From: Pseudomonadota bacterium
GTDB taxonomy: Bacteria > Pseudomonadota > Alphaproteobacteria > Micavibrionales > UBA2020
DNA length: 64,000 bases
Reading direction: 5' to 3'
NCBI GenBank assembly: GCA_021849295.1
Contig: JAJZTA010000003.1
Coordinates: 1-64,000, forward strand
Shown piece after piece: positions 1-64,000 of this stretch (positions are counted from its first letter, which is position 1; each line of letters begins with the position of its first letter). The notes under the pieces are model-generated. The model made no database searches. It had not been told where the DNA came from and saw only the letters and a program-made list of their open reading frames with translations. The translations under genes and the position numbers were made by a program.

Positions 1-6
1 CCGATC

Positions 7-702
7 TTCATAGCTTCCCCCCCGACACGGCTATGCTATGATCGACAGTGTTGTTCGGTTCATAGACCAGCTGTCATAGCTTCCCCCCCGACACGGCTAT
101 GCTATGATGCGGGAAACGGGCATGGTGTGGTTGCTCCTGTCATAGCTTCCCCCCCGACACGGCTATGCTATGATACTCCTTAGATGATGAGGAGCCCGAA
201 GATTGTCATAGCTTCCCCCCCGACACGGCTATGCTATGATAGATCGCACGTGCGCAGGACGAGACCGCGAGTCATAGCTTCCCCCCCGACACGGCTATGC
301 TATGATAAATTGGGTGGAGGCACAGTCTCAAAGCGGGTCATAGCTTCCCCCCCGACACGGCTATGCTATGATCATCTTCAGGAGATTCCGGCGCAGGCGC
401 ACGTCATAGCTTCCCCCCCGACACGGCTATGCTATGATCAAACGCGCCCTTTGTGCGGTTTATCACATGTCATAGCTTCCCCCCCGACACGGCTATGCTA
501 TGATGTTGACGTGCAGCCCCAGTTTGCCGTCGGAGTCATAGCTTCCCCCCCGACACGGCTATGCTATGATACGGGGCGCAAACTTGCTTGGCAGATGCGG
601 GTCATAGCTTCCCCCCCGACACGGCTATGCTATGATCTTGCTCTTGCTGGCGGCACGGCTCTTGCTGTCATAGCTTCCCCCCCGACACGGCTATGCTATG
701 AT
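7..702 (+). CRISPR. Type II-C CRISPR array, 11 repeats and 10 complete spacers
   Basis: A 36-bp repeat recurs every 66 bp, starting at 7, 73, 139, 205, 271, 337, 403, 469, 535, 601 and 667, with ten 30-bp unrelated spacers between. Bases 1-6 may be the end of another spacer, so the array may continue to the left. All repeats are identical except the first, which has T for G at base 1. The repeat has a run of seven C and ends in TGCTATGAT, an extended -10 box, as in Neisseria-type II-C arrays where each crRNA has its own promoter. The + strand is the crRNA strand, because the tracrRNA anti-repeat at 5110-5143 is complementary to it. The array therefore runs toward the cas genes, opposite to them. 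Confidence 0.97.
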
Positions 703-735
703 CGATACGCTATAATGACTTGATATTAATCAGAA

Positions 736-784
736 AAAGACCGAGCGGTTCAAAACAAAAGGAGCTGTTCGGTCTTTGTTTTTT
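736..784. terminator. Bidirectional terminator between array and cas2
   Basis: Bases 736-751 pair with 762-777, giving a 16-bp stem (inner seven pairs partly G-U) around a short A-rich loop. On the + strand it is followed by TTTGTTTTTT, on the - strand by TTTTTC. It can end the crRNA transcript from the left and the cas operon transcript from the right. The cas2 stop codon lies inside the hairpin. Confidence 0.85.
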
Positions 785-1079
785 CGCGAATCTTCTGTTT
801 TCCGATCAGAATCTTCATGCGCTCATATTGCTTGTCGGTGATCTGAATCGCCCTGACACTGCCTTTTGAGGGTATTGAATTATGCAATCTTGAAAGGTGT
901 TTGTCAACCCTTTCTTGGCCGTTGCAGACACGTGCATAGACCGAAAACTGAATCATCATATAGCCGTCTTTCAGCAAAAAATTCCGAAAGCGTGTTGCCG
1001 TATGGCGCTCCTCTTTTGATTTTACGGGTAGATCAAAGAACACAAAAAGCCACATGAATCTATCCTGTGCCGCCGTCAT
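750..1079 (-). CDS. cas2: CRISPR-associated endoribonuclease Cas2
   Basis: This 109-residue protein has the Cas2 ferredoxin-like fold signature near its N-terminus (WLFVFFDLPV, with the conserved Asp) followed by a RFRNFLLKDGY helix typical of type II Cas2. Cas2 dimers bridge two Cas1 dimers in the spacer-integration complex. Its ATG overlaps the cas1 stop codon by four bases (ATGA), so the two are translationally coupled. It is the last gene of the cas9-cas1-cas2 operon, and its final codons form part of the terminator stem. Length and sequence are normal for the family and no residue seems missing. Confidence 0.95.
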   Translation of the reverse strand: MTAAQDRFMWLFVFFDLPVKSKEERHTATRFRNFLLKDGYMMIQFSVYARVCNGQERVDKHLSRLHNSIPSKGSVRAIQITDKQYERMKILIGKQKIREKTKTEQLLLF

Positions 1080-1981
1080 AACAGAGTTTTTTGGATTTCA
1101 GGAAAAATCATTTCCTGTGGGTCTTTTTTCTCGATAGCGGCAACCAGCCTTTCCGCGACTTTGTCCGAGGCATTCATCAACGTATGCACTTCTTGCGACA
1201 ACATGCAGGTTGTCGTTAAAATACCCGCCAGTTTCTGGCGATTTTCTTTTGATAGATCATCTTGCGACAGATCGCCCGCCAGTTGCATGGATTTAACCTG
1301 ATTGTCCACGAATGGGCGGAACACTTCTATAACATCGTCCGCGAGATTGAAGGCGTTGAGATCGCTGTCATGGTGCAGACCAAAAGCGGGCAATAGTCCA
1401 AAACTTACAACTGATCTGGCAATAGATGCACGCACAATGGCGTAGCCGTAGTTCAAAGCACCATTAATCACGTCCGTTGCATGGCGGCGAAAATCAGAGC
1501 CAAAAAGATTCTGCCAGTACTCCCGCGCCGCTTGTGCTTCCACGTTTTTTTCGTCGCCGGAAGTGACATGCTTGCGCATGGCACAGAGGGCTTTTGCGGC
1601 GTTTTTGTGCCCGTATAGTTCAAGAACGTCCGCTTGTCCTGTGATTTTAGCTTTGATAATAGATTGCCAGCAGCGTTTTTTGAAAGGTTCTGACCAGCCG
1701 ATTTGTAAATGAGCAACCTTGCTTTGCCGCGAATGTTCATGGAAGGGATGCAGAACGCCGTTTGGCGTATGTGCCGCATCGCACGTGACGATACAAACGC
1801 CTTGTTCCTGACAGCGTGCCAGCAAAGCCGTGCTGACTGTGATATGATGGCTTTCCAGTATAACGCAGGTCAAATCCTCGACTGCGACAGAAAAGACCCC
1901 TTCATCGTTCTCCAGTTGCAACTGTGCGTTTTTCAGCGACAGCCGCGCCGGATTTTGCACGAGCAGATTTCGCCAAGCCAA
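1076..1981 (-). CDS. cas1: CRISPR-associated integrase Cas1 (type II)
   Basis: Cas1 of 301 residues, the integrase that inserts new spacers. The N-terminus (MAWRNLLVQNPARLSLKN) aligns with the usual start of type II Cas1. The C-terminal catalytic half has the LNYGYAIVR helix, the GLHH histidine and the VIEVFRP acidic motif that bind metal. The start is TTG at 1981: no ATG lies near, and a GGGGGA ribosome-binding site sits about eight bases upstream, inside cas9. The gene therefore overlaps the 3' end of cas9 by 80 nt in another frame. No csn2 or cas4 is present, which fits subtype II-C. Confidence 0.95.
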   Translation of the reverse strand: MAWRNLLVQNPARLSLKNAQLQLENDEGVFSVAVEDLTCVILESHHITVSTALLARCQEQGVCIVTCDAAHTPNGVLHPFHEHSRQSKVAHLQIGWSEPFKKRCWQSIIKAKITGQADVLELYGHKNAAKALCAMRKHVTSGDEKNVEAQAAREYWQNLFGSDFRRHATDVINGALNYGYAIVRASIARSVVSFGLLPAFGLHHDSDLNAFNLADDVIEVFRPFVDNQVKSMQLAGDLSQDDLSKENRQKLAGILTTTCMLSQEVHTLMNASDKVAERLVAAIEKKDPQEMIFPEIQKTLL

Positions 1982-4900
1982 GACGTTTTTCCCCCTTCAC
2001 CTTGTGCTTTTCCCCGAAGTAATTCACGGTGTATTTTTCAAACAGCAGAAGTGTTTTTACGCCTAAACCCTCTTTGTCCCCGTTCTTGCCAAAAGAGGGA
2101 TCTCTATCATGGGCGCGAATGTTGATATTTCCAGTTCCGCGATGGGTTCCGAAATAATATCCCTCAACTTCTTCTTTCTTACTTTTTATCCGTACATAGT
2201 CATTTTTATAAAGGCTAAAAAGGAACTCTGCTTCGCTCACATCAGTCCATTCATCTTCTGGCTTAAAGGCGACAATCGCACGATTTGGAAGGGCATTCAT
2301 GGCGCAATGATGAACATATATAGGGACGAGATGATACTTACCGTCCTTTCTAAACACATCCACTCGAATCATATTACCGTTGCTAGCCAGTCCTTCGTTT
2401 ACTTCAACTCCACTTTTTTCTCCGGTAACAATGCGGACAGAATTGACTACGGCGGCTTTTTCTTCCCCGCCTTTGCCGACGAGTTTGACGGGTTCTGCAA
2501 ATGCTTTTTGCGGATCGCCCTTGTGTTCGTCCAGTCTGGCTTTGAGTATCTTATAAAGATTTTCGTTGCGTCCGTCTTTATCCACGAGGTTTTCGAGCAT
2601 GGCGGGCTTTAGTGCCGTCAAACGCACTTTTTGCACGGCTATGCGCTGGCCGTCGTCATTGTGGCGTATGCTGCGGATCGTTTCTTCATGCGCCTGTCCG
2701 GTAATTTTCCTGTACGGCATCCGGCTAATGAATATACCGTCTATCTTTTCCTTCGCCGTTTCGCGGAAACCTTCCCACGGCAAAGGCGGGAGCGGCCTTT
2801 CAGCCGGATTTTTCTTGCGGGCTTCGTATTTATTCCAGTTTGTCAGTTTTTGCACCATGCTTTGCGTGGAACACGCAAGAACAATGGCATCAAGCGCATG
2901 GTGCCGGTCATTGCTGCGGTTTTTATCAGGGAAGCCCCATGCGCCGCGCAGGTGCGCCGTCAATGCGCCGTTACGGGTTTGAACGCGGTTGCCTTTGCCA
3001 AGGTCAAGGCTGTTTTCAAGATGATTTTTGAGCAGGCGCGTGATATAGCGTGTGTCGTTCAAATGGCGGGATTTCCATTTATCTTCTTTTTCTGCGTCAA
3101 ATTCCTGCATCAAGAGACGTTCGGCTTTGGCGCGGGGCAGTTGTCGTGCAAAGTTATTTTCCAGCGCTTCCCATGTTTGCGTACCCTTAAGATATTCATA
3201 CGGGGTTTTATTGCCCTTTCTCTGGTTTTCGTCCGTAAAGCATAAAACCTTGTTCATGTAGCTGTCATCATACGAGCGGCTATAGGGCAATATATGGTCA
3301 ATTTGCGTAGCGACAGGATCGCGCAACAATTCAGGCTTGATTTCTGCGCCGCTATAAATACAAAACCCTTTTTGTTCCATCCATAGGCGATATTTCAAAA
3401 GTTCCTCGCCATTAGGCTCATGGCCTAAAATTTCTTCCGCGTGTTTTGCGGCGTCTTCTTTATTTTTCTGGTTTTTTGCCCTGATTTTGTCAAGGTCTCT
3501 CCGATCTTGAAAAGATTTTCCGAGTTCGTCCGCAACTTCAACAATGATCGTTTCCGGTAGGCCATGCCTGCGAATGATTGCATTTACGACTTTGCGCACT
3601 TGCGACAAGGCACGGTCGACAACCGGATTTCGGCTTGGCTCAAACTGCGGCACAAGCGCCAGTCCCTTGTTTTGCCGCTTATTAAAATTGTATCCTGCCG
3701 CCTCACAGGCTTTGTCATACGTCATGCCCTGTTTCATGAAGGGAAGGATTTTACGTGCCGCTTTCGCTGAAATGTCTATGGACTTTTTAAAGTCCGTTAT
3801 TTTTGACAATGCCTGCCTTTCCGTGACATTTACGCCAATGCCCGAAAGCAGTTTATCAATTTCTTCGCTGTCTTCATGAAATGACAAAATCCGCGCAATC
3901 TCATCCAGTTTTTCAATGTCTTTGCCAATCCATCTTTGCCAGTCCGTGTCGCTCTGACCCAAGGCTTCTTTCAGGGCGTGGTAACCTTTCAAGGCCATGA
4001 ATACGGCGCGCCCTTCCACTGAATCCCTGATCTTTTCCCAATCCGATTCCTTGTCATCCGTCTTTCTATAGCTGATATTAAAGCGTTCTTCGTCAGCCAT
4101 GCCGAGAAGTTTTCTGATTTGTTTGTATTTCACATCTTTGTTTTTATGAGCCAGTTCAGCGATTTGATTTTTTTCATCTTGTGTCAAGGGACGTTCGCTT
4201 CCGCCGTATTCTTTAATGCGCAGATTATTCAGTTTTGACCACAGGACAAAAAGTTCTGCGGAGTAAGAAAATTTCGGCGCGCGCTTTACCTTGTTTCCTA
4301 TGTTTCCTTCAAGGAAACAAAAACCCACGAGTTTTTCGCTGGATTGAAGTGGGCGCTGCGTAAACGCAATTTGTTCATATTTTTCTTGCAGGGCAGGGGT
4401 AGCTTTATCCTGACCAAATTTTTCCTGCTGCCTGAAAATTTCCCTTACTTCCTCGCGCAAAAGGCTGCGGACAACAAAATTTTCGTATGATCCGTGTCCA
4501 TTTCTTTTCTTGTCTTGTGTCGCCAAAAATGCGCCTATCGTTCTGGCGCCAGCTTCGGTCATTCTTTCCTGAAGATGTTTGGAACCTTCAAGGGCTTTTT
4601 TCCCTTCCGTGTCGTTCTCGGCGGCTTTTTTGCTGTTTGATTGAAACCCGCGTCTTTTGGCGATATGAAACAAAACGTGCGCAAATTCTGCGTCGGTTAA
4701 TTTTCTTTTCAAGGCGTCTTCGCGCAGTTGCCAAACATCGGAGATATTTTCTGTTCGAGAGGAATCAATACTATCAACCGCCTGTTTGCTAAAACCGTAT
4801 TTTAAAAGCAGCTTGCGGATATTGTTTTTACGTTGTGCGCGGCGGCGAATGACGCGCCGTAAACCCCGCGCTTTACGGCGCGGCAGGGCAAGAGAAGACC

Positions 4901-5027
4901 CATCCTTAGGGTTCTCGGCAGAATCAAAGATATGAACACCCGTGAAATCAATTTTTTGTTTTTCGGGCGTTACTCCGGCGAATCCAGTGGAAGCAATACC
5001 TACATCAAGCCCTAGAATATATCCCAT
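1902..5027 (-). CDS. cas9: Type II-C CRISPR RNA-guided endonuclease Cas9
   Basis: A compact 1041-residue Cas9 that cuts DNA matched by the crRNA:tracrRNA pair. In order: RuvC-I with LGLDVGIASTG (Asp8), an arginine-rich bridge helix at about 48-75, an alpha-helical recognition lobe, RuvC-II with IIVEVADELGKS (Glu497), HNH with QIDHILPYSRS (His578), and RuvC-III with HHALDAI (His709/710 and Asp713). All nuclease residues are intact. The C-terminus resembles the PAM-interacting part of Neisseria Cas9 up to GLGVKTLLLFEKY, followed by an extra basic tail of about 40 residues that lies partly in the cas1 overlap. The start is the ATG at 5027, preceded by AAGGA at good spacing. An ATG 54 bases further up lacks this. 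The gene is more AT-rich than the chromosome, suggesting transfer. Confidence 0.97.
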   Translation of the reverse strand: MGYILGLDVGIASTGFAGVTPEKQKIDFTGVHIFDSAENPKDGSSLALPRRKARGLRRVIRRRAQRKNNIRKLLLKYGFSKQAVDSIDSSRTENISDVWQLREDALKRKLTDAEFAHVLFHIAKRRGFQSNSKKAAENDTEGKKALEGSKHLQERMTEAGARTIGAFLATQDKKRNGHGSYENFVVRSLLREEVREIFRQQEKFGQDKATPALQEKYEQIAFTQRPLQSSEKLVGFCFLEGNIGNKVKRAPKFSYSAELFVLWSKLNNLRIKEYGGSERPLTQDEKNQIAELAHKNKDVKYKQIRKLLGMADEERFNISYRKTDDKESDWEKIRDSVEGRAVFMALKGYHALKEALGQSDTDWQRWIGKDIEKLDEIARILSFHEDSEEIDKLLSGIGVNVTERQALSKITDFKKSIDISAKAARKILPFMKQGMTYDKACEAAGYNFNKRQNKGLALVPQFEPSRNPVVDRALSQVRKVVNAIIRRHGLPETIIVEVADELGKSFQDRRDLDKIRAKNQKNKEDAAKHAEEILGHEPNGEELLKYRLWMEQKGFCIYSGAEIKPELLRDPVATQIDHILPYSRSYDDSYMNKVLCFTDENQRKGNKTPYEYLKGTQTWEALENNFARQLPRAKAERLLMQEFDAEKEDKWKSRHLNDTRYITRLLKNHLENSLDLGKGNRVQTRNGALTAHLRGAWGFPDKNRSNDRHHALDAIVLACSTQSMVQKLTNWNKYEARKKNPAERPLPPLPWEGFRETAKEKIDGIFISRMPYRKITGQAHEETIRSIRHNDDGQRIAVQKVRLTALKPAMLENLVDKDGRNENLYKILKARLDEHKGDPQKAFAEPVKLVGKGGEEKAAVVNSVRIVTGEKSGVEVNEGLASNGNMIRVDVFRKDGKYHLVPIYVHHCAMNALPNRAIVAFKPEDEWTDVSEAEFLFSLYKNDYVRIKSKKEEVEGYYFGTHRGTGNINIRAHDRDPSFGKNGDKEGLGVKTLLLFEKYTVNYFGEKHKVKGEKRLGLAKSARAKSGAAVAEKRTVATGER

Positions 5028-5068
5028 AATAAAAATCCTTGTGTGTAAATAAACTTTTGAAAGATAGA

Positions 5069-5097
5069 TTGACAAAAACAATCCGCGATTGCAACAT
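5069..5097 (+). promoter_or_regulatory. Likely tracrRNA promoter, overlapping the cas9 promoter region
   Basis: TTGACA (5069-5074) is followed after 17 bp by CAACAT (5092-5097), which would start transcription near 5104, just before the anti-repeat. On the other strand the same bases give TTGTCA followed after 17 bp by TTATTT, a possible cas9 promoter. The two divergent promoters would then share their -35 region. The -10 boxes are weak matches, so this is inference. Confidence 0.5.
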
Positions 5098-5103
5098 GCG
5101 ACT

Positions 5104-5203
5104 TACGCACATAGCATAGCCGTGTCGGGAATGTTGCTATGATAAGGTTACAAGTTTACTTGTAAACGCGTGGGGCTCTGTTCTTCGGAACATCCCCTAT
5201 TTT
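5104..5203 (+). ncRNA. tracrRNA of the II-C system
   Basis: Bases 5110-5129 are a perfect 20-nt complement of repeat positions 15-34. Bases 5136-5143 pair with repeat positions 1-8 (one G-U). Between them is a 6-by-6 internal loop (TTCCCC in the repeat, AATGTT here). After the anti-repeat comes ATAAGG, as in Neisseria tracrRNA, then a hairpin TTACAAG-TTTA-CTTGTAA (5148-5165). The last hairpin (5172-5197) has a GGGG/CCCC base and a TGTTC-TTCG-GAACA top, and is followed by TATTTT, which looks like the terminator. The transcript is about 100 nt and divergent from cas9. Ends are predicted from promoter and terminator only. Confidence 0.9.
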
Positions 5204-5249
5204 CATGCGTATCATCATCTTGCCTTTGTAATTCGGGGATAATTTAAGA

Positions 5250-5564
5250 ATGACCGAAGTTGTCGAATATGAAAGCGAGAGCGGAAAAAACCATTTTAGA
5301 AAATGGTTTCTTGTCTTGCCTGCACATCACGCCGATAAAGTGGTGCAGGCCATACGCCGGATGGAAGCGGGCAATCTTGGAGATCATAAAAGTGTCGGCG
5401 GCGGGGTGTTTGAGCATCGTATCCACAATCCGGCGCTCCGCGTTTATTTCGGCAAGGATGGTGATGAATTGGTGATTCTTTTGGCGGGCGGCTCTAAAAC
5501 CCGCCAAGGCCAAGATATTGTGAAGGCCAGAGAACTTTGGCGGGAATACAAGGAAAATAATTAA
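5250..5564 (+). CDS. RelE/HigB-family toxin (addiction module killer protein)
   Basis: A 104-residue protein with the signature of the phage-derived Gp49/HigB-like group in the RelE/ParE superfamily: the N-terminal HFRKWFLVLP region, RRMEAGNLGDHKSVGGGVFEHRI, the LRVYFGKDGDELVILLAGG core strand pair and a C-terminal DIVKARELWREY helix. Related toxins cleave mRNA on the ribosome. The gene starts 47 bases after the tracrRNA terminator hairpin on the same strand and is followed by an HTH antitoxin gene, giving the toxin-first order usual for higBA. A weak GGGGAT ribosome-binding site lies about 9 bases upstream of the ATG. Activity is inferred from the family. Confidence 0.88.
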   Translation: MTEVVEYESESGKNHFRKWFLVLPAHHADKVVQAIRRMEAGNLGDHKSVGGGVFEHRIHNPALRVYFGKDGDELVILLAGGSKTRQGQDIVKARELWREYKENN

Positions 5565-5598
5565 ATAAAATCAATATGTTATAAAATATCCCTTGATA

Positions 5599-5622
5599 AA
5601 TGGTAATATATATATTACCATT
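5599..5622. promoter_or_regulatory. Perfect 24-bp palindrome between toxin and antitoxin genes
   Basis: Bases 5599-5610 are the exact reverse complement of 5611-5622; the half-site is AATGGTAATATA. It lies 27 bases upstream of the antitoxin ATG, in a very AT-rich spacer of 84 bp. Antitoxins with HTH domains often bind such palindromes to repress their own gene, so an operator is likely. The position suggests the antitoxin has its own promoter here. Confidence 0.6.
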
Positions 5623-5648
5623 GAAGGAGATAGGAAAGGATAAATGCC

Positions 5649-5993
5649 ATGCCCATTACCCGCAGTTTCAGGGAAACCGTTGTCGAACGCGCCAAGACGG
5701 ATAAAGAGTTTCGCCAGCTTATGCTGGTGAACGGCTTTATCCATCTCATGCTCGGTAGGAATGACGAGGACGTATTTATCGGGCGCTCCGGTATCCGCGA
5801 CTATATCAACGCCACGCTGGGCTTTCAGAAGCTGGCGGAGAAGACGGGCATTCACGCCAAAAGCCTCATGCAAATGTTCAGCAACAAGGGCAACCCAAGC
5901 CTGCACAATTTGAATCTTGTCTTCCGTGTGTTGTTCAAACAGGAAAAATTGAACATGGAAGAAATCGTGCAGGGGGCTATGGCGGCGGCTTGA
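5649..5993 (+). CDS. HTH-type antitoxin of the HigB/RelE-like toxin
   Basis: A 114-residue protein matching the alphaproteobacterial antitoxin/regulator family with N-terminal RSFRETVVERAKTDKEFR, a central GRSGIRDYINATLGFQKLAEKTG and an HTH core KSLMQMFSNKGNPSLHNL. It would neutralise the toxin encoded just upstream and repress transcription through its HTH. The ATG at 5649 follows GGAAAGGA at workable spacing. Another ATG five bases upstream is out of frame. The 84-bp gap to the toxin gene is large for a co-translated pair and contains a palindromic putative operator. Confidence 0.85.
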   Translation: MPITRSFRETVVERAKTDKEFRQLMLVNGFIHLMLGRNDEDVFIGRSGIRDYINATLGFQKLAEKTGIHAKSLMQMFSNKGNPSLHNLNLVFRVLFKQEKLNMEEIVQGAMAAA

Positions 5994-6259
5994 AAAATTG
6001 CCTTGTTTGGGGTACTCTTGGGCTATCCTCTGGTTCAGAAAAGTGCAGCAAATGGGACGGTGGGTACCGATCTGGGTACCTATAAAATCTTAACCAGAAT
6101 AACATAACTAAATCAATACGTTATGGTTATAGTTCAGTAGCGCCTCTGGCACTATTTCTTTCCCAACCCTATAAAGCACTAAAAACGTGACCTAAAAAGG
6201 GTTTCTATTGCGTAAACTTTGCTGTTATGTTTTCTGCCATCAGGAAGGATTTTAAGGCT
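5994..6259. other. Non-coding AT-rich stretch at the right edge of the CRISPR/TA block
   Basis: No gene is supported here. It contains an imperfect inverted repeat (6099-6108 against 6120-6130, one extra G, 11-base spacer) and a direct repeat of GGGTACC (6062-6068 and 6074-6080). The base composition changes from AT-rich on the left to GC-rich from 6260 on. This could be the scar or border of an inserted block, but no integrase, tRNA or matching repeat on the other side is visible in the window. Confidence 0.5.
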
Positions 6260-7696
6260 ATGACGCAAGGACCGCAGAAGGAATTTCGCGAGAAAAAGAG
6301 ACGCACCATCCGCAAAAGGCTGGGGCCGGTCTATCCCATTTACAAGCTCGGACGGATGGCGGCGGGGCATGCGCTGAAGGCAGCCAAGGTGAAGGAAATC
6401 CTCGCGACCGCGACCGGCCCCATCAAGCTGCACGCCGGCGCGGGCGAGAACTACAAGGAAGGCTGGGTCAACATCGACCTGCACCCCGCGACGGACAAAG
6501 AAATTTTACACAACCTCGTGAAGGGCATTCCGTTTCCCGACAATTCCGTCGATTTCATCTATACCGAGCATTTCATCGAGCACATCCCCTATGACGCCGC
6601 GCTGGCCTTCATGACCGAGTCTTACCGCGTGCTCAAGCCGGGCGGGGTGTTGCGCATTTCCTGCCCCGATCTCGATTTTCTGGTCGCGGCCTACACGCAG
6701 GAAAACTGGCGCACGCACAGCAAGGAAGAAGAGCGCCCGCCGGAATGGGAGAAAATCCTCGAGACGCAAAGCTGGTATCCCAACCGTTGCTTCATGTTCA
6801 ACCTCACCATGCGCGAAAACGGCGAGCACAAGTACATCTACAACTTCGAGGAAATGGCGGCGCGGCTGAACGAGGCCGGATTCTTCCTGCACCATATCCA
6901 CGACAAGAAGCTGAACCAAAGCGATTATCCCGAACTGCAAAACATAGACTGGCGCGGGGATTCGCTTATCGTCGAGGCGGTGAAGGACCGGAGCTTTCAG
7001 AAAGAGCCGCTGCTGACCGTCATCGTGCCCGCCTATGATAGCGAGGACATAATTGCGGAAACGCTGGATTCCATTCTGGCGCAGAAGACGGATTTCAAGT
7101 TCATCGTCAAAGTGGCGGCGGATTACGCCCGCGACAAAACGCAGAAAATCGTCCGCGACTATCAGGAAAAACATCCTGACATCATCAAGCCCCTGATGAG
7201 CGGCTTCAGAATGGGCACGGAAAAGACGCTGCACCGTGCGCTCCGCACTGTCGATACGGAATATCTCGCGTTTCTCGAGGCGGGCGACACGTGGAGAGAT
7301 CCTCTAAAGCTGCAAACGCAGGTGGATGCGCTGAAAGCCAACCCGGATTGCACAGTTTCCGCGCACAATACGGACGTGAACAAATCCTCCGGAAAAAAGA
7401 AGGATTTCATCGCCGCCGGCAAAGCGAAAGCGCGTTATGCTGCGGGCGAAGAGGCCGTTGCCGCGCATCCCTCCGCGCTTGTCTGCCGCAATGTCCTGCA
7501 GTTCTCGCTGCTGCCGTTTTATCTGGCGGACAAGGCGGGCTTGCAGGCGCTTTATCAGGCGGAAGGCGGCATGCTGTATGAAGACAAAGTCATGTCCGTT
7601 CACAATGCCGCGCACAAGAGCCGCTCGGCCACGCCGCCCTTGAAAAAAGCGGTCTTCTCCGCGCTGTCGAAGCGTTACAAAAGAAAGCTGACTTAA
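6260..7696 (+). CDS. Fused SAM methyltransferase and family-2-like glycosyltransferase
   Basis: A two-domain protein of 478 residues. Residues about 50-240 form a class I SAM methyltransferase (IKLHAGAGENYKEGWVNIDL as the SAM loop, then FPDNSVDFIYTEHFIEHIP and the post-motif YRVLKPGGVLRISCPD). Residues about 250-370 resemble a GT-A family 2 glycosyltransferase (LLTVIVPAYDSEDIIAETLDSILAQ). The usual Asp-rich metal site reads FLEAGDTW, so sugar transfer may be weakened or altered. The rest is unrecognised. The role is probably in surface polysaccharide modification. The ATG at 6260 is preferred because AGGAAGGA lies upstream; an ATG at 6227 has no ribosome-binding site. It converges with the FkbM gene, overlapping by 4 bp. 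Confidence 0.85.
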   Translation: MTQGPQKEFREKKRRTIRKRLGPVYPIYKLGRMAAGHALKAAKVKEILATATGPIKLHAGAGENYKEGWVNIDLHPATDKEILHNLVKGIPFPDNSVDFIYTEHFIEHIPYDAALAFMTESYRVLKPGGVLRISCPDLDFLVAAYTQENWRTHSKEEERPPEWEKILETQSWYPNRCFMFNLTMRENGEHKYIYNFEEMAARLNEAGFFLHHIHDKKLNQSDYPELQNIDWRGDSLIVEAVKDRSFQKEPLLTVIVPAYDSEDIIAETLDSILAQKTDFKFIVKVAADYARDKTQKIVRDYQEKHPDIIKPLMSGFRMGTEKTLHRALRTVDTEYLAFLEAGDTWRDPLKLQTQVDALKANPDCTVSAHNTDVNKSSGKKKDFIAAGKAKARYAAGEEAVAAHPSALVCRNVLQFSLLPFYLADKAGLQALYQAEGGMLYEDKVMSVHNAAHKSRSATPPLKKAVFSALSKRYKRKLT

Positions 7697-8526
7697 GCTT
7701 TCGTCAGGTAATGATAGTATTCACTGATCACGCGTTTGACCTTATATCCCGCGTCTTCCAGATGTTTCAGCACGCGCTCGCGATTTTCGGGCCAGATGTA
7801 GACTTCAAGAAGACAGTCGTTATTTTTAAGCAGTTCCGTCGCGCCTTTTAGAACATCCAGTTCATGCCCCTGAACGGTGATCTTGATGAAAACTTTCTTG
7901 TCCTGACAGGGCAGGACTTCGTCGAGCGGACGCGCCTTCACCTCGCACAGCGTGCCCGTTCCTGGCGTCAGATGCCCCATGGCTTCCGCGCCCTCCTGCC
8001 CGGTCGTGGCCACCACTTGCGATGCGATGGCGCGGCTTTCCGTTGCCATTTCGAACTGCAACGTGCCGTGCGTGCTCGACAGGGCTTCCTGAAAAGGTTT
8101 CACGCGTCCGGTGTACCCGTTGAGGGAGATATTGAAGACGAGCTGGGCGAAGTTGCGCGGGTCGGGCTCGAAGGCGAGGATTTCCTTGGCGAGGTTGCGG
8201 TGCGCCGCCTGCAGCGCGTAAATCCCCACACTCGCGCCGACGTCGACGAAAACGTCGCAGCCCTTCGCCATCTCGCCGAAGAAATAGTCGCACCTGTCGT
8301 GCTCGTAGCCGCCGTGCAGGCCGATCTTGCGGTCGACATGGCTGCGGTAGTTGAGGAGGAACAAAATGCCCTTGTAGCGCTTGACTTTGTAGCCCTCCGG
8401 CCAGGTCAACCGCGCCCACGCCTTGAGAAGCGACGGATAAAGTCTTTTGATGACGGGGATGCCGCGTGTGCCGTGATAGAGCTTGTGCAGGCAGGCGTTC
8501 GAGAATTCAAGATTGTCTTGCTGCAT
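7693..8526 (-). CDS. FkbM-family methyltransferase
   Basis: A 277-residue SAM-dependent methyltransferase of the FkbM family. The SAM-binding loop VFVDVGASVGIYAL lies near residue 92, an acidic strand EILAFEPDPRNFAQL follows, and the C-terminal part has the family's KVFIKITVQGHELDVLKGA motif, with Thr where the common form is KIDVEGHE. Members methylate sugars or other hydroxyl-bearing surface molecules; the substrate here is unknown. A GGAGA site lies about 6 bases before the ATG. Facing a methyltransferase-glycosyltransferase gene, it probably belongs to the same glycan-modification function. Confidence 0.88.
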   Translation of the reverse strand: MQQDNLEFSNACLHKLYHGTRGIPVIKRLYPSLLKAWARLTWPEGYKVKRYKGILFLLNYRSHVDRKIGLHGGYEHDRCDYFFGEMAKGCDVFVDVGASVGIYALQAAHRNLAKEILAFEPDPRNFAQLVFNISLNGYTGRVKPFQEALSSTHGTLQFEMATESRAIASQVVATTGQEGAEAMGHLTPGTGTLCEVKARPLDEVLPCQDKKVFIKITVQGHELDVLKGATELLKNNDCLLEVYIWPENRERVLKHLEDAGYKVKRVISEYYHYLTKA

Positions 8527-8551
8527 TTATTGTCTCCGAAAATAAAAAAAA

Positions 8552-9508
8552 TCAATCCGTCACCGGCGCAGGCTCCTGCATCAGCGCGAGCAGCGCCATG
8601 CGGACGAAGACCGCGCGCGCCGCCTGTTCGAAATAGCGCGCCTGCGGCAGCGCGTCCACCGCGGGGTCGATCTCGTTCACGCGCGGCAGCGGGTGCATCA
8701 ATATCATGTCCTTTTTCGATTTTTCAAGGCTCGCGGGCGTAAGGGTGAAGGCGTTTTTCACGGCCTCGTATTCCACCGCGTCTTTTAAACGCTCTTTTTG
8801 CACGCGGGTGACGTAAAGCACGTCAAGGTCTCCGATCACGTCCGCGATATTGTCGGTGATCGTGGCATTGGCGGGCGGCGCGTCCATCTGCAGCGACGGG
8901 TGCGAAATCAAAACGAAACGGACATCCGGATAAAGCCCGAGCAACGTGACCAGCGAGCGCACCGTCCGTCCGTATTTCAAATCCCCCGCGATGCCGACGG
9001 TGAGCGCGTTCAGGCGGCCCTTGTCATGCCGTATGGTGTAAAGGTCGGTGAGCGCCTGCGTCGGGTGCTCGTTGGCGCCGTCCCCCGCGTTGATGACGGG
9101 GATGAGGGCTTGCGAGGCGAGCGCGGCCGCGCTGCCCGCTTGCGGATGGCGCACGGCGATCAGGTCGGCGTAAGCGCTGACGATGCGGCCCGTGTCGGCG
9201 AGCGATTCGCCCTTTTTGACCGACGAGGCTTCGCCCTGTTCGAGGCTGACGACCCGCCCGCCGAGGCGCAGCATGGCGCTTTCGAACGAGAACCGCGTGC
9301 GCGTGCTGGGCTCGAAAAACAGCGTGGCGAGGATGCGTCCCGTGCAAATTGCAGGGATGGGCCTGCCGCTTCTGGCGTCGGCGTGATATTGCGCCGCGCG
9401 GTCGAGAATCGCTTCGAGATCGTTTCTGGAGACGTCATCCGCGCCGAGCAAGTGCCGGAAAGACAATGATTCTGCAGCGTTTTCACTGTTATGTTCAAGC
9501 GTTGACAT
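8552..9508 (-). CDS. pyrB: Aspartate carbamoyltransferase catalytic subunit
   Basis: Joins carbamoyl phosphate and aspartate in the first committed step of pyrimidine synthesis. The 318-residue sequence has the carbamoyl-phosphate loop FFEPSTRTRFSFESA, the SSVKKGES loop that reaches into the neighbouring active site, HPTQALTDLYT and the C-terminal MHPLPRVNEID aspartate-binding motif. Length matches the class without an allosteric PyrI chain, and no pyrI is present. It is transcribed away from carA across a 118-bp gap, so the two UMP operons can be controlled from one region. The gap contains no attenuator or PyrR-type structure that I can see. Confidence 0.96.
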   Translation of the reverse strand: MSTLEHNSENAAESLSFRHLLGADDVSRNDLEAILDRAAQYHADARSGRPIPAICTGRILATLFFEPSTRTRFSFESAMLRLGGRVVSLEQGEASSVKKGESLADTGRIVSAYADLIAVRHPQAGSAAALASQALIPVINAGDGANEHPTQALTDLYTIRHDKGRLNALTVGIAGDLKYGRTVRSLVTLLGLYPDVRFVLISHPSLQMDAPPANATITDNIADVIGDLDVLYVTRVQKERLKDAVEYEAVKNAFTLTPASLEKSKKDMILMHPLPRVNEIDPAVDALPQARYFEQAARAVFVRMALLALMQEPAPVTD

Positions 9509-9626
9509 GCCGTTCTATCCCGTTGTTCCGCAAAGAATACTCCGTGCGGGCGGTTTTGTCGCTTTGTTTTTGCAGGACATTGTGCTATTCCATTCCAAGT
9601 CCACTCCAAATTCCGGGTTTTAAGGA

Positions 9627-10793
9627 ATGAACGACACCAACCGTCCCAGCCACGCGACCGCGGCGCTGATACTCGCCGACGGAAGCGTTTTTTGGGGACG
9701 CGGCATCGGCACCGAAGGCATTACGGGCGGCGAAATCTGTTTCAACACATCGATGACGGGCTATCAGGAGATCATGACCGATCCCTCCTATGCGGGGCAG
9801 ATCGTCACTTTTACCTTTCCGCACATCGGCAACGTCGGCACCAATCCCGACGACGACGAAGCGGCGAAACCCTTCGCTCGCGGGCTGGTGTTGCGCGCCG
9901 ACATTACCGCGCCGTCGAACTACCGCGCAGGCGGCCATTTCAACGACTGGCTGAAAGACCGCGGCCTCACCGGCATCTGCGGCCTCGATACGCGCGCGCT
10001 GACTCATCATATTCGCGAACACGGCGCGCAAAACGCCGTTATCCGTCACGGCAAGGACATTGATATTTCAGCATTGCAAGCGAAGCTGGAAGATCTGCCC
10101 TCCATGACCGGATGCGACATGGCCAGGACGGTTTCGACCAAAGAGGTTTACACGTGGGACCAGTCGGTCTGGTCTTTTGAAGCGAACGCCTACGGCGAGG
10201 TTAAGCAAGCGACGGCGCACGTCGTGGTCGTCGATTACGGCGTCAAGCGCAATATCCTCCGCTGCCTTGCGGCGCAGGGCTTCAAGCTCACCGTCGTGCC
10301 GTGCGATTTTTCTGCCGAGAAGATTCTCGCGCTCAAGCCCGACGGCATCTTCCTCTCCAACGGGCCGGGCGACCCCGCCGCAACCGCCGCTTATGCCGCG
10401 CCGATTATCAAAGATCTTTTGCAATCGGGTCTACCTCTGTTCGGCATTTGTCTCGGCCATCAGCTGCTGGCGATTACGCTGGGCGGAAAAACGGAAAAAC
10501 TGCCGTTTGGCCACCGTGGCGCGAACCATCCGGTGAAAGACCTTGCCACGGGAAAAATCGAAATCACCAGCCAGAACCACGGTTTCCACGTCATCCCTGA
10601 AAGCCTTCCGGACACGGCGGCGGTGACGCACGTCAGCCTGTTCGACGGCACCAACGAGGGGCTGTGCCTGAAAAACCGGCCGGTGTTTTCGGTGCAGTAC
10701 CACCCCGAGGCCTCGCCCGGCCCGCAGGACAGTTATTATTTGTTCGAACGTTTCGCCGCGCATATACGCGACGCCAAAAAGAAAGTAGCCTGA
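9627..10793 (+). CDS. carA: Carbamoyl-phosphate synthase small (glutaminase) subunit
   Basis: Hydrolyses glutamine and passes ammonia to CarB. It is 388 residues, normal for the family. The N-terminal domain starts ATAALILADGSVFWGRGIG and includes the TGYQEIMTDPSYAGQIVTFT segment. The C-terminal class I glutaminase domain has the nucleophile in FGICLGHQLLA and the His/Glu pair in QYHPEASPGPQD. Both are intact. AAGGA sits directly against the ATG, which is closer than ideal. It heads a carA-carB-pyrE-pyrF operon: carB starts 27 bases after its stop codon. Confidence 0.97.
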   Translation: MNDTNRPSHATAALILADGSVFWGRGIGTEGITGGEICFNTSMTGYQEIMTDPSYAGQIVTFTFPHIGNVGTNPDDDEAAKPFARGLVLRADITAPSNYRAGGHFNDWLKDRGLTGICGLDTRALTHHIREHGAQNAVIRHGKDIDISALQAKLEDLPSMTGCDMARTVSTKEVYTWDQSVWSFEANAYGEVKQATAHVVVVDYGVKRNILRCLAAQGFKLTVVPCDFSAEKILALKPDGIFLSNGPGDPAATAAYAAPIIKDLLQSGLPLFGICLGHQLLAITLGGKTEKLPFGHRGANHPVKDLATGKIEITSQNHGFHVIPESLPDTAAVTHVSLFDGTNEGLCLKNRPVFSVQYHPEASPGPQDSYYLFERFAAHIRDAKKKVA

Positions 10794-10820
10794 TATGCGA
10801 AAACAAAGAAAGGGGGGCTG

Positions 10821-13800
10821 ATGCCCCGGCGCACCGATATAAAATCCATCGCCATCATCGGCGCGGGGCCGATCGTCATAGGTCAGGCCTGCGAGTTCGA
10901 TTATTCCGGCACGCAGGCGTGCAAGGCGCTGAAGGACGAGGGCTACCGCGTCGTCCTCATCAATTCCAATCCGGCGACGATCATGACAGATCCAGCGCTG
11001 GCCGACGCGACTTATATAGAGCCGATCACCGAGGACGTCGTCGCCCGCATCCTTGAAAAAGAGCGCCCCGACGCGCTGCTGCCGACGATGGGCGGTCAGA
11101 CGGCGCTCAATGTCGCGCTCGCGCTTGCCGACCACGGCACGCTGGAGACGCTCGGCATAGAGCTGATCGGCGTCAAACAGCGCGCCATCGAGCTTGCCGA
11201 AGATCGCGATCTTTTCAAGCAAAAGATGGAAGAAATCGGTTTGGAGTGCGCGCGCGGCAAGACGGTGAAAAACCTCGCCGAAGCTTTGGAGATTCTCGAT
11301 TACGTCGGGCTGCCGGCGATCATCCGCCCGTCTTTCACGCTCGGCGGCACCGGCGGCGGCATCGCCTATAACCGCGACGAATACGAGACGGTGGTCAAGG
11401 CTGGTCTGGACGCGTCGCCCGTGCGGCAGGTGTTGATCGAAGAGTGCATGCTCGGCTGGAAAGAATACGAGATGGAAGTCGTGCGCGACCGCAACGACAA
11501 CTGCATCATCATCTGCTCGATCGAAAACGTCGACCCGATGGGCATTCACACGGGCGACAGCGTCACCGTCGCGCCCGCGCTCACGCTGACCGACAAGGAA
11601 TACCAGCAGATGCGCCGCGCCTCGATCGAGATTCTGCGCGCCATCGGCGTCGAGACCGGCGGCTCCAACGTGCAGTTCTCCGTCAATCCCGAAACGGGGC
11701 GGCAGGTAGTGATCGAGATGAACCCGCGCGTCAGCCGATCTTCCGCGCTGGCGTCGAAGGCGACAGGCTTTCCCATTGCCAAGGTCGCGGCCAAACTCGC
11801 CATCGGCTATACGCTGGACGAGCTGACCAACGACATCACCGGCGTCACGCCTGCCTCGTTCGAGCCGACGATCGATTATGTGGTGACGAAGATTCCGCGC
11901 TTCAACTTCGAAAAGTTTCAGGGAACGGAGGCGCTCTTGTCCACGTCGATGAAGGCGGTGGGCGAGGTGATGGCGATCGGTCGCACCTTCGAGGAATCCC
12001 TGCAAAAGGCGCTTATTTCTCTTGAAACTGGATTGACGGGGCTCAAGGAAATGAACTTGATGCCCGAGGGTACGGAATTCGACCGGCAATATATTATCGC
12101 CGCGCTGTCGCAGCCGCGGCCGGACAGGATTTTGGTCGCGGCACAGGCTTTCCGCCACGGCTTCACCGTGGATGAAGTGCAGGGCTGCAGCAAATACGAC
12201 CGCTGGTTTCTGGAGCGCATCGCCGCGCTGGTCGAGCATGAGGCGCATTTGAAGAAAAGCGGCGTCACCGACTGGATGCAAACCAAGCAACTCGGATTTT
12301 CCGATGCGCGCATCGCAGAACTGACGGGCGCCAAAGAGGCTGATGTTACTAAAGCGCGTCATGCCGCTGGCGTGCGCCCAGTGTTCAAGCGTGTCGACAC
12401 CTGCGCGGCCGAATTTGCCGCGCAGACGGCTTATATGTATTCGACCTATGAATGGGGCAACGCTTCGGAGGCCGCCCCGTCCGACAAGAAAAAAGCCATC
12501 ATCATCGGCTCCGGCCCCAACCGCATCGGGCAGGGCATCGAATTCGACTATTGCTGCGTCCATGCGGCCTTCGCGCTCAAGGCGCAGGGCATCGAAAGCA
12601 TCATGATCAACTGCAACCCCGAAACCGTCTCGACGGATTACGACACCTCCGACCGTCTTTATTTCGAGCCGGTGACGATTGAAAAAACGCTCGATATCAT
12701 CCGTACCGAGCAAGAGAAGGGCGATCTTCTGGGCGTGATCGTCCAGCTCGGCGGGCAGACGCCGCTTAAATTGTGCCGCACGCTTGAAAAAGCGGGCGTG
12801 AAAATCCTCGGCACCAGCCCCGACGCGATCGACCTTTCCGAGAGCCGCGAGCAGTTCGCCAAAGTTTTGCGCGATCTGAACCTGCGCCAGCCGCCCAACG
12901 GCATCGCCCGTACCACTGACGAGGTTGCGGTGCTGGCGGAAAAAATCGGCTTTCCGGTGATTGTGCGCCCGTCTTATGTGCTGGGCGGACGCGGCATGCG
13001 CATCGTGCATGATACGGTCGCGCTGCAGAAATATATCTCCGAAAACGCCGAAATTATCGGCGAGGGCGATATTCTCGTCGACAAATACCTGCAAAACTGC
13101 ATCGAGGTCGATGTTGATGCCCTATCCGACGGAAAAGAGGTATTTATCGCCGGTATCCTCGAGCATATCGAGGAAGCAGGCATCCACTCGGGCGACAGCA
13201 CCTGCGTCCTGCCGCCGCATTCCCTGCGCGACGATATTATAGAAGATTTGCGCCGTCAGAGCGTAAAGCTTGCGCTGGCGCTGAAAGTCGTCGGCCATAT
13301 GAACGTGCAGTATGCGGTCAAGACCAGTCGTGATCCTGCCGATCTCGACAGTTACGAAATTTATGTGATCGAGGCCAATCCCCGCGCCTCGCGCACCGTG
13401 CCGTTCGTCGCCAAGGCGACGGGCATGCCGCTGGTCGCCGCCGCGACGCGTCTGATGCTGGGCGAGAAGATGCCCCAGTTGCTGAAAGAAGGCGTGCTGC
13501 ACCATCATGTGTTCCGCCATGTCGCCGTCAAGGCGCCGGTATTTCCGTTCGCGCGCTTCCCGCGCGTGGAAGTGACGCTCGGGCCGGAAATGCGCTCGAC
13601 CGGCGAGGTGATGGGCATCGACCGTGATTTCCGCCGCGCCTTCGCCAAGGCGCGCCTCGGTGCGGGTTCAAAATTGCCGCTCAACGGAACGGTGTTTATT
13701 TCGGTGCGCGACTCCGACAAGAACAGCATCATCCCGCTTGCAGCCAAGCTTGCCGATGCGGGTTTTAAAATCGTCGCCACCAGCGGCACGGCGAAGCATC

Positions 13801-14093
13801 TCGTCGAGGCGGGCATCCGCGCGCATAAAGTGAATAAGGTGCACGAAGGCCAGCCGCACGTCGTAGACGCGATGATCAACGGTACGATTGACCTGATGCT
13901 CAATACGACGGAAGGGCTGCAGTCGGTTGTCGACGGGCGCAACCTCCGCCGCGCCGCGCTGCATAACAAAATCCCCTATTACACGACGCTCTCCGCCGCG
14001 CGCGTGGCCGTGGATACCATCGTTTATCTTAAAAATGCGGGGCCGCTCGGCGTCTGTCCGCTGCAGGACTATATCGAAAGGAAAACAGCATGA
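10821..14093 (+). CDS. carB: Carbamoyl-phosphate synthase large subunit
   Basis: Makes carbamoyl phosphate from ammonia, bicarbonate and two ATP for pyrimidine and arginine synthesis. The 1090-residue protein has the expected doubled structure: a first half with [18 protein letters not shown] and an ATP-grasp with [14 protein letters not shown], a second half with [18 protein letters not shown] and [12 protein letters not shown], and a C-terminal methylglyoxal-synthase-like regulatory domain (about 950-1090). A strong AAAGGGGGG site precedes the ATG. Its stop codon overlaps the pyrE start by four bases (ATGA). Long open frames on the opposite strand are composition artefacts. Confidence 0.97.
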
Positions 14094-14641
14094 CGGACAT
14101 GAAGCGCTTGCGCGCCATCATCGGCGAAAAATCCTACAACACCGGCGGAGATTTCAAGCTCGCCTCCGGCGCCGCGAGCAGTTTCTTCTTCGACATGAAG
14201 CCGACAGTGCTCAATCCCGAAGGCGCGAACCTCGTCGCCGACGCCATTCTCGAGCGCCTCAAGGGGCTGGATGCGACGGCCATCGGCGGGCTGGTGCTGG
14301 GCGCATGCCCGATCGCTTCCGCCGTCTGCGTCAAGAGCCACGGCACGGATACGCCATTGCAGGCTTTTTATGTGCGCAAGGAGGCCAAGACGCGCGGCAC
14401 GCAGAAGATGATCGAAGGCGCTGACCTTAAAAAGGGCGATCGCGTGGTGATTGTCGAGGACGTGACGACAACCGGCTCGTCGGCGCTGCAGGCCGTCATG
14501 GAGGTGCGGAAATTGGGTTGCGAAGTGGTCAAGGTCATGACGATTGTTGACCGCGAGCAGGGCGCGGCGGCGGTTTTCGCGCGGGAAGACCTTTCGTTCG
14601 ATGCGCTTTTTACCCGCCGCGATTTCGCCGAGGCGGCATGA
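14090..14641 (+). CDS. pyrE: Orotate phosphoribosyltransferase
   Basis: Adds ribose-5-phosphate from PRPP to orotate, giving OMP. It is 183 residues, with the PRPP-binding motif [18 protein letters not shown] near residue 120, the flexible-loop basic segment [13 protein letters not shown] before it, and [17 protein letters not shown] near the N-terminus. The ATG overlaps the carB stop and the stop overlaps the pyrF start, each by four bases, so carB, pyrE and pyrF are almost certainly translated as one coupled unit. PRPP would come from the prs product encoded at 53741. Confidence 0.96.
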
Positions 14642-15312
14642 GCAAGATTTTTTGCGCCATCGATACGCCGGACCTCGTCGCTGCCGAAAAACTGGCGTCC
14701 AGCCTGCAGTGCGTTGTTGATATTAAACTAGGGCTGGAGTTTTTCGCGGCCCATGGCGCGGCAGGCGTCCAAAAGGTGCGCGCCGCGGCGGGAGCGAAGG
14801 CAAAACTTTTTCTCGATTTGAAGCTGCATGACATTCCCAATACGGTCGCGGGCGCGGTGCGCGCCGCCGTTGCCGGCTGTGCGCCGGATTTTCTTACCGT
14901 CCATGCGTCCGGCGGGCGCGAGATGATGTGCGCGGCGGTCGAAGCGGCGGCTAAAACAAAAATTCTTGCCGTGACGGTGCTGACCAGTCTGGATGCGGAC
15001 GAACTTTCCGCCGTCGGGCAGGGCGCGGATGCGCAAGAACAGGTGTTGCGTCTGGCGCGGTTGGCAGTGGAAGCGGGGGCGGGCGGCATTGTCTGTTCGC
15101 CGCGCGAAATCGCGCTTCTCAGAAAAGAGCTGCCGCGGGAAATATTGCTTGTGGTGCCGGGGATACGCCCTGCGGGATCCAAGGCGGGCGACCAGAAGCG
15201 CATCATGACGCCTGCGGAGGCCACTGCAGCAGGGGCGGATTATCTGGTGATCGGGCGGCCGATCACGCAGGCGGATGACCCTGTTGCCGCCGCGCGCAGT
15301 ATGTGCGGTTGA
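14638..15312 (+). CDS. pyrF: Orotidine 5'-phosphate decarboxylase
   Basis: Decarboxylates OMP to UMP, the last step of the pathway. The 224-residue TIM-barrel protein has the catalytic tetrad motif LFLDLKLHDIPNTV, the substrate-binding start FCAIDTPD and DIKLGLEFF, and the phosphate-binding end VVPGIRPAGS with YLVIGRPITQADDP. It is the last gene of the car-pyr operon. Its final 50 bases overlap the 3' end of pyrD on the other strand, an unusually deep convergent overlap in which both proteins keep family-typical C-termini (the phosphate gripper here). Confidence 0.95.
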   Translation: MSKIFCAIDTPDLVAAEKLASSLQCVVDIKLGLEFFAAHGAAGVQKVRAAAGAKAKLFLDLKLHDIPNTVAGAVRAAVAGCAPDFLTVHASGGREMMCAAVEAAAKTKILAVTVLTSLDADELSAVGQGADAQEQVLRLARLAVEAGAGGIVCSPREIALLRKELPREILLVVPGIRPAGSKAGDQKRIMTPAEATAAGADYLVIGRPITQADDPVAAARSMCG

Positions 15313-16267
15313 TGTCGGCGATCAGCTTTGCTCCCTTGTAAATCAATCCCGTATAAATTTGCACGGCGTTTGCGCCTGCGGAGAATAGCGTCTCTGCGTC
15401 TTCTCCGCTTTGCACGCCGCCGCAGCCGATGACGGGGATTGCGGTGCCTGCGATATCGCGCAGGTCGCGCACCATGTGGCGCGTGGTATCGAGCAGCAGC
15501 GGCCCGCTGTAGCCGCCGACGGGTGTGCCGTTGCTTTGCGGCCAGTCGAACGGAGTGCTGCCGAGGCGCCCATGTTTGCTCCACGGCATCGTGTTGGTGG
15601 CGATGAGGCCCTTTGCGCCCGCGCTCAAAACGCTTTGCACCGTTTTTTGCAGCGTATTTTTGTCTGTTTCGGGCGCGAGCTTGATGAGCACGGGCGTCGT
15701 ACCGGCTTCATCGACGACGGCCTTGACCTGCTCTTGCAGGGCTGCCGCGCTATTGTCGTGAGCATCGACATTCGGACAGGAGACGTTGATGGTAAGGTAA
15801 TCCGCCAATGGCGCTATGGCGGCGGCGAGCGCGCGCAAATCATCCATGCTGCTTTCGGGTGAGGAGATGCTTGCGCCGATAACGAGACTTTTGCGCTCCG
15901 GCGCGGATTGAAAGCGTTGCAGTTGCGTGACGAAATAATTCATGCCTTTGTTCGGCAGGCCCATCCAGTTGACGATATGCCCGCCTCCGAGCCGCCATAG
16001 ACGGGGTTTGGGGTTGCCTTGACGCGGGTGGCGTGTGACCGTGCCTGCCTCGACAAAGCCGAACCCGAGGCGAGCCCATCCAACGAGCGCCTCGGCGTTT
16101 TTGTCCGCACCCGCCGCGAGGCCGACGGGATTGCGAAACGTTTTGCCGAAAAGTTCAATGCGCGTTGCGGGGTCGTCCGGCGCTGCGGCGGGGGCAAGTT
16201 TGTGTTTGACGGCACAGAGCACGAACTTGTGCGCCGTTTCCGGCGGCAGGAGGCGAAGCGGGTTCAT
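15263..16267 (-). CDS. pyrD: Dihydroorotate dehydrogenase, class-2-like, with Cys at the catalytic-base position
   Basis: Oxidises dihydroorotate to orotate using FMN. The 334 residues look like the quinone-linked class 2: N-terminal MNPLRLLPPETAHKF helix, FRNPVGLAAGADKNAEAL, FGFVEAGTVTRHPRQGNPKPRLWRL, GLIATNT and VQIYTGLIYKG. Yet the active-site strand reads TINVSCPNV, with Cys where class 2 enzymes have Ser (E. coli Ser175) and class 1 enzymes have Cys. The following TPGLR of class 2 is also missing. The ATG at 16267 overlaps the pyrC stop (ATGA). The 88-residue in-frame upstream extension lies inside pyrC and is Arg-rich shadow sequence. The 3' end overlaps pyrF by 50 bp. Confidence 0.93.
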   Translation of the reverse strand: MNPLRLLPPETAHKFVLCAVKHKLAPAAAPDDPATRIELFGKTFRNPVGLAAGADKNAEALVGWARLGFGFVEAGTVTRHPRQGNPKPRLWRLGGGHIVNWMGLPNKGMNYFVTQLQRFQSAPERKSLVIGASISSPESSMDDLRALAAAIAPLADYLTINVSCPNVDAHDNSAAALQEQVKAVVDEAGTTPVLIKLAPETDKNTLQKTVQSVLSAGAKGLIATNTMPWSKHGRLGSTPFDWPQSNGTPVGGYSGPLLLDTTRHMVRDLRDIAGTAIPVIGCGGVQSGEDAETLFSAGANAVQIYTGLIYKGAKLIADINRTYCARRQQGHPPA

Positions 16268-17385
16268 GCGATGCGCCACGGCAGCGTTTTGAGCCCCGCG
16301 CCTTCGGCGAGCGTGACAATGTCTCCCTCGGGCGTTGCGAGCGGTGCAACGTCCTGTTCTTCTTTGATAAGCGTAAAGGTCTCTTTTGAGGCAGCGAGGC
16401 CGTAGAAAGCGGGGCCGTTGCGGCAGAGAAACCGCGCGAAAATGTCCTGCCCTTGCGGATCTGCGAGATCGACGTCCGCTTCTTCGAACGCCATGGCATA
16501 GAGCTGCGGCGCGATTCCGCCGGTGAAGCATCCCGCCGCGCAGCCGCAGGGGGTGACTTTTTTGGCGTGCGGGGCGCTGTCGGTTCCTGCGAAAAATTGC
16601 CAGTTGTGCGCAGATGTTACGGCGGCGCGCAGGGCGGCGCGGTCGGCGTCGAATTTTAAAAGTGGCAGGCAGTAAAGATGGTATTTGCAGCCCTGCGCCA
16701 GATGTCCCGCCGTGTAGAGCAGATGTTGCGGCGTGACGCTGGCGGCAACGGCTTTGCCCGCCTGCCGCACAAATTCCACCGCCGCAGCGGTCGAGACATG
16801 CTCGGCGACGATTTTGAGCTTGGGGAATTTTTCGACGAGGGCGGGCATGCGCTCTTTATAAAAGAGCATTTCGGCGTTCGTGGCGCTGTCGAAATAATCC
16901 TCGGCTGAGAGGGCGTGTTCCTCGCCATGGACGCAGAGGATGACGTCATGCTCCGCCATGGCTTCGAAAACGCCGTTTTGAATGTAATGGTCGAGCGGGC
17001 GCCCGTGTTCGGCGTTGGTGGTGCCGCGCGGGGGATAATATTTGCAGGCGCGCAAGAGGCCGCTTTTCGCACCGGTGGAGATCATCTCCGGCGTAGTGAT
17101 CTCCGAAAGGTAGAGCGGCACGATGATGTCATTGAAGCCGCCGCCCGCCTCGCGCAGCATGCCGAGATATTCCTCGATGCTCCAGCAGTCGAACGCCGCG
17201 CCGACTGGAAAAACTTTCGCCACGGGCGGAACGGTGTTCGGCATGGCGAGGATGCCGGCGCAGCTCATCGCCGCGTGCGCGTGCAGGAGCGGACGCAGCA
17301 ATTCGCCCTGACGGAAGTGCGCGTGCAGATCGTGCCAGCGCGGCAGGGTCAGGCGGAGCGCGTATGTGGTCTGTTTGTCCGGCAT
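16264..17385 (-). CDS. pyrC: Dihydroorotase, PyrC (E. coli) type
   Basis: Cyclises carbamoyl aspartate to dihydroorotate at a two-zinc site. The 373-residue protein keeps all metal ligands: HAHFR near residue 21, the carbamylated Lys in ACKYYPPRGTTNAEHG, His in CVHGEEH, His in AEHVSTAAAVEF and Asp in GTDSAPH. It belongs to the shorter E. coli-like class rather than the longer PyrC common in Gram-positives. It forms a leftward operon with pyrD by a 4-base overlap, so pyrC-pyrD runs toward carA-carB-pyrE-pyrF. Confidence 0.95.
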   Translation of the reverse strand: MPDKQTTYALRLTLPRWHDLHAHFRQGELLRPLLHAHAAMSCAGILAMPNTVPPVAKVFPVGAAFDCWSIEEYLGMLREAGGGFNDIIVPLYLSEITTPEMISTGAKSGLLRACKYYPPRGTTNAEHGRPLDHYIQNGVFEAMAEHDVILCVHGEEHALSAEDYFDSATNAEMLFYKERMPALVEKFPKLKIVAEHVSTAAAVEFVRQAGKAVAASVTPQHLLYTAGHLAQGCKYHLYCLPLLKFDADRAALRAAVTSAHNWQFFAGTDSAPHAKKVTPCGCAAGCFTGGIAPQLYAMAFEEADVDLADPQGQDIFARFLCRNGPAFYGLAASKETFTLIKEEQDVAPLATPEGDIVTLAEGAGLKTLPWRIA

Positions 17386-17430
17386 GGCGTCCTCTTGTCT
17401 TGTTGCGCCATGTTAGCAGGTGGAAAAAAA

Positions 17431-18756
17431 TCAGGCAATCCGTCTAGAGGAGGGATTTGGGTAATCCAGTTTACGGGCCGTATTGTCTATATCCCCGGTC
17501 TGTTTCTGGATGTCGCGGCGGTTGCGTATCAGCAGCTCGCGCAGCAGGGTCTGGGTGAAAACGACGTCCGCGTTGTCGAGTTTTTCCTTTGCGGCATGCT
17601 TGTTGAAAATCTCCGCCAGTCTTTTCTTCTGACGCTTTTTAAAGGTGCCTTTTGTGTCGGCGGCTTTCTCAAGCAGATGCTGCGTCTGGGTGTCGAGTTT
17701 TCCCGTATAGCCCACGCGCTCGAGGGCTTCCGCGAACATGACGCTCTTCTGTTGCAGTTTTTCGTTTTTTTGGGCGGCGGCGCTGTAGGCCTTTTCGAGT
17801 TTTTTGCGGTCGCGCTGCGGCCACAGGGCGTTCATCGCCTGCACCTGCCGCTCGGTTTCGGTGCGGTGCGCGGCGAAATGGGCTGGGTGTTCATCCGTCT
17901 CTTTCGGCAGCACGTCGAACCCGCGTTTTTTGCGTTCTTTCTTGTAGTCCTTGACTTGCGGGATTTCGCCACTTTTCTCCGTGCCGGCAAAGGAGGCGCC
18001 CTCGACCCAGTCGCCGTCGTTGATGATATGCGCGATGCGGTTTCCGACCTTGATCTCTTCCGTGCCGGCGCCGTGCGTGTGGCCGAGGATGATGCCGTCG
18101 AGCTTGCCTTTTTCGATGCTTTCGATGATCGACTTGTGCGAGTAAAGGAAGCTGATGGTTTTCTTGAGGGCGTCCTTGAACATCTTTGCCGCCGAGAGGT
18201 CTATGCCGAGATCCTCGTATATTTTGCGCGCGAAGCGCTTTTCAAGCCGGACAAAGTCGTCGTATCCGTTGCTGACGGCCTTTTCCGCGGGGCGGAACCA
18301 GTGTTTGGTGAAGAGTTTCGGGTCATGGCTGTCGCCGTGCAGCACCTTGTATTTTTTGCTGTTTTCGCCGCCTGTTTCGAACAGCCCTTCGGATTCGAAG
18401 GAGATATTTTTTGAAAACGTGTCGAAGTTTTCGCGGTTTTGCAGCTTGTCGACGAGCGGGCGGAGTTTTTCGTCGTGGTTGCCGGGGATGTAGTGGATTT
18501 TGACGCCGTTCGCCGCCGCGTAATTGATAATGTCGAGGATGCGCTTTTCCATTTCCGGCATGGGTTTCGCCTTGCCGTCCTCATGCTCCCAGCCGCCGAC
18601 GATGTCGCCGACGAGGTAGATATCTTTCAGTTTCGTATAGTCGAGATGCTTGAGAAATTCATATAGATAGGGGCTCGCCGTTTTGCCGCTGCCAAGGTGC
18701 GTGTCGGAGATGAAGACCGTTTCGTATTGATAGGCGTGCAGGTCTGCGGGGTTCAT
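17431..18756 (-). CDS. Calcineurin-like metallophosphoesterase (LpxH-like) with C-terminal charged helical region
   Basis: Residues about 12-260 hold the five metal-binding motifs of calcineurin-like phosphoesterases: FISDTHLGS, VGDIVGGWE, PGNHDE, VLHGDSHD and GHTHGAG. The set resembles UDP-2,3-diacylglucosamine hydrolase LpxH and its relatives. The remaining 180 residues are charged, rich in Lys, Glu and Gln, and look like coiled coil, unlike LpxH (about 240 residues). The start codon fits directly before the domain. The neighbours give no pathway. The substrate could be a lipid A precursor or another nucleotide-linked compound; I leave the symbol blank. Confidence 0.82.
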   Translation of the reverse strand: MNPADLHAYQYETVFISDTHLGSGKTASPYLYEFLKHLDYTKLKDIYLVGDIVGGWEHEDGKAKPMPEMEKRILDIINYAAANGVKIHYIPGNHDEKLRPLVDKLQNRENFDTFSKNISFESEGLFETGGENSKKYKVLHGDSHDPKLFTKHWFRPAEKAVSNGYDDFVRLEKRFARKIYEDLGIDLSAAKMFKDALKKTISFLYSHKSIIESIEKGKLDGIILGHTHGAGTEEIKVGNRIAHIINDGDWVEGASFAGTEKSGEIPQVKDYKKERKKRGFDVLPKETDEHPAHFAAHRTETERQVQAMNALWPQRDRKKLEKAYSAAAQKNEKLQQKSVMFAEALERVGYTGKLDTQTQHLLEKAADTKGTFKKRQKKRLAEIFNKHAAKEKLDNADVVFTQTLLRELLIRNRRDIQKQTGDIDNTARKLDYPNPSSRRIA

Positions 18757-18785
18757 ATCGTCATGTCCTTTCTGTTTTCAGGCAT

Positions 18786-18806
18786 AAAAAAACCGCCGAA
18801 TGGCGG
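18786..18806 (-). terminator. Terminator downstream of the TPR/ATP-grasp gene
   Basis: Reading leftward, CCGCC-ATTC-GGCGG is followed by seven T. It lies between the leftward TPR/ATP-grasp gene (ends at 18960) and the next leftward gene (starts at 18756), separating their transcripts. The 150 bases from 18807 to 18959 hold no other feature I can support. Confidence 0.8.
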
Positions 18807-18959
18807 ATGGTTGCGTGGTAAAATGAAAGGGAAAACGACAGGTTTTACAGGCTGGCCTGTGCTGGGAGGTCTGTTCTGCGCGTTCAGGTTCGTCATGTTT
18901 CCATGGCTGTGTATTGCACCGCACAAACGATCACACAGATTCGGAATCCTGTCAAATTG

Positions 18960-20417
18960 TCAGGCCGCATATTTTTTCAGCATCGCGCCGAACGCTTTTT
19001 TGATCGCCTCGACGTAGGGCGTTTTGTAGGGGTACTCGTGGTTGGTTCCGTGTACCAGCATCGTGGCGTTAACCTCGAAAACAACGAGGTTTTTGTCGCT
19101 GTCTATGCCGCAATCGATGCCGAGATATTCGAGCCCGACGGCCTTATAAATGGCGTGCAAAGCCTGATAATGTTCGGGTGAAAAAACTTTTTCGGGATTC
19201 TCCAGAAAACTTTTTTCTTCATCCTGCATCCATTGATGCTCGGTCATTTCCGTCGTTTCGTGGTGGACTTTCCATGTGTCGGAGATGGCCAGATGATAAG
19301 GCATGATCTTGCCGTCGATAAAAAAGAACCTGTATTTACGGAAGTAATCGTCGGAAGATTTATAGTCGATATATTCGATCAGATAATGATCCTGCCCCGT
19401 CTCTTTTTCCAATATTTTTTCCGCCGCCGCGAAAGTTTTGACGGTTTCGAAATTCTCGCCGCCGTGCGTGCCCGCGGGGCGCAGCAGAAACGGCGCGGCG
19501 AAGGACGCTCTTGCTTCCAGAGCCTTTGCGTCGATCGGCTCTCCCGCGGCATGGCGGACGATGCGCGGCACCTTGCAATGCGGAACGTCTTTCAGCAGTT
19601 CCGGCATGTTGCTGCGCGCGGTCGCGGCGATTTTGTCGGGAGAATTGACGACGGGCAGGCCGGTTGCGGCTGCGAGACGCGATACTTCCGGCAAAATGGC
19701 GCCATCCTGATCCGCCTCGGATATGACGTTGAAGACGACCTGCGCATGCTGCCCGAGCATCGCGGCGTCGTGCTCCGTGCCCGGGAGGACGGGATAGCTG
19801 TTGGTTTCAAAAGGCTGGTCGTCGGTCAGGTATTCGGTCGGTGTGTTGCCCAAGCCGGGCGCGAAGAGGATCAGCAGCGAAAAATCGGCCGGCGTCTTGT
19901 TGGCGGCCTTGGTCATCAGGGGTTTGACCTTGACGATTTCACGGTAGGTTGCCGCCGCTGCCGCGTCATCGTCCATGTTCTGCTGGACGGTGGCGATCGC
20001 CCAGAGGGTATCGGCGTCCTTCGGGTCGAGCTGGCGCGCGCGTTTGAAGCAGTTGAGCGCTTCGTCATACTCCTGCAGGCGGCGGTGGGTTTCTCCCAGC
20101 AGCTTGAGCAGCGCCGTGTCCATCGGGTTTTGCGCCAGCAGGGCGGTGAGAAACGCCTTGTTTTTTTGCTGCCACGACGTGGTGTCCGTGAGCGCGGGGT
20201 CGATCTGCTGGGCGGCGGCGTAGCAGTTTGCGGTGTTTTCGAAGTCGTTGGCGGCCAGCAGCAGGTCGCCCATCCGCACATAAACCGCCGAGAGCTCCTG
20301 CGCCACGGGCGTGACATCGGGCGTTTCCCCTTCTGGCGTGTTTTGGCTGATGCTTTGCACCAGTTCGGCCAGTTTTTGCTGGCAGGCGTCGATCGTCTTG
20401 AGGGCATTTGTGTCCAT
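18960..20417 (-). CDS. TPR protein with C-terminal ATP-grasp-like domain
   Basis: A 485-residue protein. Residues about 40-170 form tetratricopeptide repeats (for example LLKLLGETHRRLQEYDEALNCFKRARQLDPKD). The C-terminal 300 residues resemble an ATP-grasp ligase of the RimK type: a Rossmann-like segment with LFAPGLGNTP, a central FLLRPAGTHGGENFE, YLIEYIDYKSSDDYFRKYRFFFIDGK and the metal-binding end VVFEVNATMLVHG. It may ligate an unknown amine to a carboxylate; the TPR part would bind a protein partner. The ATG at 20417 is chosen because GGGAG lies 10 bases upstream; the ATG at 20426 is too close to that site. Confidence 0.85.
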   Translation of the reverse strand: MDTNALKTIDACQQKLAELVQSISQNTPEGETPDVTPVAQELSAVYVRMGDLLLAANDFENTANCYAAAQQIDPALTDTTSWQQKNKAFLTALLAQNPMDTALLKLLGETHRRLQEYDEALNCFKRARQLDPKDADTLWAIATVQQNMDDDAAAAATYREIVKVKPLMTKAANKTPADFSLLILFAPGLGNTPTEYLTDDQPFETNSYPVLPGTEHDAAMLGQHAQVVFNVISEADQDGAILPEVSRLAAATGLPVVNSPDKIAATARSNMPELLKDVPHCKVPRIVRHAAGEPIDAKALEARASFAAPFLLRPAGTHGGENFETVKTFAAAEKILEKETGQDHYLIEYIDYKSSDDYFRKYRFFFIDGKIMPYHLAISDTWKVHHETTEMTEHQWMQDEEKSFLENPEKVFSPEHYQALHAIYKAVGLEYLGIDCGIDSDKNLVVFEVNATMLVHGTNHEYPYKTPYVEAIKKAFGAMLKKYAA

Positions 20418-20607
20418 CAGGGGCATTCTCCCTTAAAAGGGGTGTTTCAAAGCTTCAAAAAGCAGATCAAAGGCTAAAGTATATAGTCATATTTTTCAAT
20501 AAGTTAGTTGAATCTATAGTTTTCCAGAACAATATTATTGCATAACCATGACGACGATGCTATTTTCATGCGGATTTTCAAAGCCATTTTATCAGGAGGA
20601 AGACCTT

Positions 20608-21444
20608 ATGTTCGCAAAGAAACCGGAGAAAGCAGCAAGCGCGACGGAACACGAAGATGCGGCCCTGACGTTTTATGATGCAGGCAAGGACTACGACCTG
20701 ATGAAGCTGCATCCGCAGAACAAGGAATTGTTCGCCAACATGCCGGAACAGCGCGCGCAGGAATTGCAGAACGGCGCCATTGCGGCTTTCCGCGAAGGGC
20801 ATCCTGAAAACATCCAGACGCTGCTCGCCCATCCGGATCTTTTTCCGCTGAACATTCCGCCGCAGCAGATGCTATGCAACCTGACCAAGAACGTCGAGGA
20901 CAGCGAAGACAAGGCCGCCGTCATTCTGGTCGCGATCGACAAGATCCCCGAAGAGCAAAAACAGAAATTCCTCGACAAGACGCTGTCCGACGTGTTCACC
21001 ACGGTCGAATTTCACGGCGAAGAGCCTTTCATCACGGCGCTGATCACGGTCGGCGCGGACGCGAACGCCGTGATTGCGGGAGCGCCGGGCCGGGCGATGG
21101 CCATGGCCGTCACCAACGGCTATCCGCAGACGGTTATCGGCCTGCTGCATGAAAACGGCGCCAAGTTCGAGGACGCGCTGCTGCGCATCCAGACCAAGCC
21201 GTTCTGGGACAAGGACAACAGGCGCGAGCTTGCCGTCCACAAGCTGAAAACCTACCGCGAGGCCATCACCGGCGAACCCGCTGTGCAGGAAAGCGACGTG
21301 GCGAAGGAACTCGGCCAGCTGCGTGCCGAAATCGCGGCGTTGCGCGACGAGTTGACCCGCCGTCTGCCCGACGCCCCGAAGGCCGCGCCGAAGAAGAAGC
21401 CTGCGGCCAGCAAGCCGAAATCTGGCGAGAACCCGTCGCTCTGA
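20608..21444 (+). CDS. Ankyrin-like hypothetical protein, paralogue of the gene at 32224-32992
   Basis: A 278-residue protein of unknown function. The middle (about 70-200) has ankyrin-like helices: AAFREGHPENIQTLL, then EPFITALITVGADANAV and MAVTNGYPQTVIGLLHENGAKFEDALL. A coiled-coil segment (KELGQLRAEIAALRDELTRRL) and a Pro/Lys/Ala-rich tail follow. No signal peptide is seen. The protein encoded at 32224-32992 shares the EGHPENIQ block, the same order of motifs and a coiled-coil end, so they are paralogues. The start is the ATG at 20608, with AGGAGG upstream; the ATG at 20548 lacks a site. The 190-bp AT-rich upstream region probably carries its promoter. Confidence 0.85.
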   Translation: MFAKKPEKAASATEHEDAALTFYDAGKDYDLMKLHPQNKELFANMPEQRAQELQNGAIAAFREGHPENIQTLLAHPDLFPLNIPPQQMLCNLTKNVEDSEDKAAVILVAIDKIPEEQKQKFLDKTLSDVFTTVEFHGEEPFITALITVGADANAVIAGAPGRAMAMAVTNGYPQTVIGLLHENGAKFEDALLRIQTKPFWDKDNRRELAVHKLKTYREAITGEPAVQESDVAKELGQLRAEIAALRDELTRRLPDAPKAAPKKKPAASKPKSGENPSL

Positions 21445-21631
21445 TTTCCCCGGCTCTTCCGGTTTTATGCAATGACCTGTCGAAACTGCGCCGAGCCGCC
21501 GCGTGCGCAGGTAATTCCTTCGTTTTATGGCACATAAAGGTTTTTACTGTTCCTGCCTGCGCCGGATTATCGCATAATCACAAGGAAGTAACGGCACGGT
21601 TCGCAACGCAACGGTTTTTGATTTGACGAAA

Positions 21632-23143
21632 ATGAAGACATTGGACGTTCTGGTGATCGGCGGCGGCATCAACGGCGTCGGCATCGCCCGCGATCTGTCC
21701 GGACGCGGCCTCGCCGTCATGCTGTGCGAGAAGGACGACCTCGCGGGGGCTACGTCTTCCGCCAGCACCAAGCTGATCCACGGGGGCTTGCGCTACCTCG
21801 AATACTGGAAGTTCGGGCTGGTGCGCCGCGCGCTGATCGAGCGCGAGGTGCTGCTGCGTTCCGCGCCGCATCTCGTCTGGCCTGTGACGTTCGTTCTTCC
21901 GCATCACAAGGCCCTGCGCCCGCGCTGGCTGATCCGCCTCGGGCTTTTCATTTACGACCATCTCGGTGGGCGGCGGTCCCTGCCGGCGTCGCGCGGCCTT
22001 TCTTTCGCGGGTACCAAGACGGGCCAGCCGCTGAAGCCGGATTTCCGCTACGGTTTCTCCTATGCGGACTGCTGGGTGGACGACGCAAGACTGGTGGTCG
22101 TCAACGCGCTCGACGCCTACGAAAAGGGCGCGCAGGTGCTGACGCGTACGGAATGCGTCAAGCTCGAGCGGCATCCGGATGACGAAGGCTGGATCGCCAC
22201 GCTGCACGACCACATTACCGGTTCGAACACGCGCGTGCATGTGCAGCTTGTGGTCAACGCCGCGGGGCCGTGGGTCAATAACGTGTTGTCGCTGGCGGCG
22301 GAAGGGCTGGAAAAGTTCAAGGTGCGCTGGGTCAAGGGCAGCCACATCATCGTGCCGAAGCTCTATCAGGGCGATCAGGCCTATATCCTGCAGCAGGCGG
22401 ATAAGCGCATCGTTTTCGCCATTCCTTACGAGAAAAAATACACGCTGGTCGGCACGACCGAGATCGACTATCACGGCGATCTCGACGAAGTGCGCATCAA
22501 CATGGAAGAGGTGGAATATCTTTGCGACGCCGTGAACGGCTATTTCCGCCGCCAGACCAAGCCGGAGGACGTGGAGTGGACCTACAGCGGCGTGCGCCCG
22601 CTGCACGAGGAGCCGGACGCGCCGAGCGCCGGCGCCGCGACGCGCGAATATCTGCTCGACGTCGAGAATTATCAGGGCGGAAAAATACTCAGCGTCTACG
22701 GCGGCAAGATCACCACCTTCCGCAAACTCTCGGAAGAAGCGGGAGAAAAAGTTGTTGAACTGCTCGGGCGCGGCAAGGGTAGCTGGACGGCGGCCGCGCC
22801 GCTGCCGGGCGGCGAGGGCGCGGCGGCGAACTTCGAAATGTTCTACAAGACGCTCAAGCGCGAGTTCAACTGGCTGCCGGAAGTGCTGGCGCACCGTTAT
22901 GCGCGCGCTTACGGCACGCGCTGCCGCGAGTTTTTGCGCGGGTTCAAAAGGATGGCCGATCTCGGCGAGAATCTCGGCGACAATATTTACGAAGTCGAGA
23001 TCGCCTATCTCATCAATATCGAATGGGCGCTGACGGCGGACGATATTTTGTGGCGGCGGTCAAAGCTCGGCCTGCATATCTCCGACGAAACGCTGCAGAA
23101 CGTCCGCCGCGTCGTGAAATCCATTTTATCGAAGAAGACCTAG
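21632..23143 (+). CDS. glpD: Aerobic glycerol-3-phosphate dehydrogenase
   Basis: Membrane-associated flavoenzyme that oxidises glycerol 3-phosphate to dihydroxyacetone phosphate and feeds electrons to quinone. The 503 residues start with the FAD-binding VLVIGGGINGVGIARDLSGRG, followed by the family motif SSASTKLIHGGLRYLE, and VVNAAGPWV, TEIDYHGDL and VYGGKITTFRKL further on. The ATG at 21632 gives the family-typical start; a TTG three codons upstream is possible. No clear ribosome-binding site is visible for either. glpK follows with no gap. No glpF transporter or glpR repressor is in the window. Confidence 0.96.
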   Translation: MKTLDVLVIGGGINGVGIARDLSGRGLAVMLCEKDDLAGATSSASTKLIHGGLRYLEYWKFGLVRRALIEREVLLRSAPHLVWPVTFVLPHHKALRPRWLIRLGLFIYDHLGGRRSLPASRGLSFAGTKTGQPLKPDFRYGFSYADCWVDDARLVVVNALDAYEKGAQVLTRTECVKLERHPDDEGWIATLHDHITGSNTRVHVQLVVNAAGPWVNNVLSLAAEGLEKFKVRWVKGSHIIVPKLYQGDQAYILQQADKRIVFAIPYEKKYTLVGTTEIDYHGDLDEVRINMEEVEYLCDAVNGYFRRQTKPEDVEWTYSGVRPLHEEPDAPSAGAATREYLLDVENYQGGKILSVYGGKITTFRKLSEEAGEKVVELLGRGKGSWTAAAPLPGGEGAAANFEMFYKTLKREFNWLPEVLAHRYARAYGTRCREFLRGFKRMADLGENLGDNIYEVEIAYLINIEWALTADDILWRRSKLGLHISDETLQNVRRVVKSILSKKT

Positions 23144-24613
23144 ATGAACGGATTACTTCTCGCCATCGACCAGGGCACCACCAGCACGCGGGCGATCGTG
23201 TTCGATACGGCGGGCCACATCGGCGGCGCCGCGCAGCAGGAGCTGAAGCTGCATACGCCGCAGAACGGCTGGGTCGAGCAGGACGCCGAAGACATCTGGC
23301 GCGACACGCAGGCCGTGTGCCGCGCCGCGCTGGCGCAGTCGGAGGCGTCGGCGTCGGAAATCATTGCCATCGGCATCACCAACCAGCGCGAGACCACCAT
23401 CGTCTGGGACCGCAAGACCGGCCAGCCGGTCTGCAAGGCCATCGTCTGGCAGGACAGGCGCACGGCGGATTTTTGCGCGCGCCTGAAAGAACATGAAGAC
23501 ACGGTGCGGCAAAAGACCGGCCTGCTGCTCGATCCCTATTTCTCCGGCACCAAGATAAAATGGATGCTGGATAACGTTTCCGGCGCGCGGGAGAAAGCGC
23601 AGCGCGGCGAGCTTGCTTTCGGCACGGTCGACAGTTTTCTTTTGTGGCGGCTGACGGGCGGCAAGGTGCATGCGACCGACGCGACAAACGCTTCGCGCAC
23701 GCTGCTGTTCAACATCGTCACGCAGGACTGGGACGACGATCTGCTTGCTCTTTTTGATGTGCCGCGTTCCATGCTTCCGGAGGTGCGCGACAACAGTTGT
23801 CTTTTCGGCACGACGGACATTCTCGGTGCCGAAATTCCTGTCGCGGGCATGGCGGGCGACCAGCAGGCCGCGCTCGTCGGGCAGGCGTGCTTCGTGCCCG
23901 GCATGGTGAAAAGCACTTACGGCACGGGCTGTTTCGCGCTGGCTAACATCGGCCCCGATTTCCGCGTCTCGAAAAGCGGCATGCTGACGACGGTGGGCTA
24001 CCGCCTCGGCGGAAAAACGACTTACGTGATCGAGGGCGCGATTTTCGTCGCCGGCGCGGCGGTGCAGTGGCTGCGCGACGGTCTAGGCATTATAAAATCT
24101 GCGGAAGAGAGCGAAGATCTGGCGCGCTCCGTCGCCGACAACGGCGGCGTCTACATGGTGCCGGGATTCGTCGGGCTCGGAGCGCCTTACTGGAATCCGC
24201 ATGCGCGCGGCGCGCTTGTCGGCCTCACGCGCGGCGCGACATCGGCGCATGTCGTGCGCGCGGCGCTGGAAGCGCAGGCCTATCAGACGCGCGACCTGCT
24301 GCAGGCGATAACCGACGACGCGGGCTATCCGATCAACGAGCTGCGCATCGACGGCGGCATGGTGAAAAACGACTGGGTGTGCCAGTTCCTTGCCGATATG
24401 ACGGCGACCCCGGTGCTGCGCCCGCAAGTGATCGAGACGACGGCGCTCGGCGCCGCCTATCTTGCCGGATTGCATGCGGGCGTTTTTTCCTCGCTCGACG
24501 ACATTCAAAAGAACTGGCACTGCGCGCATCGCTTCGCGCCGGCCATGAAAGAGCCCGAGCGGGAAAAGCTCTATGCCGGCTGGAATCATGCGGTGAAGCA
24601 GGTTTTGGCGTGA
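23144..24613 (+). CDS. glpK: Glycerol kinase
   Basis: Phosphorylates glycerol with ATP, supplying the substrate of GlpD encoded just upstream. It is 489 residues, close to the usual 500, with the FGGY-family N-terminal phosphate loop [16 protein letters not shown], the [12 protein letters not shown] segment, the catalytic-base motif [11 protein letters not shown], the GTGCF loop and the ATP-binding [19 protein letters not shown] near the C-terminus. The ATG follows the glpD stop directly (TAG ATG), indicating coupled translation. Triose phosphate from this pair would enter glycolysis through the tpiA and eno products encoded later in the window. Confidence 0.97.
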
Positions 24614-24668
24614 TTCTTTAGTCTTACGATTATACTTCTGTAAAATATAAATTTCCAAAAAAGGCGTA

Positions 24669-24697
24669 TTGACATAGACCAATTCATAACCTAACGT
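24669..24697 (+). promoter_or_regulatory. Likely promoter of the gene at 24747
   Basis: TTGACA (24669-24674) is followed after 17 bp by TAACGT (24692-24697). This places the start site about 45 bases before the ATG at 24747. The -35 box is perfect and the -10 box a weak match. Confidence 0.5.
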
Positions 24698-24746
24698 CCA
24701 CTCTGCGTCGAACGGCGCGTTAAGCATTTTCATAAAGGATTAAGTT

Positions 24747-25592
24747 ATGGCTAAGAAAAAAGCGCCTGCCAAAGGCATTGAATCGCTCTCCGAGAAGGAT
24801 CTCGCGGGTCTGCAGGAAGTCAAGGTTGACATCAACCTGCGCGGCCTCGTGAACGCGTTCAAATACGTCACGTACAAAAAACCTTTCGAGATTTACCACG
24901 GCATCGCGCGCCGCGTTGAAGGCGCCAGCAAGAAGATGATGGTGGGCAACGCCTCCATGATCGGCATGCCGGTCGGCATCGTTCTGCGCAACACCGCGCG
25001 TTCGGCCTACAACATCAGCGACAGAGAAGGCAGAACCCGTTATTCCTGGATCGGCAACACGGCTGGCGGTCTTGCTGCCATGGCGGCTGTCGGTGCGGCG
25101 ACCGTTTTCGGCGGCCCCATCGTCGCAGGCATGATCGGCACCGGCGCTTTGGTGACGGGCATCGGCTATGCCGCGACGGCGGCTGTGTCCGGCATTCTTC
25201 TGCCGCGCCCTGTTTTTACGGTCGGTAACCTTGCCGTTTCAACGGCGCTTTCGGCTGTCGTTGCCGGCGTTTCCACCGTGATCGCGGCGCCTGCCAACCT
25301 GCTGGTCGGCTATCGCCGTTCCAAAGCAGCCTTCAAAGGCTACAAGATGACGGAAGATCAACTGGCGAAGCAGCTGGCGGAATTCGACCGCTACTCCCCG
25401 ACGGCGCGTTACGAAGCGCAAGCCGCCGCCGACGTTCGCAGCGGGCTTTCCCGTCTGCCGCACGAGAAGAAGCTCGAATTCTACACCAAGCTGAAGGAAG
25501 AATTCGAAGGCGCGGCGCAGCCGAAACAGGAAGCTCCGAAGCCCGCCGCCAACAAGCCGCAACAAGGTCCGCAAGGTCCTTCGCAAGGCTAA
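24747..25592 (+). CDS. Gly/Ala-rich membrane protein with PQGP tail, unknown function
   Basis: A 281-residue protein I do not recognise. Residues about 95-185 are hydrophobic and rich in Gly and Ala (NTAGGLAAMAAVGAATVFGG, then IVAGMIGTGALVTGIGYAAT), suggesting two to four membrane-spanning helices with glycine-zipper spacing. The C-terminal 95 residues are charged and helical, ending in a Pro/Gln-rich tail GPQGPSQG. The FKGYK segment after the last hydrophobic stretch and the PQGP tail recall the two small proteins encoded at 63125 and 63580. AAGGA lies upstream of the ATG, and the gene has its own promoter and terminator, so it is a single-gene unit. Confidence 0.82.
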   Translation: MAKKKAPAKGIESLSEKDLAGLQEVKVDINLRGLVNAFKYVTYKKPFEIYHGIARRVEGASKKMMVGNASMIGMPVGIVLRNTARSAYNISDREGRTRYSWIGNTAGGLAAMAAVGAATVFGGPIVAGMIGTGALVTGIGYAATAAVSGILLPRPVFTVGNLAVSTALSAVVAGVSTVIAAPANLLVGYRRSKAAFKGYKMTEDQLAKQLAEFDRYSPTARYEAQAAADVRSGLSRLPHEKKLEFYTKLKEEFEGAAQPKQEAPKPAANKPQQGPQGPSQG

Positions 25593-25605
25593 GGCTTGAG
25601 ACTTT

Positions 25606-25646
25606 AAAAAACCCTGCCGCGCAGCTTATGCCGGCGGGTTTTTTTT
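25606..25646 (+). terminator. Terminator of the gene at 24747
   Basis: AAAAAACCC-(T)-GCCG pairs with CGGC-GGGTTTTTT around a short loop, with one bulged T, and is followed by further T, 14 bases after the stop codon. The A-rich 5' arm means it could also work leftward. Confidence 0.85.
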
Positions 25647-25662
25647 ATCTTCAAAACACGAG

Positions 25663-25723
25663 AGGCCCGTACTTCCGGCAGGGCCTTGATACACGCAGGG
25701 CCTGCACTTCTGGCAGGCCCTGC
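25663..25723. repeat. Two degenerate hairpin copies in the intergenic region
   Basis: The first copy pairs AGGCCC (25663-25668) with GGGCCT (25681-25686). The second pairs GCAGGGCCTG (25695-25704) with CAGGCCCTGC (25714-25723) perfectly. Their loops are alike (GTACTTCCGG and CACTTCTGG), so they look like tandem copies of one element. There is no T run for termination. It may be a member of a dispersed extragenic repeat family. Confidence 0.6.
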
Positions 25724-25819
25724 GCGATTGGTTCCCTCTTGAATCATTTGCATTTCCAAGGACAGGAATATGCAAATCTTTGCACAGGATAATGTTAGCA
25801 ACGAGAGGTTAATAAAGCT

Positions 25820-26446
25820 TTAACCGCTACGTCTATCATAAAACTCGGGATCGAGCAGTTCCTTGCGGTTGGTATAAATATCAAGGCAGGCATCGACGAC
25901 GGCCGGATCGTATTTTACATCGCGGCCCGTTTTTATTTCGTCCAGCGCCTCTTCGAGCGGCGGGGCTTTGCGCCACGGGCGGTCCGAGGTCATCGAATCC
26001 ACCACGTCGGCGACGGCAACGATGCGCGCTTCGAGGATGATGTCGTCGCCGTTGAGCCCCCCGGGATAGCCCGAGCCGTCGAGGCGCTCATGGTGCTGCA
26101 GGATCGTGCGTGCGACGGGCCAGGGAAATTCGATGCTTTTCAAAATCTGGTAGCCGTGGACGGGGTGCTGTTTGACGGTATCGTATTCCTGCCCAGTCAG
26201 TTTGGCGGGCTTGCTTAAAATTTCCGACGGAATGCGGACAAGGCCGAAATCATGCAGTGTGGCGCCGATGCGCAGGCCGTCGACAACATCGCTGTCCAGT
26301 TCCATGACCTGCCCGATGGTGCGCGACAGCCGCGCGACGTTATGCTGGTGTCCGGGCGTGTAGGATTCCTTGAGGCCGATGGTGTCCGACAGGGTGCGGA
26401 CGGTCTGGTAAAGGCTCAAAATCACTTGTTGCTTTGTAACGGGCAT
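25820..26446 (-). CDS. HD-GYP domain protein, probable cyclic-di-GMP phosphodiesterase
   Basis: A 208-residue stand-alone HD-GYP domain without receiver or sensor region. The HD pair is in LHDFGLV (residues 65-66), His-rich contacts include GHQHNVARLS and KQHPVHGYQIL, and the diagnostic HHERLDGSGYPGGL is at 118-131. The metal ligands look complete. Such enzymes degrade cyclic-di-GMP, which controls motility and biofilm; a few act on other dinucleotides. Lacking a fused sensor, it must be regulated by expression or a partner. It precedes no obvious signalling gene. The ATG start is reasonable although the ribosome-binding site is weak. Confidence 0.88.
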   Translation of the reverse strand: MPVTKQQVILSLYQTVRTLSDTIGLKESYTPGHQHNVARLSRTIGQVMELDSDVVDGLRIGATLHDFGLVRIPSEILSKPAKLTGQEYDTVKQHPVHGYQILKSIEFPWPVARTILQHHERLDGSGYPGGLNGDDIILEARIVAVADVVDSMTSDRPWRKAPPLEEALDEIKTGRDVKYDPAVVDACLDIYTNRKELLDPEFYDRRSG

Positions 26447-26501
26447 TACGGGCTTCTTTAATAAATTTTAGCGTCAAAACGACGCAGAAAGCCCATTATC
26501 C

Positions 26502-29201
26502 TTAAGCAACCTTGCCGTGGCAATACTTATATTTCTTGCCGCTGCCGCAGGGGCAGGGGGCGTTGCGCGGCGTTTTGGCCCATGTTTCCGGATCTTCCTG
26601 ATCGAAATCCGGCGCTTCATAGGGGCGCGGCACGGATGAGAGATCCTCGTCGAACGGGTTCTCGCCGTGCGACAGGATGGTTCTGGCCGGCGGTTTGCGC
26701 TGCGGAAGCGGCGGCGCTTCGTCTTCGGGGCGCAGTTCGATCACGCAGAGCGCGCTGGTGACTTTTTCGCGCAAGGAGTCGAGCATGCCTTCGAACATGG
26801 TGAAGGCCTCGCGACGGTATTCGTTGAGCGGGTCCTTCTGCCCGACGCCGCGCCAGTGGATGCCCTGACGCAGATATTCTAGGTTGAGCAGGTGCTCCTT
26901 CCAGATCTGGTCGAGCAGCTGCAGCAGGATGGCCTTTTCGACCTGCCGCAGCACTTCGGGCGGCACGTGTGCGTGCTTTTCGGCCAGCTTGGTGTCGATC
27001 ATTTCTTTCAAACGTTCGGTGATGACGTGGCCGTCGGCGCCTTCTTCGTGCGCCCAGTCTTCCGCCGGAATGTTGAGGCCGAGATCGCGCAGGGCGCGGC
27101 TCTTCAGCAGGTCGATGTCCCATTGTTCGGCGTAGGAGCCTTGAGGAATGGCGTCGGCGACGAAGTTCTCGATCACCGTGTGGCGCATGTCGTGGATGGT
27201 GTCGGAGACGTCGTCGGACATCATGATCTCGCGGCGCTGTTCGTAGACCACTTTGCGCTGGTCGTTCATGACGTTGTCAAATTTCAGGATGTTCTTGCGG
27301 GCATCGAAGTGCAGGCCCTCGACCTTTTTCTGCGCGCCGGCGATGGTGGCGTTGATGCGCGGGTGGATGATGGCCTGATCTTCCTCGAGACCGAGGAACT
27401 GCAGGATCTTGTCCATCCGCTCCGAGCCGAAGATGCGCATCAGGTCGTCTTCCAGCGATATGAAGAACTTGGAGGCGCCGGGATCGCCCTGACGGCCGGA
27501 GCGGCCGCGCAGCTGGTTGTCGATGCGGCGGGATTCGTGCCGCTCCGAACCGACGACGTAAAGGCCGCCCGCTTCCTTGACGATCTTGTAGGCCTCGTCG
27601 ATCTCCATGCGGATTTTTTCGATCATCTTCGCGCGTTCTTCGGCGGGCAGATCAGCGGGGACTTCCTGCTCGATGCGCATTTCGAGGTTTCCGCCGAGCT
27701 TGATGTCCGTGCCGCGGCCGGCCATGTTGGTGGCGATGGTGACGGCGCCCGGCTTGCCCGCCTGCGCGATGATGTGCGCTTCCTGCTCATGGTAGCGGGC
27801 GTTGAGCACGTTATGCTTGACGTTCATTTTGTGCAGCATTCTGGAGAGCAGTTCCGACTTTTCGATCGACGTCGTGCCGACGAGGATGGGCTGCAGCCTT
27901 TTCTGGCAGTCCTGCACCAGTTTGGCGATGGCCTTGTATTTTTCCGCCGCCGTGCGGTAGATCTCGTCGTCGTAATCGATGCGGGCGATGGGCACGTTGG
28001 TCGGAATCTCGACGACGCGCAGGTTGTAGATTCCCTCGAACTCTTCTTCCTCGGTGAGCGCCGTGCCGGTCATGCCCGCCAGTTTCGGATACATGCGGAA
28101 ATAGTTCTGGAAGGTGACGGAGGCGAGCGTCTGGTTCTCGTTGTTGACGCTGACGTTCTCCTTCGCCTCGAGCGCCTGGTGCAGGCCTTCGGAGAAGCGG
28201 CGGCCTTCCATCATCCGGCCGGTGAACTCGTCGATGATGACGACCTGATCGTCCTTGACGATGTAGTCCACGTCGCGCTGGAAGATTTTGTGAGCGCGCA
28301 GGGCCTGATTGACGTGGTGGACGAGCGTGATGTTCTGCGCGTCGTAAAGGTTGCCTTGCGTCAGAATACCCATGTCGCGCAGGATCTGCTCGATATGCTC
28401 GTTGCCGCGGTCGGTGAGGGCGATGCTCTTGTGCTTTTCGTCCTTTTCGTAGTCTTCGGGCACGAGCTTGGGGATGGCCTTGTCGATGGTATGGTATTCT
28501 TCGGCGTTGTCCTCGATCGCGCCGGAGATGATGAGCGGCGTGCGCGCCTCGTCGATCAGAATGGAGTCCACTTCGTCGACGATGGCGTAATAGAAGGGAC
28601 GCTGCACCATCTCTTCCATGCTGAACTTCATGTTGTCGCGCAGGTAATCGAAGCCGAATTCGTTGTTGGTGCCGTAGGTGATGTCGGCGGCATAGGCGTC
28701 GCGCCGCTGGTCGTCATCGAGGCCGTTGATGATCCATTTCACGCTCAGGCCCAGCATGTCGTAGATCGGCTTCATCCACAGGGCGTCGCGCTGGGCGAGG
28801 TAGTCGTTGACGGTGACGACGTGGACGCCCTTGCCGGCGAGGGCGTTGAGGTAGATGGCGAGCGTGGCGGTGAGGGTTTTGCCTTCGCCGGTTTTCATTT
28901 CGGGGATATAGCCCTCATGCAGGGCGACCGCGCCCATCAGCTGCACGTCGAAGGGGCGCTGCTTCAGCGTGCGCCGCGCCGCTTCGCGCGCGGTGGCGAA
29001 GGCTTCCGGCAAGATCTGGTCGAGCGTTTCGCCTTTGGCGAGGCGGCTTTTGAACTTGCCGGTCTGCGCGCGCAATTCAAGGTCGTTGAGTTTCTGGATC
29101 TCAGGCTCGAGCGCGTTGACCCTTTCAACCACTTTCCTGAAGTGCTTCATGTCGCGCTCTTTGGAGGTACCGAGAATTTTGCGTGCCAGGGATGAGAACA
29201 T
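26502..29201 (-). CDS. secA: Preprotein translocase ATPase SecA
   Basis: The motor that pushes unfolded proteins through SecYEG. The 899 residues include Walker A in [14 protein letters not shown], the DEAD-like [16 protein letters not shown], the motif [20 protein letters not shown], and the C-terminal zinc-binding SEC-C motif [14 protein letters not shown] that contacts SecB and phospholipid. The start is the ATG at 29201, where [16 protein letters not shown] aligns residue for residue with the E. coli start. An in-frame extension of 61 residues upstream has no family match. A neighbouring ATG at 29210 is also possible. It works with SecG (57548), Lgt (50993) and the periplasmic foldases in this window. 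Confidence 0.97.
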
Positions 29202-29435
29202 CTTGATCATTTTCCGTACTATACTATTGCTATGAGCGTCCGGCATCTTGCGTGCCGTTGCTGTTACATATAAATGCCACAAGTGAGATATAATGAAGAT
29301 TAATCCTATGTCAATGCAACCTTTTTCGCTTGATAAAAAGTGGAAAAGCATTATAAAAATCCTACTATAGGCCTTTTGAGGCATGGGTAGTGCCGCTAAA
29401 AGATTGTGTAAAATATAATCACGGAGAATATGTCA

Positions 29436-30302
29436 ATGTTATCACGTAAGGAAAAGGCAGGTCTTGCCGTCCTGGCAGTTGCCGTAATATCGGTCGTTGC
29501 CGTACCTATGCTGGCGCGGGCAAAAACCGAGAGCGGCACCGTTGTCGCAATCGTTAACGGAAACAAGATTTTCAAAAGCGACGTGGAGGACGTTCTGAAG
29601 CAGAACAAAATAAGCTCTGCTGATATGAACAAGGTGTTCCCCATTGTCGTTAACCAGATGATCAATGAAAAACTGATCTCCGAAGCGGCAAGGAAGTCCA
29701 ACACCGAAAGGACGAGCGAATACAGGCACAAACTCGCGCTTCTGAAGAAGCAGCTTGTCAAGCAGATTTATCTGGAAAATTACCTGAAAAAAGAAGTGAC
29801 GGATAGCGCTGTCCAGAAGACCTATGACAGTCTCAAAGCCGCCAACGAGGGCAAGTACGAAGTGCATGCCCGTCATATCGTCGTCAAGACGAAAGCGGAA
29901 GCCGAGAAGATCATTCAGCAGCTGAACCATGGCGCGAACTTCACGGAGCTTGCGAAGGAAGATTCAACCGACCATGCTTCGGCAGCCAATGGCGGTGATA
30001 TCGGCTGGTTCACGGACGGACAGCTTCCGCCCCAGTTCGACGCCTTCACCAAGGCCTCTTTTAGCCTCAAGCCCGGAACCTATTCCCAAACGCCCGTCGA
30101 GACGAGCATGGGCTGGCATGTCATCTATGTCGTCAGCAAGCGTAAGGTCAAAATGCCTTCCCTTGAAGATGCAGAGTTGGCTATCCGTCGCAGCCTCGGG
30201 CAGCGTGCCGTTCAGAAACTGGTTCTCAAATTGCGCTCCAAGGCGGAGATCAAGCAATTCGACATGAATGGACGTCCTGAGAGATCTCCCAAAAAAGGCT
30301 AA
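29436..30302 (+). CDS. Parvulin-type peptidyl-prolyl isomerase, exported
   Basis: A 288-residue periplasmic or membrane-anchored foldase. The N-terminus has a basic start and a hydrophobic segment (GLAVLAVAVISVVAVPMLARA), serving as signal peptide or anchor. A SurA-like N-terminal region follows (VVAIVNGNKIFKSDVEDVLKQ, then VVNQMINEKLISEAA), then a parvulin domain at about 135-240 with VHARHIVVKTKAEAEKII, GGDIGWFTDGQLPPQFDAF and SMGWHVIYVVSKR. The ATG at 29436 is preferred, as GGAG lies nine bases upstream; the ATG at 29430 is too close to it. TATAAT occurs about 20 bases upstream. It is divergent from secA and ends at a strong terminator. Confidence 0.9.
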   Translation: MLSRKEKAGLAVLAVAVISVVAVPMLARAKTESGTVVAIVNGNKIFKSDVEDVLKQNKISSADMNKVFPIVVNQMINEKLISEAARKSNTERTSEYRHKLALLKKQLVKQIYLENYLKKEVTDSAVQKTYDSLKAANEGKYEVHARHIVVKTKAEAEKIIQQLNHGANFTELAKEDSTDHASAANGGDIGWFTDGQLPPQFDAFTKASFSLKPGTYSQTPVETSMGWHVIYVVSKRKVKMPSLEDAELAIRRSLGQRAVQKLVLKLRSKAEIKQFDMNGRPERSPKKG

Positions 30303-30353
30303 TTAAGTAATTGATAAACATGGATTTTTTATAATCCACCGTCTTTCAATACC

Positions 30354-30396
30354 AAAGCGGGTCAGCGGACAAAAATCTGTTGACCCGCTTTGTTTT
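30354..30396 (+). terminator. Terminator of the parvulin gene
   Basis: AAAGCGGGTCA (30354-30364) pairs perfectly with TGACCCGCTTT (30381-30391); the inner bases GCGGA and TCTGT extend the stem with wobble pairs. TTTGTTTT follows. Confidence 0.88.
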
Positions 30397-30435
30397 ATGT
30401 CTATGTTTAGGGTAACGGTTTCAAAGGAGGTTTCT

Positions 30436-31029
30436 GTGTTGCGCGAGATTGTACTGGATACCGAATCCACCGGCTTGAAGGTCTCGGACGGGCACCGCCT
30501 TGTTTCCGTGACGGCGATCGAACTGATCGACCGCAAGCCGACCGGAAAAGAGTTCGAGGTCATCATCAATCCCGGGCGCGACATTCCAGATGAGACCGTC
30601 AAAATCCACGGCATCACCAACGAAATGGTGAAGGATAAGCCCGCCTTTGCGGAAATCGCCAAAGATCTGAAAGATTTTATCGGCAATTCCCCCATCATCA
30701 TCACCTGCCGCACGACCAAAAATCCCGATGGCAGCGACTATACCCTCGACATCGACATGCTGGCCGTCGAGATGAAAGAGGCGGGCGTGACGCCTTTTCC
30801 CGCCAGCCAGTGGATCAACGTGCGCCGCTGGTCGGAAGCCATGTTCGGCAGCGACGAGGCGCGCCTCGACAAAATTCTCGACCGCTACAAAATCGACCGC
30901 TCGCAACGCGATAAAGAGGGGCATAGCGCCACGCTGGATTCGCAACTGCTGGCTGCTGCCTATCCCAAGCTTCTGGCAGACTATAAAAAATTTAAGAAAT
31001 CACCTAAAACAAAACCGCCTTCTCTTTGA
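30436..31029 (+). CDS. dnaQ: DnaQ-like 3'-5' exonuclease (DNA polymerase III epsilon family)
   Basis: Proofreading-type exonuclease of about 197 residues. Motif Exo I is REIVLDTESTGLK, Exo II contributes Asp in YTLDIDML, and Exo III is HSATLDSQLLAAAYPKL; the four acidic residues and the His are kept. The usual GHNAxFD of Exo II is replaced by an unusual ITCRTTKNPDGSDYTLDID. AAAGGAGG precedes GTG at 30436 (spacing 5) and TTG at 30439 (spacing 8), so the start is non-ATG. An ATG 39 bases upstream has no site. The stop overlaps the mutT start by one base (TGATG), so two replication-fidelity genes are coupled. It lacks a polymerase-binding tail longer than about 20 residues. Confidence 0.88.
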   Translation: MLREIVLDTESTGLKVSDGHRLVSVTAIELIDRKPTGKEFEVIINPGRDIPDETVKIHGITNEMVKDKPAFAEIAKDLKDFIGNSPIIITCRTTKNPDGSDYTLDIDMLAVEMKEAGVTPFPASQWINVRRWSEAMFGSDEARLDKILDRYKIDRSQRDKEGHSATLDSQLLAAAYPKLLADYKKFKKSPKTKPPSL

Positions 31030-31469
31030 TGTCAAACTGTTTTCAAGCTGCGCCTGCCGCCCTCCCGCCGCTGAAGACCGTGTGGGTTTCGGCGGTTGCG
31101 CTGGTTGATGCCGATGGCCGTGTTTTGCTGGCGCAGCGCCCTCAAGGGAAAAATCTGGCGGGTCTGTGGGAGTTTCCGGGCGGTAAAATCGAAGAGGGCG
31201 AGACGCCCGAGCAAACGTTGGTGCGCGAGCTGAAAGAGGAGCTGGGTATCGACACCTCGACCTCCTGTCTCGCGCCACTGACTTTCGCCTCGCACCGTTA
31301 TGACGATTTCCATCTGCTGATGACTCTATTCGTTTGCCGCGTCTGGCAGGGGCATGTGACGGCAAAAGAGGGGCAGTGTCTGGTGTGGGTTGGTATGCAT
31401 GATTTCGGTAAATATCCCATGCCGCCGGCGGACGTTCCGCTCGTGCCGGCCTTACGGGAGTTGTTATAG
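31029..31469 (+). CDS. mutT: MutT-type Nudix hydrolase (8-oxo-dGTP diphosphatase)
   Basis: Removes oxidised dGTP before it can be misincorporated. The 146 residues contain the complete Nudix box GGKIEEGETPEQTLVRELKEELGI, preceded by VSAVALVDADGRVLLAQRPQGKNLAGLWEFP as in MutT. The C-terminal half follows the usual pattern with HLLMTLFVCRVWQG. The ATG at 31029 shares its first base with the dnaQ stop codon. Placement directly after dnaQ supports a role in replication fidelity. Four bases separate it from the next methyltransferase gene. Confidence 0.93.
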   Translation: MSNCFQAAPAALPPLKTVWVSAVALVDADGRVLLAQRPQGKNLAGLWEFPGGKIEEGETPEQTLVRELKEELGIDTSTSCLAPLTFASHRYDDFHLLMTLFVCRVWQGHVTAKEGQCLVWVGMHDFGKYPMPPADVPLVPALRELL

Positions 31470-31473
31470 GAAT

Positions 31474-32217
31474 ATGTATAATAGTGCCATAGACCTCAAG
31501 GAATTTTACGGCACGCTACAGGGCAAGGTGGTGCAGCGGATTCTCCGCCAGCATGTCCGCAGCTTCTGGCCGGACGTCCAGGGCCAGCGGATGATCGGCC
31601 TCGGCTATACCACGCCGTACCTGCGCCCGTTTCTTGGCGAGGCCGCGCAGCTTGTCGCGCTGATGCCGATGCAGCAGGGTGCGGTGTTCTGGCCGCCGGA
31701 AGGCGACGGGTTCGTCGCCATATGCGATGAAGGAGAAATGCCGATCGAATCCAACTCCGTCGACCGTTTGCTGATTATGCACACGCTTGACAGTGCGGAC
31801 GCCATGGAGGCGGTTTTGCAGGAAGCGTGGCGCATCCTCTCGGGGCAGGGGCGTTTGCTGCTGATCGTGCCGAATCGCTCCGGCATCTGGGCGCGGATGG
31901 ACAATACGCCCTTCGGCCACGGCGCGCCCTATTCTCTCGGGCAGATACGGCAGGCGCTGAAAGAGCATATGTTCGTGCCCGAGAGATCCGAGCGCGCGCT
32001 GTTTTTCCCGCCCGCGTCCTCGCGGCTGGTGCTGACGACGGCGGGCGCATGGGAGAAAGTGGGCAGCGCGCTGTTCAACGCCTTCGGCGGCGTCAACCTC
32101 GTAGAGGCGAGCAAGCAGCTTTATGCAGGCACGATGGTCGGCGCGATCGCAGCGGCCAAGGCGCGCAAGCGCTTCGTGCCCGCGCCGAAACCCGTCGCCA
32201 GCAACCGCGGCGAATAG
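31474..32217 (+). CDS. Class I SAM-dependent methyltransferase, unknown substrate
   Basis: A 247-residue protein of a conserved alphaproteobacterial family. It opens with DLKEFYGTLQGKVVQRILRQH, followed by a SAM-binding segment that is degenerate (MIGLGYTTPYLRPFL), a SNSVDRLLIMHTLDSAD acidic strand and the post-motif AWRILSGQGRLLLIVPNRSG. Substrate and product are unknown. TAGGAA precedes the ATG by a few bases. It is the third gene of the dnaQ-mutT operon. The next gene converges with it, with a gap of only 6 bp and no clear terminator. Confidence 0.85.
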   Translation: MYNSAIDLKEFYGTLQGKVVQRILRQHVRSFWPDVQGQRMIGLGYTTPYLRPFLGEAAQLVALMPMQQGAVFWPPEGDGFVAICDEGEMPIESNSVDRLLIMHTLDSADAMEAVLQEAWRILSGQGRLLLIVPNRSGIWARMDNTPFGHGAPYSLGQIRQALKEHMFVPERSERALFFPPASSRLVLTTAGAWEKVGSALFNAFGGVNLVEASKQLYAGTMVGAIAAAKARKRFVPAPKPVASNRGE

Positions 32218-32223
32218 GCGGAT

Positions 32224-32992
32224 TTAAACTTTCGGATAGGATTTGTCTTGCGGCTTCTTTTGCGCGGCCTGCTGCGCGTCGATCCGCTCGGCGAGAATGC
32301 CGACCGCGGCGGTGAGGTCACCGATGTTTTCCTGTATCTGCTTGAGTATCGTCCGGATATCTTCCTGCGGCGCTTTCTCTTGCTCCGCCTTGTTGTCCTG
32401 CTTGTCTTTGAATATTTTCAGGATATTGATGTGCGTGGAGTGATATGCCTGCGCATTGGAATAAGCCCTGTTGAGCGCGCCGTTGGCGTCCGCGCCGTAG
32501 TCGGAGAGCAGGTTCAGGATTTTCGGAGAGGCGTCGTTAATAACCGCGATCGCCAGCAGTGCGCCGTCGAAACCGTCCTTTGCGACGTTTGCATTCGCGC
32601 CGTTTTTGAGTATTGTTTCGATGAATTTTTCATTTTGATTGATGTTGTAGGCGAAAACATCGGGGAGCGGGTTGGTAAGAATTTCTTTCCTGACCGATTC
32701 CGGCGTCGCGGCGAAGGCCTGTGCCATGACTGCGGCGGGGTCTTCAAGGGTTTTTACGGTCAGCTTGTATAATGCGCGGAACGTCGTGCCCTGATCGAAC
32801 TTGTGCAATGTCTGGAACAAGATCTGGATATTCTCCGGATGCCCTTCATCGAGGGCTTCGATCGCGCCGTCGCACAAGGACAGAATTTTTTTTTCTGGAG
32901 CCGCTGACTTCTTCGAGCGTTTGGCTGAAGCGTTCCGGCGATGCTGTGCGGCCGATTTCGTTGTAATTCGCTTTGTCTCCAAAAAAGTTCAT
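32224..32992 (-). pseudogene. Ankyrin-like protein gene with a +1 frameshift in a run of nine A
   Basis: The ATG at 32992 follows ACGGAG at ideal spacing and reads MNFFGDKANYNEIGR...SGSRKK, then meets nine A (32886-32894 on the + strand as T). In the sequence as given this frame goes on to an early stop after 48 residues. With eight A it would read KKILSLCDGAIEALDEGHPENIQ and continue for about 220 more residues to the stop at 32224. That larger part matches the protein encoded at 20608: EGHPENIQ block, EKFIETILKNGANANV and ILNLLSDYGADANGAL ankyrin-like units, coiled-coil end. A TTG at 32982 opens the downstream frame without a site. The break may be a sequencing slip, a real mutation, or slippage-controlled expression. 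Confidence 0.75.
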
Positions 32993-33092
32993 GGGATTCT
33001 CCGTAGATATAATTTCATACGGAAAATATACGCATGTTATGGATATGTCTACGCCTTAAATACTGTTATTTTTCAATAACTTGTATATTAAA

Positions 33093-35539
<2,447 letters not shown>

Positions 35540-35543
<4 letters not shown>

Positions 35544-36508
35544 GATTTGGGCTCCTTCTTGGGCTTTTTTGAATGGCGTCTGATGGGCTCGTGGCGGGTG
35601 CGGTAGAGCGAATAGACCACGCCCGTGGCGAGCAGCGCAGCGGTGATCCCGAGCGACAATACCGGCGGCAGCGGATGATGCAGGACGAAGTCGACATAGA
35701 ATATCTTGCCGCCGATGAAGATCAGCACGGCGGCGAGCGCGTATTTGAGGTATTCGAAGCGGTGCAGCATGGCATCGAGGGCGAAATAGAGCGCGCGCAG
35801 GCCCAGAATGGCGAAAATGTTGCTGGTCAGCACGATATAGGTGTTGGTGGTGAGCGCGAAGATGGCGGGCACGCTGTCGACGGCGAAGATCACGTCCACG
35901 ATGTTCACCACGACGAGCGCCAGCATCAGCGGCGTGAACCAGAACTTTCCTTTGAGCACGACGGCGAATTTGTCGTCATGCAGTTTTTCCGTCACGCGCA
36001 TGTATTTTTTGCAAAAATGCAGCACCTTGTTTTTCGGCACCTCTTCGGCTTCTTCCTCGGCGAAGACCATATTGACGCCGGTAAAGATCAGGAAGGCAGA
36101 AAAGAGGTACAGCACCCAGTGGAAATCGGAGACGATTTGTGAGCCCAGCCCGATCATGACGCCGCGCAGCAGGATGGCGGCGAGGATGCCCCAGATCAGC
36201 ACGCGGTACTGGTGCTTGCGCGGGATGGACAGTGCCGCGAAAACCAGCGAGATGGCGAAGATATTGTCGATGGAAAGCGTCTTTTCGACGATGAAACCCG
36301 TCCAGTAGAGCGCGGCGGCGGCGCGGCCCATTTGATACCAGACCCAGAAGCCGAAGGCGGTGCCGACCAGAATGTATCCTGCGCTGTATGTCAGGCTTTC
36401 ACGGATGCCGATGACGTGGTTTTTTTTGTGCAGAATGCCGAGGTCTAGCGCCATCAGGGCGGCGATGACGCCTGCAAAAACCCCCCACATCGTCACCGCA
36501 TGCGCCAT
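35540..36508 (-). CDS. TerC/Alx family integral membrane protein
   Basis: A 322-residue inner-membrane protein with eight or nine hydrophobic helices. Family motifs are GFIVEKTLSIDNIFAISLVF and VVVNIVDVIFAVDSVPAIFALTTNTYIVLTSNIFAILGLRALYF, with the conserved acidic residues inside helices. Alx-type members export manganese; others were linked to tellurite resistance by name only. It sits between a small membrane protein (1-base overlap, TAATG) and a beta-oxidation gene (4-base overlap), so the three are one transcript. The regulator is unknown; no yybP-ykoY-like riboswitch fold is evident in the short upstream space. Confidence 0.92.
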
Positions 36509-37026
36509 TAGATGGTCTGGAAGAAGTGTATGATGTTATGGCCTTCGAGATGGAACAGCATTAGCACGACGAGGAAGAACCAGCAGGTCACCCACGGCCT
36601 GACGCGATATTGGAGGAAGGAAACCTCCAAAAGCGCGGCAATGATCGGCACGATGCCGGCCATGAGGAAGAAGGCCGTGCCGCGCGCGAAGATGGTGATG
36701 AGCTCGTCGTTTTGCGCGCTGCCGGTCAGCTGCAGATGTCCCGTGCCGGTGATAAACTGGTCGATCAGTGATATGCCGGTGATATGCGCCCCGTTGAGCG
36801 GGTTGACGCCGTAGCTGTTGATCATGATGGCGATGACGACGGAGAGAACGAAAATAACGGCCACGAAGTATGTCTGGCTCGGATACTGCGCTTGGCCGCC
36901 AGCGTTTTTCCTGCTGGCCGAGCCATGGTGTGTGTCGACATCGTAATATCCGGCGGCGTTCATTTTGCGCGCGTTTTCGAGCTTCTGGTTCGCGCCGACA
37001 AGTCTTTTCGTTTTCTTCTTAAACAT
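36508..37026 (-). CDS. Small membrane protein, unknown function
   Basis: A 172-residue protein I do not recognise. After a basic N-terminus (MFKKKTKRLVGANQKLENARKMN) come three hydrophobic segments: near residues 53-70 (YFVAVIFVLSVVIAIMI), 112-133 (TAFFLMAGIVPIIAALLEV) and 143-160 (TCWFFLVVLMLFHLEG). The ATG at 37026 has GGGGAG at good spacing; the ATG at 37041 does not. Its stop shares one base with the terC start, so it is probably translated together with terC and may assist it. No catalytic motif is visible. Confidence 0.8.
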   Translation of the reverse strand: MFKKKTKRLVGANQKLENARKMNAAGYYDVDTHHGSASRKNAGGQAQYPSQTYFVAVIFVLSVVIAIMINSYGVNPLNGAHITGISLIDQFITGTGHLQLTGSAQNDELITIFARGTAFFLMAGIVPIIAALLEVSFLQYRVRPWVTCWFFLVVLMLFHLEGHNIIHFFQTI

Positions 37027-37110
37027 ATAACTCCCCTGCATATATCCCGCAGGCTAGTTTAGCCGAGCTATGCAAAAAAAGAAATAAAAGCTTTATGCGG
37101 CGGGGATACG

Positions 37111-38490
37111 TCAGGCTTTGACGATATTGTCCCGATCGCTCATTCCGGAAAGCGCGTTGCGCGTATCGACGACCAGCGGCGCGTTTTCGGCGATCATGGC
37201 GTAATCTATATTGTCATGATTGGTGATAATCACGACCGCATCCTGCCTTTTGAGCAGTGCTGCCGTCAGCGGGGTCGATTTCAGGCCGGTAAAGTCGGCA
37301 TGCTCGCGGGTCGGTGGAATGACGTCGACGTAAGGATCATGGAAAATAACCTCGGCCCTGCGGCGCTTCAGCAGATCCATGACGGCGAAGGAGGGGCTTT
37401 CACGGATGTCGGCGACGTTCTTTTTATACGCCATGCCGATGATCAGAATGCGCGCGCCGTTGAGGGCCTTGGAGGCTGTCCGGTCGAGAGCCTCGGCGAG
37501 CTTTCCGACGACGTATTGCGGCATGGCGACGTTGATCTCGCCCGCCAGTTCGATGAAGCGGGTGGTGATGTTGTATTCGCGCGCCTTCCACGTGAGATAG
37601 AACGGGTCGATCGGAATGCAGTGTCCGCCGAGGCCGGGGCCGGGATAGAACGGCATGTAGCCGAAGGGTTTTGACTTCGCCGCCTCAATCACCTCCCAGA
37701 TGTCGATGCCCATGGCGTCATAGATGACTTTCAGCTCGTTGACGAGCGCGATGTTGACGGAGCGGAAAATATTTTCCGTCAGCTTCACGGCTTCCGCAGT
37801 CGCGCTCGAGGAGACGGCGACGGTTTTTTTCATGAACTGGTCGTACATGGTTTGCGCGAGTTTCAGCGCCGTGTCGCCGTCGCCGCCGATCACCTTGGGA
37901 ATGATCGAGGTGTGAAAATCGGGATTGCCCGGATCTTCGCGCTCGGGGCTGAAGGCGAGGAAAAAGTCAGTGCCGGACTTGAGACCGGTGGCGTTTTCGA
38001 GGATGGGGCGCACGAGATCGCGGGTCGTGCCGGGATAGGTGGTCGACTCCAGCACGATCAGCTGCCCGCGCTGCAGATGCTTGGCGATGGTCTCCGTCGT
38101 TTTGACGATGTAGCTCATGTCCGGTTCGCGGTTGCGGTCGAGAGGCGTCGGCACGCACATGATGATGGCGTCCATGCGGGCCAGCGCTTCGAAATCTCCG
38201 GTGGGTGTGAACTTCGCGCTTTTGACGAAGCCGGCCACGCGGTCGTTATGGATGTTGCCGATGTAGGACTCGCCCTTGTTCAGCTTTTCGATTTTCGAAG
38301 GATCGACGTCGAAGCCGGTGGCGCGGAAATCCTTGTCGCAAATGGCGCAGGCCAGCGGCAGGCCGACATAGCCGAGGCCAATGACGCCTATTCTCGCCTT
38401 GCGGCTGGTAAAGCGGGCGGCCAGTTCATCGATGTTCAGCGGGGTTGCGGCGGCTTTCAGCTTGGCGCCTGACGTCTTGGTACCGGACAT
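37111..38490 (-). CDS. Nucleotide sugar dehydrogenase (UDP-N-acetylglucosamine 6-dehydrogenase, WbpA/WecC-like)
   Basis: Oxidises the C6 hydroxyl of a UDP-sugar to a uronic acid in two NAD-dependent steps, for capsule or O-antigen. The 459 residues include the Rossmann motif IGVIGLGYVGLPLACAI, the CVPTPLDRNREPDMSYI loop, the catalytic-Cys loop GPGLGGHCIPIDPFYLTWK and the C-terminal ILIIGMAYKKNVADIRESPSF. This pattern is nearer to WbpA (UDP-GlcNAc) than to UDP-glucose dehydrogenase, but substrate cannot be settled from sequence. It stands alone, without glycosyltransferase neighbours. Confidence 0.92.
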   Translation of the reverse strand: MSGTKTSGAKLKAAATPLNIDELAARFTSRKARIGVIGLGYVGLPLACAICDKDFRATGFDVDPSKIEKLNKGESYIGNIHNDRVAGFVKSAKFTPTGDFEALARMDAIIMCVPTPLDRNREPDMSYIVKTTETIAKHLQRGQLIVLESTTYPGTTRDLVRPILENATGLKSGTDFFLAFSPEREDPGNPDFHTSIIPKVIGGDGDTALKLAQTMYDQFMKKTVAVSSSATAEAVKLTENIFRSVNIALVNELKVIYDAMGIDIWEVIEAAKSKPFGYMPFYPGPGLGGHCIPIDPFYLTWKAREYNITTRFIELAGEINVAMPQYVVGKLAEALDRTASKALNGARILIIGMAYKKNVADIRESPSFAVMDLLKRRRAEVIFHDPYVDVIPPTREHADFTGLKSTPLTAALLKRQDAVVIITNHDNIDYAMIAENAPLVVDTRNALSGMSDRDNIVKA

Positions 38491-38539
38491 GGCATGTTCC
38501 TTTCGGTCAAAAATTCCGCCTCACTATAGCCCTGTGGCG

Positions 38540-38579
38540 GAAAAAAGCAAACGGGCAAAGGCGAAACGCCTTTGCCCGT
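38540..38579 (-). terminator. Strong terminator of the gene at 38639
   Basis: A perfect 13-bp stem (38551-38563 with 38567-38579, three-base loop) is followed leftward by TTTGCTTTTTT. It separates the gene at 38639-39466 from the sugar dehydrogenase gene. Confidence 0.92.
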
Positions 38580-38638
38580 CCAACCTCTTCTTCCAATAGG
38601 GAATGGAAAGAAGAAATCTTGCTTTTTAAGTCAGTGGA

Positions 38639-39466
38639 TTAGATCTTCCAGCCACCGTTTTTCGGACCGCCCTTTTTGCCCTTTTTCGGGGCTTTGGGAG
38701 CAGCCGGCTTCTTGACGGCAGGCGTGTTGTCGTTGTCGCTCTTCGGCAGTTTCTTGCCGCCGAGTTCCAGAACCTTGTCGTTGAATTCCTTCAAAGCGTT
38801 GAGGGTTTCAGCGAACGTGGTGCCTTTGGCGGCCTTGCCCAGCGTTTCGCTGGCGGCTTTGCCGAGGCCCTGGATGGTGTCGACAACCTCATCCGGCGTG
38901 GGGAGCTGACCGGACATGTCGCCCGACTGCTTGTCGAGTTGCTGCACGCCCGTTTGGATGAGCTGCTTGACTTGCTCGGCGACATCGTAGCCGGACAGGT
39001 TGCTGGCGAGCGAGCGGACTTGCTGCGCGATGTCTTCGACGCTGGCGGCCTTGATGTCGTCAAGGACGGGGCCGAGTTGCGCGATCAGCATTTGCGCGGC
39101 GAATTGCTGTTCCAGCGGCGCTTTTTCGACGGCTTTGAAGATGATCTTTTCGATCTGTTCGGCCGAGGTTTGGTCGGCGACTTGCTTCAGCGCGGTCGCG
39201 ACTTGCTCGGACACTTTGGTGTCTTGCAGCTTGAACTTCAGTTGGTCGACGGCGTCGGCGATCTTCGTCGTGTCGATCTTGCCGATCAGACCATCGATGC
39301 CGTTGGCGCCGTTGATCATGTTGTAGGCGTCTTCGACGGCGCGCTTGATGTCGTTGGACGACATGGAATCGAGCGCTTTGTCGAGTTTTTCTTTGCCGGC
39401 CTCGAGAATGGGGCGGAGGGCGTGTTCGTTGAAAGCATCAAGGAATTTATCGAAATCGCGGTTCAT
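38639..39466 (-). CDS. Helical protein with basic Pro/Lys/Gly tail, unknown function
   Basis: A 275-residue protein I do not recognise. Residues 1-225 are predicted to be almost wholly alpha-helical, with repeated patterns of about 35-45 residues (for example KIADAVDQLKFKLQDTKVSEQVATALKQ and VAEQVKQLIQTGVQQLDKQSG). The last 40 residues are rich in Lys, Pro, Ala and Gly (KKPAAPKAPKKGKKGGPKNGGWKI). There is no signal peptide or membrane segment. GGAG sits seven bases before the ATG at 39466; the GTG at 39478 is inside that site. It is a single-gene unit with a strong terminator, which fits an abundant product, perhaps structural. Confidence 0.82.
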   Translation of the reverse strand: MNRDFDKFLDAFNEHALRPILEAGKEKLDKALDSMSSNDIKRAVEDAYNMINGANGIDGLIGKIDTTKIADAVDQLKFKLQDTKVSEQVATALKQVADQTSAEQIEKIIFKAVEKAPLEQQFAAQMLIAQLGPVLDDIKAASVEDIAQQVRSLASNLSGYDVAEQVKQLIQTGVQQLDKQSGDMSGQLPTPDEVVDTIQGLGKAASETLGKAAKGTTFAETLNALKEFNDKVLELGGKKLPKSDNDNTPAVKKPAAPKAPKKGKKGGPKNGGWKI

Positions 39467-39606
39467 ATTTTTCTCCACATGTGAAGTGTTTGGGGGTTCT
39501 TAACAACGGCTTTATGCGCCGCCAATAGCCGTAAGGAATACGGTTATGGACAAAGAGAGTCAACTAAATTTTCAGAAAAAAAGAATAAACTAGAAAATTA
39601 TGTAAT

Positions 39607-40005
39607 CTAGCTAATCATGTTGAGTAGATCACCCATCATGTGCTTCTGCGTTTTTATGACATCTATATTCGCCTTATAAAGCAGCTCTGCCTGCAGAAGG
39701 TTCACCATTTCTTGAGTCAGGTCAACATTTGGCGCCGCAACCAGCCCCTGACTATTTGCATAAGGCCCATTCAGATCGGGGACGGCGGTGTAGCCGTTTG
39801 GATTTGACGTAACATGTGAAAGCACGCCGCCGCCCGGTTGAGAGGTGAAATTCACAGTGAGGGGTTTGTAGACGGTCGAGGCCGGCGCCTGCGGCGTCGG
39901 AAGCGCGCCCGTGGTGTCGGCATTAGCTATATTGTTAGCCGATACTGAAAGACGCTGGTCTTGTGCCATAAGCCCACTCAGGGCAATAGAAAGAGCATCA
40001 ACCAT
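39607..40005 (-). CDS. FlgC-like flagellar rod protein, isolated from other flagellar genes
   Basis: A 132-residue axial protein. The N-terminus (LSIALSGLMAQDQRLSVSANNIANADTTG) and C-terminus (NVDLTQEMVNLLQAELLYKANIDVIKTQKHMMGDLLNMI) are the two coiled-coil halves of rod/hook proteins and fit FlgC best in length and wording. FlgC forms part of the proximal rod in the periplasm. The linker is rich in Pro and Thr. The ATG at 40005 lies nine bases after GGGGGG; the ATG at 40014 touches that run. No other flagellar gene is near, so it is either a stray copy or a member of a scattered flagellar gene set. Confidence 0.85.
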   Translation of the reverse strand: MVDALSIALSGLMAQDQRLSVSANNIANADTTGALPTPQAPASTVYKPLTVNFTSQPGGGVLSHVTSNPNGYTAVPDLNGPYANSQGLVAAPNVDLTQEMVNLLQAELLYKANIDVIKTQKHMMGDLLNMIS

Positions 40006-40103
40006 ATGGCTCATCCCCCCATTTTCGCGTATAGTTCCATTATATACAGTAAGCCTTAACTTTTTATTTATATAGTAAGTTGAGGTAGGGGGGAGATCGA
40101 ATC

Positions 40104-40643
40104 ATGCCATCGACGTCAAAAGCTGCGTTACTAGCTGTTTTTTCTATGTTTTTAGTGTCGCTTGTCAGCGCCTGCGCGCCGGGGCAGCCCGACACCGCCT
40201 TTACGGAACCCGACCGCACGGCGAACCGCACCGTTGCAGGAGTGGAGGTGATGCCCGACTGGTATTACAACACGCCGGACTACTATCAATTTACGCCACT
40301 GGTGAGCAACAGCGACCCGATGACGCAGCACCCGCACCAGTGGGACGGGCAGGACTGGAATCCCGCCAAATGGAACAAGCGCTGGACGCCGGTGATCGCC
40401 ATCCGCAAGTTTTACAACGACGGCATTTTCGTCAACCAGTCCCTGTCGGCGTGGGCGTCCCCCGTCGTCGAGCTGGGGCCGCGGTTCTACCAGTTGTCCG
40501 ACCTCGACCAGCGGCGCACGCTCAAGCTGCTCGTCGATTACATGGCGTACTTGAAAGAAGGCTATCCTTACGTCAAGCTGGTGGACTGGCACACGCATGA
40601 CGTTGTGGGCGCATACACGGCACAGGGCATGTTCCTGAACTAG
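40104..40643 (+). CDS. Putative lipoprotein, unknown function
   Basis: A 179-residue exported protein. The N-terminus is a lipoprotein signal: LLAVFSMFLVSLVSAC, with the lipobox VSAC at residues 21-24, so the mature chain begins at Cys24 and would be modified by Lgt (encoded at 50993). The mature part is rich in Trp, Tyr and Pro (MPDWYYNTPDYYQFTPLV, HQWDGQDWNPAKWNKRWTP) and matches no family I know. GGGGGAG precedes the ATG by eight bases. Nine bases separate it from the following M48 protease gene, so both likely act together in the cell envelope. Confidence 0.85.
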   Translation: MPSTSKAALLAVFSMFLVSLVSACAPGQPDTAFTEPDRTANRTVAGVEVMPDWYYNTPDYYQFTPLVSNSDPMTQHPHQWDGQDWNPAKWNKRWTPVIAIRKFYNDGIFVNQSLSAWASPVVELGPRFYQLSDLDQRRTLKLLVDYMAYLKEGYPYVKLVDWHTHDVVGAYTAQGMFLN

Positions 40644-40652
40644 AATAAAAGA

Positions 40653-41987
40653 ATGTCACTCGTTAGAAAACTTCTCTTCTGCCTCGTGTTGATGGGCTGC
40701 ATCGGTGTCGCGCAGGCCGAAGCCGCAGGTATCACCATTTTGCGCGATGCGGAAACCGAGCACGACCTGAGGGTCATGGCGACGCCGATCTTCAAGCAGG
40801 CGGGGCTGGTGCCGTCCAATGTGCAGTTCTTTATCGTCGAGAGCGACGAGATGAACTCCTTCGTCGCCGGCGGGCAGAATATTTTTCTCTACACCAACCT
40901 GATCCTCGCCACATCGAACGCGGCGGAGCTGCTCGGCGTCGTCGCGCACGAAACCGGCCACATCGCCGATGGGCATTTGTTCCGCGGCACACAGGATGAA
41001 AAGCATCTGTCGGCGGAGGCCATTCTCGCCGCCCTGCTCGGCGTCGCGGTGGGGATCGCTGGGCATTCTCCCGATGCGGGCATCGCCATTGGCAGCGGCG
41101 GCAACAGCATGCTGACGCGCAACTTTCTCCAGTACAGGCGCACGCTGGAAGGCTCCGCCGACCGCGCGGGCATCCGCTTTTTGCAGGGGGCGGGGTTGCC
41201 CGTCACGGGTTTTCTGAGCTTCATGAAAAAATTGCAGGCGCAGGAGCTGCTGCCCGAGTCCGAACAATCGGCCTATCTGCAGACGCACCCGCTGACGCAG
41301 GACCGCATCGACGCCCTGCAGCAAGCCGTCGATACGGGGCCGCGGGGCGCCATTCCGCCTGGCTGGAATGAAATGCACGCCCGCATGGTGGCCAAGTTGC
41401 GCGGCTATCTCTATCCGAACAGGGAACTGGCCATTCACGACAGTTCCATCGCGACGCGTTACGGCCATGCCGTCGCCTGGCTTCGCGACGATCAGGAGAA
41501 AAAGGCGCTGGAGACGCTTCAGCCGCTGCTCAAGGCCGAGCCGAAAAATCCGTTCTTTTACGAGTTGAAAGGGCAGATCCTTTACGAGAACGGCCATATC
41601 GAAAAATCCATTCCGCCCTATGCCGAAGCGGTGAGGCTCGCGCCGTGGTCGGGGCTGATCCGCATCGAATACGCCGAGGCTTTGCTGCAGTCGCATAAGG
41701 ACGTGAAAAAACGTCTGGCCGAGGCGGTGCGGCAGCTCAATCTGTCGCTGGAGTCGGAAAAACGCAATCCCGCGTCACGCTACCTGCTGGCGATCGCTTA
41801 CGGCCGGCTGGGGGATATCGGCCAGTCGCGTCTAGAACTGGCGGAAAAGGCGCTGCTGGAAAACAAGAAAGGTTTTGCGCGCCGCGAGGCGGCCCTTGCG
41901 AAAATAGATCTGAAAAAAGGGACGCCCGCCTATCAGCGCGCGCTGGATATTCTGGATTTACTGGGACATACGGACAAAAAAAGCTGA
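40653..41987 (+). CDS. Periplasmic M48 metalloprotease with TPR domain (BepA-like)
   Basis: A 444-residue exported protein: signal peptide at 1-24, M48 zinc protease domain at about 40-220 and TPR-like helices from about 270 to the end. The zinc motif is HETGH (99-103) and the third ligand lies in EGSADRAG. E. coli BepA checks assembly of outer-membrane LptD and degrades failed intermediates through the same layout. The substrate here is unproven. It follows a lipoprotein gene and precedes a DsbA-like gene, so the group looks like an envelope quality-control unit. Confidence 0.92.
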   Translation: MSLVRKLLFCLVLMGCIGVAQAEAAGITILRDAETEHDLRVMATPIFKQAGLVPSNVQFFIVESDEMNSFVAGGQNIFLYTNLILATSNAAELLGVVAHETGHIADGHLFRGTQDEKHLSAEAILAALLGVAVGIAGHSPDAGIAIGSGGNSMLTRNFLQYRRTLEGSADRAGIRFLQGAGLPVTGFLSFMKKLQAQELLPESEQSAYLQTHPLTQDRIDALQQAVDTGPRGAIPPGWNEMHARMVAKLRGYLYPNRELAIHDSSIATRYGHAVAWLRDDQEKKALETLQPLLKAEPKNPFFYELKGQILYENGHIEKSIPPYAEAVRLAPWSGLIRIEYAEALLQSHKDVKKRLAEAVRQLNLSLESEKRNPASRYLLAIAYGRLGDIGQSRLELAEKALLENKKGFARREAALAKIDLKKGTPAYQRALDILDLLGHTDKKS

Positions 41988-42076
41988 AAACCCGAGAAAA
42001 GGATTGATTTTACCAAGACTAACCAGCAGATTCAGAGGAAGCAGTGAATAATTCAAACAGCAGAGGACTATCCACC

Positions 42077-42883
42077 ATGTCGATTAAAAAGATTTCTTTT
42101 TCCGGACTGGCGCTTATGGCGCTGTTCCTTGCCGTCTTCGCGGGAACGCCGGCGCAGGCGGCGGATAAAGCCCTGCTTCAAGAGAAGGCGAAGGAGGCGG
42201 CTCAGCCGGTGACGCAGGCGCAGGTCGAGCAGATCGTGCACGATTATATCCTCAAGCATCCCAAGCTGATCATGGACTCCGTGAACAAGTATCGCTTCGA
42301 TCTGGCCAGCCAGCAGGCGGAGCAAAACGCGCAGGATGCGGCGCAAAATGTGAAGAAAAACGTCAAATCCCTGACGGGGAATGTCTCTCCGGTTGTGGGC
42401 AATCCGAAGGGCGACGTCACAGTCGTGGAATTCTTCGACTTCAACTGCCACTACTGCAAAGGCGCTTTCCCCACCGTCGAGGCCTTGCTGCAGGACGACA
42501 AAAACGTCCGTCTGGTTCTCAAGGACTTCCCGATCCTCGGGCCTTCGTCGATCGAGGCTTCGAAATGGGCTCTCGCCGCGCAGAAACAAGGCAAGTACTA
42601 TCCGTTTTTCAAGGCTCTGATGCTCAACAGGGAGCCGATCACGGACGATGTGCTGCGGAGCATTGCCAAACAAGTCGGTCTGGATGTCGCGCAAGCGGAA
42701 AAAGACGCCCAGGATCCGTCGATCACAAAGCAGATCGAACAGAACGAACAGCTGGCGGAAGAACTTGGCATCCACGGCACGCCGTCTTTCGTCATCGGGA
42801 ACAAGATAGCGCCCGGCGTCATGCCCGAAGACCAGCTTGAAGAGGCGGTCCAGGATGTTCGCGCACAGAAAGACGGTAAATAA
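42077..42883 (+). CDS. DsbA-family thiol oxidoreductase, exported
   Basis: A 268-residue periplasmic thioredoxin-fold protein. A signal peptide ends near PAQA (residue 28); a helical N-terminal domain (about 30-100) precedes the thioredoxin fold. The redox motif is CHYC (124-127) in VVEFFDFNCHYCKGAF, and the cis-Pro loop is HGTPSFVIG. The N-terminal extension is typical of Com1/ScsC-like proteins that may shuffle rather than only form disulfides. AGAGGA lies upstream of the ATG at 42077; a GTG start at 42044 would spoil the signal peptide. It ends at a terminator shared with lexA. Confidence 0.92.
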   Translation: MSIKKISFSGLALMALFLAVFAGTPAQAADKALLQEKAKEAAQPVTQAQVEQIVHDYILKHPKLIMDSVNKYRFDLASQQAEQNAQDAAQNVKKNVKSLTGNVSPVVGNPKGDVTVVEFFDFNCHYCKGAFPTVEALLQDDKNVRLVLKDFPILGPSSIEASKWALAAQKQGKYYPFFKALMLNREPITDDVLRSIAKQVGLDVAQAEKDAQDPSITKQIEQNEQLAEELGIHGTPSFVIGNKIAPGVMPEDQLEEAVQDVRAQKDGK

Positions 42884-42905
42884 AAGCCGTTTCGCGCTTA
42901 ATTAG

Positions 42906-42949
42906 AAAAAGCCGCCCCGATGTTTTTGGACGGGGCGGCTTTTTATTAT
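42906..42949. terminator. Bidirectional terminator between the dsbA-like gene and lexA
   Basis: AAAAAGCCGCCCCG (42906-42919) pairs perfectly with CGGGGCGGCTTTTT (42931-42944). The A and T runs at the base provide a U tract on either strand. Confidence 0.93.
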
Positions 42950-42963
42950 CCGGCGATATATTT

Positions 42964-43644
42964 TCAGTACGAGCGGAGAAGGCTGCGTATCCGTCCCTGT
43001 ATCCGCACACGGTTCGGCGTGAGGCGGATCGGCTGATAGGCGTCGTTCTCCGGCATCAGCACGATGGAGCCGACTTCGCGGCGCAGGCGTTTCAGCGTGA
43101 CTTCTTCCTCGTCGACGAGGGCGACGACGATTTCGCCGTCCGAGGCGCGGTCGCATTTTTCGATGACGACGATGTCGCCGTCCATGATGCCGGCCTTGAT
43201 CATGGAATCCCCTTCGACGGTCAAGGCGTAGCAGGGCTGCAGGCCAAGCATGCTCATGGGGATGCCTATGGTGTCCTGTTCGTTGCGCAAGGCTTCGATC
43301 GGCGTGCCGGCGGCGATTTTGCCGTAGAGCGGCAATTGCGCGACTTCTTCGCTGCTGTGATCTTCGGTCGCGCCTGTGGATTTTTTCTGCATGGCGGACG
43401 GGCGGTTTGTATTGGAGGCGGCGGGCACGTTCTCCGGCAGTTTGCGCACTTCGAGCGCGCGCGCCTTGTTGGGCAGGCGGGCAAGGAACCCGCGCTCGAC
43501 CAGCGCGTTGATCAGGCGGTGGATGCCGGATTTAGATTTGAGGTCGAGCCCCTCTTTCATTTCCTCGAACGAAGGCGAGAGCCCGGTCGTCTGGATGTAA
43601 TCATTGATGAAAACGAGAAGGGCATGTTGTTTTTTGGTCAGCAT
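42964..43644 (-). CDS. lexA: SOS-response repressor LexA
   Basis: Represses DNA-damage genes and cleaves itself when RecA filaments form. The 226 residues comprise a winged-helix domain (about 1-65, MLTKKQHALLVFIND...GLSPSFEEMKEGLDLKSKSGIHRL) and an S24 peptidase domain. The cleavage site is Ala112-Gly113 (KIAAGTP), with catalytic Ser147 in EGDSM and Lys185 in VTLKRL. The ATG at 43644 gives the family start and has AAGGA 11 bases upstream; a TTG 18 bases earlier is unlikely. A perfect alphaproteobacterial SOS box lies 33 bases upstream of the start codon, indicating self-repression. Confidence 0.97.
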   Translation of the reverse strand: MLTKKQHALLVFINDYIQTTGLSPSFEEMKEGLDLKSKSGIHRLINALVERGFLARLPNKARALEVRKLPENVPAASNTNRPSAMQKKSTGATEDHSSEEVAQLPLYGKIAAGTPIEALRNEQDTIGIPMSMLGLQPCYALTVEGDSMIKAGIMDGDIVVIEKCDRASDGEIVVALVDEEEVTLKRLRREVGSIVLMPENDAYQPIRLTPNRVRIQGRIRSLLRSY

Positions 43645-43676
43645 GGAGGCTTGTCCTTTCAAAATATTCTCCCTTT

Positions 43677-43691
43677 GTTCTAGTTTAGTTC
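43677..43691. promoter_or_regulatory. LexA-binding SOS box, GTTC-N7-GTTC
   Basis: Two GTTC half-sites (43677-43680 and 43688-43691) are separated by exactly seven bases, the direct-repeat operator of alphaproteobacterial LexA. It lies between divergent lexA and the HIBCH-like gene, 62 bases before the latter's ATG, so it could influence both. Confidence 0.9.
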
Positions 43692-43753
43692 TTCCTCTGT
43701 GTCAACATTTTTTTTGTGCTAGGTTTTGGCGGCGAAATGAGGGAAAACAACAT

Positions 43754-44803
43754 ATGTCCGAACCTGAAATTCTTTTTACAGTCGAACGCTGTGCGGGGGT
43801 GATTACGCTCAACCGCCCGCAGGTGTTGAACGCCCTGACGTTCGACATGGTGAAGCGCATGGATCGCCAACTGGTCGAATGGGCGAAAGACCCCAAGATC
43901 AAGGTGGTCATGATCACCGGCGCGGGCGACCGCGCCTTTTGTTCCGGCGGCGACATCAAAAGCGTCGCCGAGGCGGTGAAGCAGGGCGGCGCCGCGCGCG
44001 CCGAGGCGGGAGAATTTTTCCGTGCCGAGTATACGCTCAACCACCGCATCTTCACCTATCCCAAACCCTACATCGCGCTGGTCGACGGCATCGTGATGGG
44101 CGGCGGCAAGGGCGTTTCCGCGCACGGCTCGCACCGCGTCGTCACCGAGCACACCGTTTTCGCCATGCCGGAGGCGACGATCGGCTTCTTTCCCGATGTC
44201 GGCGGCGGCTATTTTTTGCCGCGCTGCCCGGGGCAAACGGGTCTCTATCTCGCGCTCACCAGCCGGCGCACCAAAACCTTCGATACGCTTTACATCGGCT
44301 TTGCCACGCATTTCGTGCCGCGCGCGAAAATGCAGGAGCTGCGCGAAGAGATCGCCGACGCGCCGGAAAATCTCGAGGCGATTTTAAACCGTCTTGCGGA
44401 AGAGCCGGAGCCTGTCTCGGACCTTGTTCCGGTCCGTGAAAAAATCGACAGCTGTTTTGCGCATGACAGCATCGCGGAGATTTTTGCCGCGTTGGAACGC
44501 GACGCCTCGCCTTGGGCGCTGGGCACGCTGCAGGCGCTTGAGGCCGTATCGCCCAGCAGCCTCAAAATCGCGCTGCAGCAGATCAGGCGCGGCGCGGGGA
44601 TGGATTTTGCGCATGTTATGGCTATGGAATATCGCCTCAGTCAGGCCTGCATCGACCGCCCCGATTTTTACGAGGGCGTGCGCGCCGCGCTTATCGATAA
44701 AGACCGCAACCCGCGCTGGAATCCCGATACCGTCGCAAAAGTGAAGGATGCCGAGGTCGAGGCCTGTTTCCAGAGCCTCGGTGCGCAAGAGCTTGTCTTA
44801 TAG
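43754..44803 (+). CDS. Enoyl-CoA hydratase/isomerase family, probable 3-hydroxyisobutyryl-CoA hydrolase
   Basis: A 349-residue crotonase-fold protein whose length and motifs fit HIBCH-type hydrolases, which release 3-hydroxyisobutyrate in valine breakdown. Signatures are VITLNRPQVLNALTFDMV, FCSGGDIKSV, YIALVDGIVMGGGKGVSAHGSHRVVTE, the MPEATIGFFPDVGGGYFLPR loop with the catalytic Glu and Asp, and the C-terminal ALIDKDRNPRWNPDT typical of this subgroup. The ATG at 43754 has GAGGGA upstream; an in-frame extension of 50 residues runs back through the lexA promoter and is not real. Valine degradation would link it to IlvE encoded at 46220. Confidence 0.9.
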   Translation: MSEPEILFTVERCAGVITLNRPQVLNALTFDMVKRMDRQLVEWAKDPKIKVVMITGAGDRAFCSGGDIKSVAEAVKQGGAARAEAGEFFRAEYTLNHRIFTYPKPYIALVDGIVMGGGKGVSAHGSHRVVTEHTVFAMPEATIGFFPDVGGGYFLPRCPGQTGLYLALTSRRTKTFDTLYIGFATHFVPRAKMQELREEIADAPENLEAILNRLAEEPEPVSDLVPVREKIDSCFAHDSIAEIFAALERDASPWALGTLQALEAVSPSSLKIALQQIRRGAGMDFAHVMAMEYRLSQACIDRPDFYEGVRAALIDKDRNPRWNPDTVAKVKDAEVEACFQSLGAQELVL

Positions 44804-44854
44804 GCGCAGGTATCTTATTATTGTAAGAGAATTCACAGCAGGAGACATAACGCT

Positions 44855-45319
44855 ATGATGCCATATTATGAATCAATCAACCTCATCGAGCGCCTGCACC
44901 GCCAGTTTCTGGACATCCTCAAGGTCGAGCTTGAGCGCGCCAACATCCTCGACATCAACAACGTGCAGAGTCTGATCCTGCACAACATCGGCACCGACGA
45001 GCTGACGGTCGGCGAGCTGACGGTGCGCGGCTACTATCTCGGCTCCAATGTTTCCTACAACGTCAAAAAGATGGTGGAGAACGGCTACCTCGTGCAGGAG
45101 CGTTCCATCCACGACAAGCGTTCCATCCGCGTGAAGCTCTCCGACAAGGGCCGCAAGCTCGACGAAGCGCTGACCGATCTTTACAAGAAGCACGAGCAAC
45201 GCCTTGAGCCCGCGGGCCTGCAAAACACGCGCCTTGAAGGCATGAATCAGGTCTTGCGCGACCTTGAAGCCTTCTGGGGCGAGCAGATGGGCTCGGGCGG
45301 CCTTAGCGTCGCGAGCTAG
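44855..45319 (+). CDS. MarR-family winged-helix regulator, LdtR-like
   Basis: A 154-residue transcription factor resembling LdtR of Rhizobiales and Liberibacter, which controls an L,D-transpeptidase and stress genes. The start YYESINLIERLHRQFLDILKVELER is characteristic. The DNA-binding winged helix spans about 45-105 with LTVGELTVRGYYLGSNVSYNVKKMVENGYLVQERSIHDKRSIRVKLSDKG. The remaining C-terminal helices probably help dimerise. Either of two adjacent ATG codons could start it, with AGGAG about 12 bases upstream. Its targets are not identifiable here; the next gene (plsC-like) converges with it. Confidence 0.88.
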   Translation: MMPYYESINLIERLHRQFLDILKVELERANILDINNVQSLILHNIGTDELTVGELTVRGYYLGSNVSYNVKKMVENGYLVQERSIHDKRSIRVKLSDKGRKLDEALTDLYKKHEQRLEPAGLQNTRLEGMNQVLRDLEAFWGEQMGSGGLSVAS

Positions 45320-45334
45320 ACTTCACGCAATTTT

Positions 45335-46204
45335 TCAGGATGCTTTTCTGTTCGGGATGACGGCCTTTTTGAAGGTCGTCTGACCGGGATTGATCACTTT
45401 GGCGACTTCGCGCGCGGCGGCGTTGGCCAGATCCTGCGCGTTGGCGAACTTCCTGGGATCAAGCGGTTCGAAGGCCGTGACTTCGATCGTGACGTTTTTG
45501 ACCTGCAGGCTCCGCCAGATATTGCTGATTTTTTTGCTACCGTTGTTGATGCGGTACAAATCGCGCAAATTCCTGTCCTTCGCGGCGTCCTTGCCATTGA
45601 CGGATTTGATCTGGATGGCGACGGGTTGCACGACGACGTCTTTTTCGAGGCTGACGGGGCGGTTTCTTTTATCGACCGCGGCGGCGCCGAACATCAGCGT
45701 CAGCAGGCCGGCGTGGAACAGTTTCACTTCGCCGTCGTCGCTCGTCGTCGCTTCGGGGAACATGATGGTGTTGTGACCGGCGTTGAAGTTTTTGGCGATT
45801 TTTCCGCGCGACTGCGCGTTGAACTCGGGCTTGCGCTCGATGCCGATGAACTTCATCGCGCGCATGATCGGCCCCAGGCCCGGCCGTTTGGCGATTTCGC
45901 CTTTGCCGACGAAAGAGCCGTTGAGGATCACGCCCGCGGGGATGAAATCCATGGACGACAGATGGTTGGAGAGAAACCACACGGGCTTGTCCTTCACCAG
46001 CGGCGCGGAGGCCTTGTTGAAGACGACCTTGTAGCCGAAGATCCGGCGCAGACCGCCGTAAATCACGCCGGGAATGACCGTGTCGTTATGCGTCAGCGGT
46101 CCGACGACGAGGCCTTGCACGCCGGCCAGCGTGGCGGCGACGGGCAGAAAGGCGATGCCTGCTGCGGCTCTGCCGAGCGCGCGTAAATTCTTCCTGATCT
46201 GCAT
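45335..46204 (-). CDS. 1-acyl-sn-glycerol-3-phosphate acyltransferase family (PlsC-like)
   Basis: A 289-residue membrane-associated acyltransferase. The catalytic block NHLSSMDF (motif NHxxxxD, about residue 80), the FVGKGEIAKRPGLGPIMRAMKFIGIERK block and the FPEATTSDDGEVKLFHAGLL block are all present. One hydrophobic N-terminal segment (AAAGIAFLPVAATLAGVQGLVV) likely anchors it. PlsC makes phosphatidic acid, but some relatives acylate ornithine lipid or lysophospholipids. The gene lies 15 bases downstream of ilvE in the same direction. Confidence 0.9.
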   Translation of the reverse strand: MQIRKNLRALGRAAAGIAFLPVAATLAGVQGLVVGPLTHNDTVIPGVIYGGLRRIFGYKVVFNKASAPLVKDKPVWFLSNHLSSMDFIPAGVILNGSFVGKGEIAKRPGLGPIMRAMKFIGIERKPEFNAQSRGKIAKNFNAGHNTIMFPEATTSDDGEVKLFHAGLLTLMFGAAAVDKRNRPVSLEKDVVVQPVAIQIKSVNGKDAAKDRNLRDLYRINNGSKKISNIWRSLQVKNVTIEVTAFEPLDPRKFANAQDLANAAAREVAKVINPGQTTFKKAVIPNRKAS

Positions 46205-46219
46205 CCGTTGTATCCTTTT

Positions 46220-47104
46220 TTATGCGGCGAGCGGCGCGCGCACCAGCGTGCCGTAGGCGTCGCGCAGCAGTTTGGTGACGGGACCGACCTGATAGGTCAT
46301 CTCGTCGATTTTTCCGATGGGCGTGATCTCGGCGGCGGTGCCTGTGGCGAAGCATTCCTGCGCGGTTTTCAACTCTTCCGGCATGATCGCACGCTCGACG
46401 ACTTTGATGCCGTTTTGCCGCGCCAGATCCATGACCGTGCGGCGGGTGATGCCGTTGAGGAAGCAATCCGCTTCCGGCGTATGCAGTTCGCCGTTCACGA
46501 CCATGAAGAAGTTCGCCCCGGTCAGCTCGGCGACGCGGCCGCGGTAATCCAGCATCAGCGCGTCGGTAAAACCGGCGCGTTCGGACTCATGTTTGGAGAT
46601 CGTGCAGATCATGTAAAGGCCGCAGGCCTTGGCATGCACCGGTGCGGAGTCGGGTGGCGGGCGGCGCCAGCGCGAGGTTTTCAGCGTGATGCCTTTTTCC
46701 TGCGCTTCGGCGGAGAAATAGCTGCCCCAGTCCCAGGCCGCTATGCCGACATGGATTTTGGTTTGCTGCGCCGCGACGCCCATTTGTTCCGCGCCGCGCC
46801 AGGCCAGCGGACGGATATAGCCGTTGACGACGTTGTTGGACTTCACGGCCTCCATGCAGGCAACGCTGAGTTCGTCTGCCGTATAGGGGCATTTCATATC
46901 CATAATTTTGCAACCTTCAAGCAGGCGCTCGCTATGCTCTTTCAGCTTGAAGGGCTGGCCGTTGTAGGCGCGAATTCCCTCGAAAACCCCGCTGCCGTAG
47001 TGCAGCGCGTGGGTCAAAAAGTGCACTTTTGCCTTGCGCCAGGGGAGCATTTCGCCGTCCATCCAGATAAATCCGTCACGGTCGTCGTATGGGATGGTTG
47101 CCAT
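46220..47104 (-). CDS. ilvE: Branched-chain amino acid aminotransferase
   Basis: PLP-dependent fold-type IV enzyme that makes or breaks valine, leucine and isoleucine. It is 294 residues with the N-terminal GFIWMDGEMLPWRKAKVHFLTHALHYGSGVFEGIRAY, the PLP-bound Lys159 in PVHAKACGLY, the Glu-bearing DYRGRVAELTGANFFMV and the phosphate-cup end ATGTAAEITPI. This is the usual IlvE arrangement; D-amino acid or aminodeoxychorismate lyase relatives are less likely. It is divergent from the response regulator across 80 bp and precedes the plsC-like gene. Confidence 0.94.
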   Translation of the reverse strand: MATIPYDDRDGFIWMDGEMLPWRKAKVHFLTHALHYGSGVFEGIRAYNGQPFKLKEHSERLLEGCKIMDMKCPYTADELSVACMEAVKSNNVVNGYIRPLAWRGAEQMGVAAQQTKIHVGIAAWDWGSYFSAEAQEKGITLKTSRWRRPPPDSAPVHAKACGLYMICTISKHESERAGFTDALMLDYRGRVAELTGANFFMVVNGELHTPEADCFLNGITRRTVMDLARQNGIKVVERAIMPEELKTAQECFATGTAAEITPIGKIDEMTYQVGPVTKLLRDAYGTLVRAPLAA

Positions 47105-47184
47105 GATTATGTTTCCTGTCTAGATTTGACTTTGATTTTTACAGGATATTCGTATGTCTTTCCACCCCGAACTTATGTAATTTT

Positions 47185-47922
47185 ATGTCTAATAAAGAAC
47201 CGCAAAACGACCGCCTCATCCGTCTTTCCGAACTGCCCCATGTGCTGGTGGTGGACGATGACGAGCGCCTGCGGCAGTTGTTGTCGCAGTTTCTGGCGGA
47301 AAGCGGGTTTCTGGTGACGACGGCGGTCGACGCGGCGGACGCGCGGCAGAAGCTGAAGTATCTGGAATACGACCTGATCGTCATGGATGTGATGATGCCG
47401 GGCGAGGACGGTTTTTCCCTGACCAAATCCCTCAAGGCGGATAAACTGCCAACGCCGGTGCTGCTGCTGACCGCGCGCAGCGAGACCGACGACCGCATCG
47501 AAGGGCTGGAAGCGGGCGCGGACGATTATCTGTCCAAGCCGTTCGAGCCGCGCGAATTGCTGCTGCGCCTGCATGCCATTTTGCGCCGCGTCGCTGCCGC
47601 GCCCGCGCGGGTGGAGGCGGCGCTCACGTGCGGCAAGTGGACGCTCGATCTCGCGCGCGGCGAACTGGTCGACGGTGAAGCGCGCCAGCCGCTGACGCAG
47701 GTGGAACACAATTTGCTTAAAGCGCTGGCGGGGCGCAAAGGCGAAGTCGTCGGACGCGAGGAATTGGCGGGACTGTGCGGCATCGACGCTATGGACACGG
47801 GCACGTTGCGCACCATCGACGTGCAGGTCACGCGTCTGCGCAAAAAGCTCGAGGAAGACCCGAAGATGCCCAAATACCTCCAGACCGTGCGCGGCAAGGG
47901 ATATGTGCTGTGGGCGGATTGA
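47185..47922 (+). CDS. OmpR-family response regulator
   Basis: A 245-residue two-domain regulator. The receiver domain has the acidic pocket in VVDDDER, the phospho-acceptor Asp68 in LIVMDVMMPGEDG, the LLLTARSE switch residue and Lys118 in YLSKPF. A winged-helix DNA-binding domain fills about 140-243 (LTQVEHNLLKALAGRKGEVVGREEL... VDVQVTRLRKKLEEDPKMPKYLQTVRGKGYVL). The ATG lacks a convincing ribosome-binding site. The histidine kinase gene starts 13 bases after the stop. Sequence looks OmpR/FeuP-like; the stimulus is unknown. Confidence 0.93.
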   Translation: MSNKEPQNDRLIRLSELPHVLVVDDDERLRQLLSQFLAESGFLVTTAVDAADARQKLKYLEYDLIVMDVMMPGEDGFSLTKSLKADKLPTPVLLLTARSETDDRIEGLEAGADDYLSKPFEPRELLLRLHAILRRVAAAPARVEAALTCGKWTLDLARGELVDGEARQPLTQVEHNLLKALAGRKGEVVGREELAGLCGIDAMDTGTLRTIDVQVTRLRKKLEEDPKMPKYLQTVRGKGYVLWAD

Positions 47923-47935
47923 GGATGACGGACTG

Positions 47936-49276
47936 ATGGCTTATCGCTGGAAAACGATCAAGCAGAAGATATTACCGCGCTCGCTCTACGGGCGGTCGCT
48001 GATGATCATTGTCGTGCCGATCATGCTGATCCAGATCATTGTCGCCTATATCTTTATCAGCCAGCCGTGGGAGCGGGTGAGCAACGCGCTGGTGAACTCC
48101 CTCTCCGGAGAGATCCGCATGGTCATCGGCGAGATCCGCATGGCGCCGACGAACGACGACGTTAAAAAGATCGTCAATCTGGCGAGCGAAAATCTCGGTT
48201 TGCAAATCTCCATCGAAGGCAAACGCGAAGCCGCCCGGCACGCGATCTTTTTTGACGGCATCACATGGTACAGCGTCGAGACGAAGCTGCAAAAATACCT
48301 GCAGCGCACGCTGTCCGAGCCTTTCACCATTATCGATCACCCGAAGACAAAACAATTCGAGGTCGATGTGCAGCTCGACCATCACCGCGTCGTCCGGTTC
48401 CTGAGTTCTGATGACAGGCTGATGGACCCGCGCATGTATATCTTCATTCTCTGGCTGATCGGCAGTTCCATCGTGCTGATGGCGGTGGCGGTGGTTTTCA
48501 TGCGCAACCAGATCCGGCCGATCCACCGGCTCGCGCTTGCCGCGGAAAAGCTCGGCAAGGGGCAGGACCTCGCGACCTTCAAGGTCGAGGGCGCGCGCGA
48601 GGTGCGGCAGGCGGGCAGGGCGTTCCTTGATATGCGCGACCGCATCCGCCGCCAGATCGACCAGCGCACGGCGATGCTGGCGGGCGTCTCGCATGACCTG
48701 CGCACGCCCTTGACGCGCATGAAGCTGCAGCTTGCCATGCAGAAGGACGCGGCCGGCAGCGACGAGCTGAAGCAGGATCTCGACGAGATGGAAAAAATGC
48801 TCGAAGGCTATCTTGCCTTCGCGCGCGGCGGCGGCAACGAGGCGACAGAGCTGGTCGATATGCGCTCCGTTCTCGCCCGCATCGCCGCTAACGCGCGGCG
48901 GCAGGGCGCGGACATCACGGGAGACTATGTCGATCACGCACCTTTGCGCGCGCGTCCCGTGGCGATCGAGCGTGCGCTCGGCAATATCGTCAGCAACGCC
49001 TGCAAATACGCCCAACATGTCCGCATCGGTTTGAAGACGGAGCCGGAAACGGTTGAGATCACGGTCGATGACGACGGGCCGGGCATTCCGGCGGAGCAGC
49101 GCGACGAGGTCTTCAAACCCTTTTACCGCCTCGAAAAATCGCGCAACCAGAAAACCGGCGGCCTCGGCCTCGGCCTTTCCATCGCGCAGGACATTATCCA
49201 TGGCCACGGCGGCGAAATATCGCTTGTCGATAGTGACATGGGCGGCTTGCGGGTAGTGGTGAGGTTGCCTGCTTAG
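47936..49276 (+). CDS. EnvZ-like sensor histidine kinase
   Basis: A 446-residue inner-membrane kinase partner of the preceding regulator. Transmembrane helices near 20-43 and 165-190 enclose a periplasmic sensor of about 120 residues. A HAMP linker (FMRNQIRPIHRLALAAEKLGKG), the phospho-acceptor His253 in GVSHDLRTPLTRMKLQ and an HATPase domain with NIVSNACKYA, VDDDGPGIP and GGLGLGLSIAQDII follow. All kinase boxes are intact. The ATG at 47936 is preceded by GAGG and GG within a weak site. Its 3' end overlaps proC by four bases on the opposite strand. Confidence 0.94.
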   Translation: MAYRWKTIKQKILPRSLYGRSLMIIVVPIMLIQIIVAYIFISQPWERVSNALVNSLSGEIRMVIGEIRMAPTNDDVKKIVNLASENLGLQISIEGKREAARHAIFFDGITWYSVETKLQKYLQRTLSEPFTIIDHPKTKQFEVDVQLDHHRVVRFLSSDDRLMDPRMYIFILWLIGSSIVLMAVAVVFMRNQIRPIHRLALAAEKLGKGQDLATFKVEGAREVRQAGRAFLDMRDRIRRQIDQRTAMLAGVSHDLRTPLTRMKLQLAMQKDAAGSDELKQDLDEMEKMLEGYLAFARGGGNEATELVDMRSVLARIAANARRQGADITGDYVDHAPLRARPVAIERALGNIVSNACKYAQHVRIGLKTEPETVEITVDDDGPGIPAEQRDEVFKPFYRLEKSRNQKTGGLGLGLSIAQDIIHGHGGEISLVDSDMGGLRVVVRLPA

Positions 49277-50040
49277 CGCGAAAGATCTTCCGCACGCCGC
49301 GTCGCGGCTTTGAGGGCGCGGTTGAACAAATCCTGTATCCCCGAGTCGGACATCAGCACTTTCAGCGCGGCTTCGGTGGTGCCGCCGGGGCTGGTGACGT
49401 TTTTGCGCAAGGTTTCCGCGGGCGTCGCGGCGTCACTTTCAGCGAGGGCGGCGGCACCGATGACCGTCTGGCGGGCAAGCTTTTCCGCCATCTCTTGTGG
49501 CAGGCCGATGTTCACGCCGGTTTGCGTCAGCGTTTCGATGAGCAAAAAGATATAGGCGGGGCCGGAACCGGAGAGGGCGGTCACGGGGTTGAGCTGGGAT
49601 TCGTACTCCGCCCACAACACCTCGCCTACCGCGCCGAGCAGCTTCGCCGCCCTGTCTTTTTCAGCCGCGCTGACGTTTTGGTTGGCGCAAGCGACGGTGA
49701 TGCCTTTGCCGATGGCGGCGGGTGTGTTGGGCATGGCGCGGACGACCTTTGCGCCGTTGCCGAGATGCTGCTCGAAAAACGCAATCGGTTTGCCGGCGGC
49801 GATGGTGACGACGAGCGCGGCGGGATAAGCCTGATAATCGTCCACCATGTCGGCCAGCGTTTGCGGCTTGACGGCAAAAACAATGACGTCGGGCTGGAAC
49901 TCTTTGGAAATGTCGGCGAAGGATTTTATCGAGGAGCAGGCTGGATCGACGATCACCAGTTTGTCGCAGATGTTCTTGTCCTGCCAGCGCCGCGCCATGG
50001 CGCCGCCCATCTTCCCGCAGCCAACGAGAAGGACGTTCAA
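49273..50040 (-). CDS. proC: Pyrroline-5-carboxylate reductase
   Basis: Last enzyme of proline synthesis, reducing pyrroline-5-carboxylate with NADPH. It is 255 residues with the Rossmann start VLLVGCGKMGGAMARRW, VFAVKPQTLADMV, VRAMPNTPAAIGKGIT and the signature ALSGSGPAYIFLLIETLTQTGVNIGLPQEMAEKLARQTVIGAAALA. The C-terminal NVTSPGGTTEAALKVL motif is complete. Slightly shorter than the E. coli enzyme (269). It is coupled to ybjN upstream by a 4-base overlap, the gene order ubiK-ybjN-proC often seen in Alphaproteobacteria. Confidence 0.95.
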   Translation of the reverse strand: MNVLLVGCGKMGGAMARRWQDKNICDKLVIVDPACSSIKSFADISKEFQPDVIVFAVKPQTLADMVDDYQAYPAALVVTIAAGKPIAFFEQHLGNGAKVVRAMPNTPAAIGKGITVACANQNVSAAEKDRAAKLLGAVGEVLWAEYESQLNPVTALSGSGPAYIFLLIETLTQTGVNIGLPQEMAEKLARQTVIGAAALAESDAATPAETLRKNVTSPGGTTEAALKVLMSDSGIQDLFNRALKAATRRAEDLSR

Positions 50041-50543
50041 GCTTCACCGATGGTTTCGAAGACCGCAGCGTTGAGATCGTCGTGCAGTCTGACGTCGCCC
50101 GCCGCCGCGAGGCGGAAGGTCGAATGGAAGCGGTTGCATTCGGCGACCGCGATGTCGAGTACGTCGGCGACGAGATCGATGGCGATGCCCGAGGGGATCA
50201 TACGCAGCAGCAGCGTGTGGCGGAAGGTCGGGAACATGCTCTGGTTGGCGAGGTCGAAGTGGCCGAGCCACATGTTCTGGTTGATTTTCTCCAGCGCGAC
50301 GGCGGCCATTTCATAGCTGCCGGCGGGAATCTCTATCGGCAGCGAGCAGGAAATCAGCAGCGCCGAAAATTCGTCCTGCCATTCGAGGCAGACGCTGATG
50401 TTCGCCACTTGCCCCGGCAGGGACATGTCGAGCGTGCAGTCGTCGTGGCGGATGAAGTCCCAGCCTTTGGTTTCGGCAAGTTCCTCCACCATGTCGACGG
50501 GGTTGTTGCTGTCGTGGGAAAGTTCAAACGGGGTTCCGATCAT
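50037..50543 (-). CDS. YbjN domain protein
   Basis: A 168-residue protein of the YbjN family, which resembles type III secretion chaperone folds and has been tied to sensory and stress responses without a defined biochemical role. Recognisable blocks are NPVDMVEELAETKGWDFIRHDDCTLDMSLPG, SVCLEWQDEFSALLISCSLPIEIP and EKINQNMWLGHFDLANQSMFPTFRHTLLLR. Overlaps of four bases join it to ubiK upstream and proC downstream, so the three are one translational unit. Confidence 0.88.
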   Translation of the reverse strand: MIGTPFELSHDSNNPVDMVEELAETKGWDFIRHDDCTLDMSLPGQVANISVCLEWQDEFSALLISCSLPIEIPAGSYEMAAVALEKINQNMWLGHFDLANQSMFPTFRHTLLLRMIPSGIAIDLVADVLDIAVAECNRFHSTFRLAAAGDVRLHDDLNAAVFETIGEA

Positions 50544-50833
50544 TCCTTTTTACTCCCCGTCTTTTGGGTCTTTGCGGTTTTCGGTTTTTGCGTCTTCAGG
50601 CTTTTTTCGAGTTCGGCGAGGCGTTTTTCCAGCGCGATCTGGCGTTCGCGGGCTTTTTGCGCCAGTGCTTCGACTTGTTCAAATTCGTCGCGGGTGACGA
50701 GGTCCATTTCGGCCAGAAACCCGTTGACGAGGGACTTGATCTGCCCGCGCACGGCGCCGAGCGACTGGGCCGCGCCGCCGGCCATTTTGGCCAGATCGTC
50801 CATAAATTTGAGGTTATCGCGGGTACTTCTCAT
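50540..50833 (-). CDS. UbiK-family accessory factor (BMFP domain)
   Basis: A 97-residue coiled-coil protein of the UbiK/YqiC group: N-terminal KFMDDLAKMAGGAAQSLGAVRGQIKSLV amphipathic segment, then MDLVTRDEFEQVEALAQKARERQIALEKRLAELE as trimeric coiled coil, and a Lys-rich tail. In E. coli UbiK binds lipid and aids ubiquinone synthesis under oxygen. It heads the ubiK-ybjN-proC group. Assignment is clear from the motif; the exact role in this organism is inferred. Confidence 0.88.
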   Translation of the reverse strand: MRSTRDNLKFMDDLAKMAGGAAQSLGAVRGQIKSLVNGFLAEMDLVTRDEFEQVEALAQKARERQIALEKRLAELEKSLKTQKPKTAKTQKTGSKKE

Positions 50834-50992
50834 AATATCTCACCAAGTTTTTTGCCTTTCTATCACGAGAACGGTAGTTTATGCAATGTTTTAATCTTTT
50901 TATCGCCCTCGGCATAGCAATCTCGTGACGCGACTCGGGAGTTTCGCTAGGGTGATTTTCGACCTTACCAGACAATGTGATTATGTAAATAA

Positions 50993-51793
50993 ATGATTCC
51001 CTATCCCAAGATAGACCCGATCGCCATTCATTTTACCGCAAAGTATGGTATCCGCTGGTACGCTTTGGCGTATCTCACCGGGTTTTTGGGCGGGTGGTAT
51101 TACGCCGGACGCCTCACCGACCGCGATCCGGGCCGCCGGCCGAACCGCGAGGACATCGACAACGTCCTGCCGTTGCTGGTGCTGGGCGTGATTCTCGGCG
51201 GGCGCACGGGTTACGTGCTGTTCTACAATTTCGACTATTATATGGCGCATCCTTTGCGGATTCCCGCTATCTGGGAAGGTGGCATGTCGTTCCATGGCGG
51301 GTTGCTGGGCGTCGCCGCCGTCGTTCTTCTCTACGCGCGCAAGCACAAGTTTTCGCCGTGGGCGCTGGGCGACATTCTCGCCTGCGTGACGCCGATCGGC
51401 CTTTTCTTCGGCCGGATCGCCAACTTCATCAACGGCGAGCTTTTCGGCCGTGTCTCGACCGTGCCGTGGGCGATGGTCTTTCCGCAAGGCGGGCCGTGGC
51501 CGCGCCATCCGAGCCAGCTCTACGAGGCGTTTCTCGAAGGCATCTGTCTTTTCACCGTTCTTTATCTCGCCGCGCGAAAGGAGTCCGTCCGTCATACGGA
51601 AGGATTGCTGTTCGGCATGTTCGTGACGGGATACGGTCTGTGCCGGTTCCTCGTCGAGTTTTTCCGCGAACCCGATCCGCAGATCGGTTTCATCTTCCAA
51701 TACTTCACCATGGGGCAGTTGCTCTCGCTGCCGATGATCGTTGCGGGGCTTTACATCGTACGCTATGCAAGAAAACGTAAAACAAAAGCTTAA
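50993..51793 (+). CDS. lgt: Prolipoprotein diacylglyceryl transferase
   Basis: Transfers diacylglycerol to the lipobox Cys of prolipoproteins in the inner membrane. The 266 residues form seven hydrophobic helices and include IRWYALAYLTGFLGGWYYAGR, WEGGMSFHGGLLG with the essential His, and the signature GLFFGRIANFINGELFGRVS with the conserved Arg and Asn. HPSQLYEAFLEG and FRFLVEFFREPD-like ends are present (CRFLVEFFREPDPQIG). No ribosome-binding site is seen; the message may be leaderless, with TATGTAAAT about 10 bases before the ATG. The end overlaps midA by 29 bases. Confidence 0.96.
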   Translation: MIPYPKIDPIAIHFTAKYGIRWYALAYLTGFLGGWYYAGRLTDRDPGRRPNREDIDNVLPLLVLGVILGGRTGYVLFYNFDYYMAHPLRIPAIWEGGMSFHGGLLGVAAVVLLYARKHKFSPWALGDILACVTPIGLFFGRIANFINGELFGRVSTVPWAMVFPQGGPWPRHPSQLYEAFLEGICLFTVLYLAARKESVRHTEGLLFGMFVTGYGLCRFLVEFFREPDPQIGFIFQYFTMGQLLSLPMIVAGLYIVRYARKRKTKA

Positions 51794-52904
51794 GGGTAAA
51801 AACCCCGTGCATGAAGAGATCGCCGCCGAAATCACGGCGCGCGGTCCGATAACGGTCGCGGAGTATATGGAGCGCGCGGTCTCCGCCTATTACAAGACGC
51901 AGGAGCCTTTCGGCGTAAGGGGCGATTTCACCACCGCCCCCGAGATCAGCCAGATGTTCGGCGAGATGGTCGGCGCGTGGCTCGTCGATGCCTGGATGCA
52001 GATGGGGCGGCCCGGCAATGTCAAGCTGGTCGAGCTCGGGCCGGGCAAGGGCACGCTCGCGGCGGACATCATGCGCACGGTCTCCAACTGGCCGGATTTC
52101 AAAAACGTGGTGACGCTGCATCTGGTCGAGACCAGTCCGCGTCTGAAGGGGCTGCAGGCGCTGACGCTGAAGAATGTCAGTGTCGGCTGGTATGACAGTT
52201 TCGACGAGGTGCCGGAAGGCGTCTGCTTCGTCGTCGCCAACGAGTTTTTCGACGCGCTGCCGATCCACCAGCTGAAAAAGACCAAGGACGGCTGGTGCGA
52301 GCGCCGCATCGGCTACGATGCCGAGCACGACGTCTTTTTCTTCACCACCGCGCCGCTGGATTTCAAGCTCGAAGGCATGATGCCGGAAGATTTCATGGCC
52401 GCGCCGGAGGGGAGCATCTTCGAGATCAGCCCCGCATCTCTGGAGGTGATGCAGCGGGTATCGGAGCGCATCGCGCGGCACGGCGGCGCGGCGCTGATTT
52501 TGGATTACGGCCATGCGGAGGCGGGGCTGGGCGACACGCTGCAGGCGGTCGCGCATCACAAATATGCGGACGTGCTGGAAGATCCGGGCCTGCGCGACAT
52601 CACCGCGCATGTCGATTTCGGCACGCTGAAGGCGGTCGCATCGCAGCGGGCCGTCGTGTCGGGGCCGGTGACGCAGGGAGAGTTTTTGATCGGGCTCGGC
52701 ATCGAGGCGCGGGCGCAAAGCCTCTGCAAAAAAGCTACGGACGAACAGCGCGAAGACATCACGACGGCGCTCTGCCGCCTTGTCGCGCCGAAGGAAATGG
52801 GGCGTCTGTTCAAGGTCATGGCCCTGACGTCGCGTGAAAAGCCCATTCAGCCCGCAGGCTTCGTGCCCGCGGCGGGAGAGCAGCATGAAACACATCACGA
52901 CTGA
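51765..52904 (+). CDS. MidA/NDUFAF7-family SAM-dependent methyltransferase
   Basis: A 379-residue methyltransferase of the family whose mitochondrial member NDUFAF7 dimethylates an arginine of a complex I subunit during assembly. Motifs are GDFTTAPEISQMFGEMVGAWLVDAW, the SAM loop VELGPGKGTLAADIMR, VVANEFFDALPIHQL and ALILDYGHAEAGLGDTLQAVAHHKY. The ATG at 51765 lies inside lgt (29-base overlap). The C-terminus overlaps pgeF by 20 bases. The gene order lgt-midA-pgeF recurs in Alphaproteobacteria; the reason for the coupling is not known to me. Confidence 0.9.
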   Translation: MQENVKQKLKGKNPVHEEIAAEITARGPITVAEYMERAVSAYYKTQEPFGVRGDFTTAPEISQMFGEMVGAWLVDAWMQMGRPGNVKLVELGPGKGTLAADIMRTVSNWPDFKNVVTLHLVETSPRLKGLQALTLKNVSVGWYDSFDEVPEGVCFVVANEFFDALPIHQLKKTKDGWCERRIGYDAEHDVFFFTTAPLDFKLEGMMPEDFMAAPEGSIFEISPASLEVMQRVSERIARHGGAALILDYGHAEAGLGDTLQAVAHHKYADVLEDPGLRDITAHVDFGTLKAVASQRAVVSGPVTQGEFLIGLGIEARAQSLCKKATDEQREDITTALCRLVAPKEMGRLFKVMALTSREKPIQPAGFVPAAGEQHETHHD

Positions 52905-53649
52905 CCTTGCCGCGATACCGTGGGTGCAGCACGGATTCTTCACCCGCGCGGGCGGCGTCAGCGGCGGGATTTACGCGTCGCTCAACTGCGGCTTCAAAAA
53001 AGACGACAAGCGGAACAACGTGCGCACAAACCGCGCGCTTGCCGCGGAGGCGCTGGGCATTGCGCCCGGACGTCTTGTTGTCACGCGCCAGACTCACGGT
53101 ACCAAGGTTGTCACGGTCCGCAAGCCGTGGGTGCCGAAAAATGCGCCGGAAGGCGACGGCATGGTGACGGCGGAGCGCGGCATGGGGCTAGGCGTTCTGA
53201 CGGCGGATTGCGTGCCGGTGATGTTCGCCTCCAAAAAAGACAAGATCGTCGGCATCTGCCACGCCGGATGGAAAGGGGCGCTGGGCGGCGTGCCGGAGCA
53301 AGTGTTTGCGGCGATGAAAAGGCGTGGCGCGCAGCCGGAGGACATCGCGGTCGCGATCGGCCCCTGCATCGGCGCGGACTCATACGAGGTGAGCGATGAT
53401 TTCATGCTGCCGTTTCAAGAGCAGGATTCAGACAATGCGCGGTTTTTCAAGCGGTCGCCGAACGCGGGGCATCATATCTTCAATCTGCCGGGCTATGTGG
53501 CGCAGCGGCTGAAGAGGGTCGGCATTGAAACGATATATGATACGCATCAGGACACGCTGACCGACGACTCTTTCTTCAGCAACCGCCGCGCCTATTTGAC
53601 GGGCGAAAAGGGCTTCGGGCTGCAGATCTCGATTATTTCAATAAAATGA
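52885..53649 (+). CDS. pgeF: Purine nucleoside phosphorylase / laccase-domain protein (PgeF, YfiH family)
   Basis: A 254-residue protein of the DUF152/YfiH family, called polyphenol oxidase in older annotation. E. coli YfiH clears wrongly built cell-wall precursors, and other members act as purine nucleoside phosphorylases. The metal-binding His and Cys residues are in RQTHGTKV, LTADCVPVMFA and GICHAGWKGALGG, and GPCIGADSYEV is conserved. The ATG at 52885 has GGGAGAG upstream; an in-frame ATG 51 bases earlier lies well within midA and adds unrelated residues. It ends the lgt operon. Confidence 0.92.
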   Translation: MKHITTDLAAIPWVQHGFFTRAGGVSGGIYASLNCGFKKDDKRNNVRTNRALAAEALGIAPGRLVVTRQTHGTKVVTVRKPWVPKNAPEGDGMVTAERGMGLGVLTADCVPVMFASKKDKIVGICHAGWKGALGGVPEQVFAAMKRRGAQPEDIAVAIGPCIGADSYEVSDDFMLPFQEQDSDNARFFKRSPNAGHHIFNLPGYVAQRLKRVGIETIYDTHQDTLTDDSFFSNRRAYLTGEKGFGLQISIISIK

Positions 53650-53740
53650 ACAGGTTATAGAGAAGACTTCTTTTTTGATAGAAAATTGGCTAATTTAATG
53701 CCGCAGTTGGGAAGCCGGACAAATTATGGGCGAGAAGAAA

Positions 53741-54694
53741 ATGAAATTGATTGCATGCTCCAGCAACCAGCCGCTTGCCGCGGCGGTATCGGCCTATCTT
53801 GGCATTCCGTTGACACAAGTTAACCTCAAGCGCTTCGCCGATCAGGAGATCTTCGTCGAAGTGCTGGAGAACGTGCGCGGCGAGGACGTTTTCGTCGTCC
53901 AGTCCACCTCTTATCCCGCCAACGACCACATCATGGAAATGCTCATCATGATCGACGCGCTCAAGCGCGGCTCGGCTCGGCGCATCACGGCGGTCATGCC
54001 CTATTTCGGCTATGCGCGTCAGGACCGCAAGACGGGGTCGCGTTCGCCCATTTCCGCCAAGCTCGTCGCCAACCTGATCACCGAGGCGGGCGCCGATCGC
54101 GTGCTGACGCTTGATCTGCACGCCGGACAGATCCAGGGCTTTTTTGACATTCCGGTGGACAACCTTTTCGCCGGCACGCCGATTTTCGTGCCTTACGTGC
54201 GGAAGACGAAATCGGACAAGCTGTTGACGGTCGTTTCGCCCGACGTGGGCGGCGTGGTGCGCGCGCGCGCGCTGGCCAAGCAGCTTGATGCCGGCCTTGC
54301 CATCATCGACAAGCGCCGCGAGAAAGCGGGCATCTCCGAAGTCATGCACGTCATCGGCGAAGTCGAGGGGCAGGAGTGCATCCTGATCGACGATATGGTC
54401 GACAGCGCGGGCACGATCTGCAACGCGGCGGCGGCGCTGATGAAGGAAGGCGCTGCGTCGGTGCGCGCCTTCGCGACACACGGCGTTCTCTCCGGCAGCG
54501 CGATCGACCGCATCGAAAAGTCGCCGCTGAGCGAAATGGTCGTTACCGACAGCATCGCCGCGACGGAAGCGACGCGGGCTTGCAAAAAGCTGAAATACCT
54601 GCCGGTCGCGCCGCTGATCGGTGAGGCAATCATGCGCATCAGCGAGGAGCGTTCGGTGTCGTCGCTGTTCGACGCTGTGCCCTCGGGCGTCTAA
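53741..54694 (+). CDS. prs: Ribose-phosphate pyrophosphokinase
   Basis: Makes PRPP from ribose 5-phosphate and ATP, feeding pyrimidine, purine, His and Trp pathways. The 317 residues carry [24 protein letters not shown], the ATP-site [21 protein letters not shown], the catalytic Lys/Arg region [18 protein letters not shown] and the PRPP loop [16 protein letters not shown]. The ATG at 53741 gives the family start MKLIACSSN; an ATG five codons earlier (53726) is also possible and neither has a strong site. PRPP made here is the co-substrate of PyrE. Confidence 0.95.
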
Positions 54695-54706
54695 GCCCGG
54701 AACCTT

Positions 54707-56620
54707 TTAGTCTGAATCCGAATTGTCGCCGTTCTGCGCATAGAGCGAGTCGAACAGCTTTTCGTTGATATGGGCTTTGTATTTCCCCCACAGGTACTGG
54801 CGGTATTGCTCGAGCAAATCGCCGCTGATTTGTTGTTGCAAGGCGCTCGCAAATCCCTCTTCGTCTGCTTTGATCGTATCTTTCGGTATCTTGATCTGGC
54901 GGCCGGTGAGGCGGAGAATGGCGAGCGCGTTTTGCGCGGTGACGGTGGTCGTTTCGCCGACGGCGGAGAGGGAAAAAAGGCCGTTCAGCATATCGTCGCT
55001 CAGCTTGGCCTGCTTTGAAGGCTCGCTGCGCTGGATTTCGCCGGTTTGCATCACCTGTTGCTTCAGTTCCGCCGCGATTTTGGTGAAGGACTCGCCCTTT
55101 TGAAGGCGGGCGATGATGCTCTTGGCCTTGTCGTTCAGGGCTTCGAGTTCCTGATCTTTCGTCCAACGGGCGAGAACGGACGCGCGGACGTCGCTGAACG
55201 GCGGCTGGCTGGCGGGGAAGACGTCGTCGACGCCGACGACCTGATAAGAGCCGTCGGGCGCTTCGATCATCTGGCTCGTGTCGCCCTTTTCGAGGCTGAA
55301 GCCGGCCGAGACGATTTTGGCGATGTCGGGAACCTTGGCGTCCGGCGTTTTTTCGCCGGCGAGCACGCCGCTGGCGCTGACTTTTTTCAGGACGGTGACG
55401 GGGAGGTTGAATTGTTTGGCGATGTCCTGCAGGGAGGCGCCGCCGCCGATGGCGTCTTCGATCTTGTTGGATTCCTTGTACATGGCGTCATCGATCTTGT
55501 CCTGCGCGAGGTTGCTTTCGATTTCGCTCTTCACGGCGCTGAAGGGCTGGACGACGCCGGGGATGATCTTCTTGATGTAAAGAATGTGCCAGCCGAGCGG
55601 GGTCTTGATCGGCGCGGTGATCGTGCCTTGCGTGCCGGCGAAGGCCGCGAGGCGCAGTTCTTGGGCGATCTGCTTGCGCTGGAAAGGTTCCGCCTTGAGG
55701 TAGCTGACCTTGCCGCCCGCCTGTTTGACCGCGGCGCGGAGGTTGTTGTCCTTCTGGGCGGCCTGGTAAACCTTCATCGCCGTGGCTTCATCCGGCGCGA
55801 TGGCCTGCGCGATGATGCGGGTTTGCGGCAGCCTGTAGGCGTCGAGGTTGTCTTTGTAGTGTTGCTCCAGCCGCGCGTCGGGGATCTTGATGGTGGCGGC
55901 GACGGCCTTGCGCGAGAGTGTGATGACCGTCAGGGCGCGGTATTCCGGCAGTGTGTAGTCGCTCTGGACGGTTTCGTAATAGGATTTCAGGTCGGCTTCG
56001 GACGGCGGCTTGACGGGCGGGACGTCTTTCGCCGTCAGCATGAAGTATTCGCCGCTGCGGTATTCGTCGCTGTATTTCATCGCGTCGTCGACAAGCTGCT
56101 TCGGCGGGTAGGCGCCGGACATGACGACGCTTTGCAGCATCTGGGTCGCGATGTCGCTTTTGAGCGAGGCGACGAGCTGGGGCTCACTCATGTTATAAGC
56201 CTGCTCGAGGCGGTCAAGCGCATCCTGCGGCTGCATGCCTTTTTTGACGTAAGGGGCGATGATGCCTTTAATCTGCCGTGCGGCGAGCACTTCTCCGGGA
56301 AGGATGTCGGCGTCGACCGCAGCCAGGTTGAACGCCTGCCGGTTGAGTTCCTGCTTCAGAATGATGCGCGGGATGCCGGCACGGATGGCGTCGCTTTCGC
56401 TCATGTTTTTACGGCTGAGTTCGTCGCGTACCATGCGCTCGAAGTCGGCGGAGTGAATTTTGATGCCGCCGATCTTCGCCACCACGTCGCTTCCGCCGAT
56501 GCTGTTGAAGACGCTGTTCCCGCCAATCAGCGCCAGCCCCGTCATCGCCAGCAGCAAAAGGCCGAAGAGGACGAACTTGACCACGGGGGACTTGGCACCA
56601 GCGCGCATCTGTTTAAGCAT
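54707..56620 (-). CDS. Membrane-anchored peptidyl-prolyl isomerase (PpiD-like)
   Basis: A 637-residue periplasmic chaperone anchored by one helix at about 13-34 (VVKFVLFGLLLLAMTGLALIGG). A SurA-like N-terminal chaperone region follows (VVAKIGGIKIHSADFERMVRDEL), then a parvulin-like domain at about 255-355 (RIIAQAIAPDEATAMKVY... ITAPIKTPLGWHILYIKKI), and a long C-terminal chaperone part. PpiD works at the exit of the SecYEG channel, matching the presence of secA and secG in the window. The parvulin domain is divergent and may lack isomerase activity, as in E. coli PpiD. It is divergent from tpiA across 85 bp. Confidence 0.92.
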   Translation of the reverse strand: MLKQMRAGAKSPVVKFVLFGLLLLAMTGLALIGGNSVFNSIGGSDVVAKIGGIKIHSADFERMVRDELSRKNMSESDAIRAGIPRIILKQELNRQAFNLAAVDADILPGEVLAARQIKGIIAPYVKKGMQPQDALDRLEQAYNMSEPQLVASLKSDIATQMLQSVVMSGAYPPKQLVDDAMKYSDEYRSGEYFMLTAKDVPPVKPPSEADLKSYYETVQSDYTLPEYRALTVITLSRKAVAATIKIPDARLEQHYKDNLDAYRLPQTRIIAQAIAPDEATAMKVYQAAQKDNNLRAAVKQAGGKVSYLKAEPFQRKQIAQELRLAAFAGTQGTITAPIKTPLGWHILYIKKIIPGVVQPFSAVKSEIESNLAQDKIDDAMYKESNKIEDAIGGGASLQDIAKQFNLPVTVLKKVSASGVLAGEKTPDAKVPDIAKIVSAGFSLEKGDTSQMIEAPDGSYQVVGVDDVFPASQPPFSDVRASVLARWTKDQELEALNDKAKSIIARLQKGESFTKIAAELKQQVMQTGEIQRSEPSKQAKLSDDMLNGLFSLSAVGETTTVTAQNALAILRLTGRQIKIPKDTIKADEEGFASALQQQISGDLLEQYRQYLWGKYKAHINEKLFDSLYAQNGDNSDSD

Positions 56621-56705
56621 AAAGAAATCCTTTTCCGGTCGATTATGAATTGATTATTAAAAGATATTTAGCGAAGATGACGCCGAATGCAAAGGAGAAA
56701 GATAT

Positions 56706-57428
56706 ATGCCCAAGCTTATTGTCGGAAACTGGAAAATGAACGGTTTGCAGGCGGAGAGCCTTGAACGCGTGGAAAAACTGGCCGCTGGCGTGCAAGGCGA
56801 CGCCTCCGGCTCTTTCCATATGGTTGTCTGTCCGCCGGCGACGCTGATCGCGCCTGTCGCAGCGAAACTGAAGGATTCGGTCATCCGCTGGGGCGGGCAG
56901 GATTGCCATGCGGAAGCTTCCGGTGCGTATACAGGCGATATCGCCGCGCCGATGCTGAAGGACATGGGCTGCGATTTCGTGATCCTCGGCCATTCCGAGC
57001 GCCGCCAGCACCACGGGGAAACCAGCGCAGAGGTCGCGGCCAAAGCGAAAGCCGCCCATGCGTCGGGGCTGACCGCCATCATCTGTGTCGGCGAGCTCGA
57101 TGCCCAGCGCAGCGCAGGCGAGCAGGAAAGCGTTGTGGGACGGCAACTGGCGGAATCGATTCCCGATACGGCGTCGACCGAAAACACGGTGATCGCCTAT
57201 GAGCCGGTCTGGGCGATCGGCACGGGCAAGACGGCCTCGGCCGACGACATCAAGCAGATGCACGCCTTCATCCGCGGCAAGGTCGGAACGCTGCAAATTC
57301 TCTATGGCGGCTCGGTCAAAGCGGCCAATGCCAGTGAAATCCTCCACACCGAGAACGTGGACGGCGTTCTGGTCGGCGGCGCGAGTCTCAAGGCCGACGA
57401 GTTTCTGGGGATTGCGGTGGCCAGTTAG
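56706..57428 (+). CDS. tpiA: Triosephosphate isomerase
   Basis: Interconverts dihydroxyacetone phosphate and glyceraldehyde 3-phosphate. The 240-residue barrel has the catalytic Lys in VGNWKMNG, His in VILGHSERR, Glu in AYEPVWAIGTGKTA and the phosphate loop ILYGGSVKAANA with LVGGASL. All active-site residues are intact. AAAGGAG lies upstream of the ATG. It connects the glycerol genes glpD-glpK to glycolysis. secG follows after 119 bp with an AT-rich gap, as in many Alphaproteobacteria. Confidence 0.97.
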   Translation: MPKLIVGNWKMNGLQAESLERVEKLAAGVQGDASGSFHMVVCPPATLIAPVAAKLKDSVIRWGGQDCHAEASGAYTGDIAAPMLKDMGCDFVILGHSERRQHHGETSAEVAAKAKAAHASGLTAIICVGELDAQRSAGEQESVVGRQLAESIPDTASTENTVIAYEPVWAIGTGKTASADDIKQMHAFIRGKVGTLQILYGGSVKAANASEILHTENVDGVLVGGASLKADEFLGIAVAS

Positions 57429-57547
57429 TTAACATAACTAGTAAGAAAATATAAATCGCTGGATTTTTGGCAGGATACGGCTTAGAAATACGGCATAAGA
57501 GATATATCATTCCATAACATAAAAAACAGAATTCGAGGAACAAATCC

Positions 57548-59571
<2,024 letters not shown>

Positions 59572-59596
59572 GTGGGAATTTATTATTCTGGGCCTC

Positions 59597-59624
59597 TTGA
59601 CTCCCTAAACTTTATGTATATGGT
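59597..59624 (+). promoter_or_regulatory. Likely promoter of the gene at 59670
   Basis: TTGACT (59597-59602), 16 bp, then TATGGT (59619-59624). The predicted start lies about 38 bases upstream of the ATG at 59670. Confidence 0.5.
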
Positions 59625-59669
59625 GTGCGGGATCACATAATGTAATCTCGCCATTTCAGGAGAAACATC

Positions 59670-60020
59670 ATGAGCGAATCAGCGCCCAAAGAGTATGAAT
59701 ACGTTGAGTTTTCTTTCAAAAAGCCGTCGGGCTTCCGGAACGGGAAGTACTACGACGTCACGGCGTTTTTGCTTGTGCCCGCGGAGGTCGTGCCCGAAAT
59801 GAAGCAGGCGCAGGAAAAAGAAGTCAACGAGAGCCTGTACAAGACGCTGCTGTCCAAGGGCGCGCTGCTGCACAAGGAAGACGGCCCCGCATACAAGGTC
59901 ATCGAAAAAAGCGGCTTCAACAAACACTACGCCGTGCTCTTGAAAGAAGAATACTGGGTCAAGGGTGTGCGTCAGAAAGGCAACGCACACGTCAAAAATC
60001 TGGGCAAGTTCAAGTTTTAA
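59670..60020 (+). CDS. Small basic protein, unknown function
   Basis: A 116-residue soluble protein I do not recognise. It is rich in Lys, Tyr and Phe, with YEYVEFSFKKPSGFRNGKYYDVTAFLLVP near the start, a helix around PEMKQAQEKEVNESLYKTLLSKGALL and a basic end VKGVRQKGNAHVKNLGKFKF. No signal peptide, membrane helix or metal motif is seen. CAGGAG sits at good spacing before the ATG, and the gene has its own promoter. It faces the TerD-family gene across a shared terminator; a functional link is possible but not shown. Confidence 0.82.
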   Translation: MSESAPKEYEYVEFSFKKPSGFRNGKYYDVTAFLLVPAEVVPEMKQAQEKEVNESLYKTLLSKGALLHKEDGPAYKVIEKSGFNKHYAVLLKEEYWVKGVRQKGNAHVKNLGKFKF

Positions 60021-60041
60021 GACAGTCTGAAAAAAATATTT

Positions 60042-60074
60042 AAAAAAGCGGGTCCGCAACAGACCCGCTTTTTT
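60042..60074. terminator. Bidirectional terminator between the 59670 gene and the TerD-family gene
   Basis: AAAAAAGCGGGTC (60042-60054) pairs perfectly with GACCCGCTTTTTT (60062-60074) around a seven-base loop. Confidence 0.93.
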
Positions 60075-60089
60075 CTTGCACTCGTTTTG

Positions 60090-60875
60090 TCAGACATATT
60101 TTTCCCTGATCAGCGCACCGATGGCCTGATCTTTCAGCAATTCTTCGTCGGGAACGAAGTCGATATATTCGGCGAGGCTTTGCAGGTTCCAGTTCGCGCC
60201 GTTTCTTTGCATTTTGGAGAAGAGGAACGTTTCCTTGTTGCCGTCGCCGGTGAGGGCGGATTCAAGCAGCTCCTTCTCATCCTGCGCGCGGACGATGTGG
60301 CATTTCCCGTTCGCGACCTGTCCGAAAGCGTAGTTGTGCGATACGACCACGAAAAACATCTGCTGCACCTGCGGCGGCACGTCTTTCAGCATGATGGAAA
60401 TTTCCTCGTCGTCGCCGCTGCCGACGCCGTCGTCGTTGTCGCCCGAGGGGAGGATGGACAGCGTGGCTTTGTCCGGATTACGGGGGATGATCGTATAAGG
60501 AGAGATGATCTCCACGGGATTTTTGTTCGCATCGTAGCAGTAGCACAGCAGGTCGAGATGATAGGGCGGCTTGTTTTTGTCCGCTTCGAACTGTTTGCCG
60601 AGCTTTTCCATTTTTTGCGCGTGAGCGGCGTCTATCTGCAGGCGCTGGCTCATATCGGGCTTCCAGTAGCGCAGCAGGGAACTGCCCGCGCTGTATACGG
60701 CAGAAAGGCCGGCGCCGCCGGTCAGTTCGAACTTTGCGAATATGTCCGCCGTGACGTCGTTTCCGGCCAGGAATTTCGTGTAGTCGCTTTCACGCGGGTC
60801 CCAGCTGAGCCCGATGCGCAGGTGAGGCGCTTTGTCGGGGGATATTTCCACTATTTTTGCTGTGTTGTCGGCCAT
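60090..60875 (-). CDS. TerD-family protein
   Basis: A 261-residue cytoplasmic protein. The TerD fold is recognised from LRIGLSWDPRESDYTKF near the start, a LDLLCYCYDANKNPVEII strand, GDNDDGVGSGDDEEISIMLKDVPPQVQQMFFVVVSHN (the acidic calcium-binding loop), FGQVANGKCHIVRAQDEKE and KMQRNGANWNLQSLAEYI. It is longer than classic TerD (about 190) by an insert of some 60 residues at 45-105 that separates the first strands. TerD proteins bind calcium and act with Ter systems in stress or phage responses. No other ter operon gene is adjacent; TerC at 35540 is far away. Confidence 0.85.
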   Translation of the reverse strand: MADNTAKIVEISPDKAPHLRIGLSWDPRESDYTKFLAGNDVTADIFAKFELTGGAGLSAVYSAGSSLLRYWKPDMSQRLQIDAAHAQKMEKLGKQFEADKNKPPYHLDLLCYCYDANKNPVEIISPYTIIPRNPDKATLSILPSGDNDDGVGSGDDEEISIMLKDVPPQVQQMFFVVVSHNYAFGQVANGKCHIVRAQDEKELLESALTGDGNKETFLFSKMQRNGANWNLQSLAEYIDFVPDEELLKDQAIGALIREKYV

Positions 60876-61000
60876 GAATAAACTCCTGTTGAAAATGATT
60901 TATGAGATAAGTCCGGCACACGTTCTCACGAACGCCTGCTCCCGATAGCGGGATGCGTTTTGATGGCGCCTGTGTTCCGTCTTTTTGACAGGCAACGCTG

Positions 61001-62473
<1,473 letters not shown>

Positions 62474-62475
62474 TT

Positions 62476-63114
62476 ATGAAACGTTTGACAGGAGCCGCGG
62501 CACTCGCTTTTTGCCTGTTTTTCGCGGTTGCCGCGCCGCCGTCCTATGGCGTTGAAAGACCTGCCGTTTCTGCGCAAGACCGTCAGTTTCTCGACCACAT
62601 CGGCAAAGTTTTTCGCAATGTGGGCGACAAGTTCGGCTGCAGCGAGCTGGTCGGAGCCAATTTTGTGCCGCCGCAAAACCAGGAGATCGCGCTCGAATAT
62701 TTGCCCAAAGGGGACAAGCTCCAGAGTTGGACGCGTATGGTGACTGTCACGCTTTTCACCCTGACCGGCAATCCGAAGATCGATTACCAGATCATGAACA
62801 AGATCGCGGGCGGATTGCTGGGGGCTTTCAGGTCGCGCGGGAAGATCACCGGCATGCAATTTTACCATAACAGTAAAAACAACGAACCGGCCGCATTCTT
62901 CCAATTCGATATGGGCTCGGGGGCGTCGCTCGAGCATGATGCGGGCGTCTTTTTGCGCACTGGGGAGATCGCGGCTGGATTCATTCAGGTCCAGTCACGC
63001 GGCAAGCCGCTGATGCCCTCCGATATTGCGGGGCTCAAAAGCCTGCTCGGCCCGATCGGCCATGCTCCCGCCAGCGCTAAACCGGCGGATGCGAAACCGG
63101 CTGCACACAAGTAG
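62476..63114 (+). CDS. Exported protein, unknown function
   Basis: A 212-residue protein with a clear signal peptide (MKRLTGAAALAFCLFFAVAAPPSYG), so probably periplasmic. The mature part contains FLDHIGKVFRNVGDKFGCSELVGANFVP, SWTRMVTVTLFTLTGNP and a C-terminal Ala/Pro/Lys-rich tail. The pattern of strands suggests a small alpha/beta fold; I recognise no family. AAGGAG precedes the ATG at 62476 by seven bases; an upstream in-frame start at 62428 would bury the signal peptide. It is divergent from eno and converges with the membrane-protein pair at the right edge. Confidence 0.85.
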   Translation: MKRLTGAAALAFCLFFAVAAPPSYGVERPAVSAQDRQFLDHIGKVFRNVGDKFGCSELVGANFVPPQNQEIALEYLPKGDKLQSWTRMVTVTLFTLTGNPKIDYQIMNKIAGGLLGAFRSRGKITGMQFYHNSKNNEPAAFFQFDMGSGASLEHDAGVFLRTGEIAAGFIQVQSRGKPLMPSDIAGLKSLLGPIGHAPASAKPADAKPAAHK

Positions 63115-63124
63115 ATGTTTTTGA

Positions 63125-63565
63125 TTATACACCCGGTCCCTGCGGGGGCTTGGGCGTGTTTTTCGGCGTGTTCGGCTTGGGATCGGCGCTCTTCTTTTTC
63201 TTCGCCTTGGAATTGAAGACGGAGCGGATGCCTTTGTACGCCGCCTGAAACGGCGTGACGAACATGGCCTTGGCGCAGCTGCCGCCGACAACCGCGACGC
63301 CGAGCGGAATGACTTTGAGCTCCGTCACCTGACGGCTGGCTATGAAGCCGAAGACGCCCGCTGCTGCCGTCAAGGCGCTGGGAAGGGCGATGCCGCCCGC
63401 GATAGCGCCGAAAGCGCCCGCGGCCGCGAGAACGGGCAGGGCGGGCATAACGGCGGCGGTGGCGATGACGCCCGCAACGGCGGCGCCGGCGCCGGCCGCT
63501 GCCAGCGTGTAGGGAATGAAGAGAAACCTTTTGTTTTTCGTCAGATCAAAATTGATATCGCCCAT
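63125..63565 (-). CDS. Small Gly/Ala-rich membrane protein, tandem copy 2
   Basis: A 146-residue protein of unknown function. Residues about 18-110 are hydrophobic and rich in Gly/Ala (LAAAGAGAAVAGVIATAAVMPALPVLAAAGAFGAIAGG, then IPLGVAVVGGSCAKAMFV), probably two or three membrane helices. The tail QAAYKGIRSVFNSKAKKKK...PKPPQGPGV is basic and Pro-rich. The neighbouring gene at 63580 encodes a close relative (PALPVLAAAGAFGAI against PTLPVLAAAGAAGAV; VTPFQAAYKG identical), so this is a tandem duplication. A ribosome-binding site GAAGGAAA lies upstream of the ATG. Confidence 0.85.
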   Translation of the reverse strand: MGDINFDLTKNKRFLFIPYTLAAAGAGAAVAGVIATAAVMPALPVLAAAGAFGAIAGGIALPSALTAAAGVFGFIASRQVTELKVIPLGVAVVGGSCAKAMFVTPFQAAYKGIRSVFNSKAKKKKSADPKPNTPKNTPKPPQGPGV

Positions 63566-63579
63566 GGTGATTTCCTTCT

Positions 63580-64000
63580 CTACTTAAATGATGCACGCGG
63601 TCCTTGCGGTGGCTTGGGCGCGTTTGCGGGTTTTGTCTTGGAGGTCTTTTTTGCTTTGGTGTTGAAAACGGAACGAAGGCCTTTATAGGCGGCTTGAAAC
63701 GGCGTGACGAACAATGCTTTGGCGCAACCGGCGCCGACGACCGCCATGCCGAGCGGAATGACTTCAAGTTCCGCCTTCTTGCGGGTGGCGAGAAAGCCAA
63801 TGCCGCCGACCAGCGCCGCCAGTGCGACGGGAACCACGACCCCGCCGATCACTGCGCCCGCCGCGCCCGCGGCGGCAAGGACGGGCAGCGTCGGCATGAC
63901 GGAGGCCAGCGTCACAGGGGCCGCCGTTCCGCCGGCCAGAGCGGTAATGGTGTTGAGAAGGGCGACGACGGGCAAAACGGGAAGCGCGGCGGCAATCGCC
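63580..64000 (-). CDS. Small Gly/Ala-rich membrane protein, tandem copy 1 (N-terminus beyond window)
   Basis: The frame is open from the stop at 63580 to the right edge, so the start lies outside the window; a TTG at 63975 is not convincing. The visible 139 residues repeat the composition of the next gene: hydrophobic Gly/Ala-rich segments, then RKKAELEVIPLGMAVVGAGCAKALFVTPFQAAYKGLRSVFNTKAKK and a KPPQGPRASFK tail. Function unknown. The 14-bp gap to the downstream copy indicates one transcript. Confidence 0.8.
   Translation of the reverse strand, partial: AIAAALPVLPVVALLNTITALAGGTAAPVTLASVMPTLPVLAAAGAAGAVIGGVVVPVALAALVGGIGFLATRKKAELEVIPLGMAVVGAGCAKALFVTPFQAAYKGLRSVFNTKAKKTSKTKPANAPKPPQGPRASFK

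Follow-up and report, generated by a model that had tools for sequence, protein, structure and literature searches.

Introduction

The type II-C CRISPR-Cas system of Campylobacter jejuni has cas9, cas1 and cas2 as its only cas genes, and the 3' end of its repeat resembles an extended -10 promoter element. Differential RNA-seq identified primary crRNA starts in each spacer of this array, at position 5 (Dugar et al. 2013, PMC3656092). With a promoter in the repeat, C. jejuni dispenses with processing at the 5' end only: the 3' end of its crRNA is still made by RNase III together with tracrRNA (PMC3656092). Neisseria meningitidis is reported to have a promoter embedded in each repeat, no external leader promoter and a dispensable RNase III (Zhang et al. 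2013, Mol Cell 50:488). In Clostridium cellulolyticum the array is transcribed opposite to the cas genes and the repeat end is extended -10-like (PMC7038990). In Flavobacterium columnare transcription runs toward the variable end of the array (PMC8092290). A survey of II-C systems found a promoter per repeat and acquisition at the last repeat; terminators upstream of the array were tested and were not enriched (Feussner et al. 2025, PMC12080349).

The locus described here, which is known from sequence alone, shares with C. jejuni the three-gene cas set and the extended -10-like repeat end, the latter being different in sequence (GGTAAAAT in C. jejuni). It would share with N. meningitidis the embedded promoters and the independence from an external leader promoter, with TATGAT in place of the -10 sequence TACAAT. 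It resembles the C. cellulolyticum locus in the opposed direction of array and cas genes and in its repeat end, and the F. columnare locus in the predicted transcription toward the variable end. A difference is that Flavobacterium is believed to rely on a TTG -33-type element instead of a sigma-70 extended -10 (PMC8092290). As in the survey of Feussner et al., a promoter per repeat and acquisition at the last repeat are proposed; the terminator considered here is downstream, on the leader side, and not upstream.

The mechanism itself has been described before (Dugar 2013; Zhang 2013; Feussner 2025). Our addition is comparative and modest: the conservation of the promoter bases is separated from repeat symmetry and pairing, and a leader-side terminator is described.

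Organization of the locus

The window, that is, the whole 64-kb stretch of DNA that was analysed, carries an ordinary type II-C CRISPR-Cas locus, the coordinates of which are given in Table 1. The genes cas9, cas1 and cas2 were identified by NCBIfam, and no further cas gene (csn2, cas4) was found at the locus. The 3' end of cas9 overlaps cas1 by approximately 75 nt. The best relatives of the Cas9 protein are those of loci sharing this gene order, and the named close relatives are mostly alphaproteobacterial assemblies. The closest relative, L062 (G133:C8), has a second, divergent Cas9, with no array within the 19 kb examined. A 5-kb contig (L011) encoding a Cas9 76% identical to that of the window is binned in a Candidatus Micrarchaeota genome and is probably mis-binned.

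Table 1. Positions of the array, its signals and the associated genes in the window.
Feature	Position	Strand	Remarks
CRISPR array	7..702	+	11 repeats of 36 nt, 10 spacers of 30 nt
First repeat	7..42	+	position 1 changed, G to T; other 35 nt as in the remaining copies
TGCTATGAT, extended -10 match, ten copies	starts 34, 100, 166, 232, 298, 364, 430, 496, 562, 628	+	
TGCTATGAT, extended -10 match, last repeat	694..702	+	
Putative leader, spacer-insertion side	703..735	+	conserved among relatives
Predicted intrinsic terminator, crRNA direction	736..784	+	16-bp stem 736-777, loop 10 nt, T-run 779-784
cas2	750..1079	-	TIGR01573
cas1, type II	1076..1981	-	TIGR03639
cas9	1902..5081	-	about 1050 aa, HNH and RuvC domains; TIGR01865, Pfam
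Putative tracrRNA	5104..5206	+	anti-repeat 5110-5143, then hairpins; predicted start and end

The anti-repeat of the putative tracrRNA matches the repeat, as in type II-C loci. The co-fold of repeat and anti-repeat has an energy of -69.8 kcal/mol and gives a duplex of nearly full length. A possible -35 sequence (TTGACA) is located just upstream of the tracrRNA, near position 5070, and an RNase III gene is encoded in the genome. Beside the tracrRNA, beyond cas9, positions 5250-5993 encode a Gp49-like protein (HigB-type toxin family) and an unassigned protein of 114 aa which may be its antitoxin, a possible toxin-antitoxin pair at the CRISPR locus.

The 36-nt repeat, GTCATAGCTTCCCCCCCGACACGGCTATGCTATGAT, recurs with a period of 66 nt from start to start. 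Repeats 2-11 are identical and the single change in the array is found in the first copy. This copy is probably the oldest of the array, since its changed position, position 1, is the one most commonly changed in oldest repeats (see below). The window begins at base 1 of a 153-kb contig, from a genome that is 88% complete, and just 6 nt are available upstream of the first repeat. No additional pieces of the array were found on the other contigs of the genome, and the array may be complete. An open reading frame at 184-723 runs through the array and was rejected as a gene. The spacers gave no match among 50,697 phage records, so that the PAM side could not serve as a check on the orientation of the crRNA.

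All 11 repeats end in TGCTATGAT (TG-N-TATNAT), in agreement with the first-pass annotation, in which every repeat was said to end in an extended -10 consensus. Thirteen matches to TGNTATNAT were counted in the window against 2.13 expected; none of 100 shuffles reached this number, and a chance origin of the motif was rejected. These 13 sites are the 11 repeat ends, one site in cas1 (1840) and one in the anti-repeat of the tracrRNA (5135-5143). The 11 repeat ends are duplicates of one repeat and therefore count as one occurrence; since the copies in the window are not independent, the independent test is the comparison across species. The anti-repeat copy is itself TGCTATGAT; a promoter is unlikely there, and the motif taken by itself is therefore no proof of one. 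No good -35 was found in the repeat sequence.

Conservation of the -10 bases among related repeats

A total of 105 stretches around Cas9 matches were taken from the same order, class and phylum. From these, 75 arrays were kept, the window included, and reduced to 51 distinct repeats of 36 nt. Repeats were oriented by the rule that they start with G and end with T; four ambiguous arrays were set by hand, and L178 was turned afterwards.

The dinucleotide T31-A32 was found in 50 of the 51 repeats, and the lone exception was oriented backwards and carries TA when turned. G29, at -14, is present in 47, and T36 also in 47, the other four having C36, which counts against a promoter in the repeat. Position 33 is almost unconstrained, and A prevails at position 34. 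T31, A32 and T36 are the best conserved of the -10 bases. This order is the base ranking of the bacterial -10 box, G29 being the G of the extended -10.

Individual repeats vary in this region. Those of L127, L178 and L181 end in TATAAC or TAAAAC, without T at -7, and that of L163 ends in TGCTACAAT, as in Neisseria meningitidis.

The comparison supports the claim of a promoter in each repeat, and suggests, from about 50 related loci, that the repeat promoter is the rule in this family. The first-pass annotation had pointed to the design in an alphaproteobacterial locus; it is not unusual there, and appears to be the general II-C arrangement. We put at about 0.88 the probability that, in this type II-C locus, each repeat carries at its 3' end an extended -10 promoter of the sigma-70 type, on the + strand, from which transcription starts inside the spacers.

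Array polarity and decay of the oldest repeat

In 74 of the 75 arrays the cas genes are located past the last repeat and are convergent with the crRNA sense. Conservation among relatives extends over the cas2-side flank and is mostly lacking from the cas-distal one. Changed repeats were found at the cas-distal end in 29 of the 56 arrays having 200 nt or more of upstream flank, versus 2 of 75 at the cas2 end. These three observations indicate that the growth end and the leader are most likely downstream of crRNA transcription, as they are in II-C systems elsewhere (PMC8092290; PMC12080349); the comparison with relatives places the leader where repeat-promoter II-C arrays have it. A leader in this position cannot supply the usual leader promoter. 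The earlier view that no leader promoter is needed is borne out, the conserved leader being at the opposite, cas2, end of the array.

In 30 of 73 arrays the oldest repeat has decayed, with position 1 changed in 20 of these 30 repeats versus 4 of 1253 internal repeats. The 30 altered repeats carry 133 mismatches: 93 in positions 1-9, 29 in 10-18, 10 in 19-27 and a single one in 28-36, where 33 would be expected under random placement. None of the 133 falls in positions 30-36, which contain the -10 hexamer. The extra upstream repeat of L067 and of L163 retains its 3' half alone. Feussner et al. (2025, PMC12080349) described mutation of the oldest repeat mostly in its first 15 nt; the bias was read mainly as suppression of extraneous crRNA, with the remark that the promoter must be retained. 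Our finding that the -10 hexamer is spared in full agrees with this remark.

Positions 17-27, outside the -10 box, are largely spared as well, and the decayed repeats may thus retain some feature in addition to the promoter. These are positions that pair with the tracrRNA, and their retention would be in line with a different origin of the crRNA: a single long precursor, initiated at a promoter ahead of the first repeat, with the crRNA 5' ends produced by processing and the -10 match incidental. The presence of RNase III, the pairing of most of the repeat with the anti-repeat and the missing upstream flank, which leaves room for an external promoter, are also compatible with such a precursor. 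It is opposed by the mostly unconserved cas-distal flanks of the related arrays, by the retention of T36 where this base is often unpaired, and by the oldest repeat of L188, in which six bases between 19 and 26 are lost and the -10 is intact. We regard the long precursor as unlikely, and prefer promoters in the repeats.

Symmetry and pairing of the repeat

The -10 appearance of the repeat end might also be a by-product of the inverted start of the repeat and of pairing with the anti-repeat: 7 of 8 outer positions of the window repeat are symmetric, and TGCTATGAT is present in the anti-repeat as well. The two constraints make predictions that the 51 repeats do not follow. Symmetry predicts C36, position 1 being always G, and T36 is found instead; it predicts G32 opposite C5, and all 30 repeats having C5 carry A32. 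Complementarity between positions 1 and 36 occurs in only 4 of the 51 repeats, between 5 and 32 in 19 and between 6 and 31 in 14, and TA...T is kept. Pairing of T36 with the anti-repeat is possible in only 23 of 48 loci, an approximate count from ungapped registers. The promoter bases thus persist where symmetry and pairing break down, and T36 is explained by neither. A by-product of this kind is very improbable and was rejected on the 51-repeat comparison.

A predicted terminator on the leader side of the array

The predicted terminator beyond the last repeat overlaps the 3' end of cas2, the 3' arm of its hairpin being at the same time cas2 coding sequence. The same hairpin folds in all 13 loci of the close clade, which show compensatory changes in it. 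In the alignment of these relatives 96.6% of the pair cells are standard, and the covariation score is above that of all 500 shuffles, a result that related sequences can give without structure.

Terminators in other arrays were counted by a perfect-stem scan with controls; the loop limit of the standard scan is below 10 nt and misses the leader hairpin. A perfect-stem terminator within 130 nt after the last repeat was found on the crRNA strand in 23 of 53 non-redundant loci and on the other strand in none of the 53, counts that are too low, as several of the 13 clade members fail the strict test though all fold the hairpin. Such a terminator was present in 2 of 40 control windows upstream of the arrays and in 5 of 186 random ones. 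The sense-strand terminator often begins within about 12 nt of the last repeat. That the terminators are on the sense strand only gives independent support for + strand transcription leaving the array, the direction claimed in the first-pass annotation and supported by the comparison.

Functional crRNA from the - strand, driven from the leader and cas2 side as in ordinary CRISPR arrays, would suit the position of the leader and a promoter-like TTGACA-17-CATAAT (11/12) in cas2 at 907-879 that points at the array, but such promoter-like sites are not above chance (3 vs 1.6), and this origin, to which we give almost no credence, was rejected on the layout of the tracrRNA, which is the usual one, upstream of cas9 on the + strand, and fits + strand crRNA, and on the strand of the terminators.

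Our coverage of the literature was incomplete; within it, only upstream terminators are discussed, and no report of a downstream, leader-side terminator was found. Such a terminator may be unreported so far. On balance we lean slightly towards the view that in many proteobacterial II-C arrays the leader also serves as the array terminator, ending repeat-driven transcripts before the convergent cas genes.

Discussion

From the sequence of this locus and its relatives we infer the following course of events. RNA polymerase would start approximately 5-9 nt into each spacer, and each transcript would copy the remaining 21-25 nt of the spacer and then the next repeat. The first-pass annotation had proposed independent short crRNA units. 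The anatomy of the array argues against such units: no terminator was seen between them, and the transcripts should therefore nest and run to the intrinsic terminator just before the convergent cas2. The tracrRNA, divergent from cas9, would form a duplex with the repeat; trimming of the 3' end is probably the work of RNase III. Spacer acquisition probably takes place at the cas2 end.

It had also been proposed that the crRNAs are not processed by RNase III. This would hold for the 5' ends and not for the 3' ends, which in C. jejuni depend on RNase III and tracrRNA (PMC3656092). Independence from RNase III was overstated, given the RNase III gene in the genome and the near full-length duplex of repeat and anti-repeat.

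At the level of sequence, the comparison carries the repeat-promoter design beyond the handful of II-C systems studied by experiment, to a Micavibrio-related alphaproteobacterial lineage and almost all of the 51 distinct proteobacterial II-C repeats. If this reading is true, each new spacer brings its own promoter, and old and new spacers alike could be expressed without a leader promoter. If the leader does act as terminator, the terminator lies beside the site of spacer insertion and stays next to the newest repeat as the array grows. A downstream terminator would make clear how promoters can point towards the cas operon without causing antisense interference.
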